Source: Lepidurus packardi
Taxonomy: Eukaryota; Arthropoda; Branchiopoda; Notostraca; Triopsidae
DNA length: 64,000 nt
NCBI GenBank assembly: GCA_023053545.1
Contig: JAKZAN010000001.1
Coordinates: forward strand, 6,220,565-6,284,564
Direction of reading: 5' to 3'
Shown piece after piece: positions 1 through 64,000 of this stretch. Each line of letters starts with the position of its first letter. Positions within the stretch are counted from its first letter, which is position 1. The notes below the pieces were generated by a model that did not search any database, was not told where the DNA came from, and saw only the letters and a list, made by a program, of their open reading frames with translations. A program made the position numbers and the translations under genes.

Positions 1-485
1 TGATCCAAGCACGCAATCCTTTCTAAAAGCCGGGGTTTGCTCATAGGGCCCAACGAGATTAATTCATTCAACAAGATTACCTGTGAATTCGATGCAGGTG
101 AAGTGGTGTTATCAACAGCGTTTTTTTCCCCGCGTTGTTTCTGCCATTCTGGGGTTGGCGAAATGGGAAAAGACTCAATTTGAGAAACAAAATCGCTGGG
201 AAGGGCATCTCGGAATGCCGTATTTAAGGAAAAGACGTTAGAGATCTTTATACTACATTCGGATTGCTCTGCGTTATGTTTGGCGGGTTCTATATCGCGA
301 TTTCCTGTCACGGGTTCTACAGTCCCATCGTCATCCTGCGCCAATTTCATATTTTCTTCCGAAGTAAGATCTATAACCTGTGTTTTGTACACCAAATGTG
401 TTAGTATAAAAAACTGCTATAGTGACAAAAACTAAAGTTAACGTACTTCTATTACCGCGACATCATTGCCAGGATTATAATCCAT
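1..485 (-). CDS. Unidentified acidic protein, 5' part (runs off the window)
   Basis: Two coding exons read on the minus strand. Exon 1 is 485-447 (ATG at 485, 13 codons, ending at a gtacgt donor). Exon 2 is 377 to the window edge (acceptor acacag), open throughout, giving at least 138 residues. A good acceptor (ttttccaacag) lies 7 nt before the ATG, so a non-coding 5' exon is likely further upstream. The peptide is rich in Asp, Glu, Asn and Ser with no recognisable fold in this part. Across the exon junction it reads VIEVIDLTSEE, a classic SUMO-interaction motif (VIDLT followed by acidic residues). A possible phase-0 donor (CAG|GTAATC) lies near position 87, but the frame stays open and helix-like beyond it, so I kept the exon continuous. 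It lies downstream of E75 on the same strand. I do not recognise the protein. The exon structure is convincing; the function is unknown. Confidence 0.6.
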
Positions 486-2249
486 AACTCTCCTGTTGGA
501 AAATAGATTACCCAGCTTGATAAGGATGAAATTACGAAAGGTTTATGATGTATACACAACACAGATAGGAGTGGAAAGAGAAAAGTGCATGTGTTGATCC
601 TGGCCTCGTCACAACTTCCCTACTGTCATTTTAACTGCAACAGAGAAATGTTAGGTTGCGCTGAAATAGCTTTTTTTGGGGGTTTCGAGCCCTTTTCCCC
701 GCGAAGATAAAATTCGACGTTTTCGTTATCTTTCTTTCCGACAGGTCCTTCTCGAATCTTTTCCAGCTGCTCTAAAAACGGAAACCTGCATTGACAAATT
801 ACTGTAAACAAAAATAATTCATTAGCGAAAATAAAGGAAAAGAGAAACTCGTTGTTTAAATTGATTGGTACACTTTATACTTTTTCTAACAACCATAATA
901 CATCTCTCCAGAATAACGCATCAAGCATTGCAAAACATGGTCACATGTTGATTCGAACGTCAACGACGTAATGAGAACTTTTATAACACGAGTCGTTCCA
1001 ACATACACAATACTTTCTTCGCGTTTTTATTCAAAATAGACAAACACTGCCACTGGGTTTCAAAACGTTGGCTCAACGCAATGGGTGGGTTTCTTTTTCT
1101 TGCAATACTAGGGAAACTCTAGGTGGGTTATAAAAGTTGATGTGGGAGGAAGAATCCAGAGGGACTTGTGTACTTTTGAGTCTAATGTCCATCCATGCTA
1201 AACAGGGACGAGATCTACAGCATGATTTTTCGCTTGGTTTTGGTCTTATCCACCATCCACATCAGGGTGGATAGTTTATAAAAAAAAAAGAGAGGGAAGG
1301 AAAAATGTGAAAAAATTATACACTTCCACTGATTTCCTTCCATGAAAATGAAGCTAAGGGAACCTTCGAAGAGATTGGTAGGATAAAGTGGTATTGGTGG
1401 AAATGGATACTAGCAAAACGCCCAAACTTGGGTCAAAAAGTGTGCCAAAAACTACTCCCGCTCACTAAAAAATACTTCGTATCATTGATCGTTAGCAACT
1501 TCTACCACCGCTTTGTTTGGGGAGAGAAATGATGAAACAATGGGGATGCTCTTCTCTTTTCGTTTAATGATTTTTACTGGCCGCGCTAAAGAACTCAAAA
1601 CAGTGTTCGGGCACATAAAACAATTTTTCCATTCATTGTCGAATGACTTTTACAGTTGCTATGGAAAAAAATATCCCACAATAGCACGACGCCTGCGATA
1701 GAGAGAAAGGAGGGACATGTATAGATATAGGAAGGGAAAGCTTTTTTGCTTGCGGAGGGGAAAACATTGTTGATTGTAACCTTCACCATAAATTAGAATC
1801 TCCCCATCTTAACTTTGTGTGTTCCACGGTTTATGATTACTTGCCAGGCCTAAAATGATTTCACACATAGTAATCTTTTACAAAACCGTAGATTTTGCAT
1901 ATCACAAATTCTGTACAGCAATCAAGGAGGGGGGAAATTGTCCCTTCGCCATAATCGTGTTGAACGTCAAAAACCCACACTTTTTTGCCCAACATTTGTC
2001 CCCGCTATGAAATTTGTTAAAACCAAAATGCCACATTCTATACAACAGGTACGAGGAGGGGAGGCCCGATCAGCTTGTCTTCCGTGTTTTTTTGTCCTAA
2101 TTCTTTTCCCATTTTCGTATAATAATTCCACACAATTTTGACTGGCAAGACTAAAAATATGTCCCAATAAGTTACGACCCAAAATTTAGCTTTGGGATAT
2201 CATCTTGTGTTTGTGTGTGTGCTAGAGAATCGTATAAGTGCGAAGCAAG
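486..2249. other. Gap between the partial gene and the E75 stop codon; probable E75 3' UTR
   Basis: No supported coding region. The right part is expected to be E75 3' UTR. A minus-strand AATAAA (TTTATT at 1026-1031 on plus) is a candidate polyadenylation signal about 1.2 kb after the stop. A 61-codon open frame at 811-626 has no real ATG and no donor, so it is not called. Confidence 0.4.
1026..1031 (-). terminator. Candidate poly(A) signal AATAAA for E75
   Basis: TTTATT on the plus strand, about 1.2 kb downstream of the E75 stop. It is the clearest canonical hexamer I found between E75 and the next gene. Position is the only support. Confidence 0.25.
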
Positions 2250-3808
2250 CTACGCATGGAGTGGGAAATAGTGTTGTTGCGGATGCGTAACTGGGGTGGA
2301 TCTCTCATGTGTCGGTGATGATGAGGGCGATTTGAGAGACAGGTTCAAAGGCTGGGGCTGGGCTTCAGTAAGGCCAACTGGCAGCTCAGCGGGCGCGGGT
2401 GGAGTGTGGGCGCTGGGTGACAAGCGACCCGCCGGGGATCGCACGTTGTCGTAACACCGTCCGGCGAAGGATGACTCGCTGGATTGCGAGGAGCTGGGCC
2501 GCGCGTACGGGTGGTAATAAGGACCCGTGGTGAGGACGCTCTTGTGTCCATGAGTCGTAGGTGGAGAGGAATAAGTAGGGTACGTTGGAGTTCCCCTCAT
2601 GATGTTGGTGACGATCAAGTCGGTCCGCCGCTGTTGTTCGGAACTGATTCGGGGCCCTTCCATCAACGAGCGTGCCAACGTCGAGTGCGTGCTTGTCAAT
2701 GGCGTGGGGCTTGACAAGGCTGCCAGCAACGGCGACGACGTCGACGGAGAGTGAGACGGTGAAGACGTCAGGGCGCTGATTAGTGCCATAGGAGGATTAG
2801 GTGAGGACATGGGCGAGTTTACGCTCCGCATGACTGCCGGATCAGCGCTCTCTGAAGCGGCGTCTCGACGTTGTAAGGTCAAAGCCCTGAATTTCTTGTG
2901 AGGCTTGTAGGCTTCGTCCATCAACGAGTTGGTGTCGAACAAAGGAGGCGCTTGGAGCACGCGTTTCAGTACTGGCATGTCATCGACGGCGGTGGCCACC
3001 CGAGAGTGTCCCGAGGACTGGTGCAGGTTGTGATGGTGCTGGTTCTGGTGATGATGTTGATTATGGTGGTGAAGCTCTTCCATGTCCTTGACCTTGTCCT
3101 CGACGGAACGAGGCGAAGAACAGAAGGAATTGCTGGTTGAACGCGAAGTGTTGGACATTTTTTCGTAACGATCAATCCCAGACTCGATGCCGGAGTCGTC
3201 GGGCGAGTCGAGCTTCCTCAACTTGTAAGGGCACTGTGGAGGAGCTTCGTCCTCGGCGATCATGAGTGGATGCTCACCATCTTCGCCTTCGCTGGAAGTG
3301 GATCCGTTCTCGGAATCTTGTGGAACTCGACGATGATGGTGGAGGTGGTGGTGCAAATGATGAGTTGATGAAGTGGAGGACATCAAGTGCCGTGCTGAGC
3401 CAGCTACAGCCGCTAGCAGAGGAAGATCGCTCATAGCTTCGCTCGAATACACCGATTCGGTAGACGATACTGATCCGATCGGACTTCGGGCGCCTTCTTC
3501 ATCGGGCCACGAGTTTCTTGAAGAGGAGTCCCAGGGACTAGCCGGGGGCTGGTTGCTGGCAAGAGGAGCCGCCGATGCTGCTGCGGAGGCGATCTGTGCT
3601 GGACGGTTGGATTGCTCCGTCATCTTGAAAGCCAGCAGCTTTTCTGAGTGCAGCGTGTTCAAGGTACGAAGATCAGGGATTTTTCGTAGCACCTCGGCAT
3701 ACAAGCCCGGTTGCTCGGGATGGGATTGCGAGAGCATCGTTTCCAAAACGAAGCGTAATTTAGACTCCATGCGTTCGGTCAACTCCAGGCCTCTTAAGCC
3801 AGGACGAT
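2250..3808 (-). CDS. E75: E75 last coding exon: end of LBD plus F domain
   Basis: Acceptor tttctag|AT completes an Asp codon (phase 1). The exon encodes the last LBD helices ([13 protein letters not shown] and following) and then about 450 residues of F domain. Visible features are the His runs [10 protein letters not shown] and HHHQNQHHH, Ser/Pro tracts, the conserved acidic [16 protein letters not shown] segment, and PLNLS at residues 1108-1112 (2351-2337). Stop TAG is at 2252-2250. The length is typical of arthropod E75, which has the longest F domain among insect receptors. Confidence 0.95.
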
Positions 3809-6800
3809 CTAGAAATTAAAGAAATTTCATGTTTAAAGAATTTGCAACTTGAATTAATTTTTACTCGATTAAAAGAAACATTAAGACTAAAAATTTACCT
3901 CTCGAAACAACCACTACAGCGCAAAATAAGGCTAATTCGGCATCACTCAAGCCTAGACTATTGAGACGTTCGGCGAAGTCGAACATGGAATCCATCAAGA
4001 ATCGCGCATTGGCAGAATTGTGCAATGCATCCCTTCGCAGTAGCTGACCGTTGAGGCACAGCATGGTATTGCTCTGTAATATAGAAACAGGGCCAGTTAG
4101 TTTGTTGTTTTAAATTTTAAACAGGAATGTTTTGATAATTACCTCTGCATCGAACATTGCCGCCAGACGGACCAGAAGTACTTCAAAGACTCCTGCTTTG
4201 AGCAAAGTCACTTGGTCGTCCTGGGCCAGTAAGGAAAACCCAGGCAATCGTTTGGCAAACTCCACAACACCACGGATCGCAGGCGAAAATCGCTCAGAGA
4301 AGTCTTGGAGCAACTGTTGCTGTCCATTAACGGGAACTGGTGTGGGATTGAGAGGACAAGCCTGTTGAATAAATGGAAAACAAGAAAAATTGAGTTATTG
4401 ATCACTGTTTACCCAGTCTGCCTGAAAAGATACACAGTTGGCAGATAAAGAATCCCAAGTTTTATTAGTTTGTGAGGCAAGGGGCTGTCAAGGTTGGAGT
4501 CTGTCAAGGACGGCAATGCGCAATTATACGAAACGGGAGGTCAGCTGGTGATGTAACGTATCACACCATTTTTATGTGTTATATTGGAGGGGCGTTTTAC
4601 AATGGCAGTTTCCCGTTCTATGGAAACTGGAAGCGTTATCCGTGTAACCTGACCCCGCTGTTTCGCTCAAGCTTCTATTATTTGTCATGGCGCATTTCTC
4701 ATAACCCCCGTCAATGCTACTGATACGCGGAAACCCACTGAAAAGCGTAGGCTTGGCAAACTGGGGCTCAGAAAAAGACGTGTGACGAAGACGAGGCATT
4801 AACGTAGTTTTTCTGCTGCAGACCTTGGATTTTTACGGGATCCAAGCAAGGAATTGTTGAAGCAAACATATGTAGGGAAGCGTGCCAACTTGTCTCTCCC
4901 CACAAAAAGTGGCTGGGAGATCTGACCTTGGCCATATAAAACGCGTATATCTCGAGAATTCGAATAGAGATTACATAAATTTCGAGTCATATAGATTAAA
5001 TCATAGACAAACGGAAACGTCTTCCTTCCATGGGACGGACTAACATTCTATATCTTCTTGAAAGGGTTTTGTCCCGGTTCTCCTTCAAGGTTAGAGGAAG
5101 TTCGTTATCTGTTCTTTTCGCAGGAATTTTTTTGGCGTCAGGGTGAAGTTGCATCACGGATATTTTGGTTTATGTTTGGATACGCTGGAAGTACTGCAAG
5201 ATTTGCATACCATGTACGGACATGTGTGTATGGAGAGCATAGGTGTCAGGGGAGCAAAAGAGTGGATCTTAACGAGAGGCGAAGGTCAGAGCTTCGTTTC
5301 CCACCCAAGGTCGACACTGACGCAAGCAGACCAAAGACGTTACACTGAATGTGTTTACGTGCTCCAATCCTGTCCGGATTTGAAGTCGAAAGGGATGTTT
5401 TCAAAGAGAGGCAGGGATATAGGCCTAAGGAACGTCGCTACATGATTAGATCGAAAGGAGTCAAGGCTGTCTGCATTTATTTATTTACTATCTTTATTTT
5501 GTGTTGAAGAATAATGACAAAGGGGGAACTGGCGTGAAAAGGTGAAAAGAGAGAGAGTACGAGTTCTGTGGCGATCGATATTACTTACCAAGGTAGTCGG
5601 ACCGGTGGCATAGTCGGGATGACGTTGAGCAGCCGCTAACAAGGGTTCTACCTTATCCCGCGTGAAGTCACACGTGTCCACGTGAGCGCGAATGACAGCA
5701 TTCATTAACTGCTGGTCATCGGCTAATTCTGCCGCTAAGGCGCGTTCAGCCGATCGGGCATTCACAGATTGCATGGCGGCCAAAATCTTGGCCTTTTCAC
5801 GTTTAGGAACGCGACCAAACCGTACGGCTATAATCAGAAAAATAAGAAAAATGAATAATACAATAAGATTAGTTTTCGGGCAAATTCAAATTCTGAAGCC
5901 TTGAAAAGAGACGATTGCTGTAGCAAATAAGGTAGGCCTACACTGTGCACCATAGAGTTTGCCGGTCAATATGCCTTTCAAAATGGGCCAAGGCTCGCTT
6001 GAATCCTTTGAGGCTAAGGTTCGTAAATCTCGGTCGCATATTTTAGTTCTAAACTCGTTTTCACTTTCCATTTTTTGGTTTGGGAAACTGCCTTCGTCTT
6101 CCTTTTTGAGAAGTTTGAAATGAAAACTAAACTTGAGATTGTAATAAAGCCGGAAGTTCTAACTGGACTACACAAGACGAACTTTTCCACGTCACTGGCG
6201 GAATAAGAGCGTCCAGGAACACATGCGGATATTGCGCACCGCAAAGTATTCGTTGTCAAGTCAACGCAACGGGATGGAAGGCCATCACGTTAAACCTTGT
6301 TCAAGGCTATCTTGCAATCGACGTGCAGGGAAGACGAGAGAATTCTATGCTAGGATCTTAAATAGATCGGCCTTGGAGCACGGCAAATGTGATATTCAGA
6401 TTTCTATAGGAAAGTCAAAACAAACCGACTTCCCCCTACACTGACCTCGGCGCTGATAGCGCATGCGATGCAATACAAACAACGGTTCTATTGAACACGA
6501 CACTAAATTGTTTTGCTCTACAGCAGTTGTCCTAAACTAAGCGAAAGGGCGCTACCTACGCTTTTGTTTGAACGACCTTAACACGTTTCGTCGCTATTCG
6601 AACAGATTTCCGCCTTTCCCCATGCAATCCTACAGCTGGTACTTTGGGTAATTACCAAGGGCGACAATACTTCAAAAATTTTCGTCATGACTAAAGGTGC
6701 AAGTTTTTCAACACAAACATTTCAACTGTTTACGGCGTCTTTCTCTAGCCTTGAACTTATCATGTCCAATTGTTTGATTGCTTTGGAAAGAAAACAAAAC

Positions 6801-7831
6801 TCTTACACTCGTGAAGTCCTGCTACTGGGGAATTACTTCCTGGGCAATTAAGTTCTTATTATGTTTGTTTGTTTTTAAGCGCACACTATATTGATAGAAT
6901 TACCTGATTGTTTTTCCAACACTTTACGTTTCTGCGACCAAGTCATAGATGTAGACTCGTTCAGCTCGTTCTTGACATTTTGTTTATTTTGTTCTGGATG
7001 AAATGGGGCAATGGGCGCAAAATGAGTGTCACTTTGGCATAGTTCGAGGTTTTCAAAGGGGCAGTAGTCACGGATCCCCATGGCTTAATTTGCTCCAGTT
7101 AAAATAAGTCGAAAAATTTCACTTCACCACAAGGAGTGAAGAAGAAACCCCCTCTAAACCCGTAAAAAAGAGAGAGTTAAGTGGAGTATAGAAACAACCC
7201 ACTTTCTCTCTTGTAAGATTGAGGTTCACTCTCGGAACCAGAAAGTCACTCTCCCTAAACTCGCACCAGATTTCTAATACACAGAACTGGCACTACTAGC
7301 ACAGACTTTGTGAGAAAAAAAACTTTGTCTTTTGGGGAAAACTTTGTGAGAGACACTGAAATGTGATCCTGCTCGCTCTGAGGCTGCCGAAGCAATACTT
7401 GGTGTAGCGTGGTTCAAGCGCTTAGTATAAGCAACCCAGTACCGACAAAGGGCAGTGGCCTACGAAAGTAGGTCATCATCACCTGTACCGGTGAACGCTC
7501 ATTCTTATTTGTCTTTTCGTCCTGCTACTATAGGTTGTAGGACACTACTAAAGCCCAACCTTCACTACTAAAGCCCAACCCTCACGCTGCTTTTCGAGGA
7601 AATGTTGATTTCAAAACTTTCAAAGTCCCTAGTGTACGCCGGACCGGCAAGCCGATCCTTTCCACGTAAAACTATTTAGGGCTTTTCCACCCGCCAAAAT
7701 GCACTAGTTCATCAACCCCCTGAACTCTTGACTGGGGGTTAAAACCCGGCTATCAGATCTGATGTAACTTCCCATACCAGGCCCATACCCCCCGAAATGT
7801 TGTTTCTCCGTAACGACGTCTACATACTAAC

Positions 7832-7878
<47 letters not shown>

Positions 7879-10800
7879 AACCAAAATCCTGGGTACGGCC
7901 CCTGTCCCATTCTCTTGTGGTTTCCCCAATGGAATATTTTTTATTGTATCCTACTAGTATTATTTCTTTAAATGTATCAGCTATTGACTGGCAAATCACC
8001 TTCTCTTTCATCGGCCCGGTAATTACAAAACTGCTTGCAAAACTGGTTTGCAAAAATATATTTTTAACGGAAAAGCAGCACTTACCATCTCGGCTCATGC
8101 CGACCGCGATGCATTTCTTCAAACGGCAGTATTGACACCGGTTGCGATTGATTCGCAAGATGGAGCATTGTTGGTTCTTGGTACACGGGCGATATTGGAT
8201 CTTTTGTTGGATGCTACGACGGAAAAATCCCTAAAAAATGGCAAATACAGAGATATAATTAGTAATGTTTTAATCTCAGATCGTTTTTTAAGATATGAAG
8301 AAGGCATAAAGCTATTGACGGGATCTTTGTTTGTCCCCCCGCTCTGAACGTCACGAAATAACCCTGTAAGCATGCTCTAGTGTCCCGGTTTGCGTTCACC
8401 GACCTCTCGGTGTTTCTTGCTCGTATTCCCTCTCGCTTGTTATACCATATCATAGTACACATTCGTGAACGGATATGCGCGAGTATGTGTGACCGGAGAA
8501 CTTCTTCGTTGGATTTACCGCATTTCTACGCTGGACAGCGCAGCGCCCAAGCACTCGCTTGCGGATCGGCCAATGACCCTAAACCCCTGAGAGTCCTCAG
8601 CCCCGGTACCCTAAGGAAGACAAAACGAGCTAAATGCAGCTTTTCGTGGAAAGTAAGAGTCTTAAACTAGGCCACGACCTCGCCCGCCCGCTGCACAGGG
8701 CAACAATCCCGCGAACCTGACTTACTACTGCGAAACGATCGTTCCCGAAACCCTTTAAGTCTGTTAAACTCTTCGACTTTCTACCTGACTTTTACCTTTG
8801 AGAAATATGGAGCCTATTTTAGGATCTTTTTTTCCCTTGAACTGTTGACCGGATCGAGACTATTGGGAAAACTTGCTAGAAAGCAACAACAAGGGTGTAC
8901 AGTCCCCCTCCTTCTCTGCGTGGGACCTACAGTTACGAAATCGGCGTTAATAGGCCAGGACAAAATTCCATAGGATGTTTACGTTTTTTTTCTACTACGC
9001 CCAGCACGTCACTCTCGCCGGTTGTTTTTCTCAGTTTACGTAAACAGCAGGCCTATATGTGTCGAAATTTTCCTTTCCCGAAGACTTGGCCGACTCCCGC
9101 TCTTCTGTCGAAACCCGCGTTCAAATGCAAACAACACTGCGACCAGTTGAGAGAATCCCATTTTTTTATTACTGTTTAGTAAGAACCCAACAACCCTCCT
9201 AGCTGTGTTGGTATAGTAGACTAGTAAGTGTATTTCTCGTAAGTTCCTTGGAGCCCGCAGCGGGTCAGTAGCGGTCGTTCACCGTCAAGTCGGTTGGTTC
9301 ACCCATGTTACTCATGCAAAGCGAACCAAAAAAGGACAAATATGGTTATTCACATTGAGAAACAGAAGCAGGTAAATAGATGTACAACTTCCGAAGAAAA
9401 ATCATCAGAGCTGGGAAACATGTGTCAGAGATATCCCGAGTCCCGGTAGGTTAAATTCTTCTGAGAAAATTGGGATTTTCCTGCATGCTTTCTGATGCAA
9501 CTCTCAGGTCTAAAAAAATTTAGACTGCATCTTTGGAATGACTCTTAGACGGAGAGGTCGGGTTAATTAAGAGGAATTAAAACATTCCTATCACGGCAGT
9601 TCTAGAAGGAAATGACCTTTACTAGATGTGAATTTTTTGGCATTGTCGAAATCTGTCTGAGCTTTACGCGTCATGACACTAGCCGATATAAGACAATGCA
9701 TTGTCTTGTATCAGCTAGTGACCCTTTCGTGGTGCTTTTCCTTCATGCTTCAGATCTCCCAACCGTGCCAAGGGTATCATTATTGCAACGGTTTCCTGAC
9801 GAGGTCAGGTCAACCAACCAACGCCAGTGCAATCCTTTTGCTTATTGTCAGGAAAAGTTACACGAATCATGGCTTGGTGTTCACATTTGAAAAACTCTCA
9901 CTGCTCTACTCTTCCAGTGGGTCACCAGGTGACATGGATCTACAGATGACATGCTGCTATCAGAAATAAAGTCGGATAAGAAACTGAAAAAGCCCACCCC
10001 GAGAGCTAAAACTGCCAAGAAATAATTCAACGGACATATCCTCGAATTGTAACATCCACTTTTATATTAACTTCTTGCGGGGATTTTGAACTTGAGTGCT
10101 ATGCCATGCGGGATGATATAAATATCGCATTAGAAATAAATGAAATAAACAAGAAACAGTTGTCCAAGGGAGCGACGACCTGGACGCCCGACCACTAACC
10201 GGTAGGTCCATTGAACGTGTTATGTTCTTCCTCCGGTAGTGACGTCAATCTATAAGCTCCCCAGTTGCCCGAATAACCGAAAGCGACAGTAACCTACAGG
10301 TAAACGACCGGGTTACGGCCGTCTACCTTCATTTCTGGTGAATTCTTGCCACTCTAATACGCTCCCAGGTAGGGGCTTAATTGCTCTGCTGATGCCACAC
10401 GGGGTTCGCTAAACTTTTCCCTGCTTCTCAATCCATGCATGGCCCAAGTTGTACAGCGTTAGGCTCTTGGCCCATAAGTTTCGATTATTGGCCTCGCGTG
10501 GGATCACACACTGTATTCCAGGAATTGTTTACAGATAATTTCATTTCTTCAACGGGACTTTTTTTCTGTTTTATTGCTCTTTACAAGCAACGTAATGGGG
10601 CTTCACGCTGCCTCGGTCGTAAGAGTTACGGGCAATGGACGAAAATGGGTCCTTCAAAGTTGTTAGTTGTGAAAGACTGAATGCTTTACAAGTTTATACA
10701 AAGGTAAAAATCTAAAAGGTGGAGTGGTCAACCTGGTGACCTGGTGAACTTCCAGTGAACCCCATTGGGACTTTTAGGTTAATTTTTGGGGAGATGGTCA

Positions 10801-13800
10801 GTTTCCGTTTGGGATAAGGGGGCCGTTCCCAAAAGACAAGAATTTTCCTAGATTTTAAAATAGGCCAATCCTTGGCACATTCTTGGAAATTGGGTCTATT
10901 TTTGAGTCTATAACACGGTTGACCTTTCCACCACCTCTGACCTGACTCATTCTTCCGCTCCAGCATCGCGGAAGACACTTACTTTCGTTGGCAAACCCTG
11001 TTTAGCTTGAAAGAGCTATCAGGGAATCTGAAACCATGGGTTTGTAACCTCATTCAGGGCGTCAATAGTTGAATCACGCCTATGCGAAGAAACATTGACT
11101 AGTAAAAAAAAAGAAGTCTTACCTTGCATCCTTCACAAGAGTGGACACCATAGTGGAAGCCTGATGCTTTATCGCCACAAACGCGGCACAGGACTGTGGT
11201 TCCGTCAAATTCTAAAATTCAGAAAAAAAATCTGGTTAGGACGTGAAGGCTATATAGAATCATTTGGGAATTAACATAAACGATAGCCTTCTCGTGTTAA
11301 AGTATAAAATCAAGGTCGAGACCTTCGCAGCGGTCGCTGACCAGTGCCGCAGGATTATGGCCATGGAATACATAACCCCCTTTCCCGCCTCAGCACAGAA
11401 AAGATGGTGTACAAGAATGGGCCCCAGTCTGTGTATACTTTCCTCATTAGTTATTTCAAAACTGGACCAAAGGAGACAAAAAGTGTTCAGAGAAGAGATA
11501 AAAATAAAATTAGAAAGGAATTTTATGGGGAAAAAAATAACTACTTTTGCTTTAGGGAAGTAAATAAAACTGGGGATATGAATAATACAATAGCCCCAGC
11601 TTTAGCCTTCAATGCATGCCGTGCAGGAGGGGGCGAACAGGGTATACAAGTTTCCCTGTCAAGGTCCTGCGGTTATTCAACCTGTCTCGTCAGCGCCCGC
11701 ATTCACTGACGGCCTCCACTGAACTGAATAGCTGGTGTGGCATTCACACGAGCCCCAAATTCCCGTAGCTTGGCTTGTATCGTGCAAGATAACGTCGGCA
11801 AACAAGGGGTAGGTTACCGAAGAGTTTCCACCCTCCTTTGCCGCTACTCGATGTTTAGCAGACATCTGGAAGGTCATATACATAACGAAAACAGGATGCT
11901 TTTGCCCTCAAGGAAAGGGTACAGACAGAAACAGCCAAGGTGCAATACACCCCTTTACCCTCAGTTTTTATCTCAAGTTCAACAAGATTACCTAAATTTA
12001 ATTCAGGTTCTCGACCTCGCCGATCTTCTTGGCATGGGGATGATAAGGGTGGCGGCGGTGGAGGGCATGGTGCACTCATTGCCATTTCTTGGCCGGGGCT
12101 CATGGGCATTTGCTTATCCGATAAGATCATTTTGTCTTTCTCTTTTTACTTTATTATTTGAAAGCGCAGCAACTTGTTGCTGGGTATAACTGCGCTGATT
12201 ACGCCAAATCAATAACACTTTAAGAGATCAAACCGAAAGTCTGTGGAAAACGACTCAACTCGACTGCACAATACATGAGCTAAATCCGAAAGCTGCTCGT
12301 TACGAATTCTCGACCAAAAGGTAACAGTGTGATAATGGAAAAGCCAACCACTCTCCCTGGCTAACAATCTAGGAGTCCACGGAACTTGACAAACTTTTAC
12401 ACAAGAATTGAACATAAAACTTCACATGCTCATGGTAACGCGTCGTAAGAATTGTAGCGATGAAGTAATGAGAGTGAAAGTCCGTGTTCGACTACTCGTC
12501 AACTCGAGTAAGCATAGCGAGTAGTGGAGGAGATTCTGGATGGGAGCCCCTGGCTTGTGCAGGTTCCTCCGTGGCTGTCATACGGAGGTGGAAGCAAGCC
12601 GGAAGGAGGGCGCGGGAGGTTAGAACTTGGGCTCTCAGGTGTTTCAATGCTAATGTCAGAGCACAGGCAAAAAAAAAGTTGGGAGCTCGGGGGGAGGTTA
12701 AGACAGTACAAGGTGGGCCCAAGAATTGAGCTCGCAGGAGGTAGGAGGAGGAAGTATTCCTCGATACGAAAGAGCTACCTTGACCACCTTGAAATCCAAA
12801 GAGTGGCCATGGGCAACAGGCCCAACTTGCGCGTTTGTATGGCGCACAGACCAAGGAAGCCAACAGAACCAACAGGGAAAGTTAACGTTGGAATGAAGGT
12901 CGGGTCCTGGGAGTTAGGGGATTTAGACGCGAACTTTTTTCCGGCTTTGCGTAATGCACCGAGCAGCTCACTAGTCTGCGCTGGGTGTTTGGGATTGGAT
13001 CGCAATTAAAATTATTCAATCTAAAAAGTACCTCCTTCCCGCGTTTTAACGAGCCTAACTAGTGGGATATGACAGCCGTCATAAAAAGCCCCACATTTCT
13101 ATTCAACTTCGCACAACGCCTGTATATTTTCGAGTTCAATGTCCGCCAGAACGTAATTACTTCCATTACAAGGGCGATTCATTTGTATAAATTTACATTG
13201 GCAACATTTCAGACTCGCACTCAAGTTTATTACAAGTAAAGCATTAGTGATGCTGACACACCGGGAAAAGAAGGTCGAGATGGTTTGTTTCCGTTCTCAA
13301 ATTTGAAGCTCGAGAAGTAAAGCAAATACAAGTTTGAAAGGTAATTCAAGGGGGGTTAAGCCAGTTGACGTTTCCAAACTGCGTGAATGGAAAAGCTGAC
13401 GTGCTCCACACCTGGCTAAATAATGGAAAGTAGTTCAAAGTTACATAGTAGTGCGAACAGATGTATTTAAAAAAGTGGACCAAGTCAACTTGATACCACC
13501 TGTTTTGTTGGTGAATACAAAGTGCATGAAAGACAATCAAGTTTAACTGCATAATAGAACTTCGCTTGAGCTAATGACCAGCTACGAAGGATTGAAGACC
13601 AAGGTAGAAAAGCTACGTTCTATCGAAGGTTTAGAGGTGTAGTACGTAAGGGAATGCCAAGACACTGTGAAGGTTGCGTGGTTTGCACGGGAGCAACGGT
13701 CGGTCGCAGGGACGTTGACCGCGTGTGCTGTTGACGAGATATTACAATCCCTGTGCTCTTGTGCTTCAAGTGCTACGACTGTGCACAGTAAAGTAACTCG

Positions 13801-16800
13801 GAACTTTTATGCTGGTTCCATTTTTCCTGGTTTCCTTTCCATTTCCACGAGTTCAAGGGAACTTGGCCAATCATTAAGCCATGCCATCACGAAAGGCCTG
13901 TATCATCCTTTGAATTAACCCCGTACGCTCGTTTCAGACAACATTGATGTACTGGTTTCTCCAGCTAACAATTTCTTTCACCTGCTTTTACTATTGTACT
14001 TTCAACCGACCTGAAGGTCTGTTGAACCAGGTCAATTAAAATAGACTCTTAGTTTGCTTTTGTTCGCTTTTATGCTCAACTCAAAATGAACCTGTAATGA
14101 CTGACACGACATCGTTCTATTGTGAAGGCCTGTAAATCATACGTACTTCATCTAACGTAATACAAGATTCCATTTAGTTTCAGTCTGTAGATGTGTGACC
14201 CTTTTCAAGAGTAACTGCAAAAGGTTTGAAAAAGGATTGTTTACAGATCTCGGCGATTCGAAGTAAATAATACTCCAGCTTTCCCCTTCCTGGCAAATTT
14301 GTCTTGTGTGACATTGACATCCCACGCAAAACTCATCCTACTTTTTTCACGGGCAACCAACGGTACTTGTACTTTTCTCGGAAGAAGAAGACGACAGGAT
14401 GTTGCTGTCATACTTAACACTCCATGCGGACAAACAACTTGATTGAATGTGGGACTTTCTTTTTTTAGTAGAATTGGATTTTCCAAACTATGTGCAGGCT
14501 TTTGGGTCTGTAAGATGTTCTTTCGCATATTGCGACTAGTATTACGGTCAACCGGGACTCCGAGGCCAACCACTTTCCATGGAAGAGTGAAGACACTTGG
14601 AAACGCTTTAGTCATTTCGAGTTTGTCATTAACGGCTGTGATGGGCTAAGACCGTTTTAAGCTAGAGACAAACTTTCAGCTTGTCGTTAAAACAGGAACC
14701 ATTTGCTCATTGGCTAATGAGTCCCCATCATCATTACATACCCGAGTTTAAGGTTCTTTAAACTGTTGGGAAAGTACGTCTTTTGCTTTGCCACTCTCGC
14801 TGTTACTGACCAGATTACCGCGTGATTGACCGGTTAGCCGGCTACTGACCCTGCTGTTTCACGTTACAGGTATTCCCAGATTCAAGGGCTATTACACATG
14901 CGAGCTGGACTTTTTTGCCGTTTGGGTTTTATAGTTCAAAATTTTCCCTTTCCACCCAAGTCGTTAAACCTCACTTAAAGGTGTTGACTTCGTCCCACTA
15001 CGACCCAGGTAACGGTAATTTTCCTTGTTTTGCGCTAAAGTTGATCAGAATGTGGAACGTCATCAGTGACGGGCAAAACTTAACTACATTCTACAGTGAA
15101 CTATCTAGTTCAGCTCTTTTTAGGAATCAAGCAAACAAAAACTTGATGCCATTCAACTCATTTTACAAACTTAAACAGAACAAATGCACTAGACAAAGTT
15201 TATTAGACTAACAACGAATCCATGCTAAGTATTGGCCATTCGTTCTGGACTTCCCTTTCCCGCACAGTAAATTACCAATTTTTTTTTTTACTGTATGCTT
15301 GCATAGACTAAAACTCGTGGCTTTTAAGAAACTTTCTCTAATTATACGTAAAAAAGTATTTTCATTTTTTTCCACTTGTCAGTGCCCAAGTCAACAGAAA
15401 GCATAAACATAAGAGGATAAGAGCCTAACAAGGCTTTGTTATGCTAGGTCTTAGTCTAAAGAGGACCTCAGAAAGTAAAGAAACGCTACTTATTGTTTTT
15501 CCGAAAAATGCTAATGCATTATTGTGCCATTGCCCTGGCTGGCTTTGACCCAAGCCAATAACCTTGAGCCTCTTGTACACCTGCGTGACCTGCCAACCAA
15601 ATCTTGCATGGTTTCGCTTATTGGAATGGGTATGCCCAGGCCTACTAGCCTCCATTATCCCTATCCAACATGGCTCGTATTGTTGTTGACTAGCTCGAGG
15701 CATAAGATGAAGCGGTTGAAGGTGGTTCTCCTAGTCTTGCGAGGACCACGATGCCGGATTTTCTAGGTGAGGTTGCTCGGTACATAGTTCTTGCTACTCT
15801 CGAAGACTCGAGGGCTTTGCCCCAACAGACAGGAAAAGTTAAGACCAAGAAATAAGTAAGATAGCGGGTCAACGTACCACCTTGGCCTTACGCCCTTATG
15901 TCTCTTGTCATCCTGTTCCAATCGTGGACTGAGAATCCAAGAAAAATAATCTATTGCGTGGGTTTCCACCCATTTGGTTTTGGCTGCAAATTGGCATCGA
16001 ATTAGCATCCCCGAAGTTTACTTTTTCATTTCCTAAAGCACTCCGACGTTTAGAGAGTGAAGCTGTCCTTTGTAAATCTCCTTTATTGTATGCAATAAGT
16101 AGAGATACATTCCGCAAATAAATTCCGCGAAACGAAAAAAGATTGACAATTTACTACCGCTATGCAATTTTGCAAATTTGCATCATAAAAAATAAACCAC
16201 AAAACTAAAAGTTTTCGTTTGTGTTGAGCAACCAAAATTCGCGTCCGGGGACAACCTGGTTCACCGGAGTTCAGTCACTTGGGCACTGCAGCAGAACGAT
16301 GTAACTTGCAGCGATGGGTCGCCGCAATGGTAGGCGGAGAGAAACGGAACTGGGTCTGCTTTCTTTCCACCAACTCCTATTTTAAGATTTACTCTTGTAG
16401 GCGAGAATGCTTTCCCGTTACCAGGATTTCCCTAATCCTCTTTAAAACACATAGACTGCTGACGGCTTGTTTTTATTTACTCAGGGTTACATGGGAGTCA
16501 TTGTGTACTTCGTAGATTCACTTGGGATTGAAAATAATTTGAAAGTGAAGTTTAGGACATAGTCGGCTGGTTTTCTCTTCGTCAACCCTCTGGCGCGAGA
16601 TTCACTTTACTTAATAAAGCTAGTCGCCACCAGGTTCAGCGGTCGATTGCCTTAAACTGGGTTTCAAATGCATAACGACAGAAACGAGGTCGCATAGTAT
16701 GCCAAACATGGTGGTTGTTCAACCCATTGAGGGACGTCAAGCTCCTTGTATCTCTTACCACGTAAAAGTTTAGGGCGTTCCACATATACGGCCTGTCTGT

Positions 16801-19800
16801 GTAAGCGCTATTTCATCCAGCACGGTCTCTCTTGTCACACTCGAGATGCCCTATACGTTATGTACCTGGCAAAACGGTCCGAGTAGGACTTTCGCTTTTT
16901 GGTGGGAGCTTTTCCAGCCCAATGCGTCCCCTAGCGAGTCTTGTCTTGCTACAACTAGCGTCACGCGTATGGCCGTGACCTATTTGGCGGTCGACGACTC
17001 TCTTGCCAAGAGTAGTAACGGTCGATACAGTATTGCTGTTTGAGCTAAGTTCGTAAAAATTTCGTTGGCAGTGCCTAATACCCTATTGCGTAACCGAGGA
17101 AAAAACTCCTTGTCGAGTAAAACAAGTTTCTGGGAAAGTTTGCGTATTTATCAGCGCTAAAAACAAATTTAAATGAATTGGAACTTTGCCACGTGAAATC
17201 CGGGCAGACGGCGGACGTTTGACAAACTCGGCCATCTATTGATCAGATCCGTAAGTGTTTGGTATGGCAACCGAGATAAGCTTGGGGTTTGGAGCCGCGC
17301 TCCTTTGGAATCAAAATAACTTTCCTGGTTCCCAGCGCTGTTGACTAGAAGAACTATATCGATTGAGCAATTAGACCTTTTTACTTGTAATTTAGCTGAT
17401 TGAAAAGGTTAATTGTAAGGATAGAAATACTGACCCGTTTATCTGCACATTGAAAGAACAAAACAAAACACAGGAAATTTCGCCTGTGTAATCAAATTGA
17501 AGCTAATCGTCGGGTGACACCGAAATAATCGTAAACAGCGTGGACGATAACAGAAAATCTTTGTGTGGGCGGGGGTTATTTGTTCTCAGTACGAAGCATG
17601 ACGTCAAACAGGTTCGTTGCCCCGTGCGCTAAAGGAGTGAAAGTGACCTATTTCGGCGTCGGGAGCGACGACCGACCGTGACAGCAAAGCCGTTTTTAGG
17701 GTCGGACAAAAAACACACTCTTACTTCTCTAGTTCACTACACGATATGCCTTTCTGTCAACCTAGTAAAAACCAAGTTTTCTGTACAACTCATGCTACGT
17801 TCGGATACTTGGGAAAACTTTACGATGGTTCTCGAAACATTTGGCAAATCTTTCTGATATTCTTCTAAGGATTTTTTGCTTACAAGACAAGCTCATTCTG
17901 CAAAGTAGCAAAAGTATTTTTTCAATGAGCGAGTCAGTCCCAATGGCACGTCCGGTGCGTGCCTCGGTGTCGTTTTTAATCACGCCTTTAAAAAAAACCT
18001 TCTGACCCAAAATCCCCTATGTTGAAGGCTAGCCGGAGTAAGGCGGACAATCACCCCAACAGACGGAACTAGGCCATGGTACCCAGCTTCAATGCTATAG
18101 CTTATTCTCGCTTTCTAGAAGACCCACGTTTGGTGCTGGGTTACAGGGACCAAAATTACCATCGTTCAGAGGTTTACGCTCAGAATTTCACTTTCATCGT
18201 TTCTTTCTTTACATGAAATCCAGATTTCCAATAGCTGAATGTGTACACATAAGGATTTGTAAGAATTTGCCTTGCTTTTACCTGGAACCAGGGAATTTTC
18301 TGATTCTGAAGACATGGATTCATCCTCGGTTTCCATTAGACTAGAATTACTGGAAGAGTCAGATAGAGGGCTGTGTGTACCCGACAATGTTTCTTCCCGC
18401 GTCATGTTGCTTAACTCAATGGAAGGTTCACTTTCGTTTTCAACGATAGATTCTTTGATTTCCTTCACGTTTTGACCCAGGTTCATCAACTGGTTCACGA
18501 ATAGCTCTGCAGCAAAGCCAACTTGGTCCTCTAAACGAATGTCCTGGAATTCCGACACTAAACGCAACTCCGATTCCACCATCGCTGAAACGTTTTTCGA
18601 ATTAGTGTAAACGCCACTGTTCTGTAAATCCTTGTCCAACTAAGTTACTTAAATCCTGTCACAGCATTTAAGCACACTGCAGCTGTGTTTGTAAATGACG
18701 AGGGTTCAACGCACGGATAATAACTCGACTTGATTCTGCAAAGATGACAAGCTTTGTGGCAAGCGACTCGCGAAATACTACAGTAACAAGATCTGGCGTT
18801 CGCTCCAGTTCAGGAGGGACTTGGCCATGTGTTTCGATAGAAAGCGTTGTTCCAAGTCTTAGGAGATCGGCAATATCCCTATCCCAGGAGTCCTGCGCAG
18901 CACTAACTTCAGAAAGTGACGCTCTACTCGATGTTTATAAGTGCACTGGGTCCACTCATTATACTGGGTGAACGAACCCCGGATTGATTAAGATCCCAGT
19001 GATCAAGAATAGAAAATTGACCCTCGCCCTCCTTCCACAGGTCTGTTAAGAACAGGGAAATCAATCAAATTTTAGAAACAAAATGCAAAAAGTCGAATGA
19101 TAGTGTTAAGGGATCCTGAACGATCATGATTCTTTGTTTAAAGTCAAGGACATGTTTTCAATTACATTTTGCCTTGTTCAGGGATGAAGTTAAACAAATA
19201 TAAGTGCACAGCTGTTGGCTGACATTCGTTACCTATGCATTCTCATCCAACTTATATTATACGATCCACAACCACTAGTTCAGTTCACGAAAGACTACAT
19301 AAGAATTAGCCTTTTGTTTAATGGAGCTGCCAACCATGGTTGAAAAGGGAAAACCTGAAATTGTATCCGCTTGTAAATATTTAGGCTAAGTTCTATCCCA
19401 TTCACCTTAAGTGAGCGCAATTGCGTTTTCGATATGCATCTGTCGAGAGAAAAGGGGAAAGGGGAGAAAGCTAGAGTAAGTTAAGGGAGAGTAGAAGATC
19501 TACAGGCCTGAAAAGTAGTGCAGCATCTCGAGTTGAAAGGGAGCATGCAGGAGAAAGTTTTACTATCGGATCCGAATCCCACGCTGGGGAAGCCTCCCTT
19601 AGGGTTTAGTCCAGCTATTCCAATATTGACCTTTCATTTTCATACAGCTACTCAGATGTGTACGTAAAGTACAGTAGTACAACAGCCTTATACTTGTAGT
19701 ACATTAACCCATGTTTCTATTGTAGGGACAGACCAGCATGCTCTACAATACCGTTTCGGCCCATATGCTATTAGCCTATTACCATAGGCTATTTTTTTAT

Positions 19801-22800
19801 TGTATTTTTTTAAGTAACAGCCCATGTGATTCACTTGCGCTGTAGCACTATGTGAGTCAAAGCCCCAGAATTGATAACAAGCCCTTTTAAGATGGAAAGT
19901 TTCTGTAACCCGAAACTTGTGTACGATAGTGAATTTGATCGAAGGAATTATCAATCGTCGGGCATTCACCTTGGCCTTAAAGTAGGACAAGCGTTTTTGA
20001 TCGCCACTGCGCCGTATCTCTCTATACTTTGCAATACTCTCGTATCGAGGACTTGGACACAGCAGCGTTGTAACGAAAAGACCCGCGATCCGCCGCATAT
20101 GTGTTCGCAACGCGAGCTATGCAAAGTGGGTCACCAAGGCTCGGGTGAGAGAGTAGTGCATTGCTCCGTGTGACGTCAAGTCTCGGAGTCGGTGAACGCT
20201 ATATCGGTCAGCAGGAGCATTGTCAAAGGGCGGATCACTGAGGTTCTCGTTCGTATGGTGCATGCAAAATGGACACCGGATTCGCAATACCACATTCTCA
20301 TTGCACAACTCTGCCAGTCTAATTACTTAATCTACTGAAACTGTAGAACGTTTACTGTACACAGAAGTCAATTTTAATTCATCTTCGTTACAGAAAAATA
20401 ACATTATTTTTGGGGGCTGGTTCTATCAACAAAGTAGACAAATAAGACAGTAGTAAATATGTTGGTTGTAAGGTGTCCGTCCATCTTAACCCACTTTCTT
20501 CCTAGGAGAGCATTGAACTCCCAATTCGCTTGGCCTTCGCCTCAATCTGTAGTACAAACCCCGCTTCACAAATCTTATGCCACAGCTGCTATGGCGCGTG
20601 GATAAGGCGGGTTGGATCTCGTAAGGCGGGGCTTCATGTGCTGTCCTAGATAGAGGTGAATTGCCTCGTGTAGCTTTGATATAACCAAGACGGGTTAACG
20701 AACTTTAACGATGGGTTAACGAACACGGACCATAGTCTTTCTGACCTCCTTACATCTTTATTTTCACTCTCCAGTGAGACTTGAGTTACCGAATCGCTTA
20801 CATACGCGCAATCTAAATTGCGACGAAGGCTGCGATTGCTCTAGAAAACTCTCCTTCCATATCAGGTTTCGTATTCTATCTGTAATACTGTTCACTAAGC
20901 TTGGGAATTCGCATTTAGATTGCGAAATTTTTACATTATGTAGAAAACATTTTGCGTACTTAGCCCTGACCAAGCGGCATTGAAAACCCCCAGCCGATTC
21001 GCATGGTTGGTCGCGCGAAAATTTGTTCGCGAGGTTGCCCGTTTAAAACAGGTCGCGTGCATAGAGTGGAAGCCAAGAAACCTGAAGGCTACGGGTCTAA
21101 AACCGAAAGTTATTCCCAACAAGTGAGTTTGGGTTTGGGATCGAGGACGAAAGTGCATCGGCCCCACTTTCATGGGGAGTTTATGCCCTCAATTGCGAAC
21201 AAATCCATACTTTGTTAGGTGTGAAAAGAATAACGGTCAACAATGATTATGTCTATACCCATTACGTATGCAAATCGCAGACTGAAAATAGATTCAATAA
21301 TAAATATGAAATTACCAGACATGACTCGATCGAGGAGCAATTGGCTATCGCCATAGTTGCTGCCTGTATCGAAGGCGCTGTTGCAATCTTCCAGTGCAAT
21401 ATCAGCATCTCCAGCACACGGAGGTTCCACTTCGCTTTCGCGGATGGTCATAATGTCCGTAACCGTGGCAGGTTGGGCGAAAATGAGCATCACAATGTAT
21501 TAAAGGGTGAAATTGAGTTACAAGCGGACGTAATGGCAGCACACTGTTAAAGGATTTGTGTTTATATAGCTTTAGCACATTATTTCCCGGAGACTCGACG
21601 ACACTCTGGCTCTGCCAGGCAAAGAGATCTAGACACGAGGACCGAGTCTTTCTCTCTCTCTTTCTTTGACCTACTAACTCTGTTTTGGAACACGCGGTCA
21701 TCAGCATCACTTTTACTACCTGTGTACTACCGTGGTGACGAACCTGGCATATATCGTAAACCACGAAGTTTACGTCGTCCACTCTATATCCTGTACTTAA
21801 ACATCACGATCGTGTGCATACCTTTTAAGAAGCTCAATTTTCCTTCCAAGTCTCTCTGAAATTGAGCTCGACGATAGACCTTTGCGGAAGGGACTGACTT
21901 CGAGAAATTGAGAAATTAAACCGAGAAAAGTAGACATACTTAGAGGATTTACGACATAAACGATTACTCATCCATAACACAGGTTTTTTGTGTGTTTCGG
22001 GATAGTATCAAAAACAAAGACCGTATAAACATTTCGTTTTCTTTTCTTGCGAAATAGCTTCACTTTTCTAGCCTATGGCTACGATAAGCTGCGACTGGCT
22101 TTCGCCAACACGTCGTGGTAAGGTTCTCTTCCCAGCAGGCAGCAATTCAAAAGCGATACGAGTCTAAAAGGTAGGCCATTGATAGTGTAAGTTCATCGTC
22201 CTCGAACTCGTTCAAACCATGTTAGTAGGTTAAAACGTATTGACAACATGAGGAGAGGTCCTTGGACACTGTCTGCTCTGCTATGGATTACACGTCAAGA
22301 TTTTTTATTAGCTATAATTTGAAAAGGAGTTGCAACGCAGTATTTTAAATACTGTTAAATACTGCTGTTAACACTAGTTATATATGGGAATTATCGCAAA
22401 GCTCCCTTTGTCTTTAAAGTATGCATTCTTGTTTTTTTTTAGTTAATTCTTTTTGTTTACTTTTGCAAGAAATGACAAATAGGTAAGGATCAAACAACTT
22501 TAGTGCTGCTTTTTCTTCATACTTCGGTAGTCTCTTTCACTTAGGTTACTTACAATTAAAAGAGCGGAATCCCGTTTCTGCCATATGAGCTAGATTTGCT
22601 TAAAAGGTGCACTACATTTCGCTTTCCACTTACCTTTTAGAAGACAACCTCATTACGGTGTCAAAGAAAACGAAGAAGTAGGTTTTAAGGTTGCTCACAG
22701 AATGGAAAGATTTTCTCTAGTTTTAGCTATACTGCACGAGAAATCCACTTTCATCTTCTTACTCCACAAAAAAGGCGAAATGATCTGCCCGGGGCCAACA

Positions 22801-25800
22801 CGTTTGCTGGCGATTTCCGCATCATCATCACGATCAACTCAATACAAAAGAAGTTTCAAGATCCTTAGCTCATTGCCCTACTAAAATGCGCGTTAATCCC
22901 AAGATCTGATTAAAAACAGTAATTAAGAATCTAGCTTTACTGGAAGAATGTCTTTGGTTTCCTCAGATTAAATTTCTGTTAGCGTTTCGCAAAGTTGAAT
23001 TTTCGACCGGTATTGCCTGACTTTAGCTGGTGTTTGTGATAGCCCTGCCATCTATTGACGCTCGGAGTACTTGCGTTCCGCTCTCGCTTTACCTGCAGTA
23101 ATCATTTCTTCAATTTCCTTATATTACGACATTGCGTCTAACAAAGCAAGGAAATCCTTTGCCTAACTTTAGTTGCTTAAGACCTTGAAAGATGGCAAGC
23201 TAATAACTATTTCCAAGACAGGTTCAACGTTACTTTTTTCTTTTCTGTGAAAGCTTCTTGTTAATGAAGAAGGAACGGTCTAATACATATGGACCAAAAG
23301 TCAGAAGAACCACAAGTAATAATCCAAATTTTCCGAGTTCATAACAAGAATTGAAAAAGGTCCACAACCTTGCTAGTACAGAGGCATCGACCGATGAAAA
23401 CCAAGCCTTAGGTGCACCAACCTTGACGTCGGTCACTGCCTTCAAGCTTCGATAAGTTGAAGCACTCGGAAAACGCTGTTATTTTTATTTTCCTTTTTTG
23501 TTCAGATTTTTATAGGACATTGAGTTCTCTGATTGGCAAGAGCTGCGACTAATGAAAAGAAAGTAAAAGTCCGGTTAGAGCTCCTGTAAGTTTTTGTTAC
23601 CGAACTCGTCAAGAACTTTTTTAACCGCCCATTATAAATATAGCAGCATGCTCACAAAGAATACGGACATTTGAAGCTTGATAATATTACCCCAGGCAGA
23701 AAACCAAATGAATCGTAATTTCCTGTGGATTTTATAGTTTGCAAGCGAACTTTGCACGAGTTGAACGCACTCGATTATGTTCATTGCTCTTGACTTGAGT
23801 TTTTTTCGAGTAACATCGAACACCAGAGAAAAGAAATTCGCCATTCGTAAGATGCTAAAACTATAAATTGACCAATAATTCGAAATATACTCTCTGTGCA
23901 ATTTTCTATACTCCTCTGGTGTAATTGACATTAAACCCCAACGATTATAACTCGTTAGGGTGTATCAAGCAAGGTGTATCACGCACGTTTCAGCGCAGCA
24001 TCAAATAAAAGTGTAACACTCCTTTCTGGAAACCTGTCTTAGTACAATTTAACCTGCTCGTACCAAGCATTTCTCAACATGACAGGCAGAAAGAACCCTC
24101 CCACTTGGACAACTCATTCACATAGTGACGTTTTAGCGGCCTTCTGAAGGTGACCTTTAAAAAGCTATGGAAGTCTTTATCGTTGCAGGTTGAGATTTAA
24201 AAACCTAAAGATTCAATTTCGCTTTAGAATGAGAGCTATTAATTCTTTTGTCGTTTTAACAATTTTAATTGATCTGGGAATCCGACTTTCATAACCCACA
24301 TCATTGTACTGCAAGGGACACGCACATGGGCTGGATGTTAGGGAAATATTATACATACAACTTTTTGACGGATTCCATAAAATATGTCGACTTTCGGAAG
24401 GAGCATGATGCCTGTAGTATATAAATACGACTTTGTGGACCCAACTCTGCCTTGATTTGAAGGTCAGCAGTTACTAATCTTCATTTCTGGTCCGTGTGTT
24501 CGGTAGGCAAGATAAGGGCACATTCTAGTTCGGGTACTTAAAAAAGAGCCGTTATCGAATCTACTTTATATGGTTTGATTTTTAAGGTATTCTGAACATA
24601 GCAAACCCAGACGTGCTATTTGCTTTAGACGTAAACTGTCCTTTCTTATTTTTCAGTGTGTTCTGTGTATTGCTTATATAACAGAGGGAGCTGGCCACTT
24701 TCTACTGGTGAAAAACATAAACATAATTCAAGGCTAGGTCATGCTCAACTTACTCGCTCGTCGCTGTAGCTTTTCGCTAACCCCTTTCTTGCCGCTCTAA
24801 CATTCCTGAAATATCTCACGTGCTCGTTCACCCCGCGTCGCTTATTAGACCTAATAACTAGGCAAAACCAATTCCTCCCGGGTGTAACCATACAGAGTCC
24901 CTTCCGTGCGCTGTTTTCCGCCCAAACATATCAGGTTGGATCTATGTTGTTGCACATACAGCGGCCTTGACCCAAGAATAAACGCGGTACTTCGAATACC
25001 ATATGTCTGCGTTAAGCGCCAAATTCCCCTTATGGACATAAATACACCCGTAAAAGCCATTTTTGTTGCTGTAAGATTTAAGGAATGACTAGGGGGTCGA
25101 AATCTAAGAGCACTTTCAAACGCAAGGGGGAAAAAATGTCTGAATTCTTTATAAAGCTCCGCTTAGTCACCCTCCTTTACAAAAAGGGTACTTTAGACTA
25201 CAGTAGTTGCATGAATCACGTTTGTTTTTCATCTCAAAACGTGTCAGATCCAAAATGTCTAGCTAACTATGGCCATAGGGAAGTCTATAGTAAAGAATAG
25301 GGTATGTTACTATGTTTTATCTATGCAGCCAATAGTGAATGAACAACTACGTCTTTCAGCGCTACTCTATTAATAATGTAAATTGTAATTTCAAGATAGG
25401 GCGACTGTCAGTCTGTCGCTTGGTGTATGCGTTCACACGTGAGTCGTAGAGGGGATTTAGGCTCCTTTCCGGAAGAACCGGGGTGGAATTTGTTCGAAAG
25501 ACATCCCTTTGTCCTTGTCGTCGCTGCCGCTGTTCTCTCTTGATCGATATTACACCCTCGTTCAAGCTCAAGTTGTGAAGCATAATTTACGGCCACAAAG
25601 GGGAGAGGATGAAGCATATAGGGCGTTGGTGGAGGTTGGAATGCCTACGTGGAGAATCTATGGGACAGCAACACGGTGATAGGGGGGAATTATTTCCAAA
25701 ACGAAAAAAGTACGTAACGTAACAACAGACCGCGTAAGATAGAGAGGGATAGAAATGCGTCCACAGCAGCATCGACTTCACGTGCTCAAGGTTCACCCCC

Positions 25801-28800
25801 TCTGGTCTCATGGTACGACGTTTGGGGCACTACAGCCCCTATCGTACTGTTGAAAGCGCGGGGGTGCATCTGAGCGAGCGCCACGAGGCAAAGGCACTAC
25901 TTCTAGGGAGTGAAAAGAGAAACCTATTTCTTTAAAGGTGGCATGTTATATATGTTATATATACAACATAGAGGGTGACTCACGGCAAAGGCTAAGCGTA
26001 AGAAACAGGCAAACAAGGGTGCTATATTTATGGGCTTGACAGGTCTCTAGCGGGCATACAGAACCTTTAAGGGTGTACCCGTAGAGGGGAGGGAACGCAA
26101 CTTGGCTAGGTAGAATTTTCTTCTTTTTTTAGGGGTTGTTGTTTTCGTTTTAGGGGACGCCATGTGGAAGAATTGGGGCAGAATGCGTTGAAGAAAAAAG
26201 AGGGTTCGTACGGAAAAATAAGAACATAAAGATGAGGAACGTACTTCCGCACTCATCAATTACGCACGCACTGTATTACAGAGCCGACAGAACCCTTAAA
26301 AGAATTCAGCTTCCCACAACTAGAGCTATAGCCGAAAAAACAGCAATGACATTTTATGGAAGTCCTCATAACTGAACCGTACGAGGTAAGCGTTCCGGGA
26401 TATTACTAACAAGCTATTCTAACTTGTGCAACGAATGGGGGGCGCATTTCTGGGAAAGTAGAGTTGGTATCCTAGAGCTGGCGAAAAAAGGACTGGGAGT
26501 CGATTGGGCTCGCAATAGTCTAATTCACTATGCCGATCTTTGGGATTCAACTTGATTAGCTTCTCCTTTGCCAGGTTTCGTTTTGGCAGTAGAGTTCATC
26601 GTTTCCAGACCAGATGGAAAAGATCGTCCGACCTTGTAACCCCAAGGTTCTTTGATAAGTTGTGCTACTATATTGACGCGCAAATAATAGGCAGATAATT
26701 AAATACTGTCAGGCAGGACAAATAAAAATAACACCTGCAACGTTAGAATTGGCCTTGGAAATAAAGATTTGCGATTATAAAAAAGGGCTGATAAGTCTTT
26801 ATGTGAACTGCCAACGAAAATCTTGCCAAATAATAATTTGTAAAAAAAATGACGTGTGTTGACCTTCCTTATATACACGCCTCCTCTAGCTAGCCCTTGC
26901 CCCATCCTGCTCGGAACCTTAAAAAAGATTACACACTGCGCTTGGCAAAGAGTGACACACGCCTCGTGCCTCATATAAAACATCGACCTTGACGATGCTG
27001 ACCTACTAGATTAGGAATTATCTTTCTCATACGAAAACTATGCAATACAGAATAAAAATGGGCGCATGGTCCCATGTGATTACAAAGAGTTAACAATAAA
27101 ATAATTAGATTACAACTTCTGAAAATTGAATGCAATAAAACTGCGAGGTTTGGGAGTTTAGACCAAACGTATTTTTAGTTCGCTTTCTATGAAATAAGGG
27201 TATACTGTATGCCAATATTCGCCGCCAAGGCTATCCTAACAAAAGGCGCTAAGAGAAGACGGGGATAGGTAATAATTTAGTGACTAAAAAAGAAGTTCTG
27301 AGGGGCGTCGGAAGCGTCGGCCGCCTGTCTAATGCAGCAGTGTGTGCCAGTGGCTATAATACCCTTGACCAACTTCATCCCGCCCCAATAGTTACGACCA
27401 AGCCGAAGCCACTTGCACAATGGTCATGTAACCTTGAACGTCAGAAGAGACTCTCCTTCATTGTGAACTTCCTTTTCGTCGCTGGACACCAAATCCTGAA
27501 ATCAGGCTTCAAAGTTCTGGCTCTGATCAAATTTTGCAAAAATGAATTCTTCTACTTGCTTAATTATTATTCTTTTGGGTTAATTGCTCCATTTCGGCAA
27601 TCATGCAGTTGGATTCCTTATTTTGTAGCGAAAGAATAAGTTCATGACTGGAACGAGGTACAGCTGCAGTTTTTAAAGTAGTCTGCAGTCGACTAAACCT
27701 GTGAGTCAGGCGATTCTGAGCAACATGTGATCATCGATCTGCCCGCCTGTTTCTAGCAGAGTATATACAGTACTTGGATGGTGGGAGGCTCATCCAGTCT
27801 TCTCCACCCAAGTCCCTGGCATAGAGAGACTATTAGACCAAGGTCAGTTTCGACGTCATCGTCTCCTCTTCCCCCCCATAAAAGCATGCATATTGTGGTG
27901 CTGAGGCTTCCCAAACACTTCGCAACCTTTCCGAAAACTTTAACTTTTTGTTTTATTTCTTCCATCGCTCTAAAATGTTCCGGGCTCAAGGATACGTAAA
28001 GTTTGTTTCTTACAAGAAGTCACTTCCTTCGTACCGCGTCATGGCTAAATTGAAGGGAACATAGAGAGAGCGACCTTCCTCAGTCTGAAATTGCTTCCGA
28101 TTGTCGACGTAAGCTTCTTACTCCCGTACGTGTAACGAAAGGTAGAGTTAAAAGTGGGCTCATAAAAGGACTTCCGATGTACTTGACCCACTCTACTCAG
28201 CCCCAGTACCCATATGCACTTTGCCCAAGGTTTTTCTTCTTTTTCTTTTCCTCCCTACACAGGCCACTAGCAAAGCTCGCTAGCTCTCCGCCAGAAAGAT
28301 ATGAGCGAATTCAAGGTAAGCCAGAGATGAACCCGGAATAGAATCAAGGCTATCAGGAAGGAAGGTTGAGCAAAAACTGCTCAAAGCTCGCGAGGCTTTT
28401 CAACAAGTGTGGCCTTCCACCTTATCTGCCTAGAAGTTTCGAACTAGGCCATACTGCGACAGACCAGCGCGTTCGGCTAAGGTCGGACGGGCTAACTGAC
28501 ATTTGAAGAAGTTACGTGAGATGACTTACCGATTTCTGGAATCGAACTGGAAGGCTCTTCGTGGTCATTCCGATCAGCGCGATGATGAGCCGAGGTGACT
28601 GCGCCAGACTTACGAGCTCGAGACGAGGCTGTCGTTGATTTAGGGGGAGGCGGAGTCCGCGAATTAGTGATGGGTGCTGGCGGAGGCCCCATGTTCATGG
28701 CTGGAGATCGGCTCGGTGTGGCGGGTGGACTCGGGCTCGACGTCGTGGAGGACACGATAGGAATAGGAGAATTGGGAACCTTGAAAGTGGCTACTGTCGT

Positions 28801-29526
28801 GTTAACCAAATAGCAGGAAGCTGTACTACTACTACTCCTCGAAATGGTTGACGGGATACTCGAGGACAGAGTACCAGAGGACGCTGGTTTTTTCCAACCC
28901 TGACCGCTACTGTGTGTAGTAGTATCGGCTGGAATACTGGGTCGGGCCACGATGACTCGCGAACGTTCTACGGGTACCCAGGCTCTGGAATCGCCAAGGT
29001 TTGCATGCCAGACGACCTCGGTAGTGTTGGCGGTCTTGGCCGAGTCGTTGCGAGGCGCGTTGACGTTGGGGCTCGTACGAGCCGGAAGTACGATTTCCTT
29101 GCCCAAGGCTTGGTTTTCGAAGGCGGCTTCAAAGTGCGAATGCTGGATCACCTGGACACGGGGACACGTGACGTTCGCTACCCCCCACAAGGTTTCGGAA
29201 GCATCGCTCGCATTGAGACGCGTACGAAGCAAGTCGGTTTCTTCTACTTGCTCGGCTTTAACGTTAGCTGGAATTAAAGGTGTGGTGGAAGATGCCAGGG
29301 TGCAGTTCGGGGAACTGAGTTCTTCTTCATCAGCGTCGCTGAGAACAGGGGACACGATATCCGATGCCGAATCAGGGGGTAAAGTTTCTGCACGGGTACG
29401 CATCGATGAGGGTTCCTGGGCAGGTTTATCTTGCTCCAATTGTTGACAAACAGGCGAAATTTCTTCTTCTTGTCTTAATGGGTTCCCAGTACTGTCAGCC
29501 TCTTCGCTTTCGAGTAGAGCGGACAT
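2250..29526 (-). CDS. E75: Ecdysone-induced nuclear receptor E75, A-type transcript
   Basis: Join of minus-strand exons 29526-28530, 11211-11123, 8230-8086, 5827-5589, 4361-4143, 4073-3899 and 3808-2250. All have GT-AG junctions and matching phases, giving 1140 residues. Residues 1-332 are the isoform-specific A/B domain. Residues 341-397 are two C4 zinc fingers ([22 protein letters not shown], then CRLKKC). The ligand-binding domain runs from about 480 to 680, and a long low-complexity F domain follows. E75 belongs to the NR1D group, is induced by ecdysone, binds heme in its ligand pocket, and represses or competes with HR3 on ROR-type sites in the nucleus. The DBD and LBD are near-identical to insect E75, so identity is certain. 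The F domain has two His-rich tracts and a PLNLS motif. Introns reach 17 kb and contain several alternative first exons, listed separately. No frameshift or missing key residue was seen. Confidence 0.96.
3899..4073 (-). CDS. E75: E75 LBD exon
   Basis: Acceptor attacag|AGC, donor AGAG|GTAAAT, 175 nt, entering in phase 0 and leaving in phase 1. It encodes residues 564-621 ([12 protein letters not shown] to CAVVVVSR), the central LBD helices, strongly conserved in E75. Confidence 0.95.
4143..4361 (-). CDS. E75: E75 LBD exon
   Basis: Acceptor caacag|GCT, donor GAG|GTAATT, 219 nt, phase 0 to 0. It encodes residues 491-563, including the nuclear-receptor signature [20 protein letters not shown] of LBD helices 3-5. 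Confidence 0.96.
5589..5827 (-). CDS. E75: E75 hinge and start of LBD exon
   Basis: Acceptor gattatag|CC, donor TTG|GTAAGT, 239 nt, entering in phase 1. It encodes residues 411-490, starting [16 protein letters not shown] (C-terminal extension of the DBD) through the hinge. The phase-1 entry also fits the donor of the short exon at 7081-6904, which would make a receptor without zinc fingers. Confidence 0.96.
5828..6903 (-). other. E75 intron sequence
   Basis: Intron between the alternative exon at 7081-6904 and the hinge exon. I see no coding region, RNA gene or repeat of note in it. Confidence 0.5.
6904..7081 (-). CDS. E75: Alternative E75 first exon for a DBD-less isoform (candidate)
   Basis: A real ATG at 7081 opens a 59-codon frame (begins [14 protein letters not shown], ends KVLEKQS) that stops at a donor CAG|GTAATT in phase 1. 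The next downstream E75 acceptor (5827) needs exactly phase 1, giving an Ala at the join and then VRFGRVPK. The product would be about 789 residues with hinge, LBD and F domain but no zinc finger. Insect E75 genes use alternative promoters: E75B lacks the first finger, and I recall a cockroach isoform lacking both. Composition looks coding and no competing open frame is obvious. There is no transcript evidence, so I hold it as likely rather than proven. Confidence 0.55.
7082..8085 (-). other. E75 intron with poly-C tract and short tandem repeat
   Basis: Upstream of the alternative exon and downstream of zinc-finger exon 2. It holds a two-copy direct repeat of about 20 bp (CACTACTAAAGCCCAACC) around 7545-7582 and a 45-base pure C run at 7833-7877. 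No gene was seen. If the exon at 7081 is used, its promoter should lie just right of 7081. Confidence 0.5.
7833..7877. repeat. Poly-C tract, 45 bases
   Basis: Uninterrupted run of 45 C on the plus strand inside an E75 intron. It creates artificial poly-Pro and poly-Gly open frames on the two strands, which are not genes. Confidence 0.97.
8086..8230 (-). CDS. E75: E75 zinc finger 2 exon
   Basis: Acceptor ccattttttag|GGA, donor GATG|GTAAGT, 145 nt, entering phase 0 and leaving phase 1. It encodes residues 363-410, [16 protein letters not shown] to [11 protein letters not shown], the second zinc finger with its four Cys and the start of the C-terminal extension. An E75B-type transcript would join its own first exon to this phase-0 acceptor. 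Confidence 0.97.
9677..9720. repeat. 44-bp palindrome (22-bp arms, no loop)
   Basis: The left arm CACTAGCCGATATAAGACAA plus TG is matched by the inverted right arm with two mismatches and no spacer. It could be the core of a small palindromic element or a cruciform or hairpin. Confidence 0.85.
9802..9812 (+). promoter_or_regulatory. Overlapping AGGTCA half-sites (candidate nuclear-receptor site)
   Basis: AGGTCAGGTCA contains two AGGTCA hexamers sharing one A, in an E75 intron. AGGTCA is the core half-site of ecdysone-cascade receptors. The match is short and chance is possible. Confidence 0.2.
11123..11211 (-). CDS. E75: E75 zinc finger 1 exon
   Basis: Acceptor gaattttag|AA, donor AAG|GTAAGA, 89 nt, entering phase 1 and leaving phase 0. 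It encodes residues 333-362 ([15 protein letters not shown] to CEGCK), with the P-box at the end. This is the common acceptor for the A-type exon and for the alternative exons at 12130 and 18639. Confidence 0.97.
11992..12130 (-). CDS. E75: Alternative E75 first exon, C-type (ends EPELNL)
   Basis: ATG at 12130 opens a 46-codon frame. An in-frame TAA lies about 24 nt upstream, so this is a start exon. It encodes [14 protein letters not shown], a six-proline run and a C-terminal REPELNL. The donor TTTAG|GTAATC is phase 1. Joined to 11211 it reads EPELNL then EFDGTTVLC. Insect E75 proteins of the C type carry EPELNI immediately before EFDGTTVLC, so the match is specific. The product would be about 854 residues. 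It lies only 0.8 kb upstream of the zinc-finger exon, with a GC-richer stretch (12.5-13.0 kb) behind it that may be its promoter. Confidence 0.8.
12131..18281 (-). other. E75 large intron segment
   Basis: 6.1 kb with no exon I can support. At 12490-13010 it is GC- and purine-rich and open in several frames on both strands, as expected of promoter or UTR DNA. Other open frames (for example 14615-14241 minus) have no conserved features. Confidence 0.5.
18282..18639 (-). CDS. E75: Alternative E75 first exon, acidic N-terminus (candidate)
   Basis: ATG at 18639 starts 119 codons up to a phase-1 donor (CCAG|GTAAAA). This fits the zinc-finger-1 acceptor at 11211 and would give a receptor of about 927 residues with [11 protein letters not shown] at the join. 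The peptide begins [15 protein letters not shown]. It has a Glu/Leu-rich segment that could form a helix ([19 protein letters not shown]) and a Ser/Asp/Glu-rich tail ([20 protein letters not shown]). That composition resembles an acidic activation-type A/B domain and is unlike random intron DNA. No homolog was recalled, so the isoform letter is left open. Confidence 0.65.
18640..21315 (-). other. E75 intron segment
   Basis: No supported exon, RNA gene or mobile element. Short open frames here lack ATG starts or donors in the right phase. Confidence 0.5.
21316..21490 (-). CDS. E75: Alternative E75 first exon (candidate)
   Basis: ATG at 21490, with an in-frame TAA shortly upstream, opens 58 codons ([15 protein letters not shown] to LLLDRVMS) ending at a phase-1 donor TCTG|GTAATT. 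The peptide is acidic ([18 protein letters not shown]), which is unusual for chance intron ORFs. The phase suits either the zinc-finger-1 exon (11211) or the hinge exon (5827). Joined to 11211 it would give about 866 residues. Position, strand, phase and composition all agree, but nothing homologous is recognised. Confidence 0.45.
21491..28529 (-). other. E75 first intron, upstream part
   Basis: 7 kb of intron. Two weaker first-exon candidates are discussed in the findings and rejected list (24891-24754 and 23931-23691). Otherwise I see only AT-rich unique-looking sequence. Confidence 0.5.
28530..29526 (-). CDS. E75: E75A-type first coding exon (A/B domain)
   Basis: ATG at 29526, 332 codons plus one base, donor AATCG|GTAAGT (phase 1). 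It encodes a Ser/Thr/Pro-rich A/B domain beginning [15 protein letters not shown]. It contains [14 protein letters not shown] and [10 protein letters not shown] and ends SSSIPEI, which joins [10 protein letters not shown]75A of insects ends in a similar SSIPDLEI before EFDGTT, which supports the A-type label. I found no in-frame stop for about 80 nt upstream, so a slightly longer start or an upstream exon is possible. Confidence 0.88.
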
Positions 29527-29684
29527 TTTAAGAATGTAATCTTTTTTGAAAAGGGTATAGTCGCTGTTAATAGTTTTTCCCTTGATTTTCTTATTTTCCC
29601 CTTTTTCAAACTTTCGTCTTACCTTGGCTCGGTCTCTGCGCTTGGCGCCGCCCGACAGCCTTCTTCCGATCTATTTTTTTTAAA

Positions 29685-29731
29685 TATATATAGATAGATA
29701 GATAGAATTATATATAAATATATATATATTT
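29685..29731. repeat. TA / GATA microsatellite
   Basis: Alternating TA with an embedded (TAGA) run, about 47 bp, just upstream of the E75A exon. Confidence 0.85.
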
Positions 29732-32115
29732 ACAAAAAATGATCCAGAAAGGAAACACCCGCGCTTTCAAGGTCACTCAATAATATCCCGTGAGCTTCAA
29801 TAGCAATTCGTTTTGTAAAGCAGAAGCACTATATTCCCTTTAACAAACTTTTATTAGGTAGACAGATGATTCAAAGAGTCACGTGTCCAGTAGCAATATT
29901 AGAATTTCGCTCTCGGTCAAGACTCAAAGTTTGCATTTTTACAAGAGTTGCCAGCACCAACTCGCCAGTTAGACGTCAAGTCAGGAACTTGAACGGGTTT
30001 TCCGGTTTGGAACATCCACACAAAGTTTATACATAAACTAAGAAAGAAATATTGATGCACTAGGGACAAATTGGACTACAATGTTTTCAGCTTATGTCGT
30101 GATGAAGCGCCACTATTGGTACAAAGAATCACTAGATACAAAACAGGCAAAAATCTTCACTTTGAGGAAGTTTTGCAACAGGAACATAACCGTTGGCACG
30201 GACGAAGCCAAATCAACGCGGACACCGGTCGGTTTCCCCGTGTTGTGTGGTACAGAGTACCCGTGAGTCTTTCCTCTTCTCTCTCGCCGCTGCCGCAGAG
30301 CTCCACGAACCATGCACGGGCGCTCTCCCTCTCGGAGACCTTGACTTAAAACTTACCCGCCCACTTTAGCTTTTGGCTTCGACTTTTCACACTTGCACTA
30401 GATTTCACGGAGAGAAAGATCCACGTTTGTTTATTCTCCTTGCTTAACCTAATGGAACGGTACTCTAAGAGTCAGTACCTAAATTGTAATCCATTTCACA
30501 CAACACTTTTGAAGGAAAAAATAATTAGAAAGAAAGACACCGAAGTGGACTCTGTTCCGCGACGTACAACTCTCTTTCTAGATACTACGTTCGGTTTGAC
30601 GCCAACAGACGTCGACGTCGCCATGCCGATCTCCTCCTGCTCGCTCTACTCTGCCTCTCCCCTCGTCTACCCCAGGCCAACCCCTCTTAATTTTAACCCC
30701 CTATGTGCCGCCACTTTTCTGTGTGTCTGTGTGCGCTGTATATGGGGTATGTTCCGTAGTGTACTATGCTTTGTCAAGTTGACCCCTCCCGTTTTCCCCT
30801 GTCTATCCTTTTAATCTCGCACTTGAATGCAATTCCGGTCTGTGCCATGTTCTTGCTGTACGATAGCCGTGCCAGTGATTACGCTGTTGAAGGCGAGGGT
30901 TGGAATACATATTTATGTATTCATGCCGCAAGCTATAGGACATGCTGTGGAGCGAAAAAGAGGGTGAGGGTATAATTGAGGAACGTTACTGTTCTGTTAA
31001 ACTTTTCCAGTTCTTCACTTCCTTTTCCCTCTTTTACAGTCTATTTTCTACCCACTCATTATGGACCCACCTACTGTTTTTTTTATTAATAAAATGTGGT
31101 AGAAATCAGTGGACTTTTTTTCTAAGGTCAAAGCCTAACGTTTCCTGGCTTTCTGCGGAAGTGAAACCCCAAAAATTGCCCAAGGTGGGAAAGTTTGGGA
31201 CCATTTTCCAAGCGAAGGTTTTCTGGCGGCGTCCTGTACGTAAAAGCCCTAGACCTACTAACCTTCACCTCTATTTGGGTTACGCGACCCAAGTGGGTCA
31301 CTGTCGTCCGCTCTCAGAGCCGCGCGTCCTACTGTGCTGCCAGCTGTTTTGCGCGGTAAGGCGAAAGGCATCCCTAAAACCAGACAGTGCCGCATAGCAT
31401 AGAGCGAAAGGAAGGGGAATCTGAATATAATGAAAGAACATGGCAGCTTTTTGGGTAACCTTGGTCTGTTAAAACACTAAGGGGCTCAAGTTTCCGCTTT
31501 CATTGTCCTTCCTGGTTCCATGGTCTACCTTTCTGAGAAGGTCTACTTTCAAGCGTAAATGTCCAGTAGAGGAAGTTTCACTTTCCTTGGCCAGCCACCT
31601 GAAAGGCGAACAGCGAAATAGGAAGCCGGGAACGTAGCCCAGTTTAAGGGAGAGAATCTAGGTTAGCCGGTAATTTAACTTTAACGGCAGATGTTGTACC
31701 TAGAACTGCTTCGACGATAAATGGTCCAGGTATACACTTTTCCTTTTATCAAAAGACGTGCCTATAAACACTCTTATCTAATTTGAGCTACGAGAACTGC
31801 TGAATAACTATCTTTTTTAACTTTCTAAACTGTGTTTGCCGTACATGCGCTCTAAGGAACTGTCTTTCTGGACAAAAAAGAATTGCAAGGTTATGTTTCT
31901 CAAGTGGAATACAGCGCCAGCGCTCTTGTTGCGCTTTTTGTAAAAAAAAAATTCTTTTTTATTAGTGTACCTATTTATTCCCCCTTCGGAAGGACAAGAA
32001 AAGCTGGAAACGGGTGCTTCTTCTGCCCCTGACGGGCGGGTGGCGGAGCCAAACAAATGGCGAAACCAGGGCCAAATTGTTCCGCTTTGAGCCAGCAAAT
32101 AGTACCCCCTTCGCA

Positions 32116-32131
32116 CCCCCCCCCCCCCCCC
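32116..32131. repeat. Poly-C tract, 16 bases
   Basis: Pure C run on plus in the E75-ZNRF intergenic region. Confidence 0.95.
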
Positions 32132-33399
32132 AAGTCCGATGCCCGGCATCCGTGTGGCCTTGTCCTTGAACGGGTTGTTGCTTGGCCGGTAAACGATAGC
32201 GCAATGGCACTTTCTTAAAGCGACCGTGAGCACGAGTTTTGGAGTTCGCGATCGTGAGCTGGGACTTGTAGGTTAGATTATGCCATTTTTGCGAGTCATG
32301 TGTGCCTTCGGCCTCTGTTGATATGGATAATGAAATGAAGTGATCCCAACGACCTCGACAGTAACGCCTGTTGGTCGTAGCGGAGACCATGAAGTGGGTT
32401 CAGAACACCGGTACCCGGCTCATCGTCCTCTTGTCCCCCTGCCGCTTTTCTATGAGGGCATGTATTGATCCAAAATCCAATAACCTTGCCCGGGTTTTCA
32501 ACCCTTTCCATTTATACAGACCGAGAAATGTCTGCAAATGGTTCATGCAGAGCTTTTATTTCGCTTTCGTCGCTTGGCCTACAATGTCTACCCGTGTAGC
32601 AAAAGACGGTAGAATTCGGAAATAAAAAACCATTTCTCCCCTTGTTCCTCTATATTTAAATACGAACAACACCACAGTTCGGTTTCTGTCCTTGCTCGGT
32701 AAGGTGACTTCAAACTGAAATCAATCCGTTGGCATTACAGAGAGGAAATGGCTCTCCGAAGCCCTCTAGTGACTAATTATACAACAACGTTGAACTGCGT
32801 TTAGTACACGACGATTTCACAGGAGGGATTTCAGCGCTGTTCGCCATAACAATCCAGGGTGTGCTGTTCAGTGTTTCACGAGCTATGGCATAAATCCGAG
32901 GGATTAGTGATAAGATTAGTTTCTTTTACTCGTAGGCAAAACACAGCATCGGTACCATTTCCTGGAGTGAGTGTTTTGCGTAGTTTTTTCCGTTTAAAAC
33001 GTGTCTTCTGGTTCTGCGTATACACAGCGTTGCAGAACGTTGACTTGCTTCATGACCTTGAACTTAGAGATGAAACGTTTCCAACATTGGTATTGTCGGT
33101 ATAATAATCGTAAATTGCCTTAGCGGCACTAGTGCTAATAGAGTATTGACGAAGAATCTCCATAAACTCTTTACACAGCTTTCATGTCGTAGTGACTTCT
33201 GTGGCAGGTTATTTTTATCTTGAAAAGGTATGCAGTATATGTATACCTTACATTTCGCTCCAGGAACATACTTCCTGGCTTAATAAAATATAAATACCGC
33301 TAGTCTACAGCTTATATCACTTGATCCATCTAACAAAAAATTGCAATTTAAATTGAATCCTGTTCTATTTAATAATATTTTTTTATTCTTTCTCTCAAG

Positions 33400-36300
33400 A
33401 TGGGCTCAAAAGTGAGTAGTGCCTCCCAAGGAGGTGCAACTTATGCCTCTTCTACTGGTATCTCCTCGGCTGGGCAGAGCTCCAGCAGTCCGCATAGACA
33501 AGATCAAACGCAAAGCATTACGTCTTCGCTTATCAACTTGGTCACTAACAGGAACAATGCAACTCAAGCACCTTCGCATGCACCACCATCAGTCGCTCTC
33601 CGCGAATGTCGGCCAAGCAACGCCGCAGTTCGGCCGGCGTATTCCCGAAGTTATAGCACCTCTCACTCGGAGATGGTGGAAGACCACACGGACAATCTCG
33701 AGCCAAACCGTGGGTACCCTGAAGTGAACCGAAGTATGAGCATCAGCTCCAACGCTGGGGTCAATCGCAGCGAAAGTACTGGGAGCAGCAGTTCCGGAGG
33801 CTTTGGCAACTTCTTGAGTAATTTCAGTTTATGGCGCCCTTCAGTCAACTCGGACCGACAACGAACTCGTTCTTTATCTCATATGCCTGATGCTGAAGCT
33901 CAAGGGGGCCCTCACCCGGGTCGAGATGTATCACCCGGATTAGCCTTAGCATCGGATGAGAACAGAGCCGAAGTAGAACGAAACAATTATGGCCGAACGG
34001 GTTTAGGTCGTCTCCTTCCAGGGTCCAGTTCGGGCACCCGAAATCGGGACTCGCTCTCGGATCGTGATTTGACAGCGGCTCAAGACTTACTAGCTGAAGC
34101 TTCTCTGACTGGCTTGGGACTCAGTCTGGGCCGGGTCTTTGTAACCCATTCACTCCCAGCACACATTTGGGCCCTTAATGGTAAGTCAACATCCATCGCA
34201 AGAGTTCGTTCGTTTCACTCTGGCATGTTTAGCTGTCGTAATGCTTGGAGCGAGTTTTAATTTTCCCAGTTTTGCAGTTTTTTCCGTGTCCAAACAAGAA
34301 AACGACTGCATAATGATAAAGGTTTAGACTCCAATGGATGCTACTGCAGTCTGGCGTTCTATCTGAACGCCCTGTACTTAGCTAATGAGGGAAGGTCAGC
34401 TGCCCTTCAGGGAATAAATAAGTTTCTGCGTGAGATCTCTGGTAGGACTTTCGGAAATGTGCTCAACATCGTTCGTTTCGATTAATCTGGGATTTAGGCA
34501 GGGGAAAAAGGAACGGCTTCTGGTCCAGACTTTTTTTTAGGAAATGGAAACATCCTTGGAAGTTATGTTTATTAGGCTTAGCCGGTTGTACTGCTTGGGC
34601 GCTGCTTTTTACGGGGACGTTTAAAGTGTCAACAGGAACTTGGCAAACGTTAACAAGCGTGCCAAAGACGGTTTATTTGCAAGCAACCCATCGGTATTTT
34701 AAGGAAACGTGCCATGTCGTTATTTCTCTCTTTTTTGCTTGATGGTTTTCATGATGTGACAGCACGTCGCTTTGTTAGTTCCTTTTTTCTCTTCTTCTCT
34801 ACTTTTTCTTTGTCAGCCAATTGTCTGGCGCCTTATTGTGATTCGAAATCCTTGTCAACTTGAAAGCAGCCTTGACGTTCCTATGATACGGGTGCAAGAA
34901 TAGCGAAGTCTTAATTTAATGATGTTGATTACGCAGTTGGTTTCCGAGGCTAGTGTTTCAGGTTGATTCTTGAGACGCGTTCGTTTTGTACGTTTGACTT
35001 AAACTTAGACTAGCCAAACTACCTTGACTTACGCGTATAAGTCTTGGTTTTAGTATAAACTTTTAAAGTTTACGGAAGTCGACTTGGAAAGTCTAGATTC
35101 CAAACCGAACAGTTAGAAGCAAAAGTTTACAATTGCTCCACCCATGGGGCGGTGCTTGTCGAAAATAAACAAAATATTAATTGTTCGTTTTTCGGGTATG
35201 GATTTCAATAGCAAATTGTTATTTTTTTTTCTGGGGCAGTTGATTTTTTGCATTCTTGAATCAACGTAGTATTATCCGGGCCATCGAAGACGTGGCTGAG
35301 GATGATGTTGACGGGATAATTGTCTCCCATTGGTTGTTCGCAGTTTACGCTCGTGCTTCTGATCCAACAATTCAATACTTCAATGAAGGATAGTTGATTG
35401 TCAATTAAAATGATTTAAAAACCAATTAAAATATACTCAAAGTAGCGTATTATTGAAAAGCACGCAGTCTCTCGGCATGCGCTTAATAAACAAAGGAAGT
35501 TTGGGCACATGAGTACTCGTTGTAAACTTGCCTGGCTTGAGACCAAAATTAAAAGTCGGCTTTCGAAGTCTAAGTCGACTAGCTAAATAAAACGCTTATA
35601 AGCGCAAGTCTTGGGTAGACTTTTAAGTCGACTTAAATGTTCTCCAAAACGAAAGCGGTTTTGGTCTGTGTAAAGTTTAAGTATATCGAGTTCTCAAGCA
35701 GGCAAGAATTACGTAGTAGATGCGCACTGCGCTGAATACGATGTTCCCCATGGTTAGAAGAAGCACTCGTCTGCATTTTCTTGGCCCAAAACCCAAAAAG
35801 CTCCGACTTAGTGGGGTTTCGCGTTTTTGATTTGTAGCGGAAGAATTGTTGCGGGTGAATGATGTATGTATTTGTCATAAAAGTATAGCTTAGGCCGTGT
35901 GAGATTTTCGGGTAAACGAAGCGAAATTGAGGAAGAGGGACGCCAAAGGCGTCGACACGAGCTGGGCGATTGCGCGAGCATCGATCGACGACCGCACTAC
36001 CAGTTCCTGGCGTTTCCCCCGAGATCACTACCACAATATTACAGAGCCCTTACTTTATACACGGCTAGCTGGAAGCTTAGTGTTGAACGATTAGCATTGT
36101 TACTTGCTTTCTGGCCTTTTCGCCAGCCAAATTTCTCTAGGTGAACGGAGAACAGATTGGCGCGATGGCTCGAATCAATTCCCTCAGTCGGATTTTCTCT
36201 CTCCCGTCGTTGTTGTCCGCCAACTTGGATTAAACCGTTCCGCTTTTGCGCTAGTGGCCATACAAGTGCGGGCTAAACTATTTGCCAAAACATTAGTATA

Positions 36301-39300
36301 TTTACCTAAGACCCTTGGACTCGCCAACGGATTCAAAAGTCAACGTTATCTCTACAGAAAGCTTAAAACAAAGCTTGGCCTCTGGCCCAGATTTGCTTGT
36401 GAAAAAAACGTGGGCAAGTTCCCAAAAAGGAGTGCCAGAACTCTTGTTGAAAGATTTTTTTCATTTAAAAAAATTAATCCAAACGTGACGTGTTAGGGGG
36501 TTTTGAATAGTCTTCGCGAAAAGCAGGGCGTTTCTCGCAGGATTGCATTGATTCCACAAGTGGGTGGTTCTGGTGGTGGTGGCGAGTTAGTATTAGAAAA
36601 TTGTCTGCCTCTTAAAACGCGATAGACCGCCGCATCCCATCTCGCGCTGACAAAGGGTTTGGTCCTGGAATAGCCTCCACACATCTTATGTTGCTCCACG
36701 CACACTCGATACATCCCCACGCTCATATCGGACTAGCTTAAAGGGGCTCTTACACTTTCTCGCGTGATTATGGATCTTCTTTACTAGAAGTTGAGCTAAA
36801 ATTAGACGTAAAATAGTACATTGGATGGGCCGGTACAGGGGATTGCGTCCTTTTTTAAGTGGATTCCGGCACTTGCATCTGTAATAACAGTGACATTCTG
36901 CTCTGTGGTCTCTGAAGGAACCTGAAGCAACATGCTGCTGCTTGTTTGCCTAGCAAGTGGTATGATCCTGGCGTATAAGTGAGAAAAATACGGTTTCCTG
37001 CTTGCAAATTGCGGAAATTCGATTCCAACAAGGGCAATGGGGATTGTAATCGGGTCATGTGTGGCTCAAGAGACAGCGAACGTGACTGCAAATGGCGAAA
37101 GCTCGGATGCCAGCGATCGCTCAACTTCCTTGGTGATTGCGGAATCAAATGCTGGTATTACGGATCATGGAACTGCAACTGCCGTCTTGGATGCGCTCAG
37201 AGTGGATCATAATCATGCACGGCCGGCTATTTTCGTGCCGGATTTGATGCAAGTGCGACAGCATAGGATGAGAAGGCTTTTGTATGGTAAAACACTTTCG
37301 GTGGCTTACCTTCATTTTTCCACTTCATTTTTTGCTGTTTGCTGATTTGTTTTCAGACAACCAACTCCATTTTCGTTTTCGTAGATCCCAGAAAGGGTTA
37401 TTCGCGAGGATTTATAGAGCAATGGTGTGTAATGATTTATTGTGGAGATGGGTTAACTCGAAAAGGAGTGAGTCGACCGAAAGGACAGTTTTTGTTGCGT
37501 GGATCCTCTTCCTCCCGCCAAAGCAGATCCTTTGCCCATACTATTAGTGAGAAAGTGAATTTCTCCGGCTTTCAGGACAATTTTAACAAGAGCAAGCGAG
37601 CTAGAAAACGAAATTCCTTCATTCCTTGGTTTCCGCTTCCAGGTCGGGTTAAAGAGTGACGAAACTGGTAGGATAAGCCGAATATTTAACTAGAAAAAGG
37701 GAGTTATTTTATCTCGGCTTTTTGTTCTTTGGCATTTGGGCACAAGTTTCCTACAGAGAATTGGGGGGGGGGGGGGAGGGGCGAAAGGTTAAAGGTATCC
37801 GGCCATTGTGTTCTGCGTTCGTGTGTACTGTGTATCGGCAAAATCGATGCTATGCAATACCACCCAAGCTCCAGGACTGCACAAACATTAGCTTGAGCAG
37901 ACATGAATTTTGGCTCGCAATGCCGTTGCATTTTTAATATGTCTACCCCGAACGGCTGGCTTGTCTCTCACCTGATGATATTGGAAAAAACGCACGATTT
38001 TTTTTATTTGTACCCTCCTTTGTGTTATTACTATATGAAACAGAAGAAGAGAATGAGGAAAATGGGTATCTCACCCTTGTTAGTTTTGGTTGTATTATTA
38101 TTTTTTTGCAGGTATCAAGTGTCCGGTGTGCTCCAAGTTTGTGATGCCTGATGATATCGAATGCCATTTAGTGATGTGCCTGACGAAACCGAGACTCAGC
38201 TATAACGGTAAGTTTCATGGGCGAAATAAAAAGGAGTGTGTGGATGTTGGGTTAGAAGTCCATTGTATTGGATAGGGTTTAAGGGTCAGAGGACCTTGAG
38301 AGAAAAAACGAGGGAAAAAATTATTTCGTGAAAAGGGATTCTAATAAAATGTTTGCTTTGACAGAGGATGTGCTGGCAGAAGACAAAGGAGAGTGCGTCA
38401 TTTGCTTGGAAGAATTGTTACAAGGACACACCATTGCTCGTCTGCCCTGTCTTTGCGTCTATCACAAGAAGTAAGTACGGGGATGATATGACACGTCTTT
38501 GAAGAATTAGCTCATTTGCTACGTTTCGAGAGAAAAGCTTTTTAAGCCTGTCCATGAACACACGCGTCTGCCGGTGTTGCGTAAGATACGTTCTTGTGAC
38601 TCGTTCACTGAATGGTAAAAGGGGACCGCAGGTGCAGGTTTAACGAACCGTATTCTCCTTGAATCAGGGGGTCAATAAGTAAACTTCGGCTTGAGTTTGT
38701 TGAAGAAGAGTTGACAGACGAGCGAGTCTTTATGGGGTCTTTGGAGTAAAACTCATGGCACGTATAAAGATGCAAGAAGGGAATATAAACTGTTTACAAG
38801 TTAATGTAATATAAATTTTAACAATGTTAATAACTTAATAATTTTAATAATGTTAATGTAATAATTTAATAATTTTTTATATTTTATTTACATATTTTTC
38901 TTATTTATTTTTATATTATTTTATATATTTTTAATATTTTAATAATGTTAATGTAATATAAATTAATTGAAAACAAAAGTCTATTGCAAGGTGGTAAAGT
39001 TTGTTTAAAGGCACTTCTTATTGTGAACAGAACTGGACAACGGCTTTGCCCTTTAGGATGAACCTTCATTTTATTGTGAACCCGGTTGTGATGGACTGTC
39101 ATTTTCTCGTGTACCGCTCAACTAGATGGCTTCCCGCTTCATGCAAAAAACGCATTTAGTTCTACTGTGCTCAAGGGCAGGGTAGAACTAAGGAGCTGAA
39201 CTGCGACTTGCGTTTTTCGCATTTTCTCGTCTACGGGGATTTCGTCATACTTAACTGATGAACGGACCAGTTCACAATAAAGTTTGCTTCAAGGCCATGG

Positions 39301-40147
39301 TGAACTGCAAGTAATTCATAATTTTTGTCAACAGATGGCATTGACGTCATACCCTCTATACCTATTTACAATTTTCGTAACTTTTTCAAAGCTTTTTCAA
39401 CATTCTAACTAAATCATGTATCTAAATCTTTTCACTCGACCTACCAATATGTTTTTTTATTAAGATATATAAAAAAGAACTGTTTAATTATATCGTTAAG
39501 TTTATTTTAAAGTTTTATTTAAAGTTGCTGCATTCTCGTAATGTAGCAACACGTTTTTCGGATTTTGCGAACCTATGTCATGTATCCCGCCGTCAAAAAT
39601 GACACTCGTGTGTCAGTTTCGAACGGGGAACTTTTCATTCTACAAATAATGGGGTGAAAGAAAGTAAAAGTTTTAACAATTCTCGAAAGTTGAGGAGGAT
39701 CGTTAACCTTAGCTAACCTAACCTACTACATTTCCAATCCAACTACCAATTTTCAACTCGAGTGACACCTGTTGTCACTCTTTTTCCGGAGAACGTTTTT
39801 GCAACAATATGATACATTTAGTGTCAGTTTTATCTCCGGGTTCTGAAACCGGAGAATTTCTTGTAATAATATAGAGGAATGACATCAGTGAAATTTTTGA
39901 TAAAAATGATTAACAACCAGTTACAGTTCACCGTGATCTTAATTATGACCTTTCGGAAGGAATTACCAAGGGAAAATTGCCAAGTTTCTTTTATTCTGTT
40001 CTATTTTGTGTTTTTTTTACTAGTCTTATGTAGCCTTGTAATTTTCAAAGGAATATGAGTAAAACTATGCTTCGTTGATTTTTTTCTAGTTGCATCGATG
40101 ATTGGTTTGAGGTAAACCGTTCCTGTCCGGAACATCCTTCCGATTGA
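33400..40147 (+). CDS. ZNRF1/2-type E3 ubiquitin ligase
   Basis: Join of 33400-34180, 38112-38207, 38365-38470 and 40090-40147, all GT-AG with matching phases, giving 346 residues. It starts MGSKVSSASQG, an N-myristoylation consensus (Gly2, Ser6). A long Ser/Arg-rich region follows, then SLPAHIWALNG, a zinc-finger motif CPVCSKFVMPDD...C...H...C (264-283), and a RING from Cys303 to His343 (CVICLEEL, LPCLCVYHK, WFEVNRSCPEHPSD at the C-terminus). The last 85 residues closely match vertebrate ZNRF1/ZNRF2, which are membrane- and endosome-associated RING E3 ligases. The vertebrate proteins are shorter (about 230-240 residues); the extra length here is in the N-terminal disordered part. An acceptor immediately before the ATG implies an upstream 5' UTR exon. 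It converges on RMC1. Confidence 0.93.
34181..37036 (+). other. ZNRF intron 1, left part
   Basis: No supported exon. Three AAGTCGACTT-type palindromes occur at 35076, 35571 and 35624, with loosely inverted surroundings that may mark an old, decayed element. Confidence 0.4.
37037..37286 (+). CDS. Alternative ZNRF first exon, myristoylatable (candidate)
   Basis: Inside ZNRF intron 1 an ATG at 37037 opens 83 codons up to a phase-1 donor (TATG|GTAAAA). ZNRF exon 2 (38112) requires phase 1, so the join reads RRLLYG then IKCPVCSKF. The peptide starts MGIVIGSC: Gly2 and Ser7 suit N-myristoylation and Cys8 could be palmitoylated, paralleling the MGSKVSS start of the main form. The middle has RPAIFVPDLMQVRQHRMRR. 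An in-frame TGA lies about 50 nt upstream with no good acceptor between, so a start exon with its own promoter is the simplest reading. The resulting protein would be about 169 residues and keep both zinc modules. I have no transcript evidence. Confidence 0.6.
37287..38111 (+). other. ZNRF intron between the alternative exon and exon 2
   Basis: Contains a 14-base G tract (37763-37776). No exon seen. Confidence 0.6.
37763..37776. repeat. Poly-G tract, 14 bases
   Basis: Pure G run on plus in a ZNRF intron. Confidence 0.95.
38471..40089 (+). other. ZNRF intron 3
   Basis: 1.6 kb with an extremely AT-rich core (about 38795-38965, TAAT/TTTA repeats). A short imperfect inverted motif follows (CTTATTGTGAAC near 39017 and its complement near 39270), and a TTAGG-like motif lies around 39710. 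It may hold a decayed insertion. No gene. Confidence 0.5.
38795..38965. repeat. AT-rich low-complexity stretch
   Basis: Repeats of TAATAATTTTA and TTAATGTAATATAAA type, almost no G or C. Confidence 0.85.
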
Positions 40148-41046
40148 TTCCTTTTGGGTTTCCTGGTTGCCATAAAGACGGATACAACTGGGTGATTTAT
40201 AACCTGTACGCGCAACAAAAAGAAAAAATAGGAGAGAGAGAAAGCGGACGGAAGGACGGAGATTCTATTTTACTACTGACCTGACTAGATCGGAATCATC
40301 ACTGGATAGCCCCTGTTTCTTCTCTGCTTTTCTTCCGTGGCAGCTGCAAATTCGGCTCTGACCTTTTTTTTTGCTCGCCCTTCTGCAGTAGATGACTGTG
40401 ATACTGACAGCCAACAGCACTTTCCAAGCGAGTTCGAAAGCACGAACGAATGATGATTAGAACTTGAGTGAAATTTTCGCTACAATGGAGGAAGACAGTT
40501 TATGAAGTTCAAGTTGATCGTCGTACTGCGTATGCAAGTAGACAGGATTTGAATAACTGTTCATGGAGCAGGGTTTTTCTCTTGTTATCGTTCTGAATTT
40601 TTCGCTAACACAAAATCAGCATGTTTTTCTTGAAATTTGTCTGCAAGTGATTAAAAGAAGATGATATAGACTAGTCGTAGGGCGCCTGAAACTTCAAAGA
40701 AAGAACGAGCTATTTGCTACCGGAAACACTTGTTTCATTACGGCTGGGAAAATCGGCATGATCAAGGAGCCCAGCAAGATTGTAGGGGTTTGTTTTTAAT
40801 CCTTTATGCATATATTCCCCTACTCCCCCCTTGTTAACCGAATTTGCGCGATGTGTAATATATAATGAATTGGCTAAAAAGGTTTGATTTGTTGGGCATA
40901 ACAAATTTATTAGTAGAGTGACGGAGAGTCAAGTATTGTATACACAAGTGGATTAATTCCATGCATCCCGACTGGGTCTTTTAAAAAAATCACAAATTGT
41001 TATGTTCCCGCGTCTTTTTGCTTTTGTACATGAAATTCTTCTGTCT
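40148..41046. other. Intergenic region between convergent ZNRF and RMC1
   Basis: Expected to hold the two 3' UTRs. A minus-strand AATAAA for RMC1 is at 40906-40911. I found no canonical hexamer for ZNRF. Confidence 0.6.
40906..40911 (-). terminator. Poly(A) signal AATAAA for RMC1
   Basis: TTTATT on plus, about 135 nt downstream of the RMC1 stop codon. The distance is typical for a compact gene. Confidence 0.5.
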
Positions 41047-43896
41047 TCACTGGGTGGCCAGGAAAGAAGTTTCTATGCCAAAAAGCGTCTGGAAATGTTG
41101 AACGTAGGCTTCGCAGTGTTCCCCTGCCATGCGTGCATGAGCTAAATAATAACAAAAAATAAGCTAATTGTAACCTTTAACGAAGGCAGGATTCCCCCTT
41201 AATTTGGCGTTTCTTTGCTCGAAGAATTTATACACGGTATAAAAGACAATAGGGTCATTGCTTAATTTGGCCGCTTCCAGCAGCTTGCGTGCCGATACGG
41301 AATCAGTGTAACCCAGGTTTCGTGTAAACCTAATTCATTCGACGAATGAAATATTTTTCTTTTTATGTGGATTTTCCTGTTTGGCAGAAGTTTTTAAAAG
41401 GTTTTCTGTTTGCTTACCTGAGAGCGAGCAAAACTTGAGATTTTGAGAGCAGCACTTCTACAATTTCTTCATTAGCCGTGTTTAAACGCTTGAGCATATC
41501 TAATGCAATTTGGTACGCGGGAGGGTACACGCCTTCCAAAGAGAGTAACAAGCATGCCTGATAAAGAAGTAAACAGGGATCCGGATCCGCTGGAGTTAAC
41601 TAAAAGAAGACCCCTTTTCCAGGATGTGCGGATAAAAGTGGTTTACCAAGGGTTTCGAATCAGAAATGGCATGGTACTGCAGCATCTGATGCAATTGGTA
41701 AAACTGGCCAAGTTTCACACAAGCTTCAATGAGCATTTCGTACAGGAAATGCTGCACAGGAACGCGCCATTGAATCAAAGAGCGAATGTACTCGGAGAGA
41801 ACCGCCAGGAACCATTTACAATTTCGGGAATTGATTTTTTCTCCCACTTGGAAGTCCGGAGACAGCGATATGTCGGCTGTATCCTCGGCCTGCTTGAAGG
41901 TTGAATGTCCCGGTTTCTGACCGTTAATAAACCCCTCAGCCGAAGGACAGAATACGTGAGTATAGACATCACTTTGCTCGATAACCACCGGAGGTTTCGT
42001 AGTCATTAATTTCAGACAGGATGAGCCTGAAACGGGCGTAGCCATCTGTCTCACACCAAGTTAGTACTAAAAGAACGATTCTTGGCTAGGACGTGGTGGT
42101 ACCTGGCTTTGCATTTCAATTTCCAGATAATTGCGGTACGTCTCATTTGTTTTATCAAAAACCTGGCCCAGCAACTCCAAACTGATGCGATACGGACCAA
42201 TCCAGTCCTTGATTGCTTTGAGGACCAATCCTTGGGCTTTGGTTCGCTGGAGCAAAAACTCCACCAACGTTATGGGATTCGGCATGAGAACCAAGGACGG
42301 TGCCAAATCCAGCTCCAAAGTCCAAAGATAGCCCAAACGTGCATCAATGATTATGCTTGGTTGGAAAAACACCCAGTTGTTTGAATCTAAAAAAGTCAAA
42401 CATACATTACAATATATATTGAAACAGTACATATATTTAAATACTTACAGAGCTCACATGGCACATCTGCCCCAACAGTCATGGTCTTGGAGCTTAAGAC
42501 CGGGTCCAAATACGTAACTTTGCCATCAGAATGACTATGGCTTTCCAAGTGAACGTCGAAAAGAGTCGAAGTCTAGCATACGAAGATAATTTACGGTTAT
42601 ATGTAACAAAGTAAACCATGTGCATTAGAGTTTATATGAACTAGAAGGTACTTTCGACGCTTGGTGATGTACAATCATAAGGTTGTCAATCACACTCATA
42701 GCAAATCGTCCGCTCGATTCCATTGTTAATACATGCGTCTTGTGTGACGTTCCATCTCTGCAATCAATCATTTATTACTTTGCTTTGTGTTTTCACGGAG
42801 CCTATTAGTACTTGGATAGGGTGTAGAGGACAATTTCTGCTCCTAGAGTGGGTGTAGGCGAGGCTGTCGGCGAAGTGCGATTTTGATGACGAAGAACAGC
42901 GATCATAGTTTGTTGATACAAGCTAGCCAACACAACGTCCCTTTCCAAGATGCAAACTCGCGGAGGTTTGGGTATGTTTGTAATTTCCACTAGGTATTTT
43001 TAAAAAATTGGAAGTCTGGATATTCATAAGGTAGGGTAAGAGTATCGAGTTACCTTCGATCTTGTTGGCCTTATAAAGTTGACCGTTTTTATACAAGAAA
43101 GGCTGCAACAAGTTACCTAGGGTACCTGAAGACAGTACAAGCAGATTCGATGGCGTTGAGAAGACAAACCAATTAATTTGTAATACATGGCTTTTGACTA
43201 GTTTGACCGCTTGCTTTTCTGCGTTCACCTTAAAAAACACAAACGTATACATTTTTGATGAAGTTCGATTTGTTTGGTACTTGGTAGTGCTCGATGGCTT
43301 GGTCCGTGATAAAGACGATTTCATTGTCGGAGAGCCACACAAATCCGAGGATTGCAGCCGTTTTACCTTTACATGATTGTAAGTATTCGTCGTCACTCGG
43401 TACGGTAGTGAAGTTTATGAATTCCTATGGAACAAAATGAACGTTCAGAAAATCGGTACACAAATTTTGGACAAGTATAACATATATACCACTGAGGATT
43501 TGGTACGTTGAATTGACAGAATAGTGTGGTCTGGCGAGAATTTCATGGAGACAATAGGACCTTTATCTTTCAAGGAAAAGGAAGGTGCGAATGGGGTCGA
43601 CACATTCTTCACCGAAACAGACAAACCTCCTGCCGTGCGGACAATCAGGATCTAGTAATGCAAATCCTGACAAATCTGACCAATATTCCCGTTTTGCCAA
43701 TACAGGTCAATGAGTACAAATGCATGTCCCTTTTATACTTTTAGTGATTTATGGTTACAAACTAAAAGCATAGAGAAGAAGTTTAATTTGTGTATACCTC
43801 TTGATTACTTTCGTCGAAAAATATGTTGGTGACTTTGCTGACTGGCTCAAATTGTAACGGAGCAGCATTTAAGCGCAAGACATCGTTGTTTTCCAT
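41047..43896 (-). CDS. RMC1: Regulator of MON1-CCZ1 complex (Mic1 / C18orf8 family)
   Basis: Join of minus-strand exons 43896-43798, 43651-43490, 43424-43281, 43228-43054, 42989-42812, 42757-42652, 42572-42449, 42386-42103, 42045-41647, 41557-41418, 41329-41175 and 41123-41047. All phases fit and the product is 680 residues (human 657). RMC1 has an N-terminal WD40-like beta-propeller and a C-terminal Mic1 helical domain. It associates with the Mon1-Ccz1 GEF that activates Rab7 on late endosomes. Family-diagnostic segments are FFDESNQE, FVWLSDNEIVFITDQ, GAEIVLYTL, SDVYTHVF, YIRSLIQW, LQYHAISDSKPLACLLLSLE, LDMLKRLNTANEEIVEVLLS and GEHCEAYVQHFQTLFG. Acceptors at 41557 and 41123 were chosen over nearer AGs because they restore the conserved KPL-ACLLLS and VK-GEHC joins. 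The first intron is 146 nt and the rest 51-89 nt, unlike E75. Confidence 0.93.
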
Positions 43897-44149
43897 ACTA
43901 AGTAGATAAAAACAAAACCTGTTGCATATCAATCGTCAAATTTTAAGTAATAATGTAGAGTTTTAGGCAGAACTAGCGTAAATTCAAGCTCTTCTATGCA
44001 AGTGGCCTTTGCTTATCTGGGTTGATTTGTTATTGTTGCCAACGGTGAAATACAGAAAGATATTAATACCTCCGCATTGGCTCGTGGCGCTGCTGTACCC
44101 CTCCAAAGTGCAACGAAAAATATATTTTTTTCTAAGGAAACCTAACGTA
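43897..44149. other. RMC1 promoter-side region
   Basis: About 250 bp between the RMC1 start codon and the first transposon-like sequence. It must contain the RMC1 5' UTR and core promoter unless these lie in the transposon block. No TATA box is evident. Confidence 0.4.
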
Positions 44150-44172
44150 ATTTAACCCAACCTAACCTAAAG
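44140..44172. repeat. Interstitial TTAGG-like motif
   Basis: CCTAAC ... CCCAACCTAACCTAA, a short degenerate (CCTAA)n. Similar pieces occur at about 39706-39727 and 50659-50682. TTAGG is the common arthropod telomere unit. Confidence 0.5.
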
Positions 44173-44263
44173 CCGGTTCAGCTAGCCCCAGTATGAGATA
44201 GTACATGGTAGAAGGAAAAAAAATTGACCAAGGAGAGCATCGAACACTCCTCCGCAGTAAAAC

Positions 44264-44400
44264 AAGACGACAGGATGAACTGTCGAATAAGCTGTGCCAG
44301 GGAGTCCGTGTGAGTTGTGGATGACGTGGTGTTCTGTGGTTCTGGTAGATGGCTGTGTAGTTGAATGACGGTGGTCAAGCGTGTGTTGATGTGTGTTATT
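44264..44400. repeat. RPA module A, 3' flank repeat
   Basis: Starts AAACAAGACGACAGGATGAA and continues CGAATAAGCTGTG. The same order with a few changes occurs at 59665-59800, downstream of the other RPA-like gene, so the modules are homologous beyond the coding part. Confidence 0.7.
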
Positions 44401-45042
44401 ATATGTTAAGAAAATCGACACTGGTTTTGATCTGTTGTAAAAGTGTATAATTAGCTGTTTGGTAATTATTCTGTGTTGTTTTGTTTGGTAAGTTTTATTT
44501 GTTTCTGCGTAGTTTTGGTAATTTGTTTTTGTGGGTATGAATGTTAGTGTGTAATGAGTTTCGTTATGCTTTACTAAGGAGTGTTGTGTTTAGAGAGCTG
44601 AGAGTTAAGCGATATTTGTGTATTTATTTGCAAATTTGAGTACGACGTCGTTGGCCTTAGGTGGTGTATCTGTTGTCGTTTTTGCCACTTGTCTGTTTAA
44701 TGTAGTTTCATTGCATTATTTTGAGTATTCGTTTTTATTGCTTTAGTTTTTTAATTGCTTAGTTTTTTTGTGTGACAATTTTTTTGGCATTTCGTTTTGG
44801 AACGCGTCTTGTTGTAAGATAAGAATTGGTATATTAATAACCTTTTTTTTATTGTAGACACGTTTGGTATATAGTCTTTGTTTTGCGGCTTGTGGAGCTG
44901 TTGCGGTTTTACCTGTAAGAATTGCAGTGTTATAATTAATAAACGACAGTTTAATTGGAACATTTATATTGAAATCGTCTTGGATACAGGTACATGATTA
45001 CAGAAATGTCACAAAATAGTGGAGGGGATTAGTATGGGTTCT

Positions 45043-46086
45043 TTAAGGGTTTTGGGTAATGTTAACTACTTCTTTTTTTTGTTCATCCACAGTGTATATG
45101 ATGTCCGTTGCTGTAAGAATCTTAATAACCAAGTCGGTCGTGTTGTGTGGCGTCAACTCCTGGTTTTCGGCTTTTCTGAAGATATTTTGCAGGAGTTCGC
45201 TGTTTATTGAAGCCTCCAGGATGTCGCATTCGTGTTGAAACCCAAGCGTGGCTTCAATGTTCGGGGGTGTGGTGGCGTTGAGCTGCATCCGTTTGCAACT
45301 TCCGCAGTGGAATAGAATTTCGTTGTTGTCCTCCCATTCTGTTTTTTTCTTACAGGCCAGGCAAGTTCGGTTAATCTGCACGTTGCAGTGAGCGACTCCG
45401 CTGAAGGTTAGTTGTCTGGGTGGTTCCATTGTTGCTGGTGGTGTGGGTACAGAAAGATTTGTCGCCGATTCTTGGATGCGAGACTGCTGCGTTAGACTTA
45501 TGTTGTTATAATCCTGATTGTAGACAACATCCGTAATGTCATACACTTGGTTCAGGACTAAGTCTATGTTTTGATTTTTCCAGCAGATTAATTTGGCTTC
45601 TGAAGTTTCGTCAGCAATGATGACCTCTCTGTACATTTGGCCGGTTGCGGTCTTGTGGTCCTCCGTGATTTGCTGAATCTGGACGGTGATCAGGTAACGT
45701 TCGTTGGGATATTGCGTGCAGGTTTGAAGCGTTGCTCGCTGTTGTGGGCGAGAAGCGTACTGAAAGGGTGGACGCGGGATTGCTTCGGTCACTTGCGATG
45801 CCTGATTAATTTTGATGACGTCGTATTTTGTCTTCTTTTTAGGTGTCTGGTGTTCGCTTTGGCTGGTCAGTGATGGGCGGATGGTGATGGGTATTTTTTC
45901 GGCGAAAAAACGCTTCATTCGGTTATATGAGCCTGGGACAAAGGAAATGCATTCCTCGTATTGCGTTGGGGACGTTTGCAGAAAAAATCTGAAGTTCTGG
46001 GACTTGGTGCCAAATTTTGAAGGACTCTGATTGTCACGGAGCACAGAAATGTCATGGATAAACCCCGTGTTTGCGTTGGAAGCCAT
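45043..46086 (-). CDS. RPA-like single-strand DNA-binding protein, copy A (transposon-borne)
   Basis: Uninterrupted 347-residue ORF with ATG at 46086. Its sequence follows the RPA large-subunit DNA-binding core: OB-fold-like segments (about 10-65 and 125-205, the second with YDITDVVYNQDYNNISLTQQS), then a zinc ribbon C-x2-C-x15-C-x2-C (Cys242, 245, 261, 264, TCLACKKKTE and CGSCKR) as in RPA1 DBD-C. At about half the length of cellular RPA1 and without introns in the coding part, it fits RPA-like accessory proteins carried by Helitrons, which would coat the displaced strand during rolling-circle transfer. A strong GTAAGTAA donor upstream (about 46180) and a ttttatag acceptor before the ATG suggest a short 5' UTR intron. 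Copy B (60315-61370) is clearly similar along its whole length. The ORF is intact and probably functional. Confidence 0.8.
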   Translation of the reverse strand: MASNANTGFIHDISVLRDNQSPSKFGTKSQNFRFFLQTSPTQYEECISFVPGSYNRMKRFFAEKIPITIRPSLTSQSEHQTPKKKTKYDVIKINQASQVTEAIPRPPFQYASRPQQRATLQTCTQYPNERYLITVQIQQITEDHKTATGQMYREVIIADETSEAKLICWKNQNIDLVLNQVYDITDVVYNQDYNNISLTQQSRIQESATNLSVPTPPATMEPPRQLTFSGVAHCNVQINRTCLACKKKTEWEDNNEILFHCGSCKRMQLNATTPPNIEATLGFQHECDILEASINSELLQNIFRKAENQELTPHNTTDLVIKILTATDIIYTVDEQKKEVVNITQNP

Positions 46087-46229
46087 GGATTGATCTCTAT
46101 AAAAGTTCGATACATTATTTTTTAAGAAAAGTAAATGTTTTTTTTTAAAGTACTTTTTTTAGAGTGAATGGTTACTTACTTTTTTCAGTGTGCCTTATAG
46201 TAGTAGGGTGCTGTTTCGAAGGTACTGTA

Positions 46230-46683
46230 TGCGAATTGTGACTGGACTGTTCTTGGTTGTTCCTTGTCAGGTCTTTTATACTCGGATTGGATCGTAGAGT
46301 TGAGGTCTGGAAGAATAGATTCATCCTAAAGTCAGGTCCGGTCAAAAGTTCAGGTCAGTCATTAGGGAAAAAGATTCAGTCAATAATCAGGTCGTTCTCT
46401 CCCCCCTTTGTTAACGAAAAGGGTGAATTTGCAAAGAAAAAAGTTCCAAAGGGTACAACCAGTTAATGAGAGTCATGTAAAATTTTCATCCTTAGTTCGA
46501 GTGTCAAAGCACGCTCTGAAATTTCATTAGTTTGGTAGGATGGTCACGTTCTTTTGCGTACCATGTCTTGCACTTTCCACTATTAGCGGCCTAAAAGTGT
46601 TCTTTTAGAGTTGTTTCTTTCGTTTTGTTTTTTAAGGGCGTCATGTTGGGGGATGACGTAGTTAAGAAATGGCACTTGGGTTA
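46230..46683. repeat. RPA module A, 5' flank repeat
   Basis: Shares with 61579-62222 and 63197-63999 the ordered blocks GGTCTTTTATA, ATCGTAGAGTTGA, GTTAACGAAAAGGGT (or close variants), AGTTCGAGTGTCAAAGCAC and the run before GGGCGTCATGTTG. More diverged than the other two copies are from each other. Presumably contains the promoter of RPA copy A. Confidence 0.7.
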
Positions 46684-48689
46684 AATGTCGACGATCGTTG
46701 CTTTGTTTGCAAAAATTTTGGATACAATTTTCCTTAATCGATGCTTGGAGTTTTCCATTTTCACCGAAAAAACATAATCTTGCTTTGTAAGTGAGTAAGA
46801 TATATGCTTGGTTTTACTTGGATCCATTTGCACTTTCTGCGGATGATGGTATAGGATTTTTTTCCCCAATAAAACGAATATAGAAACTTTCCCACCTGTA
46901 AAAAACCCTGCGTGAAAATAACACAATCCAATGACGAGAAAAGACGTAAAAAGTAAAAAAAAGAAGTAAAAGGAAACGAGAAGCTGCCGTTCAAAACTCC
47001 CAATCAACTGGAACAGAAAAAAAAAATATGGCATCTCTTAACGAATATCCTATGCTATAATCAAGGTCCCCTAGTGTGGTTATATAAAAATGGCGGAAAT
47101 AACAGAAAAAACAACCAAGAAAAGCGTGGATTCAAATGTAAAAGAGCAGGTGTCGCTCGATCGCATTGAAACGACAACGTGGAAGTTTGGATATCCGTTA
47201 TACATATACGTTCGCAGATACGTTCGCTTTCCGTAGAGGATGAGCGGTAGTAGATGGTTTGTATCTTCTTTGTGGAATTGCGTGAGTACTTTACGACACA
47301 GAAAGTGTAGGTAGATGTTGCGCCTTTTTTTTCTATGGATAAGATTATGTTTAAATAATTGTTTTCTTGGAGAAGATAGGATTTTGATAGGATAAAAAGC
47401 CGGAGAGAGCATGCAAAAATTGGAGTTCGTTAACGGAGAGTGTGGCATGATACTCTTAACAAAAACTTAGGAAAGCGATTTGATTGGAAAGAAGTTATGT
47501 TAAGATTTTACGATGTAGCGCTAAGGGAGTCAAAGTTAGCATGCATTTTAGTTCGAACAGGATTTATGGAGAGAAATTACTTATCGGTGATAATTGACAG
47601 GATATAGTAGTCATTCTTTTGTAAGAGAGAATGACGGTCTCAGTTGTAGCTGCTCCAAGTGAGGATGTTGATAATGTTGGACGTTTGTTGATCTTGTTAA
47701 GTTGATATAAAATAGCACGTTTGGGTGTTGTAACGGTTTGTGTTAGCGATGCATGCTTGTAGAACTTGCGTAATGGGAAAGTGCGTAATTAGTCCTAGAG
47801 AGAAAGTAAACGTTGATTCTAATTAGAATTAAGATTTTCAGGGAGCTCGTAAAAATTTTTCAATAGAAAAGTTCTTAATGATTTTACCATAGTTTTTGTC
47901 GATAGTCTTCTCCCGTAGTTTATCAATGCTGGGCTGGGAGCTTTTCTTCACACTTTTTACATTACGAAGGAAAGTGATTTTTTTTCTCAGTTCAGCAAGT
48001 TATCTACGGTTTTCATATTTGACAGAAATATAAGCATCGCGTATGAGAAAGAAGCGGACTTGGAGTGGTGAATGTTGATAAACTAGAAATATTCCAGTTG
48101 TCCTAAATTGTTTGTGTTCTCTCTGCACTGTTGCATTCTGTTGTGAAAGAAAGATAATGAAAAGGAATAGTCTCCTGAAAATGAGTCAATTTGTAAATTT
48201 CTTCAGAAAATAGAATTAGAAAGAATAAGAAGTCATATATACTTACTTGTATTTATTGCAGTTTTCCAACTGCAGTAGGGTCCGGTTAAAAAGTCTTGAA
48301 ATTTTTAGCGAAATGCCATTGTTGGAAAATGGGTACGAGCGTATAAGTAGCCTATAATTGTTGGGAAGGCGCGAAATGTACTGAATGTAATTGCGGGATT
48401 ATTGATTCCTGTGTTTCGAATTTGTATTGTATACTATGTCAGGAAGTGTTATGTATGGTATATACAGGGAGCATTTATTGAATGGTATTTGGGCAAACTA
48501 CGATGAAAAGCATTTCACTTGACAGATTAAATGTCAATAAGTGTAATACTGTACTGGATAGAAATATTATTATGAATTTAGATATTTTGAGAGATGTTCT
48601 CTTGTCGTGTGTTCTTATTTCGTGTTATGTGTACGTACAGATACGTCACATATTTTTGTGTGGGGACGGCGATGGAGGAGTTTCGAGTT

Positions 48690-48704
48690 GGGGGGGGGGG
48701 GGGG
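48690..48704. repeat. Poly-G tract, 15 bases
   Basis: Pure G run on plus, 14 bp left of a hairpin. Confidence 0.95.
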
Positions 48705-48718
48705 ATTGGTCCTTTTTG

Positions 48719-48750
48719 GGTTGGCGTTTTGCCCTTAGGGCAAGCCAACC
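48719..48750. repeat. Imperfect hairpin GGTTGGC...GCCAACC
   Basis: GGTTGGC pairs with GCCAACC and the inner TGCCC with GGGCA around TTA. It is GC-rich in AT-rich surroundings. Helitron-type elements carry a subterminal 3' hairpin, but no element end was confirmed here. Confidence 0.55.
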
Positions 48751-48759
48751 TTAAGCGAG

Positions 48760-49190
48760 CGTGCCTTGGTCGTTTAAGACAGCTTCTATGCATTTCAAAT
48801 GACATTCCTGATGTCCCTGTGCAAATAAAAATCCCCGTGCATTTCAAATGGGACTTCACATTCCTGTGTCCCTGTTCAAATAGTGTCCTATGCAAACAAG
48901 CTTTGGTCGTTCTAGACAGTTCATGTGCTTTTCAAGTAGGGAACAAACTTCGTACGCTGTACCTGGGCAAAGAGGGGTTAATTCCTAAATCCAATATCCC
49001 ATTGGGGTTTCTTGCTTTGCCTTCAGCAGGCCGTCTAATCACTACATCCAAGTATATCGAACATCCAAGATTAATATTCAACAACCATGCAACATTAACA
49101 TAAATGCAACATTCACATTCATCCAATATTACAATTCATACAAGATTACAATCCATCCAATATTAACATCTTACATCCATGCAACATCTT
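48760..49190. repeat. Degenerate short tandem repeats
   Basis: Two loose families: a roughly 65-bp unit with GCATTTCAAATG / CATTCCTG.TGTCCCTG (48785-48950), then repeats of CATCCA.ATTA / ATGCAACATTAAC (49067-49190). Confidence 0.5.
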
Positions 49191-50909
49191 TTCCTACATC
49201 GAACAAGTTCTAGCTCGACGCTCTCGGATTATTGCCTATGCCTTATAGCTGTGACGGGTCTGGTTCCGTGTAACTTCAGACTGTCTTTTCCAACTTGCAT
49301 TTTTTAATGAGACTTAAGGATCTCGGAGTAAAAGAAACGACGTGTGCGAAAGTTAGGGAGTCGGTCTGTAGCGTAAAGGAAAAGTAGTCAACGTAGCCAG
49401 TTCAAATATTTGACGACACTGTAATGAACATAAAGCATACACAGAAGAGCATACACAGAAGAATTATTAACTATACAAGTATAAAGAGAAGTACATATAT
49501 AAGAACCTGAAGGTATAATTACTTGTACGAAATCGTAAAGCTGGCAGGGTAGAGTTGGAATAGGCTGTAGGTTCGTAGTGTTGACGACTGATGTCTGCAC
49601 ATTCGTAGATTTTCGACTTCCAGAACGATATATATATATTGAAGTGAAAGCCCTAAAAACATCTACCAGAAGCTTGACAACATCTCCTGAATTTTGTCCA
49701 ATATACTGTAGACGCAATCCTACACGACGACCGTTACCACGGCTCGGAGTGCTGCCCTTTCACTCCAACACGTAATGCAAACCGCGTTACTGCCCAAATT
49801 CACATTCTTCTTGGACACACCCAGTGTCTCCAACCTATTATACTTAGCACAAAAGTATATGCTTACTACTCAAAGCTACCTAACGTACCTATACCCAGTT
49901 CATTCTTAACATGCACACATTAACTCCAAGTGCTCCACAACCTCACGGTCACCTGCAACTTTGCCTCGTTACACATGGCATCTCCTAATGACGTCTACTT
50001 ACCACCGAATCGTTACCATAGACTTCTACAATCCAAAACGGAATACAACATACAATACACACACGAAAAGCTGCATACAGTACACTATGGATTTACTACA
50101 AGCCCCACTCCACAACATTCCACAAATATTTTCTCCGAAGGAAGACACGATTGGATACACTATGCCCATGCAAGTCAGAGACGTTATTATTATTTATTGC
50201 ATTTCAATAAGGTCAACGCCTCTTCAAAACTGACATATTCAAACTTCGCTGCTCCGCAATTTACGTCATTACAAATCCACCACTCTTCAACGGAACAACA
50301 ACAAGAATCTTTAGTCGCAAAATTCGACCAATGGAAAATCTCCACGAAAGTCCCAAACATCTCTACGGTTCTCTTTCATATATTAGAGACGCAATCCTAC
50401 ACGTTCATCTTTCCCATGAGTCCCAGCCCCAACTATTTCAACTTCTTATTTCAAACAAGTCAACTCACATATCCACAAACGCTTCGGAATCCCGCAATAG
50501 GCTCCAAAACAACATTTTCTATCCTGCAACTCTCACTGTCCAAACTGTTATCACAATTTCAAAATACTTCAGTCTTTCTAAACAGTTCAATGATATGAAA
50601 TACAATCCAATTAAAATCCGATACAGAAAAACAGTAATAACTCCTCTATAATATCTACACCAACCTAATCCAACCTAATCCTCCCGACGCCAACCCTTTC
50701 CGGTGTTTCCGCGCCGGCTTGTTGTACTGTTTTCTGGTGGTGGTTAGTTGGAAAAAGAGAGGGTCAGTCAGAAAGAGTTAATAAGAGAAGGTGGAAAGCG
50801 ATAGTCGGTTGAGTTGGAGCTGAGTTGAGTTGTCAATGTGCTGGAGAAAGAAGTTAAGCGGCAGTATAGTTATAGCGCCGAGTTATATAGAGGAGTGATT
50901 AAGCAACTG

Positions 50910-50946
50910 TTTATTTGTGGGAATGAAATACAGCTGATCGTTTATT
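50910..50946 (-). terminator. Poly(A) signals for the Rep-helicase gene
   Basis: Two TTTATT hexamers on plus (50910-50915 and 50941-50946), about 155-190 nt downstream of the stop codon of the minus-strand Rep gene. Confidence 0.4.
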
Positions 50947-51100
50947 TTGTTCTAAAACGTTTTCGTGTGCTTGCATAACATTCGTTTACATAAAATATAT
51001 TTATATTTAAACTTATTATTTTATAAATTAAATTTGTACGTCCATGTTTCATCTTCTTATATGATTGATAATGCATGTGTAAGTCCTTGGCAGTTTGAGG

Positions 51101-54100
51101 TTAAGTATCAGGTAATTGAATGTGAATAATTTTGTGATCTGAATAGTATGTTTCATACACACCAGTTTTAGGATTGTGTAAGTTAGAGTAAATATGATCC
51201 AACGTTGATGAATAGTCGGTTGTATAGGAAGTAATATGCTGTCTTAGAGTCAGGGGTTTGAGTATGTCGGCAATTTTGGCAGCGTATGTAGTGTGAGTAT
51301 GCATATTGACATTAAAATCGCCCATAAGTATAATTCTTTCAAAGGAGCTGTCAACGTCTCGTACGAGTTGCTCCAGTGCGTCGTACAACTTTTCTATATT
51401 GTGCCCATGATGTCTATATAATACGTATACTGCTAATCGTAATTCCTTAACATGATAGGTAGCTACTTCAAGGTATTTGTTGGAACACAGACGAGTAAAA
51501 ATTCCAGTAAGTTTGGAATAAATAACGATTCCATAAGGTGAATTACCCTGGTGAGTTGTAGCGAAATCCATACGGTGTAACTGGAAGTCTGGTAAGTTAT
51601 AGTCGTTGTCTCTATCAGTTGTGCATAAACGAGTTTCACACATGGCAAATATAGCGGTCATTGCGATGAAAGGATCACATAGAATGTCGGGAATGTGTTT
51701 TCGTAATGAGACGACGTTTAGGAACGCCACGATTTTTGTTTCAGATAGAACAACAGATCTTACGTCCTCCAGTGTGAGTTTTTCAGGATTGCTTCGGAGA
51801 CGATCCACTTCATTTTTTATGTCGGAAGACACTTTAATACCGGATTCATTAAGATCTTCAATGTAAAGGCCATCAAGTCGTTTGGCTCTGCTGATCGCTA
51901 CGTAATGCATGTTGCATGTTGCGTGAGCCAAGTTAACAACCACCTGCTCCATCGTTTGTCCTTGAGCACGATGAATTGTTTTTGAGCTATTAGGTCTTAA
52001 CGGGTACTGGAGTCGCTCGAATTCTGTTCTAAGGAACGTGTATCTACAAGTTACAGGGAATACAGGTGTCCATTGTTTTGAAACTGTGCAGTCTTGTTGG
52101 TATAATTGTAGATATTTGTCACGGCAATGCTTACCCACAGAACTGTCTTTAAATTCTACCCAAATGGGAGCCTGTTTCGAACAATGTAATATAGGACACG
52201 TGTGCTTAAAATTCGCGTCAACATTGTCTTTACCTAGAGGTGGTAAATTTTGTGGTAATCTTCTAATTGTACATTCGGATCCATTCGCCATACCATCACT
52301 AACGTCAGAGTTAATATTATACTCAAAAGGCAAATCAATTGCTATGAATAAATAACGAATACTGTTACTACTAGTAGTTTTATTAGGTAACTTCTTTAAT
52401 AAAGAATTTGTATCGATACCCTTACAGCCTTTTATGGGCATATCATTACTAACTATTAAAATTTTATCATTTTGCGCATTTTCCCATTCTTTTTGGTTGT
52501 AGCAGTCAACGTCGTTATTTCGGTAAGTAATCCGTTGTATATGTGGAGGGGGCTTCGGAGAAATTCGGCTACGCAATAAGGAAGTATCTTCCTTTGTATG
52601 TTTTCCTTCACGTAGACGGTTCAGTAGCTCGGCGAACTTTAAGTCTTCTTTTTGTCGCATAATTTGTTGTAGTTCATAAATTTTAAAGTTGTCTATCCAC
52701 AGATGTTGGGCTAAGCAACGTGCCCCTGTATTTGAATATTTGAAAATAGGCTGGGCCTTTGTAGGTGGTAGCTGAAAGAGATCACCGACACATAATATTG
52801 ATTTGCCTCCAAATATTCGGGAACAGCCAAATATTTCTTTCAAACGGAAATCAATATAATAAAGCATATTTATTCCAACCATGGAAACTTCGTCTATTAT
52901 AAAAAGCTGTACGTCACGGAATAATATGGCTAATTGGGAGCGAACTTGTGAATTTAGGGACAAAAAAGAATTGTTAGCATCAAACATTTTGCCAGCTGGA
53001 ATATGAAACGTGCTGTGTATTGTTGATCCGCCTACACTGAATGCTGCTTTGCCTGTGTAAGCTACTATTACAACTTTCTTTGTATCAGGATTCGAGTTAG
53101 GAGCCTTATTATAGTACCGTGTTAAGCACGCGTTAATAGCTCGAACAACCACACTTTTTCCAGTCCCCGCTCCACCGCTTAGGTATCTGCAATAGCTTCC
53201 AGTTTTTGTTTTATGCATAAATAACAGATCTAAAACAAATAATCGTTGTTCTACATTAAGACTACGCATTAAACTGTAATACTCTTCGTCTTGTAATCCG
53301 TAATGTTCTATTACCCTTACTGCCTTCCCTAGTCCCGCATCATCAACGCTGCAAGTCGGTAAGTCTCTTCCTATATCTGGAATTGGCATACAGTTATACT
53401 CGGGATCGTACATTTGATTAGGGGCATTTTCTTGCTCTTGCGTTACTTCTTCGTCTTCCGAGTCTATATGGCTGAAATAGTTACGATCAAAAAACTCGTG
53501 GAGAGGTTTCTCTAAAATATCGTCAACAGTAGAACTGTAAGGTTCATAGATGTCGCGCTCTTTTAGTACACGACGGAACACGTTATTCTGAAAATACTTC
53601 GCTTCGTAGGTTTTTTGGTCTTTCAGTTCTTTGTGGTCTCGCCATGGCCAATATAACATCAGTTTCGTGTGGTAATATTTCTCGGGGTTACCCTCACGAC
53701 GATAATTCATAAAGCGTAGGATGCGTTGTTTCGTTCTAACTGTGTATTGCGAGTTTTTGTCAGATTTCTCGCAATTTTTTGAATAGTCTTCGAATTCATT
53801 ATCACTTGTCATATCATCTGAAAATTCAGCCTGTTCTAGACAATAACCGTCATTACCGATCACAGGCGAATAATTTTTTACATATGCATGTGTGTATTTA
53901 GTTAAATATTCTGCCAAGCTAATATCACTGAGGTGTTCAGGTCTCCTAGAATATCTGTCGAAGAAGTTTTCACTAATTACGTTTTCATTATCATCGTTCA
54001 TCTTCTCTATAACTGCGAAAGGTTTTGTGAGTACGACTCTTTCCTCAGGTTCGCACGTATTTACAAAGATGACAGATCTGCTAAACTTTCGCAGCGGTAA

Positions 54101-57100
54101 TTGTAGAATTAAGAAAACAGCTTCTTGTACACCTACTTCTGATGAGTTCAGAAATTTATTGCCCAACATCCTGAATTTTTCTCTGATACTAAAATTGCCG
54201 TCGCGTACCTCTTGCACTACGTTACGAAGAGTCTCACTCATTCCTCTCTGAGACTTGGTCATGTAGCTCGCAATATAGGAGGCAGCAGCGTAAGCATCGT
54301 CAACGTACTGTATATCCATATTCGCATTCCAAAACAGGAGAAGTAATGGATTAAAAGCATTTATCATACATTCATTGGGGGCACGCTTCAGAAATAGTGT
54401 TTTCTTTGGAATACGTGATCGTAAAGCACCAACATAGGTTTCTAAATTAAATCCGCATTTGCTTAAAAATTCGGAGAAAGTGGTTAAGTTTTCACTGGGT
54501 AGTTTCATGATTTCTTCTACTTTTTTCCATGCAACTCTGTATTGCTGTAACTTAACTTTCGGCTCTGCAGAATCCAATGGCTTTAAAATCATTGTATATG
54601 GCAGTGGAGGTTTCGGAAATCCAAAGCGACATTTGTTATTTTTACCTTTTCCTTTACATGTAAAGGAATGCTTGTGTTTCTGTACTTCTTTTGCTATAGA
54701 TGCTGAAGCGCCAGATAATTCGCACGTGACGTAGCAATCAACAAAACGGATTAAGCTTTCCTCGTACGACAATTCGTCTTGAAAATCAGTGGGGCACGGC
54801 TGATTATGACACCACACGAACATATGTATGTGAGGAGACCCGCGCTGTTGAAATTCCACGCGAATTGCATAATCTTTAAGTTTACCGACTGGTTCCGTAG
54901 AGTTTCGTAAAAATTGTAATAGTATATCTACACGGTAGTTAAAATACCTAGCACAGGTAACACTGTCTTTCAATAAACGACACTTATCCAACCAAGTTAA
55001 CGAGAGAAGCTCTTCCTTCGTATAAGAACGACCATCAACTGTTCTTCCTAATATGCGTAAGAGTTCTAACCATCTAGTTTCAGCGGCTGAAAAGCTGAGA
55101 AAAAAAGCCGGTGGGCCAACTTGACGTATCATGGCAAATAAATCATGACACATACGCTGGTAATAGGGAGGTGATCCACGGACGCATCTTAAGAAATTAA
55201 AACCTCCATCGAATTGTAGTGAGTGCAAAATTTCTGGATTTTTAAACATTTTAGCATTAAATGTGGTACCCGGTTTTCTATCCTTTCCTTTGACAATACG
55301 TGTTGCGAAACGCATAGTGTCCGCTATCTTTTTAATCTGTATCTTCTTGAGTTTGAAGAAAATATTAACCTCGTCTTGAGCAACACGACGGTCAACATTC
55401 TGTAACTCGGCCTTGCAAAGAGAACTATAGGAGACCGGTCGACAACGATAACGGCGCCCTTGTAATGCAATATTGCAATCAATATTATCCAACGATGCTA
55501 GTCTAGAGTCTTTCTTAACACACACGGGCCTGGCATATCCGCAGAAAATATGCGGAAACCCCAGCTCTTCACAGTATTTATCAGTAAGCACACCGAATGG
55601 TCTTTTGTTTTCTCCGGGTGCTATGGAATGAATTACATCGTCACCCTCACCGTGAAGAAAGTTTTCATTTAGTAATACAGTATCCATGTTTACTCTAGCA
55701 ATGTCTTCAGAATCCTCTTGGTCACTACTACCGTCACACAATTCGTTTTGTGATAACGTAGTGTTCTTATCATCTTCATGTTGCACTGATCTACCGTCAA
55801 TTACGCATTCTTCCGCACTTATGTGCGGCAATTCTTCTTCCGCTACAAACTGCCAGTTTTCTGCCAAAGAAATACCATGTTCAATAAATAATGGGCGTCT
55901 TACCAACAACTCTGCTGCGTAACGAACTAGATTTGGACGTACAGTTTCCACAAATTCAGGGCGAGTATATTCTAGTTTTCTTTTTAGAGCAACTTTTATT
56001 GTCTCGAAGTCACGAAACGTGCGAGGTAATTCGGTTATAGTTTCGTCTATGTCATGAGGTATATTAATTACATTTCCCTTCAGTTTCGATTGCCCACCCT
56101 GGCGTTGTGGCTGCAATTTTAAGAACATGAGACGGGGAGACACTAGCCTTCTTTCCATATCATTTAAAACTGTAAGCTCGTCCGGTCTTTCCGGGAAAGA
56201 AACTTGGTTTAATACAGATACTGGAGGTACTTCGCCTTTTTTTATATACTTATAACAAGTTCTGCAAACATATTGTTTATATACCGAAGTGAAACATTTT
56301 TCAAATAAATTTCTTGCACGATGACCTTCCTTGCCAGTTAACGGTTCTACGTTTTTCCGCAACATTTCTACTGTACATAAAGTGCGTCTAAAAAATAGCT
56401 GACAGCAACAACCACAAACAAAATCGGCTCCCTCAGCAAGTAAATTTTTCAGTTTTCGCATGACTTTATCTACGGATTCAGTTTTAGTCTCTGTTGTCGT
56501 GCAAGTTTCTGTCGCGCGACTGTCTATTGAAACCGTATCGAAACATTTTAGTGTATTGTGGTAGTCAAGATCCTTCCGAGTACGGTCAATGGTTCTTTGA
56601 TTTCTATGACAAAAGACCTCAGGGTGCCCTTCATGCGAACAACTACATATGATTTCATTAGAAAAGCAACTGAGGCATCCCCTTTTAGCGTCAACAATAC
56701 AATCCAGTGCTAGGAAACAACAGTTTTCGATTCTGCAGGGAGTCACAGCTAAAACTAGTGAATATATCGTAAATTCATTTGAATCGTTCCATCCTATGAA
56801 ACATTCATGTATTATACTCGGAAATTCAGCTACTGTACTGTTCCTAATTACGGCACACCTATCGTACGACGTGCAATAAGATCCACAACTACGCGTGCTA
56901 TTGTGACTACAAAATATGCTTAAAACGTTATCTTCTGTTCTGCAGACGGCAATGCAATAACTCCTATATTGTATAACGAAATAAGTACCCTCGCGCAACG
57001 AAAGACTGAAATAGGTACTAAATTGTGAAGGCGAAACAGTTGTGCACAATACCTTTGAGAAATACGTGTAAGACAATCCGATGTTAGGAATGCAAAATTT

Positions 57101-59069
57101 ACTAGGAAAGTTGTCAACAGATATCCGAACATTGTTATTAGCAAATAAGTTGTATACAATTATGCCTACTTTTCGGATATTTCCAATCATGTCTATATCC
57201 GCAAGTTCATTGTTATGTAAGCCTCTAGCTGTTGCGTAACGCAAGAGCAGGAAAACAATGCTGAGGGGCACAGACTGGTCACATTTTCTAGGAGAATAGA
57301 AGTTCTCCGCGTAATCAACACCTTTGCATAAAACCAAATGTCTGGTAAAATTGTCTCCGCTTTCAAACTGTACGTTACAATCGTTGCACTTTAAATGTGT
57401 GACACCGAAAGATAAAAACCGACAATTACGTACATGTTTTCGAAATACTCGTTCTCGAACAAAGACTACACCGCAACCTTGGCACAATAAATTTTTAGTC
57501 TGGCTACCAGAGGAAGAATTACAAGTACTTTCAATATTGTTTACCATTAAATTCGTAGTTCTCGGGAGCTTAGATTGACCAACACTAAATTCTAGATAAC
57601 CCTCCTGTCTTGTCTGCTCGCCTTTAGTATTATTCTTGGTAGTTCGGTTATTCGAACTTTTGATCACCTCTTGTACAGACGGACTAGAGAAAAGAACGGG
57701 ACACACACACAAATGTCTGCGTAAATTAAATGAAGAAAATAACGCCTGGCTGCAGTGTTCACATGTAAACTCTTGCACATTACTGATCACAGGCATTTTG
57801 CTGTCAACTATTCCTTTATTGCAATTACGTCTTTGCAAATGTCTGTTAAAGTTGTAAACAGAAGAAAAATGCTGATGACATGAAACACAGTCAGTCCTTT
57901 TACTAGAATTACCAGCTTTACATAATGCTAAATGTCTGCTCAAACCACGGCGCGAAAGAAAAGTTCGTTGGCACGTTTCGCAAACAAACTGGTCATGTTC
58001 ACCTTTTTTCTCAATGACAGGTTTGTGGCGTCCAAATTCTACATGTCCTTTTTCTCCTGAAAATGAATGATCAAATGCAGATATGTTTGAATCACCTTTT
58101 GAATCGTCAACGATCAGAGCAAACGGCTGTGGTAACGTTTCTGTGAGATCCTTGGCCAAATTAATGCAGGGAGAAACACCGTTTCTATCTTTCGAACAAT
58201 CTTCCATTACTTCAACATACTTTAATGAAACTTCAGAGTTATTTTTTTTAGCATGTTTTATTGTTAAACTCTCATCAACTTCGTATTTCCGTTTTCTCAG
58301 AATATTCAAATTATTCTTGGTATCAAATTTCGATGTCGAAACATCTACTAATTGTGGGTTAATATTAATAGCATTCAGATCAGTCCAATTACCCGATGAG
58401 ACACGTACATGATTACATGCAACCCAACTGCACTTATCTACAGTTGTCAACGTATCATCCGGTCGTGCACCCCGAATTTCATGACAACAAATAGGAACAA
58501 TATCATACTGTGGATTACCACTGAAACCATACATCCTCCGTAAATACTCAAGCACTTCATCAAAAGTAAACTCTAACAGGACGGCAGTACCGCTTGTGCA
58601 ACGCTGACCAAACTCATCACGCGCATGCGAGTCAAAAACAAAATATCTTCCACTACGCTCCATGATACTAGTACAAAATGAGCAACTAATAAAAAGCACT
58701 CCTACACAGTGTTCCGCAAGCTTCACTGCATCTTCCAAAGACCAATGCCAATAACGTGTTGTACATGGCCATATAAACCCAAAAGCAGCTTCACCATGCA
58801 CAAAGGTCTTTAATACACCTAAATCTCCACAACCAACAAATCGAGGCAATTCTGAAAAGCTAAAGAATGCATGAGCGTGCTTATACGTACGATAAATCTC
58901 GTCTCCAATTGACATTATCTGGTGCATGTCATGCTCAATCCAATTTGGCAGGGAAAACAAAATAACTCCATGCAATAGAAACAAAAGCCATGGGTGTGCA
59001 TTGTACACCACGACTTTCACTCGTACCAACCGAATCTTGTGAATATCGAGCCTTGCAGACGAGCCTCAT
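51101..59069 (-). CDS. Helentron Rep/helicase/endonuclease polyprotein (one-base frame break near the N-terminus)
   Basis: Main frame 59029-51101 is 2642 codons but starts at TTG. In main-frame numbering: protease-like residues DSH at 133-135 (YFVFDSHARDEFG); five C-x2-C...H...C zinc fingers (346-570); a degenerate second protease fold (about 580-715); a DUF6570-like Cys-rich region (866-980); Rep HUH motif GSPHIHMF (about 1395) with the Tyr pair YIASY (about 1583 and 1587); PIF1 helicase with Walker A GGAGTGKS (about 1951), Walker B IIDEVSM (about 2041), GDLFQLPPT, TIHRAQGQT and AISRAK; EEP nuclease with CETRL (about 2462), GDFNVN (about 2568), LDHI and SDH at the C-terminus. A better ATG at 59069 opens a 44-codon frame with the protease Cys box (VQCTPMAF, Cys24). 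It is displaced by one base and stops at 58935. HUH nicking and helicase unwinding drive rolling-circle transposition. All other catalytic motifs look intact. Confidence 0.88.
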
Positions 59070-59096
59070 ATTTAAATGTTAGAGTTACCAATGAAA

Positions 59097-59396
59097 CGTG
59101 CAACTAATAGCAAAATGTAACCAGAAATACAAATAACTATACCTTCCAAACGTGCAACTAGACGTAGGCTCTGAAAAGAAAACGACGAAACTGAAAATAC
59201 AAACAGCAACAGCTAGAAAAACCTAAGTAAACTACGTTATGAATGCTCTACACAAAATATCAAAAAACACGTACTTGCAATCCAACGATGTATGTATGCA
59301 ATATTATAATAATAGTCGCTTCCTTCCTACAATTCCAAGTATTGCAATTCGGACATGAAATAGTACCGTAAACGTAACAATGAAATTATATCGTTT
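59097..59396. repeat. Tandem repeat unit 1 upstream of the Rep gene (300 bp)
   Basis: Begins CGTGCAACTAATAGCAAAAT. The next unit starts exactly 300 bp later with the same words in the same order (GACGTAGGCTCTGAAAAGAA, GTATGTATGCAATATTATAA). It lies immediately before the Rep start, so it may carry duplicated promoter or replication signals. Confidence 0.92.
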
Positions 59397-59662
59397 CGTG
59401 CAACTAATAGCAAAATTTAACAAGAAATACAAATAACTATACCTTCAAAACGTCCAACTAGACGTAGGCTCTGAAAAGAAAACGACGAAACTGAAAATAC
59501 AAACAGCAACATTAAGTAAACTACGTTATGAATGCTCTACACAAAATATCAAGAAACACGTACTTACAATCCAACGATGTATGTATGCAATATTATAATA
59601 GTCGCTTCCTTCCTACAATTCCAATTATTGCAATTCGCACATGAAATACCGTAAATGTAACA
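59397..59662. repeat. Tandem repeat unit 2 (about 266 bp)
   Basis: Second copy of the unit at 59097, differing by small deletions and point changes. It ends where RPA module B 3' flank begins. Confidence 0.92.
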
Positions 59663-59664
59663 AT

Positions 59665-59800
59665 TTACAAGACGACAGGTTGGACTGCCGAATAAGCTGT
59701 GACAACGGAATGTTAGTAGTGGTGAACGTGGGTAGGTGGCTGTTCTGGGTTCGTCTGTTGGTGGTCTGTTGTGGTCGATTTTGAAATGTGTAGAGGTTTT
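59665..59800. repeat. RPA module B, 3' flank repeat
   Basis: Counterpart of 44264-44400 (AAGACGACAGG, then CGAATAAGCTGTGA). Confidence 0.7.
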
Positions 59801-60314
59801 TAGCTGTGCCAGTCTATGATTTTTATTTACTGTTGATTTTTAAAGAAACGGCTTTGTTTGATGTCATGTCATTATTATGGCATTAATTATGGTATTCTGT
59901 AAGTCCTAAAACTATTTGATATAGAGCAGAAAACGGACTTGACTGATAGGAGAAAAGATGGTCAGTAAAAATATGAAATGTTATCAAGTTATATGTATCA
60001 AAGCATTTATCAATAGATATTAAGTTGTATCAAAATTTATCAGAAATGCGAATTAAAATGCGAACCAAATGCGAAACGATAACGAACTGAAATTGCATGT
60101 TTTTTTTTTTTTTTTTATTGGCATGTTTTAATGGTTTGCTTTTTAGCTGTGATTTTTATTAATGTTATTAGCTGTGATTATAATATCAGAAGACATTTGC
60201 GTTATTGGTAGATATATATTTTGTAAGTTTTTCGCTAATACAGTGAATTCACTATTACATGCAATGCAAATACAAATCTAGGTTATTTAGAATAAAAATG
60301 TTGACAAAACAATA
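59801..60314 (-). other. 3' flank / UTR of RPA copy B
   Basis: AT-rich, with a T run (about 60101-60117) and several TTTATT hexamers on plus that could serve as minus-strand poly(A) signals. No gene. Confidence 0.5.
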
Positions 60315-61370
60315 TTATTTTTTCTTGGTGACGTTGACGATTTCTTTTTTTTCTAGGTCTACCGTGAAGTCGAAGTCTTTTGTCGTTAGTAATTTCACGA
60401 TGACAGCATTCGCAGTGTCTGGAGTCAGTTGTAGAGTTTCTTCTTGTTTGCAGAAGTCTTTTAGTATGGTTTCTGTCATCGATGCTTCGATAATGTTATT
60501 ATCGTTGAAGAAACCGACTGTGCCTTGGAAAGTTAGTGGAGTCGTTTGTCTAAGTTGAATTTTTTTGCAGTTTGTGCACGTAATGGTAGGGTCATCGTTA
60601 TCTGGAATGGTCGGTTGTCGTTCTGTTTTTTTTTTGCAGGCTAGGCAGGTTTGGAAAATACCAATGTTGCAGTGGGCTATGGCTTCCAGTATGATGGGCT
60701 CCGTTGTGTCGTCTAAAATGGGTTGCTGGATGTCCAGTTGGGCTTCTGTTCTTGTAAAGAACGATTGCTGCGTCAAGGCGAAGTTTTGATAATCTTGATT
60801 ATAGATGACATCGGTAATTTCGTAAACTTTGTTTTTTTCGATAGTAACTGTTTGGTTTTTCCAGGTAATTAGTGTGGAAGTACAGGTATCGTCTCCAATT
60901 GTTATTTCGCGGAACGTTTGCCCTTTGTTCGTTGTCTTCTCTTCGCTAATGTTTTGGATTTGAACGATGATTTTGTAACGGGTGTCGGGAAACTCTATAC
61001 AAGTTTGAAGTGTGGCTTGTTGCTGTTTTCTTGGCGAATAATTAAATTTGAGCGTTTGATTTGTCTCGCTGATTTGCGAAGATTGGGTAATCTTAATAAG
61101 ATCGTATTTAGTTCTTTTTTGTGGAGTCTGACCTGAAGGTGAGCTATTCGGTAGGATTTGGATGGTGATGGGTATCTTGGCGGTCGAATAACGTTTAATT
61201 CTGCTATAGGAGCCAGCAATAAACGACAAACATTCTTCGTATGTATTGTCCGACGTCTGCAGAAAAAAGCGAAAATTTTGGCCTGGAATTTTGGTGTACT
61301 TCGATGGACTCTGGTTTTGGCGCAAAGGGGTTATGTCATGGACGTACCCGGTGTAAGCGTCTGCTCCCAT
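60315..61370 (-). CDS. RPA-like single-strand DNA-binding protein, copy B (transposon-borne)
   Basis: Uninterrupted 351-residue ORF with ATG at 61370. It has the same architecture as the copy at 45043-46086: start Y/F-x-HDI plus NQSPSK and NFRFFLQTS, middle YEITDVIYNQDYQNFALTQQS, and a zinc ribbon C-x2-C-x19-C-x2-C (Cys242, 245, 265, 268, beginning TCLACKKKTE as in copy A). Proteins A and B are similar end to end but substantially diverged, with the cysteines kept, so both look maintained by selection rather than recently copied. A GTAAGTAA donor at about 61470 matches one before copy A and suggests a conserved 5' UTR intron. It lies upstream of the Rep gene on the same strand. Role as for copy A. 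Confidence 0.8.
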   Translation of the reverse strand: MGADAYTGYVHDITPLRQNQSPSKYTKIPGQNFRFFLQTSDNTYEECLSFIAGSYSRIKRYSTAKIPITIQILPNSSPSGQTPQKRTKYDLIKITQSSQISETNQTLKFNYSPRKQQQATLQTCIEFPDTRYKIIVQIQNISEEKTTNKGQTFREITIGDDTCTSTLITWKNQTVTIEKNKVYEITDVIYNQDYQNFALTQQSFFTRTEAQLDIQQPILDDTTEPIILEAIAHCNIGIFQTCLACKKKTERQPTIPDNDDPTITCTNCKKIQLRQTTPLTFQGTVGFFNDNNIIEASMTETILKDFCKQEETLQLTPDTANAVIVKLLTTKDFDFTVDLEKKEIVNVTKKK

Positions 61371-61578
61371 GGTTGCCGTTTCTGGTGGAAAGAGAATAAG
61401 ACATGATGAGAAGAGTTGCAGTGAAGAACTATTGGATTAAAAAGTTGTGAAATGAAACTATTTACTTACTTTTGCAATAGGGTGTTTCGGAATGGTGAGG
61501 TGAAATTCCTTTCAATTTCTTTTTTGGAACTGTATGATGAATATTGATTTGCACTTAGTGTTTGGGAGCTGTGAGTGG

Positions 61579-62222
61579 ACTGTTTTCTGTCATTCCGTGT
61601 GAGGTCTTTTATAGTCGGGTTCTATCGTAGAGTTGATGCCTGGAAGAGTAGGTTCTTCGTAAAGTCAAGTTCGGTCAAAGTCCAATCATGGAGGCAAAGG
61701 TTCAAGTCAATTAGTCAGGTCATTTTCTTCCTTTTGTTAATGAAAAGGGTACAATTTAGAAAGAAAAAATTTCAAAGGTGTACCAGCAGTTAGGGATGGT
61801 CAATTGAAATTTGTATCCTTAGTTCGAGTGTCAAAGCACATTTTGAAGTTTTCTTGCTTAGTAGCTGGATGCAGTTGTCTTATTGTTTGCCGCTTTTGGT
61901 GTGTTTTTAAAAGGTGTCACGTTGTGGAAGGCAGTTAAATTGCAGTTGGGTTATGCGTATATCGAGTTAAAATAGAGAAAAATACATGATGGTTTTGTAT
62001 TATACGGAAATCCCAAACTATTTATCTAAAATGCAAGAAATATATATTATGTACCTGAGGTAAATCTTTGAAAATGAAAACATCATATTTGTTTTAAAAC
62101 ATACCAATATTTTGAAATGTACTAAAATTGGTAAAAAAAGTGTTGACCGTTTAATTGGGTGGGAGGGTCCAAACGTCGTGAAATTTGTATGACGCCGCAT
62201 TTATGGACGTTCCCTTATTAAT
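61579..62222. repeat. Direct repeat copy 1 (644 bp), 5' flank of RPA copy B
   Basis: From ACTGTTTTCTGTCATTCCGT to CCCTTATTAAT. It matches 63197-63999 nearly base for base, and both copies are 644 bp once the MITE and its duplicated target in the second copy are removed. It contains the probable promoter of RPA copy B. Confidence 0.93.
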
Positions 62223-63196
62223 AGGGAATGCTTTTCCTTAAAATAGCTTTCGATAATGATCGAAGCCATTTATTCGTAGGGCAATTCGTTTTACGACTTG
62301 ATGATTTTAGAATGGTTGGAAATTTTTTGGATTGTTATTTTTACAAACGAAATAGAATCGGTGGTATCTATGCCGGTATTGGTGCTCATGGGAAATGTTG
62401 TCATATTCCATACCTACTATAAGGAAATACTTATAGAACAACATTATAGTTTCACCTGATTATTGCTGAGCTGCGTAACTGTCCGTGTTAAGAACGTGGA
62501 ATATTCGATTTGTTATTTATGATTAATAGCAGAAAAATGTATTTAAAATGTGTGATCTGAATGTACATTTTACTGTCACTGGGTGTTTGCGGAGTATATT
62601 ATTGTGTCTGTCTTTTTGCGATGCGGAATTTTGTACTGCTTAGCTATATGATGTGATTATGGCATGTTTTGTAGCTTCGTATTTACAAGTCTGACATTTG
62701 AATGTAAACAACTTTATGATCTGAATATACCGGGAGTTGAACAAATTTTTGGGCTTCGGCACAGCATGTATAAATTGGTGTGGTTGGGAGTTTTCCTTTT
62801 TTTATTTGTATTGTGTGTAAGTGGCGTATTCCGTGTAGCCTGCAGTAATAAGACAAGGTACGTATTTGAAAGTGCTGTCGATCGAGGGATTACTGAAAGT
62901 AGTGAATTTTGTTGTTAAAGCATTTATTTTGTTAACGTACCGAAAGTTGCAAAATTCTTACGTTTCAGTTCAAAAAGGGTGTAGGGGACTTTTTTCTTTT
63001 TGTCGTATGTTTACGTTTGTACTCATCAGGGCTGAAGCTACTCGATGTCTTGATACGACAGGGAATTTCGCCATAGTTTATGTGGACTGTAAGAAACAAA
63101 AATTATATTCATGACGTTATAAGTGAAAGAGTAACGTGGTTAAGGTCAATAAAAACGCTTACCGAAAGTTGAACAAATCCATATGTATCGGTCCAA
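62223..63196. other. Spacer between the two 644-bp direct repeats
   Basis: 974 bp, AT-rich. Short open frames on plus show no recognisable domain. The left junction carries a small inverted repeat TTCCCT...AGGGAA (62210-62229). Confidence 0.5.
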
Positions 63197-63999
63197 CTGT
63201 TTTCTGTCATTCCGTGTGAGGTCTTTTATAGTCGGGTTCTATCGTAGAGTTGACGTGTGGAAGAGTAGATTCTTCGTAAAGTCAAGTTCGGTCAAAGTTG
63301 AATCATTAGGAGAAAGGTTTAAGTCATTAGTCAAGTCATTTTCCTCGCTTTGTTAATGAAAAGGGTAAATTAAGAAAGAAAAAATTTCAAAGGTGTAGAA
63401 GCAGTAGCGACAGTCAATTGTAATTCTCATCCTTATTTCGAGTGTCAAAGCACGTTCTGAAGTTTTCTTGCTTGGTAGGGATAAGGGGTGGACTGGCCTA
63501 TGGGGCATTGGGGCAGGTGCCTCATGTGCCGGCTCAAATGCCCCATGCGGCGGCTCAAATTCCTTCTTTATTACTCAGCGGCACCGGCAGGTAGAAAATC
63601 CCCATTGCCCGCTGTAGAGCCAGTCCGCTCCGGGTAGGGATGCAGTTAATTGTCACTGATGTTTGCCGCTTTTGTGTGTTTTTAAAGGGTGTCATGTTGT
63701 GGAAGGCAGTTGAGAAATTGTAGTTGGGCTACGTATGGAGTGGAAATATAGAAAATACTTGATGGTTTTGTATGACAGGGAAATCCGAAACTATTTATCT
63801 AAAATGCAAGAAATATATATTATGTACATGAGGTAAATCTTTGAAAATGGAAACATCGTATTTGTTTTAAAACTTACCAATATTTTGAAATGTTCTAAAA
63901 TTGGTAACAAAGTGTTGACCGTTTGGCCGGTTTGGGTGGATGGGTCTAAATGGCGTGAAATTTTTATGACGCCGCGTTTACGGACGCTCCCTTATTAAT
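63197..63999. repeat. Direct repeat copy 2, interrupted by a MITE
   Basis: Second copy of the 644-bp repeat, with a 151-bp element plus an 8-bp target duplication inserted. No RPA-like ORF follows it on its 3' (left) side within the spacer, so it is a partial module or belongs to a gene truncated or moved. Confidence 0.92.
63483..63633. mobile_element. hAT-type MITE, 151 bp
   Basis: Ends AAGGGGTGGACTGGC and GCCAGTCCGCTCCGG form imperfect terminal inverted repeats around a GGGGYGGACTGGC core, as in hAT elements (CAGGGGYGGAC). An 8-bp direct repeat GTAGGGAT flanks it (63475-63482 and 63634-63641). The paralogous repeat at 61579-62222 lacks the insert at this point and so acts as an empty site. 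There is no coding capacity, so it is non-autonomous. Confidence 0.88.
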
Positions 64000-64000
64000 T

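Follow-up and report, generated by a model that had tools for sequence, protein, structure and literature searches.

A Lepidurus packardi Helentron with a VTD-type deubiquitinase domain and a second, probably related domain that appears to be catalytically inactive

Described VTD domains and the Helentron in the window

The closest described counterpart of the locus analysed here is the zebrafish Helitron DrT1, for which Erven et al. 2022 (PMC9741609) describe two viral tegument-like deubiquitinase (VTD) domains, both active in their assays, the second of which is represented by 8ADD. According to the passages of that paper used here, the zebrafish Helitron VTDs cut K48 and K63 chains and, in the case of two of them, K11 chains, and residue E377, mutation of which impaired activity, is a candidate for contacting the ubiquitin tail. 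The same passages state that, several pseudogenised sequences excepted, no catalytic residue is missing from the VTDs of Helitrons presumed to be autonomous; a figure legend refers to both active and inactive domains, and DrT2 is described as having a single active VTD. Inactive VTDs of insects (iVTD), such as Drosophila CG32436, in which at least one active-site residue is missing, are placed close to the Helitron VTDs in that source (PMC9741609). For typical animal Helitrons, a zinc finger is named as part of the RepHel protein in the part of PMC4067079 used here.

In the current work, a stretch of 64,000 nucleotides from the genome of Lepidurus packardi (referred to as the window) was analysed. 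Its main ORF (Table 1) encodes, in this order, a first VTD domain (VTD1, from NWIEHD onward), zinc fingers, a second domain named VTD2, DUF6570, Rep, a PIF1 helicase and an AP-type endonuclease, with an HIH motif at the end of the Rep domain (54838-54818) and the Walker A motif GGAGTGKS of the helicase at 53176-53153. Because the matches to PF14214, PF05970 and PF03372 all exceed their Pfam cut-offs within a single ORF, which thus combines Rep, a PIF1 helicase and a C-terminal AP endonuclease, the element is a Helentron. A pattern scan of the linker between VTD1 and VTD2 returned five zinc fingers in the family of the window copy (family A) and four in each of the related families B and C, the Pfam zf-C2H2 match on the main ORF protein being just under its cut-off. 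The original prediction was borne out as to the layout of this Helentron protein, in which a papain-type protease domain is followed by five zinc fingers and by a second domain that is probably related to the first. The reading favoured here, to which we assign a probability of roughly 0.7, is that this Helentron combines a VTD-type deubiquitinase (DUB) domain and five zinc fingers with a VTD-like VTD2 that lacks catalysis and would serve as a binding or scaffold module.

Table 1 Features of the Helentron in the window (positions of the window)
Feature	Position	Strand	Basis or detail
Main Helentron ORF	51101..59065	-	2654 codons, stop to stop
VTD1, N-terminal piece: ORF with ATG at 59069 and Cys box VQCTPMAF	58935..59078	-	
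VTD1, remainder in the main frame, from NWIEHD, including FDSHARD (58636-58616)	58418..58945	-	
Five C2H2-like zinc fingers (last ligand Cys), between VTD1 and VTD2	57326..57982	-	Pattern scan
VTD2, predicted inactive VTD-like domain	56633..57352	-	Residues, profile tests, codon-position constraint
DUF6570 (PF20209)	55901..56239	-	Pfam E=3.4e-12
Helitron_like_N / Rep (PF14214)	54818..55183	-	Pfam E=4e-22
PIF1-type helicase (PF05970)	52586..53260	-	Pfam E=1.4e-23
AP-type endonuclease (PF03372), Helentron hallmark	51134..51574	-	E=1.1e-5, 25.8 bits, cut-off 24.5

Copies were surveyed across the 108.6 Mb genome (344 contigs), all copy counts being lower bounds. Family A comprises at least 14 copies with VTD2, of which 13 score identically over this domain and one slightly lower; its frame spans 2658 codons in eight of 14 copies, 2654 in the window copy and 972-2222 in the other five. 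The window copy is 99.8-99.9% identical to five aligned family-A copies over the aligned long stretches, and the element has been amplified recently in this genome. Family B likewise comprises at least 14 copies with VTD2 (46% identical to the VTD2 of family A) and has a full-length frame of 2722 codons, and family C at least two (37% identical to family A), in both of which the main frame is broken off after 1342 codons, so that this family does not represent an intact element. Family D (two copies) contains VTD1 and the transposition domains; VTD2 was not detectable in it in a search of this genome, and is therefore dispensable for some Helentrons of this host. Family F, a decayed relic with stops in VTD2, was found at three loci and, in a later search, at a fourth, and stops in VTD2 also occur at two further relic loci, one of which (L022) is B-like.

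Several observations were made on the surroundings of these elements. The family-A element has its 5' limit at about 59667 (four loci), and a direct repeat of about 290 bases, common to other copies, is located upstream of the main ORF and within the element, at 59097-59664. Beyond that limit there is an RPA-like ORF (60315-61370, 351 codons), which in Pfam gave only a sub-threshold PHD_4 match. Part of this region (60455-61279) shares 99.8% identity with the tail of a family-B deletion derivative (L025:1236-4958, 1241 codons). This derivative retains the first ~65 residues of VTD1, joined in frame to a region farther along the protein; the remainder of VTD1, the fingers, VTD2 and the beginning of Rep have been lost by internal deletion. 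On the other side of the main ORF, 2 kb of the window (48718-50718) are missing from the family-A copy L011 at the corresponding point of the element, owing either to a nested insertion in the window or to a loss from L011; positions 49649-50734 match locus L019 at 99.4% and positions 49360-49651 match locus L020 at 99.7%. A pair of direct-repeat blocks (61579-62222 and 63196-63999), 79-93% similar and ~1.6-1.8 kb apart, occupies the end of the window. Short runs of TTAGG, the arthropod telomere repeat, are present ~6.4 kb from VTD2 in at least 12 of the 14 family-B copies (contigs C1, C3-C6, C19, C22 and C32), as if the family-B element contained a microsatellite of telomere type. At the end of contig C3 there is a longer array of TTAGG, as would be expected of an arthropod.

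The first domain and its frame in the window copy

The first protease domain is, as judged from profile comparison, a VTD, i.e. a viral tegument-like DUB of the papain type. A VTD1 profile built from four families (A, by way of L011, B, C and D) matched 8ADD with E=8.1e-18, and the window protein alone matched it with E=3.2e-6; the match of the same four-family profile to a herpesviral large tegument protein was weak (E=0.071), and Pfam Herpes_teg_N remained below its cut-off in family D (E 5.4e-4) and family C (E 0.014). The Cys, the Asp-x-His and the candidate ubiquitin-tail Glu are present in all five VTD1-type rows, including 8ADD. The OTU family, under which the domain had originally been labelled, was rejected, given that no Pfam OTU match was obtained at E up to 1 and that 8ADD was matched instead.

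In the window copy, the Cys codon of VQCTPMAF (59000-58998) is located in a frame of 47 codons, with an ATG and an early stop, which differs from the main frame containing FDSHARD. The original prediction had silently joined these two frames into an in-frame first copy, whereas VTD1 of the window is split; moreover, both the Cys box and FCSHNST of the second segment fall outside the interval 57150-58640 to which the two copies had been assigned. The remaining motifs and the spacings were confirmed, with FDSHARD, QSVPLSIV and FCSHNST all being present in the main frame and the spacings amounting to 122 and 121 residues, the former being the Cys-to-Asp distance in those copies that have both residues in one frame. 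In each of the 13 further family-A copies that were scored, the Cys box and FDSHARD are read in one frame; the match to the window copy falls into two pieces, and the frame change is absent from each of the five other copies aligned at this position. A spliced or programmed frame change as a trait of the family was rejected on the basis of those 13 copies. The window copy thus carries either a private frameshift within VTD1 or an assembly error and, being frameshifted within this domain, probably makes no active VTD1 enzyme, barring an assembly error. With the VTD1 and VTD2 profiles, no relatives were confirmed among the viral contigs of IMG/VR, and a comparison of VTD2 with phage records gave no match.

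Active-site residues of the second domain and its relationship to VTD1

In VTD2, QSVPLSIV is encoded at 57277-57254 of the minus strand, its Ser codon at 57274-57272 specifying the residue originally called Ser586 (a numbering that starts at a TTG at 59029), and FCSHNST at 56914-56894 of the same strand, with the Cys at 56911-56909 and the His at 56905-56903, all in the main ORF; the second of the above spacings is the distance from this Ser to this Cys. Across families A, B, C and F, the latter represented by a row taken from the decayed relic, the nucleophile position is occupied by Ser in four of four, the Asp position by Cys or Thr in four of four, and the His is kept in all. The candidate ubiquitin-tail Glu is replaced by Asn or Lys in the same four families (Asn in the window copy), and each of them retains the Pro of the E-L-P motif. 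The predicted absence of both the nucleophile and the Asp from the second segment is confirmed by these residues, and the substitutions, the conservation of which had been proposed as a check, are conserved across these four families, all from one genome. Three MAFFT modes agree in placing Ser on Cys, Asn/Lys on Glu, Cys/Thr on Asp, His on His and Pro on Pro, when the four VTD2 rows are aligned with the five VTD1-type rows.

Considering that Ser and His are both kept in all four families and that an Asn directly follows the His in three of them, VTD2 could be imagined as a different hydrolase, one which employs the invariant Ser and His, and perhaps this Asn, in place of a Cys-Asp-His triad. 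Such an activity is, nevertheless, very improbable: the Gln located upstream of the Cys in all five VTD1-type rows corresponds to Asp, Glu, Pro or Asn in VTD2, as assessed by eye in a loose alignment. In VTD1, this Gln presumably has an oxyanion role. In addition, the zebrafish enzyme was inactive following replacement of its Cys, Asp or His by Ala, according to the part of PMC9741609 used here.

VTD2 is probably a remote VTD homologue and kin of VTD1, the sequence evidence for this kinship being moderate, and the motif spacing alone being weak evidence beyond chance. Local profile-profile Smith-Waterman comparisons of VTD2 with VTD1 were run in four set-ups with 300 column shuffles each; the observed score stayed above every shuffle in all four (z 4.1-4.6), although in one of these the closest shuffle attained 30.2 as compared to 30.6 observed. 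The segment matched in these tests is a stretch of 36 residues in the middle of the domain (VTD2 58-93), which contains neither the Ser nor the His. At a lower gap cost, none of 200 shuffles reached the score (z 5.1) and the match extended over VTD2 58-154, still without the Ser, so that C148 and H150 were aligned with the Asp and the His of VTD1 without any guidance; at a gap cost of 8/0.5, one of 200 shuffles reached the score. As a control, 11 other segments of the protein yielded z values of -1.6 to 2.05, as compared to 3.8 for VTD2 (two rows, one of 60 shuffles).

The alternative, namely that VTD2 is an unrelated cysteine-rich domain whose motifs and spacing resemble those of VTD1 by chance, is unlikely, the local profile score above all 300 shuffles, the colinear anchors in three MAFFT modes and the lower-scoring control segments all speaking against it. 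Nonetheless, this alternative can draw on a number of results. The HMM-HMM comparison proposed in the original prediction did place the two domains in register from the Cys box to the His motif (hhalign), yet with a probability of only 1.2% and E=0.045; a search of the PDB with the VTD2 profile found no VTD structure; and BLASTP of VTD1 against VTD2 returned nothing significant. Semi-global runs were unconvincing as well, with five of 200 and 14 of 200 shuffles reaching the score and the alignments ending in a meaningless misaligned overlap, and VTD2 contains many conserved Cys residues that are without counterpart in VTD1. Since VTD1 and VTD2 are only 16-21% identical, the pair may be old, or VTD2 may have been acquired separately, and the internal duplication within the element that had been put forward is not demonstrated.

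Constraint on VTD2, its possible role and comparison with known systems

VTD2 is free of stops in all copies scored of family A (14/14), family B (14/14) and family C (2/2), i.e. in 30 of 30. Alignments of VTD2 among these three families contain 0-4 gap columns in ~240 at a protein identity of 37-47%, and differences at codon positions 1/2/3 amount to 0.33/0.29/0.60 between A and B, and to 0.45/0.36/0.61 and 0.38/0.33/0.61 in the other two comparisons. For the zinc-finger linker, the same comparisons give 110-151 gap columns and 0.55-0.60/0.43-0.55/0.58-0.66, respectively. Fourfold sites in VTD2 differ at 55-73%, so that silent change is near saturation. Because its frame is open, indels are few and the first two codon positions change less than the third, VTD2 of families A-C is, by these measures, a constrained and presumably folded module rather than a product of decay, and it looks like a conserved pseudo-DUB. 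This constraint was observed in three families, two of which (A and B) have full-length-frame copies, and the preservation of a catalytically dead domain in related families suggests that it still does a job.

The designation of the second copy as apparently dead, in the sense of decay, is consequently not upheld. That VTD2 is a decaying copy without function could be argued from the loss of its catalytic residues, from its absence in family D and from the stops in family F and in the B-like relics, but this view is scarcely credible in light of the open frames, the rarity of indels and the low rate of change at the first two codon positions among families A-C; family F does look decayed, while for the other three families decay is contradicted by the constraint.

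By analogy with the zebrafish Helitron VTDs, VTD1 would most likely strip ubiquitin off the transposase or off host factors present where transposition takes place and might thereby protect them, an idea taken from the part of PMC9741609 used here. VTD2 would most likely function as a non-catalytic module, either binding a protein partner or setting the arrangement of VTD1 and the zinc fingers, and has probably lost the usual grip on the ubiquitin tail. A further reading is that VTD2 still binds ubiquitin or a ubiquitin-like protein but leaves it uncut; ubiquitin binding was one of the roles suggested in the original prediction. Binding of this kind is common among pseudo-DUBs, and the retained Pro of the E-L-P motif would be in line with it; binding of the ubiquitin tail is, however, disfavoured because the Glu equivalent to E377 is lost in all four VTD2 families, and we regard this role as improbable when compared to that of a partner-holding or scaffold module.

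With respect to DrT1, the element of the window is alike in being a Helentron-type RepHel with two VTD domains, its VTD1 matching 8ADD with Cys, Asp-x-His and Glu in place; it is unlike DrT1 in that both VTDs of the latter are active, whereas VTD2 is without the Cys, Asp and Glu, and in that five zinc fingers separate the two domains (PMC9741609, passages used here). The combination of Rep, PIF1 helicase and a C-terminal AP endonuclease within a single ORF is shared with the Helentrons of PMC4067079, which in the part used here are described with OTU-like proteases and RPA as extra proteins, VTDs being outside the scope of that paper; the RPA-like ORF of the window, in contrast, is located outside the family-A element, past its 5' limit. 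The insect iVTDs resemble VTD2 in being VTD-type domains from which one or more active-site residues are missing and differ from it in being located outside a recognisable transposon, this likeness being based on their description in PMC9741609 only.

Helitrons with VTDs in tandem and insect VTDs without activity are already known (PMC9741609, within the passages used here), while a second VTD that is inactive yet conserved inside a Helentron, for which a limited literature search found no other report, appears to be new, provided that its fold is confirmed. It is conceivable, though rather doubtful, that inactivation of a VTD arose and was selected inside Helentrons, with a pseudo-DUB serving transposition, and that the testis-expressed insect iVTDs descend from such a dead second domain and not from an active transposon enzyme. 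Were the favoured reading of VTD2 to hold, the use of a pseudo-DUB to a transposon would become a testable question, VTD2 would represent a possible source of the inactive VTDs of insects and, being present in four families and constrained in three, it would constitute a counter-example to the retention of catalytic residues by Helitron VTDs.
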